NCBI GenBank assembly: GCA_025451235.1
Contig: JANWKT010000038.1
Location: 1-43,210 of the forward strand
Reading direction: 5' to 3'
Source: Flavobacteriales bacterium
Lineage (GTDB): Bacteria > Bacteroidota > Bacteroidia > CAIKAF01
Length of the DNA: 43,210 nt
The first letter of the stretch is position 1, and every line of letters starts with the position of its first letter. Below the pieces are notes generated by a model. The model worked only from the letters and a program-made list of their open reading frames with translations. It ran no database searches and was not told the origin of the DNA. The translations under genes were made by a program, and so were the position numbers. Shown in pieces: positions 1 through 43,210 of this stretch.

Positions 1-848
1 GCTAGTGTCTTAAATGGGATCAATCCCTGGTCGTGATACATGGCTAAAATGCCATCATAATTTTTAAAATTTCCGCTTGCAAAAAAACCGTCTGCTGCAA
101 ATGGGCCCATCACCAAGACACCCTTTTCCTGCAAGGCATCGATTGCTGGTTGGATAATTTCGGTTTCTTCATTTCCAAATTTTCCATGATCACCTGCATG
201 CGGATTCAACGCCAACAGGGCGATCTTTGGCTTAGTAATAGAAAAGTCTTTAATCAGCGACTCCTTTAAAAGCTGGGCTTTTTTATAAATATTTTCTTTG
301 GTTAGCGTAGTAGCTATTTTACTTACTCCTACATGTCCCGTTACCAAGGCAATTCTCAGGTTTTCATGCACCATCAACATCAGCGATTCTTTACCTGCCT
401 TATTGGCAAAATATTCGGTATGTCCTGCAAAATTAAAACCTACTTTTTCTAAATTAGATTTATCGATTGGTGAGGTGACCAATCCATGTATTTTCCCTGC
501 TAAAAGATCAGCAGTAGCCGCCTCTAAACTCATTACCGCATATTTGGCCCCGGTTTCATTGCTGATTCCCGGATCTATTTTTGCTTCTTCCTGCCAAACG
601 TTGATCAGATTGATCTTTCCAGGCTGTGCCTCATCAGCAAATCTTATCGCATGATAAACAAAGTTCTCCGCCTCCACCATTTTTTTATAAAAAGAAAAAA
701 CACGTGCCGAACCATAAATAACTGGGATAAAAGTTTCGAGAATCTCCGGTTCAACAAATGTTTTTAAGATCAACTCCGGACCAATCCCATTAAAGTCACC
801 AATGGTAATCCCTATTTTTATTTTTTCTTTTCCTGTGGCTTTGTTCAT
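1..848 (-). CDS. pdxA: 4-hydroxythreonine-4-phosphate dehydrogenase PdxA (partial, C-terminus off left edge)
   Basis: PdxA oxidises 4-phosphohydroxy-L-threonine in the DXP-dependent pyridoxal 5'-phosphate pathway, in the cytoplasm. The minus strand is open from ATG at 848 to the window edge (about 282 residues), beginning MNKATGKEKIKIGITIGD. Visible family motifs are GDFNGIGPE near the N-terminus (the Bacteroidota form of GDPAGIGPE), a TSPIDKSN/GHTEYF segment, LNPHAGDHG, and MYHDQGLIPFKTL at the truncated end, which carries metal-binding residues. Roughly the last 50-70 residues are missing. It starts 8 bp downstream of the aminopeptidase stop, so the two are probably co-transcribed from the promoter at 2303. 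Identity is secure; only the end is unseen. Confidence 0.93.
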   Translation of the reverse strand, partial: MNKATGKEKIKIGITIGDFNGIGPELILKTFVEPEILETFIPVIYGSARVFSFYKKMVEAENFVYHAIRFADEAQPGKINLINVWQEEAKIDPGISNETGAKYAVMSLEAATADLLAGKIHGLVTSPIDKSNLEKVGFNFAGHTEYFANKAGKESLMLMVHENLRIALVTGHVGVSKIATTLTKENIYKKAQLLKESLIKDFSITKPKIALLALNPHAGDHGKFGNEETEIIQPAIDALQEKGVLVMGPFAADGFFASGNFKNYDGILAMYHDQGLIPFKTL

Positions 849-856
849 GGCGTATT

Positions 857-2278
857 TTATTTCAATTTATTCAACACAAATTGAGTTAATAATCTAACGC
901 CTGCACCTGTTCCAATAACAGTTCTATAACCTTTGGGCGAATCTAACAATGCATTGGAAATGTCGAGATGTATCCATGGATAGTCGATAAAATGCTCCAG
1001 GAATTTGCCTGCAGTAATAGCGCCTGCTTTGGGACCACCTATGTTTTTTATATCTGCAATATTCGATTTGATCAGGTCACCATATTCGTCCCAGAGGGGA
1101 AATTTTACCAGCCGTTCATACACATCATAGCCTGCTTTTTCGAGTTTTGAGAATTCCCCTTCCGCACCTTTTTCCATTCCTACAATTCCCATTTCTCCAA
1201 TAGCAGCTACTGCTGCACCTGTTAAAGTGGCCAGGTCGATCACCAATTCAGGATCGTATTTTTTGGCATAGTGTAAAGCATCGGCCAATATCAATCTGCC
1301 TTCGGCGTCGGTGTTCAGCACTTCTACCGTTTTTCCGCTGGCCATGGTAAGAATATCACTTACTACAATGGCGGTGCCGTCGATCCTATTGTCGGTGGCC
1401 GGTATTAAGCCAATCACATGGTAGGGTAATTTTGATTTAGCAATGCTATATAAAGCTCCCACCACTGCAGCTGCACCTGCCATGTCACCTTTCATCTGTT
1501 CCATCGATGGGGAGGGTTTCAAACTGATCCCACCTGTGTCGAATACCACTCCTTTGCCAACAAATACCAAAGGTTTTTTGTTGAGGGGTTTGGAAGGTTT
1601 ATACTCAAGAATGTTAAAGGTAGGAGTGTCCTGGCTGCCTTTGTTTACTCCCAGCAGCCCACCCATTTTTAAACTTTCAATTTTTTTCTTGGTAAAGTAT
1701 TCGAATTTAAAACCGGCTTTTTTCGAAAGTTTTTGAATTTCCTTGCTTAACTTTTCGGCGGTTAAATAACAAACGGGTTCATTTACCAAGGTACGTGCAG
1801 CAAAGGTGCCTTCTACAATGTTCGAAAGTGTCTCCACCTCGTTTTTATGAATTTTACCTACCAGGGTAATTTTTTTGAAGTGGTATTTGCCAGGCTTTGA
1901 TAAATATTTATCGAACTGGTAAGCCGATAAGGCCAATCCCTCAGCCAAGGCCAAAGCGGCCTGTGCAGAAACGATCCCATCAATATGAACTTCATTTTGG
2001 TGAAGGGATTTTAATTGACCAAATATTCTGTGACCCAGTAAACGCATTTTTTCAAGGCCCCCAGGAGTATTGATATCAGCTAATTTTACCAGGAAAAAAA
2101 AAGATTCGTAACGATTAATGAAAACAAGGTCCTTTTCACCTTTTCCGGTCAACTCCGATTTTATAAAGGCTGTTTCCTTTTTGTCGAATTTATAGTTTTT
2201 AAGACATTTCAGCTCCGCATCTGCTATAATAACGTTGGAACTAAGATGTTTGGTAGCGAGTTCAAATTTAATTTCCAT
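857..2278 (-). CDS. pepA: Leucyl aminopeptidase, M17 family
   Basis: Cytosolic dinuclear-metal aminopeptidase of 473 residues that trims N-terminal residues from peptides. The M17 signature NTDAEGRL is at residues 322-329. The metal and catalytic residues of E. coli PepA can be placed by spacing: Lys242, Asp247, Lys254, Asp265, Asp324 and Glu326. The N-terminal domain (about 1-160) is divergent, as usual for M17. The usual loop motif after the metal site reads PATDNRIDG rather than the more common PxxENMPxG, so substrate preference may differ. A TAGATTTG promoter box sits 17 nt upstream of the ATG. The gene is followed closely by pdxA on the same strand and is divergent from cytidine deaminase. 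Confidence 0.93.
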   Translation of the reverse strand: MEIKFELATKHLSSNVIIADAELKCLKNYKFDKKETAFIKSELTGKGEKDLVFINRYESFFFLVKLADINTPGGLEKMRLLGHRIFGQLKSLHQNEVHIDGIVSAQAALALAEGLALSAYQFDKYLSKPGKYHFKKITLVGKIHKNEVETLSNIVEGTFAARTLVNEPVCYLTAEKLSKEIQKLSKKAGFKFEYFTKKKIESLKMGGLLGVNKGSQDTPTFNILEYKPSKPLNKKPLVFVGKGVVFDTGGISLKPSPSMEQMKGDMAGAAAVVGALYSIAKSKLPYHVIGLIPATDNRIDGTAIVVSDILTMASGKTVEVLNTDAEGRLILADALHYAKKYDPELVIDLATLTGAAVAAIGEMGIVGMEKGAEGEFSKLEKAGYDVYERLVKFPLWDEYGDLIKSNIADIKNIGGPKAGAITAGKFLEHFIDYPWIHLDISNALLDSPKGYRTVIGTGAGVRLLTQFVLNKLK

Positions 2279-2295
2279 AGGATGTAAAAATTAGA

Positions 2296-2303
2296 CAAAT
2301 CTA
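2296..2303 (-). promoter_or_regulatory. TAnnTTTG -7 promoter box for pepA-pdxA
   Basis: The minus strand reads TAGATTTG, an exact match to the Bacteroidota -7 consensus TAnnTTTG, 17 nt before the pepA ATG. No clear TTG -33 element was found at the usual spacing. Confidence 0.55.
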
Positions 2304-2323
2304 GCAAATCCTACGTGTTTTAT

Positions 2324-2331
2324 TACCTTTA
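2324..2331 (+). promoter_or_regulatory. Possible -7 box (TACCTTTA) for cytidine deaminase
   Basis: TACCTTTA matches TAnnTTTG at all but the last base and ends only 5 nt before the ATG at 2337. If it is used, the transcript would be almost leaderless. Weak evidence. Confidence 0.3.
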
Positions 2332-2336
2332 TCCTG

Positions 2337-2807
2337 ATGAAGAAGGTCGAATTAAAACTGGCATTCACCGAATTAGGTCTAGATGAATTGGACCATGAGG
2401 ATAAAATGCTCTATGATAAAGCCATGGAAGCGGCGAAAATAGCCTATGCTCCTTATTCTGGGTTTAGTGTTGGAGCCGCTTGTCTGCTGGATAACGGAGA
2501 AATATTTACGGCTAGTAACCAAGAAAATGCCGCATATCCTTCCGGCTTATGTGCCGAAAGAAGTTTATTGTTTTACGTGGGAGCCAATAGACCCGATCAA
2601 ACCATCCTAAAATTAACAGTGGTAATTAAGTCGAAGTTGCGGGATGCTAAAAAGATATATTCCCCTTGTGGTGCTTGTCGTCAGGTAATGGCTGAATACC
2701 AGAACCGTCAGAGCTCGCCTATACAAATCATGTTCGAAGCCGGTGAAAACAAAGTGCTGGTTTGTAGCAGAATCGATGATTTATTACCTTTTATTTTTAA
2801 CTTTTAA
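2337..2807 (+). CDS. cdd: Cytidine deaminase
   Basis: Hydrolyses cytidine or deoxycytidine to uridine or deoxyuridine in pyrimidine salvage. The 156 residues match the small, tetrameric cytidine deaminase class. Residues 72-74 read C-A-E (zinc ligand Cys72, proton shuttle Glu74). PCGAC gives the other zinc cysteines at 111 and 114. The substrate-binding stretch YSGFSVGA (about 40-47) and the NQENAAYP segment (about 61-68) are also present. About the first 25 residues precede the conserved core, a modest N-terminal extension. It is divergent from pepA; the gap holds both promoters. Confidence 0.94.
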   Translation: MKKVELKLAFTELGLDELDHEDKMLYDKAMEAAKIAYAPYSGFSVGAACLLDNGEIFTASNQENAAYPSGLCAERSLLFYVGANRPDQTILKLTVVIKSKLRDAKKIYSPCGACRQVMAEYQNRQSSPIQIMFEAGENKVLVCSRIDDLLPFIFNF

Positions 2808-2927
2808 TCAGGTTTAGCATTGGTTTGCCAATATATTCCTTGCAGTCCAGAGGCTGCTAATGCTTCCACATACCTATCCGGAAGCGGAAATAGGTACTCA
2901 TTGCACCCAAAACTTGAAGGATTATTA

Positions 2928-2935
2928 TAACTTTG
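2928..2935 (+). promoter_or_regulatory. TAnnTTTG -7 promoter box for pdhA
   Basis: TAACTTTG is an exact -7 consensus match, with a TTG at 2901-2903 (24 nt spacing, slightly long). It lies 20 nt before the ATG at 2956 and inside the reading-frame extension that begins at 2860, which argues for the 2956 start. Confidence 0.6.
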
Positions 2936-2955
2936 TTACCTATTATACCGGAAAT

Positions 2956-3999
2956 ATGGCGAAAGAAACCATGGTTCAAGAAACTAAGTCGAAGACCAAT
3001 ATGACCAAAACCAAGTTTACGAAAGAAACTTACCTGAAATGGTATGAGGATATGCTGATGTGGAGAAAGATCGAAGAAAAAGCGGGACATCTATATATTC
3101 AGCAAAAAATTCGCGGATTCTGTCACTTGTATGTCGGCCAGGAAGCAGTAGTTGCCGGTTCGGCAAGTGCTATCCGTCTGGATGATAACATGATCACCGG
3201 TTATAGGAACCACGTGCATCCGTTGGCAAAGGGAATGCATCCGAAATATATGATGGCCGAACTTTTTGGAAAAGCCACCGGCTGTTCCAAAGGAAATGGA
3301 GGTTCGATGCACATGTTCAGCAAAGAACTTAGGTTTTTTGGAGGACATGGAATTGTTGGCGGACAAATTCCATTGGGAGCTGGATTGGCTTTTGCAGATA
3401 AATTTGCTGGTAACGACAGGGTAACTTTATGCTATATGGGTGATGGAGCTGTTAGGCAGGGTGCTTTACACGAAACATTTAACTTAGCCATGCTCTGGAA
3501 ATTACCTGTGATCTTTATTATTGAAAATAATATGTATGCGATGGGAACTTCCGTTGAAAGAAGTTCGAATGTTCATGATCTATATAAACTGGGTGCTGCT
3601 TATGAAATGCCAAGTTCACAAGTAGATGGAATGAAACCTGAAACCATGCACGAAGCAGTAGAAGAAGCTGCAGCCAGAGCCAGAAAAGGAGAGGGCCCTA
3701 CTTTATTGGAAGTAAAAACCTATCGATACAAAGGACATTCCATGAGTGATCCACAAAAATACCGTACCAAAGAGGAAGTAGAAGATTTTAAGGAAGAAGA
3801 TCCGATTTTATGGACGCTGAGTGTGATCCAAAAAAATAAATGGGCTACAGAGAAGGAGATTGAAGCGATCGAAGAAAGAGTAAATGCATTGATCGAAGAA
3901 AGTGTAAAATTTGCTGAAGAATCTCCTTTTCCAGATGCATCTGAATTATACAAAGATGTTTATATAGAGCAGAACTATCCATTTATAAGAGAGGACTAA
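2956..3999 (+). CDS. pdhA: Pyruvate dehydrogenase E1 component, alpha subunit
   Basis: Thiamine-diphosphate subunit of the pyruvate dehydrogenase complex, which decarboxylates pyruvate and passes the acetyl group to lipoyl-E2. From ATG 2956 the protein has 347 residues. The ThDP-binding motif runs from GDGAVRQG (GDG at about 162-164) to IENN (about 189-192). SKGNGGSMHMF and the regulatory-loop region YRYKGHSMSDP are typical of E1-alpha. The frame is open back to ATG 2860, but that extension (LPHTYPEAEIG...) is unlike the family and contains the promoter box, so 2956 is preferred. The E2 gene follows after 88 bp. There is no E1-beta gene (pdhB) next to it; it must lie elsewhere if the complex is complete. 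Confidence 0.93.
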   Translation: MAKETMVQETKSKTNMTKTKFTKETYLKWYEDMLMWRKIEEKAGHLYIQQKIRGFCHLYVGQEAVVAGSASAIRLDDNMITGYRNHVHPLAKGMHPKYMMAELFGKATGCSKGNGGSMHMFSKELRFFGGHGIVGGQIPLGAGLAFADKFAGNDRVTLCYMGDGAVRQGALHETFNLAMLWKLPVIFIIENNMYAMGTSVERSSNVHDLYKLGAAYEMPSSQVDGMKPETMHEAVEEAAARARKGEGPTLLEVKTYRYKGHSMSDPQKYRTKEEVEDFKEEDPILWTLSVIQKNKWATEKEIEAIEERVNALIEESVKFAEESPFPDASELYKDVYIEQNYPFIRED

Positions 4000-4087
4000 G
4001 GAATTAGAAATGTAAAATCCCATTCGGCTGATTCCTCCGGTGGATTGAATTTTAAAAAAAAATGAAAGTTAATTTTTAATTTAAAAT

Positions 4088-5320
4088 ATGGCTGAAATCG
4101 TTAGGATGCCCAAATTAAGCGATACCATGACAGAAGGTACCGTAGCAGCATGGCATAAAAAAGTAGGAGATAAAGTAAAAACGGGTGATCTGTTGGCAGA
4201 GATTGAAACAGACAAAGCCACCATGGAATTTGAAAGTTTCCAGGATGGAGTTTTATTGTATATAGGTATTGAAAAAGGAGGAAGTGCTCCTGTTGATTCT
4301 ATTCTGGCCATTTTAGGTAAGGAGGGAGAAGATTTTAAAGCATTGATTGAAAGTGCAGATGCTACAAAAACGGAAACAAAGGAAGAGCCAGTAGAAAAAG
4401 AACAAGAAACTAAAAAGACGGAAACTGTAAATGCAAAAACAGAAACCGTTTCGGTAGTTGAAACTGCGGTTGCTTCATCCAATGGGGATGGAAGAATAAA
4501 AGCATCCCCTTTGGCAAAAGCATTGGCAAAAAATAAAGGGGTGAATCTTTCCATGGTGAAAGGAAGTGGAGATGGAGGAAGGATCATTAAAAAAGATATT
4601 GAGAATTTTAAAGGTGGTGGTGGTGCTATTACAGCTACCGAATCGTTTACCGAAGTGGCCGTTTCGCAAATGCGTAAAACCATTGCCCGTCGTTTAAGCG
4701 AAAGTAAGAATGGAGCGCCTCATTTTTATCTCACCATGTCTATTAACATGGATCAGGCAATGAGTTCACGGAAGGCTTATATTGACCTCACCGGAGAGAA
4801 GATCTCATTCAATGATATGGTGATCAAAGCAGTGGCCATGGCCTTGCGGATTCATCCAAATGTAAATTCTTCCTGGTTAGGGGATAAAATTCGTTACAAC
4901 AAACATATCCATATTGGAGTAGCTGTAGCTGTTCCTGATGGTTTGGTGGTTCCGGTAGTAAAATTTGCCGACCATAAATCTTTTTCTGAAATATCATCTG
5001 AAGTGAAAACATTTGCTCAAAAAGCAAAGGATAAAAAGATCCAACCTGCAGATATGGAAGGGAATACTTTTTCCATTTCTAACCTCGGAATGTTTGGTAT
5101 TGATGAATTTACCGCCATCATTAATCCGCCTGATGCCTGTATCCTGGCAGTAGGTGGGATCAGCCAGGTGCCGGTGGTAAAAGACGGTGCTATAGTTCCA
5201 GGAAACATAATGAAAGTTACATTGAGCTGTGACCATCGGGTAGTGGATGGCGCAACAGGATCTGAATTTTTACGTACACTTAAACTAATGCTGGAAAACC
5301 CGGTATTAATGTTTGCATGA
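4088..5320 (+). CDS. pdhC: Dihydrolipoamide acetyltransferase (E2) of pyruvate dehydrogenase
   Basis: Forms the core of the pyruvate dehydrogenase complex and transfers acetyl groups to CoA. The 410 residues show one lipoyl domain (1-80; ETDKATME with lipoylated Lys43), an Ala/Lys/Glu/Thr-rich linker (about 88-130), a peripheral-subunit (E3/E1)-binding domain (about 136-174; SPLAKALA...GGRIIKKDI) and a C-terminal catalytic domain ending in DHRVVDG with His383 and Asp387. Many family members carry two lipoyl domains; this one has a single domain. It follows pdhA after 88 bp and overlaps the tatA-like gene by 4 bp (ATGA), so the two are translationally coupled. Confidence 0.93.
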   Translation: MAEIVRMPKLSDTMTEGTVAAWHKKVGDKVKTGDLLAEIETDKATMEFESFQDGVLLYIGIEKGGSAPVDSILAILGKEGEDFKALIESADATKTETKEEPVEKEQETKKTETVNAKTETVSVVETAVASSNGDGRIKASPLAKALAKNKGVNLSMVKGSGDGGRIIKKDIENFKGGGGAITATESFTEVAVSQMRKTIARRLSESKNGAPHFYLTMSINMDQAMSSRKAYIDLTGEKISFNDMVIKAVAMALRIHPNVNSSWLGDKIRYNKHIHIGVAVAVPDGLVVPVVKFADHKSFSEISSEVKTFAQKAKDKKIQPADMEGNTFSISNLGMFGIDEFTAIINPPDACILAVGGISQVPVVKDGAIVPGNIMKVTLSCDHRVVDGATGSEFLRTLKLMLENPVLMFA

Positions 5321-5649
5321 TGCATGGACCATATTTTATAGCGTTATTGTTTGATATCAGCGGGGGAGAATTTCTGGTGATCCTGTTGTTTATTCTTGTT
5401 TTTTTTGGAAGTAAAAATATTCCGGATCTCGCCAGGGGTTTAGGAAGAGGATACCGCCAACTAAAGGATGCTACCAATAGCATTAAAAGAGAGATCCAAA
5501 GTGGGGGTGGAGATATCGGTAATTCCATTAAACGTCCGTTGGACCAGCATATAGAGGATATTAAAAAAAGCATGACGGATGTGGATGCTGAAATCAAGAA
5601 GGATGTAGGGAAACTGGATCAGGAGTTGGATGACGAATTGAATAAATAA
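5317..5649 (+). CDS. tatA: Twin-arginine translocase subunit TatA/TatE-like
   Basis: Small membrane protein of the Tat pathway, which exports folded proteins. The 110 residues have a short periplasmic start, a hydrophobic helix (about 16-32, GGEFLVILLFILVFFG), the FGSKNIPDLARGLGRG hinge and amphipathic helix that define TatA/B, and a long charged, probably coiled tail (50-110). The length and hinge fit TatA better than TatB. The first ATG (5317) overlaps the E2 stop; a second in-frame ATG follows directly at 5320. No tatC lies nearby. Coupling to pdhC is unusual in general, and whether it is conserved in relatives cannot be judged from this window. Confidence 0.85.
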   Translation: MMHGPYFIALLFDISGGEFLVILLFILVFFGSKNIPDLARGLGRGYRQLKDATNSIKREIQSGGGDIGNSIKRPLDQHIEDIKKSMTDVDAEIKKDVGKLDQELDDELNK

Positions 5650-5667
5650 CGCCAAAATATACCATCT

Positions 5668-6021
5668 ATGAAAAAGTTACTTGCTCTTGCATTCTTGCTG
5701 GTTGCTACCTCTTATGTAAATGCCCAATTAAACAAAACAGATGTGGAAAATTTCTTTAAATCTCTTCAGGCGGATGATTGGGGTAAAATGCAAATCACCA
5801 ACAGGATTACCCCTTCTTCAAGTACAGATGATAAAAATTTTTATGATTATGTGGAATTGGAAAAGGGGCGGTATATACTTACCTATGGTGAAAATGTACT
5901 GAACATTACCTATACAACTTCTGCTAATAATAACCAGGGTCACCGACTTATTCCGTACGACAAGATCAAGACGATCGGTCATACATCCACCAATTATATT
6001 CTAATCACCTTGGTGGAATAA
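5668..6021 (+). CDS. Small secreted protein, function unknown
   Basis: I do not recognise this 117-residue protein. It has a clear Sec signal peptide (MKKLLALAFLLVATSYVNAQ, cleavage likely after NA) and a mature part of about 98 residues. The mature part has aromatic/charged alternation and a predicted beta character (YVELEKGRYILTYGENVLNITY), with no cysteines. It starts 18 bp after the tatA-like stop, so it is probably the last gene of the pdhA-pdhC-tatA unit. A bidirectional terminator follows at 6117. Probably periplasmic. Confidence 0.75.
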   Translation: MKKLLALAFLLVATSYVNAQLNKTDVENFFKSLQADDWGKMQITNRITPSSSTDDKNFYDYVELEKGRYILTYGENVLNITYTTSANNNQGHRLIPYDKIKTIGHTSTNYILITLVE

Positions 6022-6116
6022 GAATAAATGAATATTGAATCCAATTGACTATTTTTCTAGTACAAGAGGAGTCTATCAAGAGGGCTTCCTCAAAAAGATG
6101 TTGACCCTGTACAAAT

Positions 6117-6147
6117 AAAAAGCCACTCCGTATGGGGTAGCTCTTTT
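6117..6147. terminator. Bidirectional intrinsic terminator between convergent genes
   Basis: AAAAAGCCACTCC and GGGGTAGCTCTTTT form an imperfect stem (one mismatch, one bulge, one G-U) around a GTAT loop. T-runs occur on the exit side in both directions. It lies between the plus-strand gene ending at 6021 and the minus-strand gene ending at 6173. Confidence 0.7.
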
Positions 6148-6172
6148 ATTTGATGGTTGTTAGTTACGGGTA

Positions 6173-6670
6173 TTATAGAATTCTGGCGATCACAAATTCA
6201 CCATTGGTGAAACTTGCTGGAGAATCATGGAATAGCTCTAGACCGATATAATTAAATGTTCCGGTGAATACTTCCATATTATTTACCTGAGTTCTCACAA
6301 TATGCAGGCTGCCTGACGAAACATCATTATATACCGAATCTGTTTGAAAGGTCAAAGCCATATTGGATGGAGGGGATGTTAAATCCCAGGTAGTGTCGTT
6401 GGTATGGAAATATGGAATATTATAGAAGAAATGACTGGAATCAACATGGGCAGTTGCAGTAAAGCCATAAATGGGACCTGAGCCGAAATTGGCCAATATG
6501 CCTCCAACGGTTTCATCATCATTTTCTTCCCAATGATTTCCATCGATATCTACTCTGAAGTATTCATCCACTCCGGGTGAAGTATCCTCGTCATCCGTAT
6601 CGTCAATGGGAGGGGTGCAACTGCCTGCAAAGACCATCAATGAGGCAATCAAAAACATTTTTGCTTTCAT
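6173..6670 (-). CDS. Lipoprotein of unknown function, paralogue of the upstream gene
   Basis: 165 residues with an SPII signal peptide (lipobox FAGSC, lipidated Cys18) and an acidic Asp/Glu-rich tether (about 22-34). The mature domain begins EYFRVDIDGNHW and is probably beta-rich. It shares its layout and short motifs with the neighbouring lipoprotein at 6679: an F-R-V/M-x-V/I-x-G opening, a G-x-F-x-G/Y middle stretch and a terminal T-N-G-D/E-F. This looks like a tandem duplication. The layout resembles the small beta-barrel lipoproteins common in Bacteroidota (DUF6252-like), but I cannot confirm the family. It lies 8 bp downstream of its paralogue in the same operon. Confidence 0.75.
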   Translation of the reverse strand: MKAKMFLIASLMVFAGSCTPPIDDTDDEDTSPGVDEYFRVDIDGNHWEENDDETVGGILANFGSGPIYGFTATAHVDSSHFFYNIPYFHTNDTTWDLTSPPSNMALTFQTDSVYNDVSSGSLHIVRTQVNNMEVFTGTFNYIGLELFHDSPASFTNGEFVIARIL

Positions 6671-6678
6671 ATTTAGTG

Positions 6679-7161
6679 TTATTGAGGTTCGTGATAATAA
6701 AAATCCCCGTTTGTAATGGTAACAGTGCCTCCATTATTGCTTTCGGCTGTTCCGTTAAAACTGCCTCTTAACTCGTGAATAGTTCCCGGGGTTATATTGA
6801 CGATATCAAAAGTGGCAGTTCCAGATCCATGTGTATCATCAATATAATACAAGCTATCGATCGTTTGGTATCGCAGTCCACCAGTTCCGGCGGGTTGATT
6901 GCCAACAATCGGATAGGTGCCTGTTTGAAGCGTATTAATTTCAAGTGCATTGTAAATGACAGTGCCTCCGGTTGCAAATACACCAATAACGGTATCTACG
7001 TTTGCCGTGTAAACAAAGAATATATTTTCAGGCATGGTGCTTAATTCGGTTCCGTTCACAGTCATTCTGAAATGATTTGCATCGGGATCGGTGCTTGGAT
7101 CAGGCTCACAACTGGTTAGCAATAAAACCAAACTACTGATGCCGATTATTAATTTTCTCAT
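6679..7161 (-). CDS. Lipoprotein of unknown function, first gene of a tandem pair
   Basis: 160 residues with an SPII signal (MRKLIIGISSLVLLLTSC, lipidated Cys18) and a short DPSTDPDA tether. The predicted beta-rich domain opens NHFRMTVNGTELS and ends VTITNGDFYY. It is related to the downstream gene at 6173, most clearly in the first 20 residues of the mature domain and in the terminal TNGDF motif. It is divergent from the TPR-like gene at 7324 across a very AT-rich 162 bp spacer. A near-consensus minus-strand -7 box (TACAATTG, 7194-7187) lies 25 nt upstream of the ATG. No enzymatic motif is visible. Confidence 0.75.
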   Translation of the reverse strand: MRKLIIGISSLVLLLTSCEPDPSTDPDANHFRMTVNGTELSTMPENIFFVYTANVDTVIGVFATGGTVIYNALEINTLQTGTYPIVGNQPAGTGGLRYQTIDSLYYIDDTHGSGTATFDIVNITPGTIHELRGSFNGTAESNNGGTVTITNGDFYYHEPQ

Positions 7162-7323
7162 TTTTTTTGTTTTATGGATTTTAAGACAATTGTACGGTGA
7201 CTATTCTTTTTATATAAGGTTGATATTTTGAATAATGTATATTGTATTATTCATTTATTTATATAAATATTTATTTTATATATTTGTATATTAAGTATTT
7301 ATGTCAAAAAAAATGTATATATA
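7162..7323. promoter_or_regulatory. AT-rich divergent regulatory region with nested dyads
   Basis: The spacer between the divergent lipoprotein pair and the TPR-like gene is almost pure A/T. It contains a perfect 8-bp inverted repeat (TGAATAAT 7229-7236 / ATTATTCA 7246-7253, 9-nt gap) and a 14-bp palindrome (TATTTATATAAATA, 7256-7269). Both lie just upstream of an exact -7 box (TATATTTG, 7279-7286) on the plus strand. The dyads are visible; an operator role is inference. Confidence 0.45.
7279..7286 (+). promoter_or_regulatory. TAnnTTTG -7 promoter box for the TPR-like gene
   Basis: TATATTTG is an exact match to the consensus and ends 37 nt before the ATG at 7324. No TTG is seen at the expected -33 distance. 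In such AT-rich DNA a chance match is possible. Confidence 0.4.
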
Positions 7324-8754
7324 ATGATTGATAGAATATTGTCCAAACTAAGCCCTGAAGAATTCGAAGAGTTCCAAAAGGGGAATAGCCCTCTTACCAA
7401 TAGCCGTAAAATATCTGGGTTGATGAGAAAGACCGAAGGACTTATATCAAGGGATGAAATTTTCAAAAGAGTCTTTAAAAAGAAAAGGACTCTTGAAAAT
7501 GATCATTTGTTGAGGAATGAGATAAGTATTGTGAAAAGAAAACTGGAAAATTTTATCATCCACCAATCAACCACAGATATCCCAACTTATACAAAATATT
7601 TTCGACCTTACGTAATGGCTCAATGGTGTATAAAAAGGAACCTTGTAAAAGAATCCGAAAAATATATTGGGGAAGCTTTGGTATTGGCTAAGAAAGGCGG
7701 GGCATACAAAGGATTACTAAGCATCAATAAGATCTTGTTTCAAATAACCCAATATAGTAAAAGTGATTATGAGCATAAACTGGCATTATTACAATCGGTT
7801 GCTGATGACCACATGGACTATTTAAAAGAGTTTGTAGCAGAGGAAGTAAGATATGCCGATTTTATAAGATCAGGAGCATATAAGCTGGCTGAAAATCTTC
7901 GTAAGACTACCTATAGTTTTAAACATTCGGGTTCTTTTACCCATCAATTAAGCAGCAGTAGAAGTCGGTTATCTGAATTTTATTTTTATAAGTCTCAGGC
8001 ATATCGCAATACCGGACTGAAAGCTGTAGAACTATTGGAAAAAGCCTTGGCTTGCATTGATGAGGAACTCGAAATGTACAATAAGGATGAAGAAGTATTG
8101 TCGTGCATGTCAGCCGCCGCGATGGAATATGCTATGGCTGGAGAATTTCAAAAGTCGGTCGTTTCTTTCGAAAAAATACTAGTGCATAAGGGTTTCAAAT
8201 ATTTTCCGGCTCAACATTCTGTTTTATTTAATTATTGTACGACCTTACTCAAGGTTCGGGAATACGAAAAAGCATTGAAGTACCTGGAAGAACTGGAGAA
8301 ATTGGAGATGGAACCCATTGTTGCAGAACGGATTTATACCATGAAATGTAATTGCTATATTTTTATGGAGAATGATAAGGAACTCAAGAAAATATTACCC
8401 ACCAACCTACAGTCGTTTGATATTTCGGTAAGAGTTTACTATAGGTTTCTCTACCTCATCTATTACCTGATTAAAAAAGAGGATGAAATAGCAGAAAGAG
8501 AATTGGTAAATATTAAAAAAATGAAAGATTTTGACCGAACAGATTATTTGCCATTGGCCCGAATATTTGAGAAATACATTTCAACTATGAATGCCATCCG
8601 TTTCAACGAAAAGGATAAAGAAAAAAAGAAGCGGGAACTACAATCAGAGTTGAGGATATTTAAAGATATGTATTCACCATCCAGTCAACTATTACCCGGA
8701 ATGTGGATCCTGGAAAAATCACAACTATTGCTAGGGACTAAAGCTGGTTCTTAA
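7324..8754 (+). CDS. TPR-like all-helical protein, function unknown
   Basis: 476 residues with no signal peptide, so probably cytoplasmic. The sequence is Leu/Lys/Glu/Tyr-rich and almost entirely helical. Repeating A-x-x-Y/L-L-E-K-A units (for example AVELLEKAL at about 240, KSVVSFEKIL, YEKALKYLEEL) are typical of TPR-type repeats. The basic N-terminal ~80 residues (KRVFKKKRTLEND) contain a charged helix. No catalytic motif is seen. The gene stands alone behind an AT-rich, dyad-rich promoter. Its stop overlaps the stop of the convergent M1 peptidase gene (shared TTAA). A scaffold or regulatory role is possible but not shown. Confidence 0.75.
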   Translation: MIDRILSKLSPEEFEEFQKGNSPLTNSRKISGLMRKTEGLISRDEIFKRVFKKKRTLENDHLLRNEISIVKRKLENFIIHQSTTDIPTYTKYFRPYVMAQWCIKRNLVKESEKYIGEALVLAKKGGAYKGLLSINKILFQITQYSKSDYEHKLALLQSVADDHMDYLKEFVAEEVRYADFIRSGAYKLAENLRKTTYSFKHSGSFTHQLSSSRSRLSEFYFYKSQAYRNTGLKAVELLEKALACIDEELEMYNKDEEVLSCMSAAAMEYAMAGEFQKSVVSFEKILVHKGFKYFPAQHSVLFNYCTTLLKVREYEKALKYLEELEKLEMEPIVAERIYTMKCNCYIFMENDKELKKILPTNLQSFDISVRVYYRFLYLIYYLIKKEDEIAERELVNIKKMKDFDRTDYLPLARIFEKYISTMNAIRFNEKDKEKKKRELQSELRIFKDMYSPSSQLLPGMWILEKSQLLLGTKAGS

Positions 8755-10577
8755 TTCATTGGAATAAACGTATTATTCCCCGGCTTAATATCAGGAATAA
8801 AATTATCCGTATCAATGCTGATATTAGACACCATTGGTTTTTTAATGTCTTTTACCAATACCCTGTATTTCTTTTCCGCACCCGACCAATAAGGTAAGGT
8901 GGTTGTTTTTCTTAAGAAATTTGTTTTGGGATTGTTGGTCAGATCCAATGGAATATAAAAGTATTTTTTTGATCCATCTTTCATATTCACCGTAAATTCT
9001 ACAGGTATGGGAAGTCCGTTGCTGCTAAAAACGATGAAGGCATCATTTCCCTTGAAAGTTACACTATCTATGCCCAGGTCAATGGTATTGGTGGTATTTA
9101 ACCAATAATTCTGGAACCAGGTAAGTTCCATTCCACTAACATCTTCAAAATTCTTTACAAAATCATTCGGTTCAGGATGTTTGAATTTCCAATTCTTATA
9201 ATAGTTATGAAATCCTATGCGCATCAGACTATCCCCAATCATATAACGAATCAGCTCGGGGAATAATTGACCTTTGAAATACGCTCCATTATAATAGTTC
9301 CAATCCGTCGAATAAAAATTGGCGGAGGTAGATATAGGCTCTTCATTATTCATGGCTCGGATATATTTATAGTTCTGGGTCGGTTCTATCGCAAAGTTAT
9401 CTTTGGATTTGTTGACCACGTTGGCTAGCCGTACCTCAGCATAAGAGGTTAAACCCTCATCCATCCAGTGGTGGAGATTTTCATCAGTTCCATAAATTCC
9501 GTAAAAAAAGTTGTGGATGAACTCATGGCAGGCAGTATTGAAAAAATCACTGCGACCGGCCTCCAACATAGTGCACATCGGATATTCCATATAACCTTCT
9601 CCAGCTTGGATAAAAGAAAACTGCTGGTAAGGGTAAATGCCAAATTCCTTTTTGCACACTGCATAAGCATCTGCCCAGAATAACATCAAGGTGGTCCAGG
9701 CTGGTTTAAATTCTTCGGTATCATGATAGAAAAAATGAAAATCAACCCCATCAACGGTCGACACAGCATGTACCCATTCTTTTTCTGCAGCCCAGGCAAA
9801 ATCGTGTACATTTTCCGCTAAAAACTGCCAGGTAGTTAAATCATTTTTATCAATATCGGCTTTGCCGGTTGTGCTTTCCCATCCTTTATTCTTGTATTTT
9901 TTATTTTGAAGAACACCAGTACCTGCCACTACCAGGTCTTTATTGCAAGTAATGGAAACATCGTATTTGCCAAAAGTGCCGGCAAACTCCTTGCCTAAAT
10001 ATTGATCAGTATGCCAGCCTTGTTTATCGTACCTGCAGATCTTGGGGTACCATTGAGTGATGGTAAAATCTGTTCCGGCTGTATTGTTTTTCCCCGCCCT
10101 GTTTAGGCAAGCTGGGATCAAGGACTCAAACTCTATTTCTACTTGAGCGCTGGTATTTGGTTTGACCGATTCGGTGAGTTTAATCTGTGCAATGGATTCT
10201 AAAATAGTAGGGGTATAACTGGTACCATTTACTTTGATCGAAAGGATCTTTATATATCCTTCATCTTTTTTAGTGACCTTCGAAAGCTTATCGATCCATT
10301 CCTCATCCCCACTTTCGATGGCATGTTGAAAGGCGTGGCTACCGATTTTAAAAGCATTCCAATAAGTATGGAAGTAGAGCTCTTTTAACTCATCCGGCGA
10401 ATTATTATGATAAGTAAGTTTTTCTTTTCCTAAAAGGAAGCCTTTTTTATCATCCAGCGATGCCTGGATAGTATATTCTACTTTTTGTTGCCAATATCCT
10501 CCCTGTGAAAATAGGGATGGTGCAAATAAAGAAAGGGTAAGGAAAAAAAGGCAGGTTAAAGTGATCTTTTTACTCAT
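8751..10577 (-). CDS. M1 family zinc metallopeptidase (gluzincin), secreted
   Basis: 608 residues with a Sec signal peptide (cleavage near LFSQG). The M1 domain shows the exopeptidase motif GYMEY (M1 families: GxMEN/GxMEY) followed by HEFIH, and a second zinc ligand Glu exactly 18 residues after the HExxH, inside HHWMDEGLTSYAE. The N-terminal region is the beta-saddle domain typical of M1 enzymes and the C-terminal part is beta-rich. There is no T9SS sorting domain, so a periplasmic location is likely. The probable substrates are exported peptides. A TATATTTA box (10606-10599, minus) lies 21 nt upstream of the ATG. The stop overlaps the convergent gene by 4 bp. Confidence 0.9.
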   Translation of the reverse strand: MSKKITLTCLFFLTLSLFAPSLFSQGGYWQQKVEYTIQASLDDKKGFLLGKEKLTYHNNSPDELKELYFHTYWNAFKIGSHAFQHAIESGDEEWIDKLSKVTKKDEGYIKILSIKVNGTSYTPTILESIAQIKLTESVKPNTSAQVEIEFESLIPACLNRAGKNNTAGTDFTITQWYPKICRYDKQGWHTDQYLGKEFAGTFGKYDVSITCNKDLVVAGTGVLQNKKYKNKGWESTTGKADIDKNDLTTWQFLAENVHDFAWAAEKEWVHAVSTVDGVDFHFFYHDTEEFKPAWTTLMLFWADAYAVCKKEFGIYPYQQFSFIQAGEGYMEYPMCTMLEAGRSDFFNTACHEFIHNFFYGIYGTDENLHHWMDEGLTSYAEVRLANVVNKSKDNFAIEPTQNYKYIRAMNNEEPISTSANFYSTDWNYYNGAYFKGQLFPELIRYMIGDSLMRIGFHNYYKNWKFKHPEPNDFVKNFEDVSGMELTWFQNYWLNTTNTIDLGIDSVTFKGNDAFIVFSSNGLPIPVEFTVNMKDGSKKYFYIPLDLTNNPKTNFLRKTTTLPYWSGAEKKYRVLVKDIKKPMVSNISIDTDNFIPDIKPGNNTFIPMN

Positions 10578-10598
10578 AGAGTTATTATTTTAATATGG

Positions 10599-10606
10599 TA
10601 AATATA
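10599..10606 (-). promoter_or_regulatory. Near-consensus -7 box for the M1 peptidase gene
   Basis: The minus strand reads TATATTTA, seven of eight matches to TAnnTTTG, 21 nt upstream of the start codon. The same TATATTTA variant occurs before the second and fourth copper-monooxygenase genes. Confidence 0.4.
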
Positions 10607-10686
10607 ACGGTTTTTTGCCAAGGTTATTTTCTACCGGTTGGCCATGTCCAACTGGTGTAAGCTGGGTGGGCCGATAAAAAAACTTA

Positions 10687-11787
10687 TTAAACGTTAAACC
10701 TGAAGTGCATCACATCCCCATCTTTTACGATGTATTCTTTTCCTTCTACCCGCATTTTACCGGCTTCTTTTACTGCTTGCTCCGAACCCAAGGTGATATA
10801 ATCATCATATCCGATCACTTCAGCTCTGATAAATCCTTTTTCAAAATCAGTATGGATCACACCTGCAGCTTGAGGTGCTGTCATTCCTTTTTCAATGGTC
10901 CAGGCACGTACTTCTTTTACCCCTGCCGTGAAATAGGTTTGAAGGTTCAGGATCCTATATGCAGCGCGTATCAGCTGACTTACGCCAGCCTCCTTTAATC
11001 CCAGGTCTTCCAGGAACATTTTTCTTTCTTCATACGTTTCCAGTTGGGCAATGTCTGCTTCGATTCCAACCGCAATAACTAACACTTCTGCGCCTTCATT
11101 TTTTACCGACTCTTTGATGGCTTCAGAAAATTGATTTCCACTTACTGCTGATTTCTCATCTACATTGCAAACATAAATAATGGGTTTGGAAGTAAGCAAT
11201 CCCAATTCCCTCACCGACTCCCAATCTTCTATCGAAAAATCGGCTGTCCTCGCGGATTGTCCTTGAAGCAGGATTTTTTTCAGTATGCTAAAGTTTTCAA
11301 ATTTCTTTTTGGCCTCTTTATCTGCGCCTACTTTAGCCATTTTCTCCACCTTGCCGATCCCTTTTTCAACCGCTTCCAGGTCTTTTAATTGTAATTCTAT
11401 ATCAATGATCTCTTTATCCCGAATAGGATTTACCGAACCTTCTACATGCACAATGTTCTCATCTTCAAAGCATCTCAATACATGGATAATGGCGTGACAT
11501 TCACGGATATTTCCCAAAAATTGGTTACCCAATCCTTCTCCCTTACTTGCCCCTTTCACCAATCCTGCAATATCTACAATTTCTACTGTTGTAGGTAAAA
11601 TGTTTTGTGGCTTTACCAGATCCGCCAGTTTGTTCAAACGTTCATCAGGCACCACGATGGTCCCTAAGTTTGGTTCTATGGTACAAAAAGGGAAATTAGC
11701 TGCCTGAGCTTTTGCATTGGACAAGCAATTGAATAAGGTGGATTTGCCTACATTGGGAAGACCAACAATACCACATTTTAGCGCCAT
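10687..11787 (-). CDS. ychF: Ribosome-associated ATPase YchF (Obg-related)
   Basis: Conserved TRAFAC-class P-loop NTPase that binds ribosomes and prefers ATP to GTP. The 366 residues are close to the usual ~363. The G1 loop is GLPNVGKS (9-16), G3 is DIAGL, and the specificity loop reads NVDE instead of NKxD, the hallmark of ATP preference. A coiled-coil segment (about 120-200) and a C-terminal TGS domain end with the typical [24 protein letters not shown] near-match to the -7 box lies at 11822-11815 on the minus strand. It is flanked by the M1 peptidase and a small secreted protein with no functional link visible. Confidence 0.96.
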
Positions 11788-11826
11788 GATTTATTTATTT
11801 GCCGCGAAGATAGTGATTTTAGGGGA

Positions 11827-12315
11827 TTAAAATATGATATACACTTCGTATTCCTTGCCCGTATGTGTCACGAAAAGCTCAATATTCGTCCAGCTGGATT
11901 GATTATGGATCATGAATACAAAAGTGAATTCCCTTCCTTCCATTTTTTCTTTATCTGTTTTATCTATCCCGTAGGTAAAACAGTCTTTCAGTTCTTTTTT
12001 TACAAATTCCGCATAAGCAATGGCCGAATCTTTGTTTTCGAGCTGGGTTACCAGCACTTCTCCCCATGATTTTTTTTTGCCTGGTTCAAACTCATATTCT
12101 TTAATACAAACTTTTTGTGCCCAGGCAAGATTAATATGATATTTATACTCGGTCATTCCGGTATACTCATTATACCCGATCTTGTCGGTTTTATCATCCT
12201 TATGAAACGCCAAGGCATCATCCAGCATGATTTTCAAGTCAGCACATGGGATATCGGTCTGAGCAAAAAGGGACGAAAAAATGAGCATAGATAAAACCAG
12301 CGAAAGTTTCTTCAT
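11827..12315 (-). CDS. Small secreted protein, function unknown
   Basis: 162 residues from ATG 12315, starting MKKLSLVLSMLIFSSLFAQ (Sec signal, cleavage before Q). The frame is open eight codons further upstream to 12339, but the extension spoils the signal peptide, and an exact -7 box lies at 12344-12337, so 12315 is preferred. The mature part has two cysteines (CADLK and VCIKEYE), plus a third in LKDCFTY, and mixed alpha/beta character. I do not recognise a family. It lies downstream of the M16 peptidase pair but is separated from it by a terminator. Confidence 0.75.
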   Translation of the reverse strand: MKKLSLVLSMLIFSSLFAQTDIPCADLKIMLDDALAFHKDDKTDKIGYNEYTGMTEYKYHINLAWAQKVCIKEYEFEPGKKKSWGEVLVTQLENKDSAIAYAEFVKKELKDCFTYGIDKTDKEKMEGREFTFVFMIHNQSSWTNIELFVTHTGKEYEVYIIF

Positions 12316-12336
12316 GTTGCGGACATTGGTTAATAG

Positions 12337-12344
12337 CAAATATA
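12337..12344 (-). promoter_or_regulatory. TAnnTTTG -7 promoter box for the gene at 12315
   Basis: The minus strand reads TATATTTG, an exact match, 21 nt before the ATG at 12315 and directly after the terminator of the M16 operon. Confidence 0.55.
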
Positions 12345-12345
12345 C

Positions 12346-12375
12346 AAAAACCCTGCCTAAGTGCTAAAGGCAGGG
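12346..12375 (-). terminator. Intrinsic terminator of the M16 peptidase operon
   Basis: On the minus strand CCCTGCC and GGCAGGG form a perfect 7-bp stem around an 11-nt loop, followed by TTTTTG. It lies 23 bp downstream of the second M16 gene. Confidence 0.85.
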
Positions 12376-12397
12376 CTTACTGATATCATCTGATTGA

Positions 12398-14458
12398 TTA
12401 TTTGATCGTGAAGATCTCGTCTTTTACTCCGGTGTTCACTTCTATTTTATCAATGATCAGATCACCAAAGGAGGATTTGATATAATAAGGCATCATGACC
12501 CCATTTACGGGCCTATAATCGCTAAAAGAAGTAATTTCTTCTTTTGAACCTTCATCCGTTACTTCAATGGTAGCGGTACGGATCTTTAAATTGGTCTTCG
12601 TGCTATACCAGGCATACCCTTTTTTGCCACTTGGATAGGTCAGCTCAACTTTGTAGGCATCCTTCCCTTCTATTAAATCCACACCCAGCAACGTTGCCTG
12701 GATGCCTGATGCTGTTAGGTCCATTTCATAAGCAAACATGGCATCGGCATTCGCATCTTTGATCATTTTCTCATCATAATTAACAGTGCCGTTCAATCCT
12801 TGCGATCTGCCTGCGGTTCCGTTGAAAATAATTTCCTGAGAGCCATAAGCGGGAACTGTGATCAACACATATGATTTGTTAGGATATTTATTGATCTGTT
12901 TATAGTCAAGCGCACCAAACGGGCTATTGATCTTACCTGTACCTGTTGCATCCTTTATTTTGGAGATCGCATCTTTTCCTCCAATAGAAGTAATATAACT
13001 ATCCATAACAGTCTGAACAGTCACACCCGAAGGGGCTGATTTTAATTCGGCTGCAGGATATCCGAATGGATCCAGGAAAGTAATTTTCTTATCTGTATCA
13101 TATTTCAGGATCTTCTTTTCGATCTTGGCCCTGTCGCCTACAATTACAATATGGTAATTAAATGGAAGAATGTATTTGGCTGCAGCCGCATTTACATCTT
13201 CTAGTGTAACTGCATTTAAATTGGTAAGATAATTCTCATAATAATCTTTAGGCAGTTTATACATATCAATGTTAATGGCGAAACGAGCCACCGTTTGCGG
13301 ATCTTCCAGGCCAATGGCAAAAGACCCTGTCAACTCATTTTTGGCTGATTGCAATTCATCCGCTGTAACACCACCCGTGGCTATTTTATTGAACTCCGAA
13401 ATAAATTGGAAAATGGCACTGTCAGTTACTTCCGTTCTTACATCGGCAGAAGCGGTAAACTGCCCCACATTTTCGTCAGCGCTAATGGAGCTGTACGCCC
13501 CATAAGTATATCCATGTTTTTCTCTCAGGTTCATGAACAACCTGCCGGTTGCACCTCCACCAAGAACATTGTTCAACAAACGTAATTTTAGAAAATCCGG
13601 ACCACCTACGGTATTTTGTACCGGATAAACGAAGCGAAGTGTTGATTGTTGGCTACCTGGTCGGTCATTCATTGTAATTTCAGGATTTGAAGGTGGTATT
13701 GGATTGGTCAGTTTTATTTTGGTAGGAGTTCCTTTGGCCCATTCCCCAAAATATTTTTCTATCAAAGGCTGCGCTTCGGCTTTCGTAATATCACCTACAA
13801 TAGCCAGATAAGAAATATTGGGCATGAAAGTTTTTGCATAATAATCTTTCACATCCTGTAGCTTGATATTTGCCAATGTGCTATCGGTTTCAATATCACC
13901 ATACGGGTGGTTTTTACCATATACTGCTTTGGAAGTTAAATTGCCTGCAATGGCACCTGCATCTGTTTTATTCGATTCCAGCGCATCTTTGCTCCGGTTA
14001 ATTACTTTATCGAATTCCTCCTGCGGAAACGAAGGATGGAGGATGATATCAGCCATTAATTCCAGCAATTTCTCATTGTTCTTTTTTAAAGTGCTGCCAT
14101 AGATCCCTCCGGAATTGGGAAATAAACTGGCTCCGATCATATCTGATTCTTCATCGATCTGAGCTTTTGTACGGGTAGCCGTTCCTCTTCCCAGCATTTC
14201 ACCAAAGGCACTTACATAGCCAGCCTTGTTGCCTTCCAGGGTGGGATCTGCATCTACTACGAGTGTATAGGTAACTTTCGGCAACTTATGGTTTTCAACT
14301 ACGATCACTTTGAGACCATTCTTCAAGGTAAATGATTCGTATTTACCCAAAGTAATCTTTGGTGCAGGTCCCGGAGGAGGAGCCTTGGTCCTGTCAACTT
14401 GTGCATAACCACCTGTAACCAAAAGTGCCAATATTGTTCCGCAAATAATTTTTTTCAT
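12398..14458 (-). CDS. M16-family peptidase-like subunit lacking the zinc motif, with C-terminal extension
   Basis: 686 residues from ATG 14458 (MKKIICGTILALL..., Sec signal ending GYAQ). The upstream in-frame ATG at 14479 would add seven residues before the signal peptide and is not favoured. It has the M16 fold: a first half resembling the insulinase domain and LREKHGYTYGAYSS in the second half. Where active enzymes have HxxEH, it reads AFGEMLG, so it should not bind catalytic zinc. About 200 extra C-terminal residues follow the peptidase part and look like an outer-membrane lipoprotein-sorting-type beta domain (LKIRTATIEV...). It sits 32 bp after the active M16 gene, so it is probably the partner subunit of a heterodimer. 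Confidence 0.88.
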   Translation of the reverse strand: MKKIICGTILALLVTGGYAQVDRTKAPPPGPAPKITLGKYESFTLKNGLKVIVVENHKLPKVTYTLVVDADPTLEGNKAGYVSAFGEMLGRGTATRTKAQIDEESDMIGASLFPNSGGIYGSTLKKNNEKLLELMADIILHPSFPQEEFDKVINRSKDALESNKTDAGAIAGNLTSKAVYGKNHPYGDIETDSTLANIKLQDVKDYYAKTFMPNISYLAIVGDITKAEAQPLIEKYFGEWAKGTPTKIKLTNPIPPSNPEITMNDRPGSQQSTLRFVYPVQNTVGGPDFLKLRLLNNVLGGGATGRLFMNLREKHGYTYGAYSSISADENVGQFTASADVRTEVTDSAIFQFISEFNKIATGGVTADELQSAKNELTGSFAIGLEDPQTVARFAINIDMYKLPKDYYENYLTNLNAVTLEDVNAAAAKYILPFNYHIVIVGDRAKIEKKILKYDTDKKITFLDPFGYPAAELKSAPSGVTVQTVMDSYITSIGGKDAISKIKDATGTGKINSPFGALDYKQINKYPNKSYVLITVPAYGSQEIIFNGTAGRSQGLNGTVNYDEKMIKDANADAMFAYEMDLTASGIQATLLGVDLIEGKDAYKVELTYPSGKKGYAWYSTKTNLKIRTATIEVTDEGSKEEITSFSDYRPVNGVMMPYYIKSSFGDLIIDKIEVNTGVKDEIFTIK

Positions 14459-14490
14459 ATTATATTTATTTAATAACATCTATTATTCGA

Positions 14491-15819
14491 TTATTTTTTT
14501 CCAGGCAGATAAAAAAGAACTACCCTGTTTTCTTTTACCAGATATTGGTTAGCAACCCGCTTGATATCATCTTTGGTAACTTTTAAGTAACTATCAAGCT
14601 CATTGTTCACCAGGCCCGTGTTTTTATGAAACAAATAAGCATTCGATAAGTTGGTAGCAACCCCCTGTACACCTTCGTTAGCACTTACAGATTGACTTTC
14701 CATTTGGTTCCTGATCTTGGTGAATTCGGTTTCGGTGATCAGGTCATTTTTCATTTTATCTACTTCGATCTGCATCAAGCGGTCCATTTCTTTTACATCA
14801 ACGCCAGCGCTTACAATGGACGCTGTAATAAATAATCCTGCATCTTCTAATGCATACGAAAATGAAAATGCTTGCAATGCTTTTTGCTGGTTATCTACCA
14901 ATTCTTTGTTCATTCTTGAGCTGGCTCCCCCGCTTAATACCTGACTCATCATTTGCAAGGCATAATAATCAGGTGAAGTCATCGATGGAATTCTATAGGC
15001 ATAGATCACAGCCGGTAATTGAATAAATTCATCATACACAGAATCTCTTACCTCTTTGGTCATGGCGGGCTCAACACTTGGTGTTGGTCTGGGGATCTGT
15101 TTGGTACCTTTTGGGATATCCTTAAAATATTTATCTATCAATGTTTTGGTGGTAACGATATTGATATCTCCAGTAATCGTTAAAACAGCGTTGTTAGGAA
15201 CATAAAAGGTTTTGTAGAAATCGATGAACTCACTTAAAGCAGCCGCATTTAAATGCTCCATACTGCCAATAGGTGCCCAGCGATATGGATGCACTTTAAA
15301 GGCCCGTACGAAAATTTCGGATACAAACCTTCCATAAGGTTGGTTATCTACCCTTAACCTTTTTTCTTCTTTCACCACTTCCCTTTGGGTATTTACGCCA
15401 ATATCTTCCACTTTGGATTGAAGCATCCTTTCTGATTCGAGCCATAAACCTAATTCAAGTTGATTACTTGGCAGAACTTCATAATAAAAGGTTTGGTCCT
15501 GTGTAGTATAGGCATTGTTATCACCACCGGCGTTACTGATGTATTTGAAGAACTCTCCTCTCTTAATATTGGGAGATCCTTCAAACATCAGGTGCTCAAA
15601 AAAGTGAGCAAAACCCGTTCTTTCCGGATTTTCATTTTTTGAGCCCACGTGATAGTTAACCGTAACGGCTACTAACGGAACGGAATGGTCTTCGTGTAAA
15701 ATAACATGTAACCCATTGTTCATGTCATATTCTTCGAATTTGATTTGCGGACTTTGAGCCAATATTCCTGCAATGGAAATAGGTCCTAAAAGTCCGGCAA
15801 CTAAAAGATTTTTATTCAT
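14491..15819 (-). CDS. M16 family zinc metallopeptidase, active subunit, secreted
   Basis: 442 residues from ATG 15819 (MNKNLLVAGLLGP..., signal peptide ending ILAQ). The frame is open to 15870, but that extension contains the promoter box and precedes the natural signal peptide. The inverted zinc motif is H72-F-F-E75-H76, with the distal ligand Glu about 75 residues later in REVVKEEKR. DNNAYTTQD and the FEGSPN loop are also typical of M16. The second half carries the usual non-catalytic M16 domain. Bacterial M16B enzymes often work as a heterodimer of an active and an inactive chain, encoded side by side as here. Confidence 0.92.
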   Translation of the reverse strand: MNKNLLVAGLLGPISIAGILAQSPQIKFEEYDMNNGLHVILHEDHSVPLVAVTVNYHVGSKNENPERTGFAHFFEHLMFEGSPNIKRGEFFKYISNAGGDNNAYTTQDQTFYYEVLPSNQLELGLWLESERMLQSKVEDIGVNTQREVVKEEKRLRVDNQPYGRFVSEIFVRAFKVHPYRWAPIGSMEHLNAAALSEFIDFYKTFYVPNNAVLTITGDINIVTTKTLIDKYFKDIPKGTKQIPRPTPSVEPAMTKEVRDSVYDEFIQLPAVIYAYRIPSMTSPDYYALQMMSQVLSGGASSRMNKELVDNQQKALQAFSFSYALEDAGLFITASIVSAGVDVKEMDRLMQIEVDKMKNDLITETEFTKIRNQMESQSVSANEGVQGVATNLSNAYLFHKNTGLVNNELDSYLKVTKDDIKRVANQYLVKENRVVLFYLPGKK

Positions 15820-15840
15820 CGATAGATAGTTTAGAAGGAG

Positions 15841-15848
15841 CAAAGTTA
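15841..15848 (-). promoter_or_regulatory. TAnnTTTG -7 promoter box for the M16 operon
   Basis: The minus strand reads TAACTTTG, an exact match, 21 nt upstream of the ATG at 15819. Confidence 0.55.
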
Positions 15849-15910
15849 ATAATGTGCCAAATTTCTCCATATTTATTAAGTATAAAGGTTAAAAATACTG
15901 AAATAAGGTT

Positions 15911-16100
15911 GTAGCCGGTGCAGGTCCCGCCTACTGTCGCGGAGCTTTGCCGGGGGCACTGTCCAAGCTGCCATATACCCAGATCGGGCCGTTTAGCGTT
16001 CCGGCTTATTCCCTAAATGCTTGTTAGGGGACCCTTCCGTATGACCCAGGGTTCCTTTCCTTCCCTGCCTGATGGATGGACCCTACATCCCCCAAATCCT
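15911..16100. repeat. GC-rich, hairpin-rich non-coding island
   Basis: This part of the 324-bp gap between the M16 operon and the YCF48-like gene is much richer in G+C than its surroundings and has no plausible gene. It contains several short perfect hairpins: CCGC/GCGG (15927-15930 / 15939-15942), CCCTAA/TTAGGG (16011-16016 / 16024-16029, 7-nt loop) and GGATG/CATCC (about 16073-16089). I see no similarity to a tRNA, rRNA or IS end. It may be a dispersed intergenic repeat or a structured RNA. Only genome-wide comparison would tell. Confidence 0.5.
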
Positions 16101-16128
16101 GGTTTTTCTTTCTTCAGGATAAATAATG

Positions 16129-16136
16129 TAATTTTG
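16129..16136 (+). promoter_or_regulatory. TAnnTTTG -7 promoter box for the YCF48-like gene
   Basis: TAATTTTG is an exact match ending 7 nt before the ATG at 16144, which would give an almost leaderless mRNA. Confidence 0.45.
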
Positions 16137-16143
16137 AATTTGG

Positions 16144-17319
16144 ATGAAGAAGATATTATTGGTCTTAGTGCTTCTGGTGAGCTTTTTTACTCAGGTAAAT
16201 GCTCAATGGTTCAATTTAAATAGTCCCACAAATACATATTTATACAGTACCTGGTTTGCTAACTATGATACGGGATATGCGGTGGGGGGTAATATCAATT
16301 CATCTGTTTTTTTAAAAACGACCGATGGAGGTGCCAACTGGGGCATAATAACTAATACACAAACGAAGTGGCTGTATGATGTACTTTTCCTAAACGATAC
16401 GTCAGGTTTGGCGTGTGGATATGATGGTGCCATGTATAAAACCACCAATGCCGGTGCCAGCTGGACCGCGAAACCTTCGCAAACAACTGCGTGGTTATAT
16501 GCCATGGCTAAAAAGCCGGATGGAACTGTTTTCGCAGTGGGTCAGGATGGTACGATCATAAAATCTACCAATGCCGGTGACAACTGGTCACCTATTGTGA
16601 GCAACACCATTCAAACCATGTTCGATGTACAGTTCTATGATAACAATTATGGAACCGCAGTTGGTTTTGCAGGTGAAATGGTATATACAACCGATGGTGG
16701 TAATAACTGGGCGGTTAAATTAACGGGCTCTATCAATTCAATTACGGGAGTATGGATGCTATCACCCGATACCATTTGGACATGTGGATTTTCGGGAGAA
16801 CTTTTTAAAACCACCAATGCAGGACAGAATTTCGCGTTGATTGAACCTACCATTTACGATTTCAATGCCATTATCTTTACCGATGACCTGAATGGATATG
16901 TTGCCGGTCAGCAGGAAATATTTCAAACCACTGATGGGGGAGGCAGCTGGATTGAAATGTACTATCCAAATGCCAATGGCATGAAGGATATTTTCGTTAC
17001 AACCGATGACCGTGTCATGTATGCCGTGGGTGACAATGGAGCTATCATTAAGAATGTCAATACGATCGGTATCGAAAATTGGGGAGAAGAAATGGTATTT
17101 CTTTATCCAAACCCCTCGTCTGGGATCATCTATCTAGGGCTGGAGGGGAATTATGATGTGTTGCTGATGGATATCAATGGCAGGATCCTTCATGAGTGGA
17201 GCCTGGTAGAGGCCGATAACGGTAAGATGGATATTTCAGACCTGTCGGATGGTCAATATATCCTTAGGTTCACCAAAGCAGGAAAAAACAGTTTTGGCAG
17301 GATAGTTGTAAAACATTAG
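16144..17319 (+). CDS. T9SS-exported YCF48-like beta-propeller protein
   Basis: 391 residues with a Sec signal (MKKILLVLVLLVSFFTQVNAQ). Six T-T/S-x-A/G-G-x-x-W/F repeats (TTDGGANW, TTNAGASW, STNAGDNW, TTDGGNNW, TTNAGQNF, TTDGGGSW), spaced about 40 residues apart, form a YCF48/BNR-like propeller. The last ~75 residues are a T9SS type-A sorting domain: LYPNPSSG start, DINGR, and a GQYILRF end. It is expected on the cell surface or released. The photosystem role of plant YCF48 does not apply. The partner or substrate is unknown. It is followed 30 bp later by a lipoprotein gene that has its own promoter match. Confidence 0.88.
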   Translation: MKKILLVLVLLVSFFTQVNAQWFNLNSPTNTYLYSTWFANYDTGYAVGGNINSSVFLKTTDGGANWGIITNTQTKWLYDVLFLNDTSGLACGYDGAMYKTTNAGASWTAKPSQTTAWLYAMAKKPDGTVFAVGQDGTIIKSTNAGDNWSPIVSNTIQTMFDVQFYDNNYGTAVGFAGEMVYTTDGGNNWAVKLTGSINSITGVWMLSPDTIWTCGFSGELFKTTNAGQNFALIEPTIYDFNAIIFTDDLNGYVAGQQEIFQTTDGGGSWIEMYYPNANGMKDIFVTTDDRVMYAVGDNGAIIKNVNTIGIENWGEEMVFLYPNPSSGIIYLGLEGNYDVLLMDINGRILHEWSLVEADNGKMDISDLSDGQYILRFTKAGKNSFGRIVVKH

Positions 17320-17336
17320 AATATTGTCTAACTTTA
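17306..17336 (+). promoter_or_regulatory. -33/-7 promoter candidate for the lipoprotein at 17350
   Basis: TTG at 17306-17308, a 20-nt spacer, then TAACTTTA at 17329-17336 (seven of eight matches to TAnnTTTG), 13 nt before the ATG. This is the only candidate in the window with both elements at normal spacing. Confidence 0.5.
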
Positions 17337-17349
17337 TTAGATACCTCTT

Positions 17350-18006
17350 ATGTTTATGAAAAGAATCCATACCCCCTTATTACCTATTGTTTCGTTGATC
17401 ATTATTCTGCTTTCATCTTGCAGCCTAAATAAATTCTCTACTCGAAAGAATTTTCAACCTAGGGTAAAAGTGGAAGCCACCCATACTCCCCTCGAAGAAA
17501 AAACCAATATTGAAACCTTTGACATTGTAGAAAAAAATTCTCAAAATGATAAAGAGATCTTGGCAACCAATCATGTCAAACTATCCAATGTTGCTGCATC
17601 GAATAAAATGGAGCCGAAAAAAACCTTTGCAGATAAAGTAATAACCACTTTTTTCCCGAAGAAGGCAGCATTGCTTAAGCCGGCCTTACAACCACAAAAA
17701 AATAAACTTGGCAGGGTGGAAGAACCCTCTATGGAAGGTGACCGGGTAGCAGGATTGATCATTGGTATTATATCGTTGGTGACTGCCATTACAGCAGCAT
17801 TTATGATCATCGGAATGGCTTCCGGCAATATCTGGGTTTATTTTGCGGTCGGTATGGTATTGGCGGTATGTGCTATCATCCTAGGGGCTATCGGGAAAAA
17901 TCTACCATTTAAAGGATTATCCATTGCTGGTTTCACACTCGGGATATTGGTGGTAGTTGCATTGCTGGTAATGTTGGTAGTGTTTACGGTTTTAGGACTT
18001 CTCTAA
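17350..18006 (+). CDS. Lipoprotein with C-terminal membrane helices, DUF4190-like
   Basis: 218 residues with an SPII signal (LSSC lipobox near residue 25). A long, Lys/Asn/Glu-rich, probably disordered segment (about 28-130) is followed by three or four hydrophobic helices (about 133-218) beginning GDRVAGLIIGIISLV and resembling DUF4190-type small membrane domains. Combining a lipid anchor with C-terminal membrane helices implies an inner-membrane protein with a periplasmic loop. A second ATG two codons in (17356) is an equally good start. The gene at 18486 has the same layout. Function unknown. Confidence 0.78.
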   Translation: MFMKRIHTPLLPIVSLIIILLSSCSLNKFSTRKNFQPRVKVEATHTPLEEKTNIETFDIVEKNSQNDKEILATNHVKLSNVAASNKMEPKKTFADKVITTFFPKKAALLKPALQPQKNKLGRVEEPSMEGDRVAGLIIGIISLVTAITAAFMIIGMASGNIWVYFAVGMVLAVCAIILGAIGKNLPFKGLSIAGFTLGILVVVALLVMLVVFTVLGLL

Positions 18007-18008
18007 TA

Positions 18009-18464
18009 ATGTCTATGGTTAGAAGAATAGTATTCATACTGATTATTTTTCACCAATCGTTACAAGCCCAGGTGGCATGGGATACAAATACATATGCATA
18101 TAATTGGTTGCCTAGTTCGATCCTTTCAGTTCCTCCTGAGGAGCAGATAAGCGATCGAGACAAAAGAGAAACCAAATACAATAAGGACCTGGTGGAAAAT
18201 ATTTTTAATAGAATAGAGTATTTATTGACAGATTCTTTCGCAGATTTTTATACTAAATCCAAGCTTTCAAGCATAAAAAACGGCATCCTGTCAAGCGATA
18301 AGGTCTGGGTTGATCAGAGATCAGAGGCTGTATTTGATATACAGTATGGTAACTATGTGAATGAAGGATTCGGGTTAAAATCGGTGCGTGTATATAATCA
18401 TCTGTTTGTAGATACCCAAAAACGAAAGATACTTCCCGTTTCCCGGATTAGCTTCACGTATTAA
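18009..18464 (+). CDS. Small secreted protein, function unknown
   Basis: 151 residues with a Sec signal (MVRRIVFILIIFHQSLQAQ, cleavage before Q or V). It starts 2 bp after the preceding stop, so coupling is likely. The mature part is about 130 residues, rich in Tyr, Asp and Ser, with no cysteines, and ends in RISFTY. I do not recognise it. It sits between two lipoproteins of the same unusual layout and probably belongs to one operon with them. Confidence 0.7.
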   Translation: MSMVRRIVFILIIFHQSLQAQVAWDTNTYAYNWLPSSILSVPPEEQISDRDKRETKYNKDLVENIFNRIEYLLTDSFADFYTKSKLSSIKNGILSSDKVWVDQRSEAVFDIQYGNYVNEGFGLKSVRVYNHLFVDTQKRKILPVSRISFTY

Positions 18465-18485
18465 AGAAAACCCTTTAACCTTCCA

Positions 18486-19112
18486 ATGAAAAAGACATCT
18501 TTTGGATCATTTACATTCCTTGTAATATGCGTCTTTTTGTTGAGTTCTTGCTTTACAGGGAAAGTATACCATCATTCAAGAGTTAGCGTAGAGCCGACAC
18601 CCTCTGAGCAGTCAAGAAAAAATTCCCTGTATTCATTGGCAAAAAAGGATTCTTCAGAAGTTGCTATAAGACCTTCTATCGCCGACTCCAGTGTTGCTTA
18701 CCATTCCAATCTTGCCGTTGAGCAAAACAAAACAGTGGATAGCCACCCATCTAAACGTCCGAATATAATTCCAAAATATAAGTTGAAAAAATCACCTTCG
18801 TTACCCAACGCAATTCAACGAAGGGATCTGGGTGATGCTTTTGCAGGGTTTTTCGCCATCTTGTTTTTTCTGGTAATTGGCATACCAAGTATAGCACTTT
18901 TGGTTACTGGCTTTTTATTAGGATTGGGTGGGATCATGGTTGGCTTTTGGATTTGTTGGGTTCTGGGAATGCTGGGAGTAACATTTGCCTCCGTTCTGTG
19001 GATTATAGTATGGGCTGACGTTGGTGGAGATATATTACCCGTTCTATCCTCCATATTCTATGTTCTTCTTTTTCTAATGGCAATTGCTTTCATACTCATT
19101 GTATTAATTTAA
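18486..19112 (+). CDS. Lipoprotein with C-terminal membrane helices, second copy of the layout
   Basis: 208 residues with an SPII signal (LLSSC lipobox, lipidated Cys near residue 22) and a disordered Ser/Lys/Pro-rich stretch (about 25-115). Three hydrophobic helices follow (about 120-208), rich in Gly, Ile, Leu and Val and starting at GDAFAGFFAILFFLV. The order of parts matches the protein at 17350, although the sequences are only loosely alike. It follows the small secreted protein after 21 bp. No catalytic motif. Likely inner-membrane. Confidence 0.75.
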   Translation: MKKTSFGSFTFLVICVFLLSSCFTGKVYHHSRVSVEPTPSEQSRKNSLYSLAKKDSSEVAIRPSIADSSVAYHSNLAVEQNKTVDSHPSKRPNIIPKYKLKKSPSLPNAIQRRDLGDAFAGFFAILFFLVIGIPSIALLVTGFLLGLGGIMVGFWICWVLGMLGVTFASVLWIIVWADVGGDILPVLSSIFYVLLFLMAIAFILIVLI

Positions 19113-19167
19113 CATGAGGGGATAAAAAAGGAGTTGTGCAAGTAGTAAATTATCCCTCAAAAATCAC

Positions 19168-19175
19168 TACCTTTG
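19168..19175 (+). promoter_or_regulatory. TAnnTTTG -7 promoter box for uvrA
   Basis: TACCTTTG is an exact -7 match 50 nt before the uvrA ATG, so the leader would carry both hairpins described at 19180-19213. No TTG lies at normal -33 spacing. Confidence 0.5.
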
Positions 19176-19179
19176 CCCG

Positions 19180-19213
19180 CCCCAAAAAGGGGAGTTGCCA
19201 AGTTTTTTGGCAA
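19180..19213 (+). promoter_or_regulatory. Two tandem hairpins in the uvrA 5' leader
   Basis: CCCC-AAAAA-GGGG (19180-19192) is followed 2 nt later by TTGCCAA-GTTTT-TTGGCAA (19195-19213), both perfect. The second ends 12 nt before the ATG, so it could affect ribosome access. No SOS box (LexA dyad) is recognisable. The structures are visible; a regulatory function is inference. Confidence 0.45.
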
Positions 19214-19225
19214 TCAAGATGACCA

Positions 19226-22096
19226 ATGAGCAAAAAGGCAGAATTTATAGAAGTTTACGGGGCCCGGGAAAACAACCTCAAGGATATTGATGTGAAAATT
19301 CCCCGCAATCAACTGGTGGTGATCACCGGGTTGAGTGGGAGTGGTAAAAGCTCCCTTGCCTTTGATACTATTTACGCAGAAGGTCAACGAAGATATATTG
19401 AAAGTTTTTCAGCTTATGCACGTCAGTTCTTAGGTGGTATGGAACGACCGGATGTTGACCGCATTAAAGGGTTGAGCCCGGTGGTTTCCATTGAACAAAA
19501 AACAACTAATAAAAACCCGCGAAGCACGGTTGGCACCATTACTGAGATCTATGATTTCCTTCGTTTGCTCTATGCACGTGCCGGAGAGGCCTTTTCCTAT
19601 AATACCGGTGAGAAAATGGTGAAGTATACCGATGAACAGATCGTGCGGATCATCGTTGAAAATTACCGTAAAAAAGAAATCCATATTCTTTCTCCTGTGG
19701 TAAAAGGAAGAAAGGGTCATTATAGAGAGCTGTTCGAGAGGATCCGAAAGCTGGGCTATGTAAAAGCAAGGATTGATGGTGAAATAAAAGAAATCATCTT
19801 CGGACTCAAACTCGACAGGTACAAGATCCACGACATTGAAATAGTCATTGATTCGCTGGAAGTGGAAGGTGTAGATGATTCAAGACTCAAGCGATCCGTT
19901 TTTACCGCATTAAAGGAAGGAAAAGGCGGAATGATGGTAGTGGAAAAAGCATCCGGCCGGACGACCCGTTCGGACGGGGGAAAGAAGCCAAGGCATTTAA
20001 GTCGCCATCTTATGTGCCCTACAACCGGGATCAGTTATGACGAACCAGCCCCTAATTTGTTTTCATTTAATTCACCCTATGGAGCCTGCAGCCGATGCAG
20101 CGGTTTAGGAACAGTGCTGGAAGTGGACATTAAAAAAATTATTCCGGATCCTAAAAAGAGCATCAAAAAAGGAGGGATTATTCCTTTAGGGACATATAAG
20201 GATAATTGGATCTTTCGTCAGATCGAAGCGATCGGAAGGATGCATGACTTTAAATTGGATGATCCCATCGAAGATATCGATGAGGATGCCATCAACATTA
20301 TATTATATGGAACCAATGAAGTGATGAACATCAAGGAGAAAGATGGTTCACATACTTCCATTGAGTTCGAAGGGATCGCTAATTTTATCAATAACCAGTT
20401 GCAGGAAGAAGGGTCGAGGAATATTGAAAAATGGGCCCATAGTTTTATGGACCGAATCAGTTGTCCTGAATGCAAAGGTACACGGCTTAAAAAGGAGTCC
20501 CTTCATTTTAAGATCGACAATAAAAACATATCCGAATTAAGCAGTCTTGACATCAACGAACTCCATTCATTTTTTGATGGAATAGAAAAAAGATTATCGG
20601 ATACCCAGAATAAAATTGCATCAGAAGTATTAAAAGAGATAAGAAAAAGGATCATCTTTCTTTTAAATGTGGGGCTCGATTATTTATCCCTGTCACGTCC
20701 TACCAGAACCCTCAGTGGAGGAGAAGCTCAGCGTATTCGACTTGCTACACAGATTGGCTCACAATTGGTAGGGGTATTATATATATTGGATGAACCCAGT
20801 ATAGGATTGCATCAAAGAGATAATTCAAAACTGATCGATGCATTGAAACAACTGAGGGATATTGGGAACTCTGTTATTGTGGTAGAGCATGACAAAGAAA
20901 TGATGCTGGAAGCGGATTATATTATCGATATAGGCCCAGGAGCTGGTGTACATGGTGGAAGAATAATAGCCGAGGGAACCCCCAAAGATTTTCTTCAACA
21001 AAATTCGGAAACAGCACGTTTTTTAAATGGCCAAAAAACCATTAAGGTTCCTGAAAAAAGAAGAAAAGGGAATGGACAGGAATTGATGTTACTAGGAGCA
21101 ACCGGTCATAATTTGCAAAATGTGGATCTTACGATCCCTTTGGGTAAATTAGTGGTAGTAAGCGGAGTGAGTGGAAGTGGTAAATCAAGCTTGATCAACG
21201 AAACCTTGTTCCCTACATTGAATAAAATATTGTATAAGGTAAGCGAAATGGCTTCCTTGCCCTTCAAAAGAGTGAAAGGATTTGAGGAAATTGATAAGAT
21301 CATCCGGATCGACCAATCGCCCATCGGCCGAACACCTCGTTCCAACCCTGCCACCTATACCGGAGTGTTTACAGATATCCGAACATTATACGCCGAATTA
21401 CCGGAAGCAAAGATCAGGGGCTATAGCCCAGGAAGATTTTCCTTTAATGTAAAAGGAGGCCGTTGTGAAACCTGCGGAGGGGCTGGATTAAAAGTGATAG
21501 AAATGAACTTTCTTCCGGATGTGGAAGTACTTTGTGAAACATGTAATGGCAGAAGATATAACCGCGAAACCTTGGAAGTGCGTTATAAAGGTAAATCCAT
21601 CTCCGATGTATTGAATATGACCATTGAACAGGCGGTAGATTTTTTTGATACGATACCTTATATCACACAGAAAATAAAAGTCCTGAACGAAATAGGGTTA
21701 GGATACCTCACTTTAGGTCAGTCTTCCACTACTTTATCAGGTGGAGAAGCACAACGTGTTAAGCTGGCATCAGAGTTGAACCGGCGTGATACAGGTAATA
21801 CCTTATATATATTGGATGAACCTACTACAGGCTTGCATTTTGAGGATGTAAGGGTTTTGTTGGATGTATTGCATCAATTGGTGGATAAGGGTAATACAGT
21901 AATTGTTATTGAGCATAATATGGATGTGATCAAATGTGCCGATCACGTAATAGATATAGGACCCGATGGAGGCAACAAAGGAGGAAAGATCACCTTTTCG
22001 GGCACACCTGAGGAACTGAGCAAGCTAAAAACTAATTATACCGGCCAATTTTTGGCAAAGGAATTGATTAGTAAAAAGATAAAAGAAACAGCTTGA
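19226..22096 (+). CDS. uvrA: Excinuclease ABC subunit A (UvrA)
   Basis: Damage-recognition ATPase of nucleotide excision repair; it dimerises and loads UvrB. The 956 residues are close to the usual ~940. Two ABC modules have Walker A motifs GLSGSGKS (about 35-42) and GVSGSGKS, and two signatures LSGGEAQR. The C-terminal zinc finger is intact (CETCGGAG...CETCNGRR). In the first zinc module the usual CPxCG reads C264-P-T-T-G, leaving Cys264, Cys288 and Cys291; this may be a lineage trait rather than a defect. The leader has a -7 box and two hairpins. The LOG-family gene follows 52 bp later. Confidence 0.97.
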   Translation: MSKKAEFIEVYGARENNLKDIDVKIPRNQLVVITGLSGSGKSSLAFDTIYAEGQRRYIESFSAYARQFLGGMERPDVDRIKGLSPVVSIEQKTTNKNPRSTVGTITEIYDFLRLLYARAGEAFSYNTGEKMVKYTDEQIVRIIVENYRKKEIHILSPVVKGRKGHYRELFERIRKLGYVKARIDGEIKEIIFGLKLDRYKIHDIEIVIDSLEVEGVDDSRLKRSVFTALKEGKGGMMVVEKASGRTTRSDGGKKPRHLSRHLMCPTTGISYDEPAPNLFSFNSPYGACSRCSGLGTVLEVDIKKIIPDPKKSIKKGGIIPLGTYKDNWIFRQIEAIGRMHDFKLDDPIEDIDEDAINIILYGTNEVMNIKEKDGSHTSIEFEGIANFINNQLQEEGSRNIEKWAHSFMDRISCPECKGTRLKKESLHFKIDNKNISELSSLDINELHSFFDGIEKRLSDTQNKIASEVLKEIRKRIIFLLNVGLDYLSLSRPTRTLSGGEAQRIRLATQIGSQLVGVLYILDEPSIGLHQRDNSKLIDALKQLRDIGNSVIVVEHDKEMMLEADYIIDIGPGAGVHGGRIIAEGTPKDFLQQNSETARFLNGQKTIKVPEKRRKGNGQELMLLGATGHNLQNVDLTIPLGKLVVVSGVSGSGKSSLINETLFPTLNKILYKVSEMASLPFKRVKGFEEIDKIIRIDQSPIGRTPRSNPATYTGVFTDIRTLYAELPEAKIRGYSPGRFSFNVKGGRCETCGGAGLKVIEMNFLPDVEVLCETCNGRRYNRETLEVRYKGKSISDVLNMTIEQAVDFFDTIPYITQKIKVLNEIGLGYLTLGQSSTTLSGGEAQRVKLASELNRRDTGNTLYILDEPTTGLHFEDVRVLLDVLHQLVDKGNTVIVIEHNMDVIKCADHVIDIGPDGGNKGGKITFSGTPEELSKLKTNYTGQFLAKELISKKIKETA

Positions 22097-22148
22097 CAAG
22101 AGGGAATGTAATTTTTCATATATTGTAATAACCAATTTTCTAAGAAAC

Positions 22149-22880
22149 ATGGCAAAGGACGATTCACTCAACGATCCAAATGAGGATAAGATATTTGAAG
22201 CATTCAAGGAAAAAGACTGGACGGAAATAAGGACGAATGATTCCTGGGTCATTTTTAAAATGATGGGTGAATTCGTGAACGGATTTGAAAAGATGTCGAA
22301 AATTGGTCCATGCGTTACTATCTTTGGAAGCGCCAGGACCAAACCCGAAAATGCCTATTATCAACTAGCTGTTGAGATTGCAAATAAACTAACTGTGGAG
22401 GGGTTTGGAATTATTACCGGTGGAGGCCCTGGCATTATGGAAGCGGGAAATAAAGGAGCCAAGTCAGGTGGTGGAAAGTCAGTTGGGTTGAATATAGAAC
22501 TTCCTTTTGAACAGCATTCTAATCCCTATATTGATCCTGATAAGAATATCGATTTTGATTATTTCTTTGCCCGTAAAGTCATGTTCGTAAAATACTCTCA
22601 GGGATTTATCGTTTTACCCGGAGGTTTTGGAACACTTGATGAATTCTTTGAAGCTTTGACCCTGATACAAACCCTGAAGATAGGTAAGTTTCCCATTGTA
22701 TTGGTGGGTACCAAATATTGGCAAGGCTTGATCGACTGGATCAAAAGCAGTGTGATGGATGGAGAAAAAAACATATCTCCTCAGGATCTGAATTTGTTTA
22801 AACTGGTCGATACTGCAGATGAAGCAGTACAAATCATTGTTGATTTTTATTCTAAGTATAAACTTAAGCCAAACTTCTGA
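22149..22880 (+). CDS. LOG-family (TIGR00730) Rossmann-fold protein
   Basis: 243 residues. The family contains cytokinin riboside 5'-monophosphate phosphoribohydrolases and related nucleotide N-glycosidases, formerly called lysine-decarboxylase-like. Visible motifs are GPCVTIFGSAR, GGGPGIMEAGNKGA and PGGFGTLDEFFE, which bind the nucleotide phosphate and hold the catalytic Glu. An N-terminal ~40-residue helical extension (SWVIFKMMGEFVNGFE) marks the longer bacterial subgroup. No signal peptide, so cytoplasmic. The substrate in bacteria is likely AMP or another nucleotide monophosphate; this is inferred from the family. Confidence 0.88.
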   Translation: MAKDDSLNDPNEDKIFEAFKEKDWTEIRTNDSWVIFKMMGEFVNGFEKMSKIGPCVTIFGSARTKPENAYYQLAVEIANKLTVEGFGIITGGGPGIMEAGNKGAKSGGGKSVGLNIELPFEQHSNPYIDPDKNIDFDYFFARKVMFVKYSQGFIVLPGGFGTLDEFFEALTLIQTLKIGKFPIVLVGTKYWQGLIDWIKSSVMDGEKNISPQDLNLFKLVDTADEAVQIIVDFYSKYKLKPNF

Positions 22881-22884
22881 TCAA

Positions 22885-23358
22885 ATGAAAAGATTAAGTT
22901 TTTTGATTTTAATGTTAACTGGAATTTGCTTTTCACAGGTAGAAAAAATGATGGTTGATAATGAAACTTTTTTTCAACCCACCCTTGGTTCAATGGGTTA
23001 TTTAATGGCCAATGTGGATTCGGTGGTATGGAATGAATCTTTGTTGCCTATGGGCTTTAAGTCGTTGCCTCCTGCTCAGAAAGTAAATGCCCTGGAATAC
23101 AAAAAGTCTATTGCCGACCTTACTCAGTACATCGGATTTGATGAAAGATTCGGTGTGTTGACGGTTATTTGGAAGGATGAATCCGGCAATAATTTAATTA
23201 CTAATGATTTAAAGAAAGCATTGAAAGGAAAGGAGCATACAACCATCGGCTACTATAAGACCCAATTGAACGGAAAAGATGTGATCATTGGAATAGAAAG
23301 TGAAAAAAAAGGCAAAGGGGTCAATGAAATGATAACCATCGAAATCGAAAGAAAATAA
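22885..23358 (+). CDS. Small secreted protein, function unknown
   Basis: 157 residues from ATG 22885 (MKRLSFLILMLTGICFSQ, Sec signal). The frame is open to 22819 inside the LOG gene, but that start precedes and spoils the signal peptide. The mature part is mixed alpha/beta and Lys-rich, with no cysteine after the signal. It begins 4 bp after the LOG stop, and its stop shares TAATG with the radC start, so it is embedded in an operon. I do not recognise the family. Confidence 0.72.
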   Translation: MKRLSFLILMLTGICFSQVEKMMVDNETFFQPTLGSMGYLMANVDSVVWNESLLPMGFKSLPPAQKVNALEYKKSIADLTQYIGFDERFGVLTVIWKDESGNNLITNDLKKALKGKEHTTIGYYKTQLNGKDVIIGIESEKKGKGVNEMITIEIERK

Positions 23359-24071
23359 TGGAGATGACGAAGGATTCTTATAACCTCACCAAATTATCCA
23401 TCAAGCAATGGAGCGAAGAGGATCAGCCTAGAGAAAAACTCATGTTGAAGGGGAAATCGGTACTAAGCAATGCCGAATTGATTGCCATATTGATCAGCAG
23501 CGGAAATACCGAATTATCGGCCGTTGAATTATCAAAAAAAATTTTAGAATCTGTGAATCATAACCTGGCCGACCTGGGGAAATTAAATATTCGTGACCTG
23601 ATGAAATTTAAAGGTATTGGTGAAGCCAAGGCCATTTCAATCATAGCCGCACTAGAACTGGGCAGAAGAAGAAAAGAAACAGATGCAAGTGAAAAAACAA
23701 AGATCACCTCGAGCAAGGATGCCTATAACTATATGTACGAATCATTGTCCGATCTTCCTCATGAAGAGTTTTGGGTATTGTATTTAAACCGGGCCAACCT
23801 GGTGATCAAAAAAGAAAGAATTAGTATTGGTGGAATAAGCGGTACAGTGGCTGATGTACGCATGATCTTTAAAATGGCCGTGGAGCTTCTCTCCTGTGGA
23901 ATTATCCTGGTGCATAATCATCCCAGCGGAAATAAAGAAGCCAGCCGCGCCGATAAGCAACTTACCGTAAAACTCAAGGAGGCGGGGAAGTTATTAGACG
24001 TTCCGGTGCTCGATCATCTTATTTTTACGGATAATGGATATTTTAGTTTTGCCGATGAGGGATTGATTTAA
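23358..24071 (+). CDS. radC: RadC family JAB-domain protein
   Basis: 237 residues. An N-terminal helix-hairpin-helix-type region (about 30-100, LMKFKGIGEAKA) is followed by the JAB/MPN metalloprotease-like domain with HNHPSGNKEASRAD, giving the HxH...D zinc motif, and an upstream Glu in KMAVELLS. RadC was named for DNA repair, but its biochemical role is unsettled. The start at 23358 overlaps the preceding stop (TAATG); a second ATG at 23364 is also possible. The next gene begins 1-10 bp after the stop. Confidence 0.93.
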   Translation: MEMTKDSYNLTKLSIKQWSEEDQPREKLMLKGKSVLSNAELIAILISSGNTELSAVELSKKILESVNHNLADLGKLNIRDLMKFKGIGEAKAISIIAALELGRRRKETDASEKTKITSSKDAYNYMYESLSDLPHEEFWVLYLNRANLVIKKERISIGGISGTVADVRMIFKMAVELLSCGIILVHNHPSGNKEASRADKQLTVKLKEAGKLLDVPVLDHLIFTDNGYFSFADEGLI

Positions 24072-24081
24072 AATGGTACTT

Positions 24082-25359
24082 ATGAAAAAAATATTTTCTG
24101 TTTTTTTAATTTGTCTGGCTTCTACAGCATGTGCACAGGTAAAACCTGTTTTGTTGAATTCAGGCGGAGGGGTTTGTGAACCTTCTATCATGGTTGATCC
24201 TTCTGATCCGAACCGGATTGTAGCTGGCAGCGTATTCTGGGATGTATATACCTCTGCAGATGGTGGAAAAAAATGGACCTCTTCTATTCTTACTTCTACT
24301 TATGGAGTATGGGGAGATCCGGTGATCATTGTGGATAATAAAAAGAATTTCTATTATTTCCATCTGGCTAACCCTCCGGCATCTTTAGGTAGTTATATCG
24401 ACCGTATTGTATGTCAGAAAAGTACGGATGGAGGTTTTACCTGGAGCAAAGGAACGTATGCCGGTAAGAACGGAAAAAAATGCCAGGACAAACATTGGAT
24501 CACTGTGGATCGATCCAACAATACCATGTACATGAGTTGGACCCAGTTTGATGCTTATGATAGTAGAAAACCACAGGATAGTTCTATCATTCTTTTTTCA
24601 AAAAGTATGGATGAGGGAAGTACCTGGTCAAAACCTGTTCGGTTAAGTCAATACGCAGGTAATTGTGTGGATTCCGATTCAACCACTGAAGGAGCTGTTC
24701 CTGCTATTGGGATCAATGGAGAACTTTTTGTAGCGTGGAGCATGGACCAGAAAATTTATATGGATCGGAGCACTGATGGTGGCGCCACCTGGTTGGCCAA
24801 AGATATTGTAGTGGCTGATCAACCGGGAGGATGGGACTATGCGATCCCAGGTTTGTACCGTTGTAATGGATTGCCTGTAACACTAACTGATACTTCGACC
24901 AAAAGTCCTCACAGGGGAAATTTATATGTATGCTGGTCGGATCAAAAAAATGGTGCGACCGATACAGATATATGGATCGCTTGTTCCAGGGACGCCGGTA
25001 ATACATGGACATCTCCGATCCGCATCAATAACAGCGATGGCACGGCTGTTCAGCAATTTATGTGCTGGCCTGCGATAGATCCCGTAACCGGAAATTTATA
25101 TGTGGTATTTTATGATCGACAAGGCTCCAAAGGAATAGAAACCTATGTAACCATTGCTTCTTCAACGGATGGCGGAAATACCTGGAAGAATAAAAGAATA
25201 ACAAAGAAAACCTTTTCCCCATTTTTTGAGGAGTTTTTTGGAGATTATACCAACATCGTTGCACATAATAATAAGGTATATCCCATCTGGACAGAAATGC
25301 GGGATAAGAAGACCTATGTTTATACTGCTGTGATCGATGCCAAGCTATTGTTGAAGTAG
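24082..25359 (+). CDS. Secreted Asp-box (BNR/sialidase-fold) propeller protein without sorting domain
   Basis: 425 residues from ATG 24082 (MKKIFSVFLICLASTACAQ; an ATG three codons upstream at 24073 is less likely). Several Asp-boxes (SADGGKKW, STDGGFTW, STDGGATW, SRDAGNTW, STDGGNTW) show a six-bladed sialidase-type propeller. Its paralogue at 31990 shares long stretches (GVWGDPV, IVCQKSTDGG, QDKHW, WTQFD, PGGWDY, PGLYRCNGLP) but also has a T9SS domain, which is absent here. So this one is probably periplasmic. Sialidase activity is not established: I do not see a convincing FRIP motif. Possibly co-transcribed with radC. Confidence 0.82.
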   Translation: MKKIFSVFLICLASTACAQVKPVLLNSGGGVCEPSIMVDPSDPNRIVAGSVFWDVYTSADGGKKWTSSILTSTYGVWGDPVIIVDNKKNFYYFHLANPPASLGSYIDRIVCQKSTDGGFTWSKGTYAGKNGKKCQDKHWITVDRSNNTMYMSWTQFDAYDSRKPQDSSIILFSKSMDEGSTWSKPVRLSQYAGNCVDSDSTTEGAVPAIGINGELFVAWSMDQKIYMDRSTDGGATWLAKDIVVADQPGGWDYAIPGLYRCNGLPVTLTDTSTKSPHRGNLYVCWSDQKNGATDTDIWIACSRDAGNTWTSPIRINNSDGTAVQQFMCWPAIDPVTGNLYVVFYDRQGSKGIETYVTIASSTDGGNTWKNKRITKKTFSPFFEEFFGDYTNIVAHNNKVYPIWTEMRDKKTYVYTAVIDAKLLLK

Positions 25360-25410
25360 TCGCCATCATGGGATATGTACCAATGGTCGCCTTAATTCTT
25401 ATTTTATTCC

Positions 25411-25788
25411 ATGCATATTCTCGATTATTTAGAAAGAATTCCTGAAACAGAAGAAGGGAAAATATTTCATTATTTGCATAATATCCTTTCTACCTATCCC
25501 AACATCGTTCCTAAAGTGCATTTCAACACTCCTTTTTATACCCGGCATAGATGGTTGGCCTATTTAAGCACACAGAAAAGCGGAGGGGTTGAACTTTGTT
25601 TTGTACACGCCCATCTGTTTTCAAATCACCTGGAATGGTTAGATTTTAAAAAAAGGAAACAGGTGGCCGGTATTACGTATTTGAAAGTAGAAGACATCAA
25701 TGAAGAAATAGTTGACCAATTAATGCAGGAGGCCTTAATGGTGGACGATAGGATCAAGCCCAAAAGCAAAAAAAGATCGAAGTTTTGA
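25411..25788 (+). CDS. DUF1801 domain-containing protein
   Basis: 125 residues, cytoplasmic. The compact alpha/beta pattern is that of DUF1801 (YdhG-like): a VHFNTPFYTRHRWLAYL core, GGVELCFVHAHLF, then a C-terminal helical and very basic tail (IKPKSKKRSKF). Proteins of this family have unclear function; some are linked to iron or small-molecule binding. It lies 51 bp after the Asp-box gene. Its stop abuts the second GC-rich island. Confidence 0.78.
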   Translation: MHILDYLERIPETEEGKIFHYLHNILSTYPNIVPKVHFNTPFYTRHRWLAYLSTQKSGGVELCFVHAHLFSNHLEWLDFKKRKQVAGITYLKVEDINEEIVDQLMQEALMVDDRIKPKSKKRSKF

Positions 25789-25792
25789 CCCT

Positions 25793-25940
25793 GTTGGAGG
25801 GGGATGCTTCGAATCTCCAACCTTCAACCACTCTGTCCGGGAGTGAAGCGGCACGGACCTCCGGAGACAGGTAACTGAAAGGGTATAGCGAAACACCCGT
25901 CCTGGGAGGCCCGGATTTTGGACGAGGGAAATCCAAGGGG
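25793..25940. repeat. GC-rich, hairpin-rich non-coding island with tRNA-Ser-like stretch
   Basis: The ~150 bp between the DUF1801 gene and wecB are far richer in G+C than the flanks and contain four clear hairpins: GTTGGAG/CTCCAAC (25793-25799 / 25815-25821), GTCCG/CGGAC (25835-25839 / 25854-25858), GGGT/ACCC (25881-25884 / 25895-25898) and GGATTT/AAATCC (25913-25918 / 25929-25934), plus the palindrome CTCCGGAG at 25859. On the minus strand CAGAGTGGTTGAAGG and GATTCGAAGC resemble the D-arm and T-arm of tRNA-Ser, but no anticodon arm or complete cloverleaf is present. It may be a dispersed repeat partly derived from a tRNA. Confidence 0.5.
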
Positions 25941-26004
25941 CAGCCTGTTTAAAATTTAATAACCGGTTATTCATCAAACAATTCCAAAATTGTATATTAG
26001 CACC

Positions 26005-27147
26005 ATGTTGCGGATTTATACGGTTGTAGGGGCAAGGCCCCAGTTTATTAAAGCAGCAGCCATCAGTCGCTGCATCTCCTCTCAGTTTTCTGATAAAATT
26101 CAGGAAACCGTTATTCATACAGGTCAACATTACGACCATAATATGAGTAAGGTGTTTTTCGAAGAGATGGATATACCAGCCCCTACCCATGAATTAGGTA
26201 TTGGTGGTATGTCGAATGCCGAGATGACAGGAAGAATGGTGATAGAACTGGAAAAAGTTTTTGCTCAAGAAAAACCTGATTGTGTGCTGGTATATGGAGA
26301 TACCAATTCTACCCTCGCCGCTGCATTAGCTGCTTCAAAAATGAACATTCCTATTGCCCACGTGGAAGCCGGCTTAAGATCATTTAAAAAATCCATGCCG
26401 GAGGAAGTAAATCGGAGACTTACAGACCATGTTTCTACTTTTTTGTTTTGTCCGACCGATAAAGCGGTGGAGAATTTATTGGCCGAGGGTATAGATGGGA
26501 TTTTTAAAAATCGTCCAACCGCTGATAAACCTTTGATGTTAAATGTGGGTGATGTGATGTACGACAATATTCTGCATTACCACGAAAAATATAGTTCAAA
26601 TTCAGAAATAAAGTTCGGTCTCGAATCCAATAACTATATTTTTTGTACCATACATAGAGATTTTAATACGGATAATATTGAAAGATTAAATGATATACTG
26701 TCGGCTCTATATGCGTTGGCTGATGTATATAAATATAAAATCCTGATGCCCATGCATCCGAGAACTGCCGATCGCTTGAAGTTGCCGGAGTTTCAATATA
26801 TGTTTGGGAAGCTCAGTCAGCATGCCAACATTACACTCGTTGAACCATTCTCGTACTTTCAGAATTTATTCTATTTACATCACTCCAGGATTGTGATCAC
26901 TGATTCCGGAGGTCTTCAAAAGGAGGCATATTTTTTACGGAAACCTTCGGTGATTCTAAGACAGGAAACAGAATGGAGTGAAATCATTGATGCGGGTTAC
27001 GCAGTTTGTGCTGATGCGGATAAAGAGGATATTATTAACTCAACCATGAAATTATTAGGTTTCCCGTTACCTGAGTACCAGGAATTATATGGTGATGGTG
27101 AAGCTGCTGAAAACATAGTGCAGAGCTTGCTCACCTTCCTTAAATGA
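26005..27147 (+). CDS. wecB: UDP-N-acetylglucosamine 2-epimerase, non-hydrolysing
   Basis: Interconverts UDP-GlcNAc and UDP-ManNAc for surface glycans. From ATG 26005 it has 380 residues; an ATG at 25990 would add five. GARPQFIK (about 9-16), HTGQHYD, YGDTNSTLA, HVEAGLRS, PEEVNRRLTDH, MHPRT, TDSGGLQKEA and the LRQETEWSE motif are all family features. The usual THRxEN reads TIHRDFNTDN, a mild divergence. It is the first gene of a four-gene unit and overlaps the next by 4 bp (ATGA). A weak -7 box (TATATTAG, 25993-26000) lies 4 nt upstream. No UDP-ManNAc dehydrogenase or glycosyltransferase lies in the window. Confidence 0.93.
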   Translation: MLRIYTVVGARPQFIKAAAISRCISSQFSDKIQETVIHTGQHYDHNMSKVFFEEMDIPAPTHELGIGGMSNAEMTGRMVIELEKVFAQEKPDCVLVYGDTNSTLAAALAASKMNIPIAHVEAGLRSFKKSMPEEVNRRLTDHVSTFLFCPTDKAVENLLAEGIDGIFKNRPTADKPLMLNVGDVMYDNILHYHEKYSSNSEIKFGLESNNYIFCTIHRDFNTDNIERLNDILSALYALADVYKYKILMPMHPRTADRLKLPEFQYMFGKLSQHANITLVEPFSYFQNLFYLHHSRIVITDSGGLQKEAYFLRKPSVILRQETEWSEIIDAGYAVCADADKEDIINSTMKLLGFPLPEYQELYGDGEAAENIVQSLLTFLK

Positions 27148-28364
27148 TCCAATCATTCAAACGATATGTCAGGTTATTCATCATCACTCTTTTTTTTAAA
27201 AAAGAGAAATTAATATTACTTAATCATTTGTTTCATGAGTGCTGTCCTTACCCTTTCAGGAAAAAAACTTTTTCTGCAAAAGATAGGAAACGGGCTCTTT
27301 CCTTATCCATCGATTGGTTGTTATCTGCCCAGGAAAACATGAAGGACGGCGGTTTTGGTACCTATTATATTGTTGGTGGCTGGTCGAGTTCTTACCCCGA
27401 AACTTCAGGATATATTATTCCAACCTTATACCAATACCTTCAGATTGATCCTGCCAAAAAAGAAAAAATAGAAACTTCCATTATTAAATGTGCCGATTGG
27501 CTGTTGAAAATTCAAAAACCATCCGGAGGATGGCAATCGGCCTATATGGAACATAACCGGCCCGAGGTTGTTTTTAATACTGCACAAGTGCTTCGAGGGT
27601 TGATAATTGCGTTGAAGATGACTGGGGATAAAAAATATTTGACCAGTATGATCAAAGCATCCGATTGGCTGATAGAAACCCAGGAAGAAAATGGAAGTTG
27701 GATCAAAACGGCTTATATGAATGAACCCCGGGTATATGACAGTTATGTAGCGCATCCATTATTGATGATATGGGAATTGACCGGTGAGGAAAAATATAAA
27801 AAAGCTGCCATAAAAAACCTGGATTGGATATTGACCCAACAGGAGTCCAATGGCTGGTTCAACAATGCTGATAATACCCAAAAACACAATCATCGACCCA
27901 TTCTGCACACAATTGCGTATACCATCGATGGGCTGATCAACAGTGGTCTGATTTTAAATGACCACCGATATATACATGCAGGGAAAAAAGCGGCGGATAA
28001 GTTAATGGATCTTTTCAGCCTGCATGGTGGGCTGAACGGTAGGTATGATAAATACTGGACCCCCGCTGAATACATGATATGCACGGGAGGTGCCCAAATA
28101 TCCATTGTATGGTCGTTGCTGTATGAAACAACAGGGAATGAAGATTATTTAAAGTCCGCCATAAGAATGAATGATCAACTGACCGCTATTCAGCAATCAT
28201 GCTTAACTCTTCAAGGGGAGGGGAACGGTGCACTGCCTGGATCATTTCCACTCTGGGGAAAGTATGAACCCTTTGGATTTCCTAACTGGGCCACTAAGTA
28301 TTTGGCAGATGCCCTGATGAGTGAATGGGTCATTAATAAAAAGAAAATTGTACATTCGAATTGA
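27144..28364 (+). CDS. Alpha/alpha-toroid protein of a glycan cluster, function unknown
   Basis: 406 residues, with no signal peptide. Repeats of a helical hairpin ending in Q-x-x-x-G-G/S-W (QENMKDGGFG, QKPSGGW, QEENGSW, QQESNGW) define an (alpha/alpha)6-type barrel like that of terpene cyclases, prenyltransferases and some carbohydrate-active enzymes. The cyclase motifs DxDD and DCTAE are not seen, so a terpene role is unlikely. GGWSSSYPETSGYIIPTL near residue 75 may form the active-site rim. Position between an epimerase gene and ACP/FkbH genes, with 4-bp overlap upstream, suggests work on a sugar or glycan. The exact reaction is unknown. Confidence 0.75.
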   Translation: MIQSFKRYVRLFIITLFFKKEKLILLNHLFHECCPYPFRKKTFSAKDRKRALSLSIDWLLSAQENMKDGGFGTYYIVGGWSSSYPETSGYIIPTLYQYLQIDPAKKEKIETSIIKCADWLLKIQKPSGGWQSAYMEHNRPEVVFNTAQVLRGLIIALKMTGDKKYLTSMIKASDWLIETQEENGSWIKTAYMNEPRVYDSYVAHPLLMIWELTGEEKYKKAAIKNLDWILTQQESNGWFNNADNTQKHNHRPILHTIAYTIDGLINSGLILNDHRYIHAGKKAADKLMDLFSLHGGLNGRYDKYWTPAEYMICTGGAQISIVWSLLYETTGNEDYLKSAIRMNDQLTAIQQSCLTLQGEGNGALPGSFPLWGKYEPFGFPNWATKYLADALMSEWVINKKKIVHSN

Positions 28365-28365
28365 T

Positions 28366-28686
28366 ATGAATCCTATTATTAAAGAAGATATTTTCGAGAT
28401 CGTATATACTGCTATTGATGAATTCAATGAAATGCAGGAGGTGGACGAGCAACTGGAAAAGAAACCTTCCACCATTTTATTTTCACGACCAGGTTATACT
28501 GAAAAAGGTGTATTGGACAGCATGGGGATCGTGAATCTGTTGATCAGTATAGATGAAGCGATGGACAATGATCAAAGAACCGTAAATATCCATTTTGACG
28601 TGAATCATATTCTGGAGAATAAAGAAAGCACATTACAGAGCATTGAAACATTGGTGAATCATATTTATGCCCTTTCTCAAAAATGA
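28366..28686 (+). CDS. Acyl carrier protein-like protein
   Basis: 106 residues from ATG 28366 (MNPIIKEDIFEIVY). The earlier in-frame ATG at 28321 lies inside the previous gene. The carrier motif is LDSMGIVNLL, with Ser52 as the probable phosphopantetheine site, followed by helix III (LQSIETLVNHIYAL). It is longer than a standard ACP (~80) because of an insertion (about 28-47) before the DSM motif. It starts 1 bp after the toroid gene stop and overlaps fkbH-like by 4 bp. ACPs paired with FkbH commonly receive a glyceryl or similar hydroxyacyl group. Confidence 0.82.
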   Translation: MNPIIKEDIFEIVYTAIDEFNEMQEVDEQLEKKPSTILFSRPGYTEKGVLDSMGIVNLLISIDEAMDNDQRTVNIHFDVNHILENKESTLQSIETLVNHIYALSQK

Positions 28687-30209
28687 GCAAGTGCCCATCC
28701 ATATTTACTATTGCAGGCTTCAACCAGCAAAACTGGCAATCAGCTCTTAAGAAGGAATTTCCAGGATCAACTATTGAAGGCGTTGAATTTGATCAATCAA
28801 TATCTTATCTGGTAAATCTACGACCATCCGATAAAAAAGCTGACCTCTGTATTTATTGGATCAGCTTGAGTGATGTTTTTCAAGCGAATGCCATGAAGAT
28901 TGATTTGTTGCAGTTAGTATTAAAATTAGATCAATCGTTCCAATATAGTATTGTGGTGCTACCCGCAATCGCTTCTGCAGCTTTTAATATGTTTCAGGGA
29001 GGTGAATTAAGAACTCAACTCTACCGTCTGCATCTAACCTTATCCGAAAAAACTACCGGAACAAATACCACCTTGCTCGACCCAACCAGCTGGTTGATCA
29101 ATCAAGGCCCTTCTGCTATATCATCACCATTATGGTATTTGAGTAAAACGCCGTTCCATAAAAATGTATTCAGGATGGGAGCAGATGCCTGCAAATCGGT
29201 TTGGAATGCAAGAATTGGAAACATAAAAAAAGTATTGATCCTGGACCTGGATGATACCCTTTGGGGTGGAATTGTTGGGGACGATGGTTGGGAGAATTTG
29301 AAAATAGGAGGCCATGATGCCCTTGGTGAAGCTTTTGCCGATTTTCAGCGATGGATCCAAAATATTAAATCATGGGGGGTAATTCTATGTATCAGTAGCA
29401 AGAATGATGAACAAATTGCCCTTGAAGTATTTGACAAGCAAACCGGAATGGTATTAAAAAAGGAAGATTTTGTGAGTTGGAGGATCAATTGGAATGATAA
29501 GGCCGCCAACATAGCAGAAATGGTGAAAGAATTGAATGTTGGAATGGACTCGGTGGTTTTCTTCGATGATAGCCCCGCCGAAAGAGAGAGGGTAAGAACT
29601 GCATTGCCAGGAATTTTTGTACCCAACTTGCCCGAAGATAAAATGGAATATCCAGCCTTTATAAGGTCCTTGAATTGTTTTAATAAGTTAGATATAACAG
29701 AAGAAGACAAGAAGAGAACAGAGTTATATCAGAAAGAACAGCAAAGAACAAATTCGTACGATACATTTGCTTCAGTGGACGATTGGATAACATCGTTGAA
29801 GATAGAGATTGAATTCAATGAACTGAATGAGGGAAACCTGGTTAGGGCCGAACAATTGCTCAACAAAACCAACCAAATGAACCTTCGCACCAGGAGACTG
29901 AGCAAACAAGAGTTGAAAGCCTGGGCCGGCCAAAAAGACCATTGGTTTTACGTGGTGCAGGTAAAGGATATTTTCGGCGACAATGGCATCACTGGTTTGC
30001 TAGGATTTCATAAAACGGAAAACAAGGAAATTTTCATGGATGATTTTGTGATGAGCTGTAGGGTAATGGGAAGGAAGATAGAAGACGCTATGCTCAATTT
30101 TGTACAGGAAAAAGTGCAAGCCGAAAACGGATCAAAATTGGTGGTCGAATATCTGAAAACTGAAAAGAATCTGCCGATGCTGGAGTTTATTGAACGATCC
30201 AGACTATAA
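28683..30209 (+). CDS. FkbH-like HAD-family protein
   Basis: 508 residues. FkbH-type proteins take 1,3-bisphosphoglycerate and load a glyceryl group onto an ACP. The N-terminal ~170 residues are a divergent SGNH/Rossmann-like part. The HAD domain starts LILDLDDTLWGG (D188-x-D190), with the second motif in CISSKNDEQ and the acidic motif VFFDDSPAERE. The C-terminal ~150 residues are a GNAT-like acyltransferase fold (NKTNQMNLRTRRLS...). The partner is almost certainly the ACP encoded just upstream (ATGA overlap). The stop is 4 bp from the stop of the convergent gene. The product on the ACP is inferred, not shown. Confidence 0.9.
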   Translation: MSKCPSIFTIAGFNQQNWQSALKKEFPGSTIEGVEFDQSISYLVNLRPSDKKADLCIYWISLSDVFQANAMKIDLLQLVLKLDQSFQYSIVVLPAIASAAFNMFQGGELRTQLYRLHLTLSEKTTGTNTTLLDPTSWLINQGPSAISSPLWYLSKTPFHKNVFRMGADACKSVWNARIGNIKKVLILDLDDTLWGGIVGDDGWENLKIGGHDALGEAFADFQRWIQNIKSWGVILCISSKNDEQIALEVFDKQTGMVLKKEDFVSWRINWNDKAANIAEMVKELNVGMDSVVFFDDSPAERERVRTALPGIFVPNLPEDKMEYPAFIRSLNCFNKLDITEEDKKRTELYQKEQQRTNSYDTFASVDDWITSLKIEIEFNELNEGNLVRAEQLLNKTNQMNLRTRRLSKQELKAWAGQKDHWFYVVQVKDIFGDNGITGLLGFHKTENKEIFMDDFVMSCRVMGRKIEDAMLNFVQEKVQAENGSKLVVEYLKTEKNLPMLEFIERSRL

Positions 30210-30213
30210 GTAT

Positions 30214-31893
30214 CTACTTATTTACAATGAGTTTCATGGTCTTTACCGATTGATTACCCTCGATTTTTATTACATAAATTCCGGATGCCAATTGGTGGGA
30301 GATGAGATTTTCATTCTGTTCAAGTATATGTTTGCCAACTACGTTTCCGCTTATATCATATATAAAAAGTATATAGGGATCACTTGCAATCAGTTCATTT
30401 TGAATATTTACGTTTAAAAAATCATCCGAAGGATTGGGGAAAATATCAATGGATACATTTTCTTTTGCTGTCTGCATACCAACCGCAGGGCTAGTGGTAT
30501 AACACAATAAAGAATCCGTGATTCCAGAACTTTCATCTAACTGCAAAGAATTTGTTTGAAGATTAATAGGAGTTGTAGGATTGATGGTATAGCTAAAAGT
30601 GGGATAAGGTGCCGAAAGGCTGGCCAAACTCACCGGATAATAATTGCAGCCACCGAGAGAAGCTGTAAGTGCCGAATGCCGGGTAAGATTAAATTTTGAA
30701 TTTCCAATGACCCTGTTTCCCCCAATCATGATATCACCTCCACTTAACCTGGAATAGTTGGCGAAAAAAAGATTATAATAATGATCGCTTGTATCTCCTT
30801 GAAGAAAGGAATAAGTGGCAACACCGCTTGTATCTACTCTGGTATGGCAACCATAAAATGCCGAATTATTAAAGAAGGAACCAGAATTCCCTAATAAGAT
30901 AAATTTTCCTGAAGTTTGATCGTAGGAGGCACCATACAACCAATCTATTTGGTTTCCACCAAATGTTTTCGACCAGATCAAATTTCCATCGGAAGTATCT
31001 ATGCGCATGATCTGATAGTCCATTTGCCCAAGATTGCCAATACCAGGATAATCGGTTCTTCCGCAAGCCATCAGTTGACCGTTGGAAAGTAATTTACCAA
31101 ATTGCAATGTAGAATTTTGGGTGGGCACCAGGTCATAATTATACACTTTACCCCATTTAAATTCTCCCAGCCCATCGAACAACATCATCGTAGACAATGA
31201 TTGTTCAAACCCAATCGTGATGCTCCCCATCAATAAGATATCGCCATTTGGCAATTCGTTGATCTTTTTTACATCAGCGGCCAGAAAAGGGGTTAGAAAA
31301 GGATCGGTGATCCACAGAACATTCCCAGCTGTATCGGTTTTCATGATATATAGATACCAATTGGTCGTATTAAAGTCGTAAAATTTGCCGGAGGATAAAA
31401 TATAATTCCCATTTCCGGAAGTAAATGTTTCCAGAAAAAAATCGCTATTAGGCAGTATATAATTTTTCTGGCTGAGGATGTTAAGCTGTTCATCTGTTTT
31501 AATGATGAAGGAGGTGAATAATGGGGAGGCAGAAGTATCGATACCCCTGGTATATCCTGCAAAATAAAACTGGTCATCCTTGAAGGTAACTTCGGTGCAA
31601 ATGTCGTGATACATGGGCTTTCCCCATATTTTATGATCTAAAAGATTTCCTCCGGTATCTGTTTTCATGATCACCATTTCGGCATCCCCAAAGCTTCCAA
31701 TCATGGCATTCACCGTATTCACCATATAGGTTTTGCTAAAGGTTCCGGCATAATCATTGGGCGCCACTTCTTCGTTGCCCATCAAATCATCAGTAAGGAT
31801 TTTTTCAAGGGTGGTTTGCTGTGCATTTGCAGGATGATAGGTGATCCATAAGCATCCCGCAACAATTGCATAGAAAAGTATTTTTCGCATCAT
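30214..31893 (-). CDS. T9SS-exported protein with repeated MKTDTxGN propeller motifs
   Basis: 559 residues with a Sec signal (MMRKILFYAIVAGCLWITYHPANAQ; a second Met is adjacent). The middle shows repeated K-T/M-D-T-x-G-N-x-L/W units (MIMKTDTGGN, IMKTDTAGNVLW, MRIDTSDGNLIW), as in large secreted propeller proteins of Bacteroidota. The last ~80 residues form a T9SS type-A sorting domain (FPNPSDDF, YDISGNV, GIYVIKI). It is convergent with the FkbH operon and divergent from the Asp-box gene at 31990. Function unknown; surface or secreted. Confidence 0.83.
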   Translation of the reverse strand: MMRKILFYAIVAGCLWITYHPANAQQTTLEKILTDDLMGNEEVAPNDYAGTFSKTYMVNTVNAMIGSFGDAEMVIMKTDTGGNLLDHKIWGKPMYHDICTEVTFKDDQFYFAGYTRGIDTSASPLFTSFIIKTDEQLNILSQKNYILPNSDFFLETFTSGNGNYILSSGKFYDFNTTNWYLYIMKTDTAGNVLWITDPFLTPFLAADVKKINELPNGDILLMGSITIGFEQSLSTMMLFDGLGEFKWGKVYNYDLVPTQNSTLQFGKLLSNGQLMACGRTDYPGIGNLGQMDYQIMRIDTSDGNLIWSKTFGGNQIDWLYGASYDQTSGKFILLGNSGSFFNNSAFYGCHTRVDTSGVATYSFLQGDTSDHYYNLFFANYSRLSGGDIMIGGNRVIGNSKFNLTRHSALTASLGGCNYYPVSLASLSAPYPTFSYTINPTTPINLQTNSLQLDESSGITDSLLCYTTSPAVGMQTAKENVSIDIFPNPSDDFLNVNIQNELIASDPYILFIYDISGNVVGKHILEQNENLISHQLASGIYVIKIEGNQSVKTMKLIVNK

Positions 31894-31969
31894 TTGGGTT
31901 TTCCGATTAATGCCAATAAATGTATTTCAAAAACCTACAATATATATAGGCTTTAACAATAATAAACCT

Positions 31970-31977
31970 TATTTTTG
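31970..31977 (+). promoter_or_regulatory. TAnnTTTG -7 promoter box for the Asp-box gene
   Basis: TATTTTTG is an exact match, 12 nt upstream of the ATG at 31990, in the divergent spacer with the T9SS gene at 31893. Confidence 0.5.
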
Positions 31978-31989
31978 AGTAATTAATCG

Positions 31990-33540
31990 ATGATGCGCTA
32001 CCTATTTTTGTATTTAGGATTCATGATATCTGTCTGCATTTCAGCTCAGCATACCAACATCCTGATCAGCACAACCAATGATCCGAATGAACCTGCTATC
32101 ATGTTGGATCCATTGAATACAAATCGAATGGTAGCCGGTTCTAATATAGATAATGTATACTATTCCACCGATGCAGGCCAGACCTGGTTGGAGATTGTTC
32201 AAACTTCCACTTTTGGCGTTTGGGGTGATCCGGTTTTTGTGGTAGACACCGCCGGGGATTTTTACCATTTTCATTTATCAAATACCGGAGGAAGTGGGTG
32301 GATTGATCGCATCGTTTGCCAGAAATCTACTGATGGTGGGGCAACCTGGAACAATGGTTCATTTACAGGTCTCAATGGATCTGCTGACCAGGATAAACAT
32401 TGGGTTGCTATCGACAGGAATACAAATGTTTTATATGTAACCTGGACCCAATTCGACAATTATGGAACCAGTGATCCCCAGGATAGCAGTGTGATCTTAT
32501 TTTCAAAATCAACAGATGCCGGGGCAAGTTGGGCAACTCCGATAACCATATCAGATAGAGCAGGAGATTGTGTGGATTCGGATGAAACAATGGAAGGAGC
32601 GGTTCCAACTATCGGACCTAATGGAGAAATTTATGTTTCGTGGATAGGACATGATACTTTGTTTTTTGATAAGTCAACAGATGGAGGTGTTACCTGGTTG
32701 CCAAATGATCTGGCGATCACCACCATTCCTGGCGGTTGGGATTATAATATACCGGGTCTATATAGATGCAATGGATTGCCTATTACGATTTGTGATACCT
32801 TATCCACCAGTGCGTATAACGGGAATATTTATATCAACTGGACAGATCAACGCAATGGACCCACCGATACGGATGTTTGGATGGTGAGATCGACGGACGG
32901 TGGTAGTTCGTGGTCATCTCCTATCCGGGTAAACGACGATTCACCCGGCAAACACCAGTTTTTAACCTGGATGACCGTAGATCAGGCAAACGGAAATTTA
33001 TATTTTGTTTTTTATGACCGCCGAAATTATATCAACAACCTAACGGATGTTTATATGGCGAGGTCAACGGATGGAGGAAACACATTTGAGAATTTCAGGA
33101 TCAGCGAATCCCCGTTTATGCCCAGCGGAGCAGTGTTTTTTGGAGATTATACCAACCTGGCCGCCTATAACGATGTGATCCGCCCGATATGGGCAAGGAT
33201 GGATGGCGGCGCATTGTCGATCTATACCGCTTTGGTAGATCCACAGGTATTGGGGGATGAAAATTTTGAGGAAGAGGACCAGGTGTTCAACTATCCTAAC
33301 CCTTTTGCGCAAGAAACATTTTTTTCTTTTAAGCTTAAATACAAAATGAAAGTAACAGCCGTTCTATATGATCCTCTTGGTCGGTTAGCAGCTACCATTA
33401 TCGATAACCAGGAAATGGATTTTGGACATCATGTAATAGAGTTTAAAGCTGCTGACTATCATTTGGAACCTGGTATTTATACCTACGTTCTAACAAAAGG
33501 GTCGAATTCAATATCCAGAAAGATCTTGCACGTAAATTAA
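31990..33540 (+). CDS. T9SS-exported Asp-box (BNR/sialidase-fold) propeller protein
   Basis: 516 residues. Sec signal (about 1-20, ending ISAQ), then a propeller with Asp-boxes YSTDAGQTW, STDGGATW, STDAGASW, STDGGVTW, STDGGSSW and STDGGNTF. A C-terminal sorting domain (about 440-516: NYPNPFAQETFF, DPLGR, GIYTYVL) is present. The propeller is paralogous to the protein at 24082, sharing many motifs in the same order. Glycosidase activity is possible but not supported by clear catalytic motifs; many such proteins are surface binding or adhesive. It shares a tight junction with miaE downstream. Confidence 0.85.
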   Translation: MMRYLFLYLGFMISVCISAQHTNILISTTNDPNEPAIMLDPLNTNRMVAGSNIDNVYYSTDAGQTWLEIVQTSTFGVWGDPVFVVDTAGDFYHFHLSNTGGSGWIDRIVCQKSTDGGATWNNGSFTGLNGSADQDKHWVAIDRNTNVLYVTWTQFDNYGTSDPQDSSVILFSKSTDAGASWATPITISDRAGDCVDSDETMEGAVPTIGPNGEIYVSWIGHDTLFFDKSTDGGVTWLPNDLAITTIPGGWDYNIPGLYRCNGLPITICDTLSTSAYNGNIYINWTDQRNGPTDTDVWMVRSTDGGSSWSSPIRVNDDSPGKHQFLTWMTVDQANGNLYFVFYDRRNYINNLTDVYMARSTDGGNTFENFRISESPFMPSGAVFFGDYTNLAAYNDVIRPIWARMDGGALSIYTALVDPQVLGDENFEEEDQVFNYPNPFAQETFFSFKLKYKMKVTAVLYDPLGRLAATIIDNQEMDFGHHVIEFKAADYHLEPGIYTYVLTKGSNSISRKILHVN

Positions 33541-33557
33541 TTTACAATTGATTGATT

Positions 33558-34142
33558 ATGATGTTCCGTCTACAACTTCCTACCGATCCACGCTGGGTTG
33601 ATATAGCAGAAATGAACGAGGCAGATATCTTAACCGATCATGCTTATTGTGAGCAAAAGGCGGCCTCCACAGCCATTTCGTTGATCGTACGCTATTTTAA
33701 TTATCCTGAAATAGTTTCTGCAATGGCTGATCTGGCAAAAGAGGAAATGGAACATTTTAAAAGAGTACATGATTTTATCTTAAAAAGGGGCCACAAGTTA
33801 GGTGTCGAAAAAAAAGACGAATATGTAAACAAACTTATCCGGTTTATCAAAAAAGGGGGTGGCAGAGAGCAGCAACTTATTGATCATCTATTAACGGCTG
33901 CATTGATCGAAGCCAGAAGTTGTGAAAGGTTCAAATTATTGAGTGAACAAATAAAGGACAAGGAACTGGCTGAATTTTATCGGGAACTCATGGAAAGTGA
34001 AGCTGGGCATTATACCTTATTCATCGGCCTGGCCAGGAAAGTAGCTCCCCGCGAAAAAGTAGATAAAAGATGGAAGGAAATATTGAATTTTGAAGCCGAG
34101 GTGATCCTGTCACTTGAAAATAAATCGGCTATCCACGGTTAA
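33558..34142 (+). CDS. miaE: tRNA-(2-methylthio-N6-isopentenyladenosine-37) hydroxylase MiaE
   Basis: Diiron monooxygenase that hydroxylates the isopentenyl group of ms2i6A37 in tRNA. From ATG 33558 there are 194 residues. A TTG at 33552 in frame would add two residues but is unnecessary. The four-helix diiron bundle shows its ligands: Glu in AYCEQKAA, EEMEHF, Glu in ALIEARSCERF, and SEAGHY, with the expected E...ExxH repeats. It begins 17 bp after the sialidase-fold gene and is the only housekeeping gene between secreted-protein genes. The usual length is ~190-250, so it is complete. Confidence 0.9.
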   Translation: MMFRLQLPTDPRWVDIAEMNEADILTDHAYCEQKAASTAISLIVRYFNYPEIVSAMADLAKEEMEHFKRVHDFILKRGHKLGVEKKDEYVNKLIRFIKKGGGREQQLIDHLLTAALIEARSCERFKLLSEQIKDKELAEFYRELMESEAGHYTLFIGLARKVAPREKVDKRWKEILNFEAEVILSLENKSAIHG

Positions 34143-34179
34143 GGAGACCTTTTTTTTTACTTATTAAACCTTTTATTAT

Positions 34180-34187
34180 TATCTTAG
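34180..34187 (+). promoter_or_regulatory. Near-consensus -7 box before the first copper monooxygenase gene
   Basis: TATCTTAG, seven of eight matches to TAnnTTTG, 23 nt before the ATG at 34211. Weak, but it fits the leader lengths seen elsewhere in the window. Confidence 0.3.
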
Positions 34188-34210
34188 TCATATCTCTAAA
34201 CTACCAGGGT

Positions 34211-35803
34211 ATGAAAAGAATTCTTTTATCGGCTATGATTCTTTGTGGATGGTCAGCAGCCAATGCTCAAACCTATACTTGGGCCGAAAATACTGCTTGT
34301 ATATTTTATACCAATTGTACCAAATGCCATTTTCCAGGAGGGCCAGGTCCTTTTTCACTGATAGATTATGCAAATGCATTTGTGGCCAGATTTGCGATTA
34401 AGCAAGCTGTATTGGATAATTATATGCCGCCCTGGCCACCCGATGAAAATTATCAGACCTATGCCCACGAAAGGTTATTGACCCAACAGGAAAAGGATAT
34501 TATTGTTGCCTGGGTAGATCAAGGGGCAATACTTGGTAACGTTGCTAATGCCCCTACACCCCCTACATATGGAGGTGGATCACAATTAACAGGTCTCGAC
34601 TTTACAGCGAGCATGGGTACTTATGTAAACCCGCAAACCATTGATGATTACATGTGCTTTGTTATTCCCACCAGCTTTGGAGTAGACAAGTATATTTCCG
34701 ACATCGAATTGGTGCCAGGTAACCGGGCCATTGTTCATCACGTGCTGATTTACCAGGACACAAATCCTATCATCAATACGTTAGACAACAATTATCCCGG
34801 CTTAGGTTACCAGAATTTTGGTGGAACCGGCAGCACCACTTCCAAATTAATAGCCGGGTATGTTCCGGGATCTCAACCCTTGAGTTTTCCTGCCGGAATG
34901 GGCATGAAATTGGATGCCAATGCGAATATTATTTTACAGATCCATTATCCTCAAGGCACCGATGGTGAATTGGATAGCAGCCGGATCAATTTAAAATTTG
35001 CGTCCGGCCCGGTAAGAGAACTTACTTTGGCCCCTATATTAAACCATAGTACCAATATTAACCCTGCATTGGTCATTCCGCCCAACACAGTCATGAACTT
35101 TACAGAAACATTTACCATCCCCAGCTTCTCCCCTGGTGCCGACAGTGTTACCATTTTATCCATTGCACCTCATATGCATCAAGTAGCTACCAGTATAAAG
35201 GTGTATGCCATCCGACCAGGAAATGATACCGTTCCTTTAATAGATATACCCAATTGGGATTTTAAATGGCAAGGGCTATATGATTTCAGGCAACCCATGG
35301 TTTTTTCCGAAGGCTCTGTAGTAATTGCAGAGGCTGTTTTTAACAATACAAGCTCAAATGTAAATGCACCTAATCCTAATAATTGGGTATATGCTGGAGA
35401 AGCCACCACAGATGAAATGATGTTGGTGTATTTCGATTATTTGGTGTATCAACCCGGAGATGCAAATATCATTGTTGATACCGTAACGGTAAAACCAACG
35501 TATAACGGCTGCCAGTTTGTAGGATTGGAGGATATGGCTAATGCATATGCGCAATTTAATATTTATCCAAACCCAACCGGTGATTTTGTCAACGTTAGTT
35601 TTGAACAATACGAAGAAGGGGATGTTAAATTAACATTGGTGGATCTTTCGGGTAAAATAATAACTGAATATATTCAGCCTGAAACCGGAATAGGAACTTT
35701 TACCAAAACTATTGATGTTCAGACTCTTCCTTCGGGGATGTACTATATAAGGGTGTTCAATGGCAGCGAGATGTTTTCAAAACCCTTGGTTGTAACAAAA
35801 TAG
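34211..35803 (+). CDS. Cytochrome c-PHM-like copper monooxygenase fusion with T9SS domain, copy 1
   Basis: 530 residues. Signal peptide 1-19 (SAANA|Q). Cytochrome c domain about 21-106 with haem motif C36-T-K-C39-H40 and likely distal ligand M72 (YMPPW). A PHM-like copper core spans about 125-430: the CuH site is H176, H177 and H245 (LQIHYPQG); the CuM site is H321, H323 (PHMH) and M403 (TTDEM). Spacings 68, 76 and 80 compare with 64, 70 and 70 in rat PHM. C149 and C434 could pair. The T9SS sorting domain is 450-530 (YPNPTG...YYIRVF). Inference: an exported O2-dependent hydroxylase reduced through its own haem. The substrate is unknown. First of four tandem paralogues. Confidence 0.85.
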   Translation: MKRILLSAMILCGWSAANAQTYTWAENTACIFYTNCTKCHFPGGPGPFSLIDYANAFVARFAIKQAVLDNYMPPWPPDENYQTYAHERLLTQQEKDIIVAWVDQGAILGNVANAPTPPTYGGGSQLTGLDFTASMGTYVNPQTIDDYMCFVIPTSFGVDKYISDIELVPGNRAIVHHVLIYQDTNPIINTLDNNYPGLGYQNFGGTGSTTSKLIAGYVPGSQPLSFPAGMGMKLDANANIILQIHYPQGTDGELDSSRINLKFASGPVRELTLAPILNHSTNINPALVIPPNTVMNFTETFTIPSFSPGADSVTILSIAPHMHQVATSIKVYAIRPGNDTVPLIDIPNWDFKWQGLYDFRQPMVFSEGSVVIAEAVFNNTSSNVNAPNPNNWVYAGEATTDEMMLVYFDYLVYQPGDANIIVDTVTVKPTYNGCQFVGLEDMANAYAQFNIYPNPTGDFVNVSFEQYEEGDVKLTLVDLSGKIITEYIQPETGIGTFTKTIDVQTLPSGMYYIRVFNGSEMFSKPLVVTK

Positions 35804-35841
35804 ATACTTGTTCGTCATACCATTATTAGTGCTGATTTTCT

Positions 35842-35849
35842 TATATTTA
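35842..35849 (+). promoter_or_regulatory. Near-consensus -7 box before the second copper monooxygenase gene
   Basis: TATATTTA (seven of eight matches to TAnnTTTG), 32 nt before the ATG at 35882. The same word occurs 27 nt before copy 4, which suggests a shared promoter type. Confidence 0.35.
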
Positions 35850-35881
35850 CAGTAACGTATAAAAACAAATTCACCAGCTTC

Positions 35882-37492
35882 ATGAAAAAATTATTACTCT
35901 CTACTGTCTTGATCCTTAGTTTGCAGGCAGCATCAGCACAAACCTATACCTGGGCTGAGAATACAGCTTGTATTTTTTATACCAACTGCACCAAATGTCA
36001 TTTTCCAGGTGGTCCTGGACCATTTTCATTAATTAATTATTCAGGAGCATTTACCGCCAGATTTGCCATCAAACAAGCCATATTGGATGATTATATGCCC
36101 CCTTGGCAACCTGATGAAACGTACCAGACCCATGCATTTGAAAGATTGTTGAGTCAGCAAGAGAAAGACATTATTGTTGGTTGGGTGGACCAGGGAGGAT
36201 TGGCCGGGAACCTGGCAAGTGCACCTCCGGCTCCAAGTTATAATGCCACTGGGTCGCAATTACCCTCCCTTGATTATAGTGGAAGTGTAGGAAATTATAC
36301 AAATACAGCAGCAACCGATATCTATATGAACTTTTATATTTCCACTCATTTGGGAGTGGACAAGGATATAGAGTCGATTGAATTAATTGCAGGAACAAGA
36401 AGCATGGTTCACCATGCACTCGTATATTTTGAAGAAGATACCAATGGATTGATAGCTTTAGACAATGGTTACCCGGGAATGGGATGGGAAAATGTTGGAG
36501 GAACGGGGCTTAGCACTTCCAAGTTAATTTATACCTGGATCCCTGGTACCGACCCGTTAACTTTTCCAAGCGGAATGGCGGCCAAATTACCTGCGAATGC
36601 TTATATAGTTGTTCAGTTACACTATCCTCAAGGTACAACCGGAGATATAGACAGTAACACCGTTGTGAATCTAAAATATGCTTCAGGTGCGGTGAGAGAA
36701 GTAAGCATGGCCCCCCTATTGGATTTTATTTCTTGGACACAAATTTCACCATGGCCACTTCATATATCACCCAATTCTACGGCTTCGTTTGTGGAGACCT
36801 ATACATTGCCGAGCATTACCGCCGGGGCTGATAGCTATACTTTTTTAAATGTACAACCTCATATGCATAAGGTAGGCAGCAGAATAAAAGTCTACGCAGT
36901 GAAGCCCGGAAATGATACCGTACCGATGGTATATATTCCGCAATGGGACTTTAAATGGCAAGGCCAATATTCATTTAGACAGCCTATTGTATTGCCAGAA
37001 GGAACAGTATTAAGAGCTGAAGCATTTTATGACAATACTTCAGCAAATATCAATGCCCCTAATACCAGTCTAAATGTTTGGGCCGGAGAATCTTCGGAAG
37101 AAGAAATGATGCAGGTGTATTTTAGTTTTTTACCTGCTTTGGCGGGTGATGAGAATATTATCGTTGATACAGTTACGGTAAAGCCTACCTATATGGGCTG
37201 CAATTTTGTGGGGATAGAAGATACGGAAGGAGCTTATGCTCAATTAAAAGTATATCCCAATCCATCCAGCGATTATGTAAATGTTTCTTTCGAACAATTG
37301 GAAGAAGGGGATGTGAAATTATCATTGGTCGATTTATCAGGGAAGGTTTTGGCAGAATATTTGCAGCCGGAAGTGGGACTGGGTCTTTTTACCACTTCTA
37401 TAGATGTTCAATCTATTTCTGGAGGAATGTACCTGATCAAAATATTGAGTGGAAACCATTTATATGTAAAACCACTTGTAGTAAATAAATAA
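35882..37492 (+). CDS. Cytochrome c-PHM-like copper monooxygenase fusion with T9SS domain, copy 2 (most divergent)
   Basis: 536 residues with the same order of parts as copy 1: signal peptide 1-19, CxxCH at 36-40, M72, copper ligands H177, H178, H247, H327, H329 and M409 (SEEEM), and sorting domain from about 456 (YPNPSSDYV). It differs from the others in having Asn150 in place of the conserved Cys (copy 1 C149) while keeping Cys440, so a disulfide proposed for the others could not form. It also has EEEM instead of (T/D)(D/E)EM at the CuM methionine and a longer insertion (about 283-296, rich in Trp and Pro). Copy 3 follows only 14 bp later, so the two are co-transcribed. It is probably active but with altered substrate access. 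Confidence 0.84.
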   Translation: MKKLLLSTVLILSLQAASAQTYTWAENTACIFYTNCTKCHFPGGPGPFSLINYSGAFTARFAIKQAILDDYMPPWQPDETYQTHAFERLLSQQEKDIIVGWVDQGGLAGNLASAPPAPSYNATGSQLPSLDYSGSVGNYTNTAATDIYMNFYISTHLGVDKDIESIELIAGTRSMVHHALVYFEEDTNGLIALDNGYPGMGWENVGGTGLSTSKLIYTWIPGTDPLTFPSGMAAKLPANAYIVVQLHYPQGTTGDIDSNTVVNLKYASGAVREVSMAPLLDFISWTQISPWPLHISPNSTASFVETYTLPSITAGADSYTFLNVQPHMHKVGSRIKVYAVKPGNDTVPMVYIPQWDFKWQGQYSFRQPIVLPEGTVLRAEAFYDNTSANINAPNTSLNVWAGESSEEEMMQVYFSFLPALAGDENIIVDTVTVKPTYMGCNFVGIEDTEGAYAQLKVYPNPSSDYVNVSFEQLEEGDVKLSLVDLSGKVLAEYLQPEVGLGLFTTSIDVQSISGGMYLIKILSGNHLYVKPLVVNK

Positions 37493-37506
37493 GAATCTTT
37501 TTAGTT

Positions 37507-39108
37507 ATGAAGAAGTTTCTATTCATCGCTGCCACCGTATTCAGTTTACAGATGGCCTCTGCCCAATCTTATACCTGGGCCGAAAATACAGCCTGTATTT
37601 TCTATACCAATTGTACCAAATGTCATTTCCCTGGAGGTCCTGGCCCTTTTTCATTGATTGATTATGCGAATGCATACTCAGCACGATTTGCCATCAGGCA
37701 GGCTATTCTGGACGACTATATGCCCCCTTGGCAACCGGATGAAAATTACCAGACCTATGCACATGAAAGGTTGTTGACCCAAACAGAAAAGAATATTATT
37801 GTTGCATGGGTTGATCAAGGTGCTGTACAGGGAAACCTGGCCAACGCCCCAACACCTCCTTCTTTTAGCGCCAGTGGTTCCCAATTAAGCCAAATTGATT
37901 TCGGTGGAGGTATCGGTAATTATACCAATGCAGAAACAACCGATGATTATCGTTGCTTTTTGATCCCTACTCATTTTACTTCCGATCAATACATATCCGA
38001 AATCGAATTGATCCCTGGTAACCGTGCCATGGTCCATCACGTTTTGATCTATGCTGAAACGGATACCAATGCATTAATTAGTTTAGACAATGCGGATCCT
38101 GGAATGGGATATACCAACTTCGGAGGAACCGGATTAAACACATCCAATCTTTTAGGAGCTTGGGTACCGGGAAGCGATCCCTATGTATTTCCAACAGGCA
38201 TGGGTGTGAAGGTGGCCGCAGGTTCTTATTTAGTACTTCAGGTACATTATCCACAGGGAACGGATGGAGATACAGATAGCAATACGGTGATCAACTTTAA
38301 ATATGCTTCAGGAACGGTTCGCGAAGTTTCCCTGGATGCCATTTTAAATCATGTCTACAATATTACACCTGCGTTGATGATTGCACCCAACTCCACCGCC
38401 AGTTTTACCGAATCCTATACCTTACCGAGTATCACCCCATGGGCAGATAATTATACTGTTATTAATGTATTTCCTCATATGCATAAAGTGGGAAGAAGCA
38501 TCAAAGCATACGCGATTAAACCTGGAAATGATACAGTCCCTTTGATCGATATTCCCAATTGGAACTTTAAATGGCAGGGGACCTATACCTTCAGACAACC
38601 CATGGTTTTCCCTGAAGGAACCGTATTAAAAGCAGAGGCATTCTATGATAATACCAGCGCAAATCCTGATGCTCCGAATCCAAACAACTGGGTATTTGCC
38701 GGCGAAGCTACAGATGAAGAAATGATGGTGGTATTTTTTGGATGGTTATTTGCATATCCGGGTGACGCCAATATTATTATTGATACGGTTACCGTAAAAC
38801 CTACCTACAATGGCTGCCAGTTTGTTGGATTGGAAGATGTAGCTAATTCATATACGCATTTCAACATTTATCCTAATCCGGCAAGCGAAATGGTGAACCT
38901 TAGCTTTGAGCAGTTCGAAGAAGGCGATTTGAAGATCTCCCTGGTGGATATTTCAGGTAAAATATTGAGTGAATTTATACAGCCACAGGTAGGAGTGGGA
39001 ACCGTTTCAAAAACCATTGATGTAAGGACCCTTCTGCCGGGAATGTATTATATCCGGGTATGGAATGGCACATCTATGTATGCCAAGCCTATTGTGGTGG
39101 TGCGATAA
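37507..39108 (+). CDS. Cytochrome c-PHM-like copper monooxygenase fusion with T9SS domain, copy 3
   Basis: 533 residues: signal peptide 1-19, CxxCH 36-40, M72, C150, copper ligands H177, H178, H247, H324, H326 and M406 (TDEEM), and sorting domain from about 453 (YPNPASEMV...YYIRVW). Its first ~160 residues are almost the same as copy 4, including 57 identical nucleotides around the signal-peptide cleavage site. Its sorting domain, however, is like that of copies 1 and 2. It is preceded at 14 bp by copy 2 and followed by a strong terminator-like hairpin (39135). Confidence 0.85.
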   Translation: MKKFLFIAATVFSLQMASAQSYTWAENTACIFYTNCTKCHFPGGPGPFSLIDYANAYSARFAIRQAILDDYMPPWQPDENYQTYAHERLLTQTEKNIIVAWVDQGAVQGNLANAPTPPSFSASGSQLSQIDFGGGIGNYTNAETTDDYRCFLIPTHFTSDQYISEIELIPGNRAMVHHVLIYAETDTNALISLDNADPGMGYTNFGGTGLNTSNLLGAWVPGSDPYVFPTGMGVKVAAGSYLVLQVHYPQGTDGDTDSNTVINFKYASGTVREVSLDAILNHVYNITPALMIAPNSTASFTESYTLPSITPWADNYTVINVFPHMHKVGRSIKAYAIKPGNDTVPLIDIPNWNFKWQGTYTFRQPMVFPEGTVLKAEAFYDNTSANPDAPNPNNWVFAGEATDEEMMVVFFGWLFAYPGDANIIIDTVTVKPTYNGCQFVGLEDVANSYTHFNIYPNPASEMVNLSFEQFEEGDLKISLVDISGKILSEFIQPQVGVGTVSKTIDVRTLLPGMYYIRVWNGTSMYAKPIVVVR

Positions 39109-39134
39109 AAATCCCGAACAATATTAACATAACT

Positions 39135-39167
39135 AAAGGCTGAAATTTTGACGAAATTTCAGCCTTT
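39135..39167 (+). terminator. Strong hairpin between copper monooxygenase copies 3 and 4
   Basis: AAAGGCTGAAATTT and AAATTTCAGCCTTT form a perfect 14-bp stem with a 5-nt loop, followed by a U-rich run (TTTGTCTATTATTTTG). It is the strongest terminator-like structure in the window and should end the transcript of copies 2-3. Confidence 0.8.
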
Positions 39168-39181
39168 GTCTATTATTTTGC

Positions 39182-39189
39182 TATATTTA
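39182..39189 (+). promoter_or_regulatory. Near-consensus -7 box before the fourth copper monooxygenase gene
   Basis: TATATTTA lies just after the hairpin at 39135 and 27 nt before the ATG at 39217, so copy 4 probably has its own transcript. Confidence 0.35.
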
Positions 39190-39216
39190 CTCATCTAAAA
39201 AATTACACAAGGATCT

Positions 39217-40815
39217 ATGAAAAAATTTTTACTAGTTGTTGCCACCGTATTCAGTTTACAGATGGCCTCTGCCCAATCTTATACCTGGGCCGAAAACACA
39301 GCCTGTATATTCTATACTAATTGCACCAAATGTCATTTTCCCGGTGGACCTGGCCCTTTTTCATTAATTGATTATGCCAATGCATTTACTGCCAGGTATG
39401 CGATCAGACAAGCTATCCTGGATGATTATATGCCACCATGGCCTCCGAATGAAAACTATCAAACCTATGCACACGAGAGGTTGATCACTCAGCAGGAAAA
39501 AGACATCCTGGTGGCTTGGGTAGACCAGGGTGCTGTTATGGGGAACCTGGCCAATGCACCTACACCACCTAGCTTTAGTGCTTCCGGTTCGCAATTGAGC
39601 CAGATCGATTTTTCAGGATCTGTTGGAAATTTTACCAATGTATCATTAACGGATGATTACCGTTGCTTTTTAATTCCTACGTATTTTACAACAGACCAAT
39701 ATATTTCGGAAATTGAGGTGATCCCAGGTAACAGATCCATGGTGCATCACGTATTGATCTATGCAGATACCGATACAAATGCTTTGATTGCATTGGACAA
39801 TGGTGATCCTGCGATGGGTTATCAAAGTTTCGGTGGAACCGGAAGCGGTTCTTCAAAACTCATCAATGGTTGGGTTCCCGGTAGCGCTCCTGCGAGTTTC
39901 CCAGCTGGAATGGGTGTAAAGGTTGAGGCAGGATCTTATCTTGTTTTGCAAATACATTATCCTCAGGGTACCGATGGTGAAACCGATAGCAATACGGTGA
40001 TCAATTTCAAATATGCCGGTGGTGCAGTGAGGGAAGTATTCCTTCAACCGATTTTGAATCATATTACCAATATCAGTCCTCCGTTGGCCATCGCTCCTAA
40101 CTCAACGCAGAGCTTTGTTGAATCTTATACCATTCCGAGTACCGCACCTTTTCCATACATCACCGTGTTGAGCGTAGCTCCTCATATGCATTTGGTGGGA
40201 CGTTCCATTAAAGCATTTGCCGTGCGACCGGGCAATGATACGGTTCCTTTGATCGATATTCCCAATTGGGATTTCAAGTGGCAGGGTGGGTATAATTTCC
40301 GTCAACCGATTACTTTCCCTACAGGAACCGTAGTAAGGGCAGAAGCATTTTATGACAATACAAGTGCCAACCCTTTAGCACCTAATCCAAATAATTGGGT
40401 ATTTGCAGGCGAAGCAACTACGGATGAAATGATGATCGTATATTTCAGTTATCTATATGGATTCCCTGGAGATGCAAATATTGTTGTGGATACGGTAACC
40501 ACACATCCAACGTATATGGGTTGTAATTTTGTGGGAACCGAAGAGCAGATCGGAGCAAATGCACAATTGCAGCTGTACCCAAATCCAACAGGCTATGATT
40601 TTTATATCAGGTATGATCAATTCGAAAAATCAGATCTCACCGTGAAGATCATCGATGTTACCGGAAGGGTAGTTTTCCAGATGGTGCAACCTGACGTGGA
40701 AGCCGGGACCTTTGTAAATAATATCCCTGTTGAAAATATCATCCCTGGAACATATATGGTGCAAATTGCCAATAATAAAGGGATCAGCAATAAGACCCTG
40801 ATCATCGTAAGGTAA
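39217..40815 (+). CDS. Cytochrome c-PHM-like copper monooxygenase fusion with T9SS domain, copy 4
   Basis: 532 residues: signal peptide 1-19, CxxCH 36-40, M72, C150, copper ligands H177, H178, H247, H323, H325 and M405 (TTDEM). The catalytic part is closest to copy 3, but the C-terminal ~85 residues (YPNPTGYDFYIRYDQFEKSDL... ending NKTLIIVR) are clearly unlike the near-identical sorting domains of copies 1-3. This suggests domain exchange or faster divergence of the export tag. It is separated from copy 3 by a terminator, with its own promoter-like box, and is followed by a terminator at 40840. Substrate unknown. Confidence 0.85.
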   Translation: MKKFLLVVATVFSLQMASAQSYTWAENTACIFYTNCTKCHFPGGPGPFSLIDYANAFTARYAIRQAILDDYMPPWPPNENYQTYAHERLITQQEKDILVAWVDQGAVMGNLANAPTPPSFSASGSQLSQIDFSGSVGNFTNVSLTDDYRCFLIPTYFTTDQYISEIEVIPGNRSMVHHVLIYADTDTNALIALDNGDPAMGYQSFGGTGSGSSKLINGWVPGSAPASFPAGMGVKVEAGSYLVLQIHYPQGTDGETDSNTVINFKYAGGAVREVFLQPILNHITNISPPLAIAPNSTQSFVESYTIPSTAPFPYITVLSVAPHMHLVGRSIKAFAVRPGNDTVPLIDIPNWDFKWQGGYNFRQPITFPTGTVVRAEAFYDNTSANPLAPNPNNWVFAGEATTDEMMIVYFSYLYGFPGDANIVVDTVTTHPTYMGCNFVGTEEQIGANAQLQLYPNPTGYDFYIRYDQFEKSDLTVKIIDVTGRVVFQMVQPDVEAGTFVNNIPVENIIPGTYMVQIANNKGISNKTLIIVR

Positions 40816-40839
40816 TCTACTTATTTTTTGAATAATTGG

Positions 40840-40871
40840 AACCCTGTTTGTATTTGCAAGCAGGGTTTTTT
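40840..40871 (+). terminator. Intrinsic terminator after copper monooxygenase copy 4
   Basis: AACCCTGTTTG pairs with CAAGCAGGGTT (11 bp with one G-U) around a 6-nt loop and is followed by TTTT. It ends the array before the convergent gene at 40889. Confidence 0.85.
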
Positions 40872-40888
40872 ATTGAACAGGTATTACT

Positions 40889-41374
40889 TTATTTTTTTTC
40901 AGCACATCGCTTCCGCATCCGCTCTTCATCTTTGAGCTGCTCTTCATCCTTTTTACCTTTTACCAAATCGTTCCATTTATCCAAACATTGATTGGCATGG
41001 AGGCAATCGTTTAGTGGAGGGAGAGAATAGCATAAGGCCATGTTCCACCAACCGCTGGCTGCTTTGTTTTTTGATTTGGGATGATTTACGTATAAGCGAA
41101 AATAGGGAAAGGTATAGGAGGTATCGTTGCAACTATATATTTTAAAATATTCCAAGCCTATCAAATAATAAGCATAAGGATCAAAATTTTTGTGTTGGCT
41201 AATATACTGGTTCAATAATCTTATTCTTCCAATAATGGACACAGAATCCTTTTTCTGAGTAGCAGCGCACAGGTCGATCTGATGCGTCTTGATGAATTTG
41301 TCCAGGTTTTTTTGCGCTGAGATCCCATTCAGTAATAATAAACAAAGCAGGAATATATAAACTGGTGGCTTCAT
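40889..41374 (-). CDS. Secreted, Cys-rich small protein, function unknown
   Basis: 161 residues with a Sec signal (MKPPVYIFLLCLLLLNGISAQ). The mature part has six cysteines (in DLCAAT, YSCNDT, ALCYSL, NDCLHA, NQCLDK and KRCAEK) and helical stretches with a Tyr-rich YAYYLIGLEYFKIY segment. It ends in a highly charged tail (EEQLKDEERMRKRCAEKK). I do not recognise the family; a TPR-like or SEL1-like short repeat is possible. It is convergent with the monooxygenase array and lies 44 bp downstream of the lipoprotein at 41419, possibly co-transcribed with it. Confidence 0.7.
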   Translation of the reverse strand: MKPPVYIFLLCLLLLNGISAQKNLDKFIKTHQIDLCAATQKKDSVSIIGRIRLLNQYISQHKNFDPYAYYLIGLEYFKIYSCNDTSYTFPYFRLYVNHPKSKNKAASGWWNMALCYSLPPLNDCLHANQCLDKWNDLVKGKKDEEQLKDEERMRKRCAEKK

Positions 41375-41418
41375 CCGGATATTTATAATAAAAATAAAAT
41401 TTTTTATTATAAAACCAT

Positions 41419-42624
41419 CTAGTGTTGTTCAACAAAGCTATAGTTATACAATACCACTTTGTCCTGCTTTATAGATATCCAGTAAAGCTTCCCATTGTAA
41501 GGGAAATAATTGTTGGGATTTATTTTAGGGACCTTTATTTCGGAAACAAGGCTGAAATCATGATCGAACATCTGTACATAATAATCAAAGTGAACTTTAG
41601 TAATACCTTCAACAAACTGACGTGGTTTGGAAAATAACCGGTAATACCGGTTCGTTTTAGGATCAAAAACAGTTCCATAATACATTTCTATTCGTGTCAA
41701 CTCATTTAACAACAGATTGCTGTTTTTGTTCTCCACCTTCGAAAAAACCCTGATCCTGTTGTTGGCATATTTGGAACATCCATCGTACATTTTTACCTGG
41801 TCGGTAAGGATATTATATACATAAATTCGGTGATCAGGAGCAAAAGTGAAAAAATGCTCGTTCTTATACCTTCTTCTATGCACTGTTTCCATAAATCCCA
41901 TATAGAATAACCTGTATATTTCGGGATATAGAATGTTATGATCCTTGATTTCTTTCTTATCTATACTGATCTGTGATTGAATGGGATGGCTATAATAATC
42001 AAAGGTCCTGGAATAACATTTATAACAATACTTAAATACCGATATGCTATTGTTCTCTTCATTAAAACTAACGGGGACCTCATGCACATTCGAATAAAGA
42101 AAATTGGATTTGCTGGCTGGATTATTTAGGATAAAACTGTCTTTTGCTATTCCTGATTGATTGATGATCTTGATAATCGGTTCAGTTTGAATGATGATGT
42201 CACCATTTTTATAGAAATCAATGGATTGAAGGTCTTTCTCCACATTGATGGGACAATTACAAGCTGGATTGGTTACTGTTACATATTGGTTGGGTGTTAA
42301 GGTGTCTCTTAATATATACCTGGAGATGATTTGATGCTCGTTCATATTGATGAGGAATGCGAAAGTTGATTTGCTGGTGGCGATCAACAACAACGAATCT
42401 TTGTAATTAAAGATCAACTTATCTTTTTTCAGGATCCCTTTCAAGTCATAAACGGTCGAATCAAGAACATAAGTAAAACTTTTACCCTGCTCAATCACAG
42501 CTGATTTGATTGAAATAGAAGTATCGTTGTATTCAATATAATCAGGGATCTTTTTTTGCTTTTGTGAATGGCAGGAGGTAAAAACACAAAGACATAAAAG
42601 GATGAGCAGGGTAAAAGTTCTCAT
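41419..42624 (-). CDS. Lipoprotein, probable beta-propeller, function unknown
   Basis: 401 residues with an SPII signal (MRTFTLLILLCLCVFTSC, lipobox FTSC, Cys18). The mature part is rich in Tyr, Asn, Asp and Ile with short repeating beta motifs (YVLDSTVYDL, YNILTDQVKMYDG, YYRLFSKPRQF) and looks like a propeller lipoprotein such as the 6-bladed (DUF4221-like) families of Bacteroidota. The family is not certain. An internal CNCP segment (about residue 118) and KYCYKCYS (about 204) add cysteines. It starts 6 bp after the stop of the lipoprotein at 42631, so they share a transcript. Confidence 0.72.
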   Translation of the reverse strand: MRTFTLLILLCLCVFTSCHSQKQKKIPDYIEYNDTSISIKSAVIEQGKSFTYVLDSTVYDLKGILKKDKLIFNYKDSLLLIATSKSTFAFLINMNEHQIISRYILRDTLTPNQYVTVTNPACNCPINVEKDLQSIDFYKNGDIIIQTEPIIKIINQSGIAKDSFILNNPASKSNFLYSNVHEVPVSFNEENNSISVFKYCYKCYSRTFDYYSHPIQSQISIDKKEIKDHNILYPEIYRLFYMGFMETVHRRRYKNEHFFTFAPDHRIYVYNILTDQVKMYDGCSKYANNRIRVFSKVENKNSNLLLNELTRIEMYYGTVFDPKTNRYYRLFSKPRQFVEGITKVHFDYYVQMFDHDFSLVSEIKVPKINPNNYFPYNGKLYWISIKQDKVVLYNYSFVEQH

Positions 42625-42630
42625 AGGCTA

Positions 42631-43032
42631 TTATTGTTCTAAGGAGTCAGGATGCCAATAAGTGGTGGGATCCCATTCCCACAGCGCATATTGTAAATCT
42701 ACGTGTCCTTCAAGTGCTGGCTCTTCATCAGCAATCTCACCCCAGGTATATTCGTTTTCAATCATAAAAGCAATGCCGTAAGGCACTGCAACGCATGGTG
42801 TTGCCCGCCTGCATCCGCCCCCATTCTGACTGCGACATCGAACACCTGCAGCAACAGGATTGTCTTCATCATCATAGATAAGACAGGCCACTTCGCTATA
42901 ATGAGGGGCTCGGTTACCCGGCCCTACTGAAGACTCATTGGCTTCCGGAGCCAATAAATCTTCGGGTTGGTTACATGAAGGAAGTAAGAGCATACTTCCC
43001 GCAAATAATGAGATCAACATAAGTTTTTTCAT
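42631..43032 (-). CDS. Small Cys-rich lipoprotein, function unknown
   Basis: 133 residues with an SPII signal (MKKLMLISLFAGSMLLLPSC, lipidated Cys20). A short acidic tether is followed by a domain with four cysteines within about 35 residues (EVACLIY, VRCRSQ, GGCRRA, TPCVAV) that could form two disulfides. The C-terminal ~50 residues are acidic and Trp-rich (YALWEWDPTTYWHPDS). No known family recognised. It is the first gene of a probable three-gene minus-strand unit, with an exact -7 box (TAATTTTG) at 43069-43062. Confidence 0.72.
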   Translation of the reverse strand: MKKLMLISLFAGSMLLLPSCNQPEDLLAPEANESSVGPGNRAPHYSEVACLIYDDEDNPVAAGVRCRSQNGGGCRRATPCVAVPYGIAFMIENEYTWGEIADEEPALEGHVDLQYALWEWDPTTYWHPDSLEQ

Positions 43033-43061
43033 ATTTTTTCTATTTTAACAGTTAGTTCTGT

Positions 43062-43069
43062 CAAAATTA
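43062..43069 (-). promoter_or_regulatory. TAnnTTTG -7 promoter box for the 43032-40889 unit
   Basis: The minus strand reads TAATTTTG, an exact match, 29 nt upstream of the ATG at 43032. Confidence 0.5.
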
Positions 43070-43210
43070 ATTGAAAAAATATAGTATAACTCATATAATT
43101 ATATTTAAACTATATAATTGTGTTCCTAACTATAAAAATCATTGATTCTCAGTTATAATGATTTTCAACGTCTCCTAATTTTTTTCTTCTCAACTAATAT
43201 ACTATTAGTA
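43070..43210. other. AT-rich intergenic end with dyads
   Basis: The last 141 bp are very AT-rich and hold no gene. They contain a perfect 12-bp palindrome (ATATAATTATAT, 43093-43104) and a 9-bp inverted repeat (AAAATCATT 43135-43143 / AATGATTTT 43157-43165) with a 13-nt loop, which could be a weak terminator for a gene beyond the right edge or a protein-binding dyad. Confidence 0.35.

Follow-up and report, generated by a model that had tools for sequence, protein, structure and literature searches.

Four consecutive genes at 34211–40815 on the plus strand of the window (the whole 43,210-nt stretch of DNA analysed here) probably encode exported monooxygenases of the PHM/DBH type, in which a built-in c-type cytochrome would relay electrons to the CuH site for hydroxylation outside the cell. 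PHM is the copper oxygenase that animals use to finish peptide hormones. PHM and dopamine beta-hydroxylase (DBH), both textbook copper enzymes, are to our knowledge known almost only from animals, with ascorbate supplying the electrons. The route by which electrons reach CuM in these enzymes is still debated. With a natural one-chain version, where a visible, reducible haem stands beside the copper core, electron entry could be timed directly by spectroscopy. Such proteins would also show how bacteria, with no ascorbate, power extracellular C–H hydroxylation, and could guide the design of hydroxylation catalysts with a built-in electron relay.

Arrangement and domain architecture of the four genes

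The four tandem ORFs encode products of 530–536 residues. Copy 1 (34211–35803, plus strand, 530 aa; ORF, Pfam, AlphaFold2 model and VIA-align evidence) consists of a signal peptide, a haem c domain, a PHM-type dicopper core and a T9SS type A tail. The haem c domain (residues 21–120; profile, conservation and fold) is encoded at 34271–34570, the dicopper core (Pfam, rat PHM alignment and fold match) at 34571–35461 and the T9SS type A sorting domain (PF18962 and TIGR04183 above cut-off) at 35558–35803, all on the plus strand. Copies 2 (35882–37492, 536 aa), 3 (37507–39108, 533 aa) and 4 (39217–40815, 532 aa) lie on the same strand and, judged by ORF and Pfam evidence, have the architecture of copy 1. 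A search of the genome detected no PHM-type genes beyond these four.

Each copy starts with a Sec-type signal peptide that ends, on a by-eye reading, near residue 20. In the profile search the Por_Secre_tail match was strong in all four copies, with TIGR04183/PF18962 above cut-off, and the genome search located a gene for the T9SS sortase PorU. The three features of a T9SS type A cargo protein (C-terminal sorting domain, signal peptide and a sortase in the genome) were thus found together, as one would expect from an initial sequence-only reading of this DNA, which had described the proteins as exported and ending in a T9SS tag.

The copper core and its relation to PHM

The sequence-only reading had staked its assignment on a match to the Cu2_monooxygenase profiles. 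Such a match was found: Cu2_monoox_C (PF03712) scored above the Pfam cut-off in all four copies, and for Cu2_monooxygen (PF01082) copies 3 and 4 passed the cut-off of 30 bits, copy 1 had a borderline score of 29.5 bits and copy 2, with 16.5 bits, fell short. A profile made from 20 homologues retrieved rat PHM at E ~6e-9, with the HH, HY, HxH and DEM motifs aligned. The six copper ligands (the His-His pair and further His of CuH; the His-x-His and Met of CuM) are kept in 4/4 copies in the alignment with rat PHM, which agrees with the earlier claim that all of them are present and in order. The spacings between them are 68/76/80 in copy 1 (exactly the figures first given, as the measured motif positions show), 69/80/80 in copy 2, 69/77/80 in copy 3 and 69/76/80 in copy 4, all close to the 64/70/70 of PHM.

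Alignment to PHM places the CuH ligands of copy 1 at H176/H177 (34736–34741) and H245 (34943–34945), and its CuM ligands at H321/H323 (35171–35179) and M403 (35417–35419), all on the plus strand. The corresponding plus-strand positions for the HH pair, the single His, the HxH pair and the Met are 36410–36415, 36620–36622, 36860–36868 and 37106–37108 in copy 2; 38035–38040, 38245–38247, 38476–38484 and 38722–38724 in copy 3; and 39745–39750, 39955–39957, 40183–40191 and 40429–40431 in copy 4. Judged from the sequences, a match of all four copies to PHM with the ligands in place is far beyond what chance would give.

An AlphaFold2 model of copy 1 (pLDDT 79) had rat PHM as its first-ranking Foldseek match (E 4.6e-14). 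In VIA-align comparisons with PDB structures the model matched rat PHM with Z 22.8 over 264 residues (rmsd 3.2 Å), while the rows for other families had Z of at most 10.6. The earlier reading had proposed superposition on PHM as a check of ligand placement; as far as the PHM fold and the homologous positions of the ligands are concerned (VIA-align and alignment), the model bears it out, and the copper ligands would be expected to cluster as they do in PHM. Profile, ligands and modelled fold all point to the PHM/DBH (copper type II monooxygenase) superfamily, and the four proteins are presumably hydroxylases.

With rat PHM (PDB 1PHM, 1OPM, 1SDW) the bacterial proteins share the two-domain dicopper fold and the order of the six ligands; the equivalent of rat Gln170 (Q243 in copy 1) is retained in all four copies as well. 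The rat enzyme, however, has no haem domain and uses ascorbate as its donor, and its peptide-clamping Arg240 and Asn316 are replaced in the bacterial copies. The bacterial core is nearly cysteine-free and therefore lacks the disulfides of animal PHM. DBH (PDB 4ZEL; Z 22.5 in VIA-align against the copy 1 model) resembles the new proteins in having an N-terminal module before a PHM-type core, but that module is a DOMON domain and not a c-type cytochrome, and the secretion route and the substrates differ.

The haem domain and a pair of cysteines

Every copy has CTKCH at residues 36–40 and the Met of an MPPW motif at residue 72, in agreement with the sequence-only reading (CxxCH at 36–40, distal MPP Met72). 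The plus-strand positions of the CxxCH motif and the distal Met are 34316–34330 and 34424–34426 in copy 1, 35987–36001 and 36095–36097 in copy 2, 37612–37626 and 37720–37722 in copy 3, and 39322–39336 and 39430–39432 in copy 4. Both elements are invariant among 20 sequences, the distance from the first Cys to the Met is 36 in all relatives of the CxxCH/MPP type that we read, and CxxCH and Met are conserved together with the six copper ligands in relatives from Bacteroidota and Planctomycetota.

Comparison with known families and structures gave low scores. Cytochrome_CBB3 was matched in 4/4 copies below its cut-off (E ~0.02), and the PDB profile matches of the domain were mostly c-type cytochromes, all of them weak. 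Folded alone, the domain had pLDDT 87; in the copy 1 model confidence is low in the stretch directly after MPPW. Foldseek yielded no confident match for the domain (best E 0.25). VIA-align placed PccH of Geobacter sulfurreducens (PDB 4RLR) first, with Z 7.3 and rmsd 1.9 over 73 residues, a fold match in the uncertain range where the resemblance is possibly due to chance; hydrazine synthase alpha came second with its C-terminal haem domain (Z 5.4). PccH differs in being a stand-alone periplasmic protein without a copper domain, and a PccH-like low potential for the domain would be a structural analogy only. Genes for cytochrome c assembly proteins (PF01578) are present in the genome. Motif, spacing, conservation and fold match make it very likely that this is a mono-haem c domain, to which the haem would be attached through CxxCH. 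The original description of a mono-haem c domain joined to a PHM core is supported in each copy, with CxxCH, Met and the PF03712 match present in all four.

A further cysteine, Cys30 (34298–34300, plus strand, in copy 1), stands six residues before CxxCH and was found in 17 alignment rows (14 distinct proteins). The linker that follows the core has a cysteine (copy 1: Cys434, 35510–35512, plus strand) in 17/17 rows with Cys30 versus 3/27 rows without it, and in those three rows it has other sequence contexts; a single family of the phylum supplies all the proteins with Cys30, and their rows are therefore not independent of one another. In copy 2, C30 and C440 are the only non-haem cysteines. 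This co-occurrence is a new observation. Its simple reading suggests a Cys30–Cys434 disulfide anchoring the haem domain at the end of the copper core; in the copy 1 model, pLDDT is <50 in the Cys434-bearing linker.

Divergence of the copies and the substrate pocket

Copies 2–4 are 61–67% identical to copy 1. Among the four copies the haem domains are 80–89% identical and the PHM halves 54–77% identical, and synonymous sites are saturated between copies. In a tree, copies 1, 2 and 4 each pair with one of the three copies that a sister genome (L008) has, and the duplications therefore predate the split of the two genomes. The third of these sister copies (L008:9398–10993) has VHL in place of VHH at residues 177–178 (codons CAC CTC), with the loss of one CuH ligand; seen on one contig of one assembly, it is either a natural variant or an assembly error.

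In rat PHM, residues Arg240, Asn316 and Tyr318 hold the peptide carboxylate. Their equivalents in copies 1–4 are A/Q/F/A, L/Q/V/I and Y/Y/F/Y, respectively, and orthologues retain their own set of pocket residues. With the Arg240 and Asn316 equivalents replaced, the carboxylate clamp is missing, so the proteins probably fall outside peptidylglycine hydroxylase in the strict sense (EC 1.14.17.3) and peptidyl-glycine is, on sequence grounds, an unlikely substrate. A shared electron-input module combined with differing substrate pockets points to substrates that are probably different but related; the four copies would then probably have one electron partner and several substrates.

Distribution of the fusion

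Of the 395 Bacteroidota genomes sampled, 35 had PF03712 matches; within the family to which this genome belongs, near full-length relatives turned up in 13 of the 16 genomes. We read 29 Bacteroidota ORFs (L024–L052), one of which is cut by a contig end. A haem domain accompanies the PHM core in 27 of the 28 intact ORFs: 15 are of the CxxCH/MPP form and 12 of a CX2CH or CX4CH/MPLG form, and one (L044) is haem-free. The presence of a haem domain in 27 of 28, and in two forms, points to a function tied to the haem. A CX4CH motif (CATSGCH-type) with MPLG, constituting the second form of the haem domain, is found on the PHM core in L025, L030, L031, L036, L037, L043, L045 and L048. L044, a lipoprotein-like PHM core, could serve as a natural control for the contribution of the haem.

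In Planctomycetota (the phylum of a Pirellulaceae genome) 44 of 149 genomes have matches. The planctomycete ORFs that we read have the MPPW haem domain seen here, save one whose start is cut short, and several add a redoxin (AhpC/TSA) domain and EF-hands. In L093, L090, L087 and L091 a single chain comprises redoxin, cytochrome c and PHM core, and some of these proteins have EF-hands in addition. Planctomycete proteins of this kind (e.g. L093, L090 and L087) resemble the window copies in the haem domain, the CxxCH-to-Met spacing and the copper core, and differ by the extra N-terminal AhpC/TSA domain and sometimes EF-hands, with no T9SS tail found in them. We found no study of the redoxin–cytochrome c–PHM proteins in the literature searched.

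The fusion is not special to this genome: the counts from Bacteroidota and Planctomycetota make it the rule in two phyla, with the present locus as one instance. Plasmid records yielded a single relative, the haem-free actinobacterial L123, which has a PHM core without a haem domain. Together L044 and L123 indicate that the haem is not obligatory for the PHM fold.

No NCBIfam model fits the region of haem domain plus core. We found no published description of a cytochrome c–PHM fusion in a search that left subscription papers largely outside and so does not prove absence. Within the limits of this search the parts are known and the combination, a PHM-superfamily monooxygenase with a haem c relay, is apparently unstudied.

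Electron supply and alternative roles of the proteins

PHM takes one reducing equivalent from ascorbate for each copper, and its CuH and CuM are ~11 Å apart (PMC6123673). One haem holds one electron and a turnover needs two, so an outside donor is required. The sequence-only reading called the enzyme self-feeding, which goes too far given this electron count; the comparison of gene neighbourhoods showed no donor gene beside the fusion genes, whose neighbours are conserved within the genus only. We considered a dedicated adjoining donor gene and rejected it, with no neighbour conserved beyond the genus; a second copy of the haem domain acting as donor was rejected too, with none present elsewhere in the genome. 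A direct precedent for a c-type cytochrome domain as donor exists in Cellvibrio japonicus, where the c-type cytochrome domain CjX183 of Cbp2D reduces and activates bacterial copper LPMOs (PMC8981238). There, as proposed here, a c-type cytochrome domain feeds an exported copper monooxygenase, but CjX183 and the LPMOs are separate proteins, and LPMOs bind a single copper and have a different fold.

The proposed mechanism is as follows. The Sec signal would direct each protein to the periplasm, where covalent haem c and copper would be acquired, and type IX secretion would carry it across the outer membrane. In place of ascorbate, the haem domain (His40/Met72) would take single electrons from the outside donor and pass them to CuH (His176/177/245 in copy 1), while CuM (His321/323 and Met403 in copy 1) would bind O2 and hydroxylate a C–H bond of an extracellular substrate. 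The Cys30–Cys434 disulfide would probably keep haem domain and copper core in contact. Electron input would be common to the four copies, which would be set apart by their substrate pockets. More tentatively, and with somewhat less than an even chance in our judgement, the array may represent a widespread, unstudied PHM branch where ascorbate is replaced by a fused haem c relay, clasped by a disulfide in this lineage, with four exported paralogues acting on different substrates and drawing on one shared extracellular donor.

Electrons could also flow the other way, the copper core oxidising a substrate and the haem domain exporting electrons to a partner. Class I-like haem domains can act as electron acceptors, and PccH, the nearest structural match, is part of a cathodic electron pathway; still, we know of no characterised enzyme of the PHM superfamily that does other than consume electrons to activate O2, and with every ligand for O2 activation kept in the four copies such a reversal seems very unlikely. 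Another arrangement, a working copper monooxygenase whose haem domain is not its donor, would make the haem a redox or O2/NO sensor, a binding module or a means of peroxide management in a mainly H2O2-driven enzyme. Six-coordinate mono-haem domains with His/Met ligation are typically electron carriers. That typical role, the invariant distal Met and the occurrence of two distinct haem-domain forms N-terminal to the same core argue for a donor, and we regard a non-donor haem as unlikely, even though haem-free relatives exist, the redoxin domain of planctomycete members hints at peroxide or thiol chemistry and H2O2 can replace O2 plus reductant in PHM (PMC6123673).

Two further explanations bear on catalysis itself. 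True peptidyl-glycine hydroxylases, amidating extracellular peptides as in animals, would share the fold and copper ligands seen here, and the Tyr318 position is indeed Tyr in three of the four copies, but the replaced Arg240 and Asn316 equivalents leave no carboxylate clamp and make amidation very unlikely. Alternatively, some or all copies might be non-catalytic surface proteins that bind copper or haem. The third sister copy has lost one CuH ligand by its HH-to-HL change, and rat PHM becomes inactive when any of its CuH ligands is replaced by alanine (PMC6123673). The six ligands are, however, retained by all four copies in the window and by nearly every relative from the two phyla, which makes a non-catalytic role very unlikely. 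The preferred reading remains that of exported monooxygenases fed with electrons through their own haem domain.

Two observations concern the surroundings of the genes. Directly upstream, at 31990–34142 of the window, lie a gene for a T9SS protein with BNR repeats and a MiaE-like gene; both also adjoin the PHM genes of the sister genome, but not those of more distant relatives. Three genes at 2337–5317, 30 kb away from the array, have relatives that adjoin a PHM gene in L011 (L011:4188–7064).
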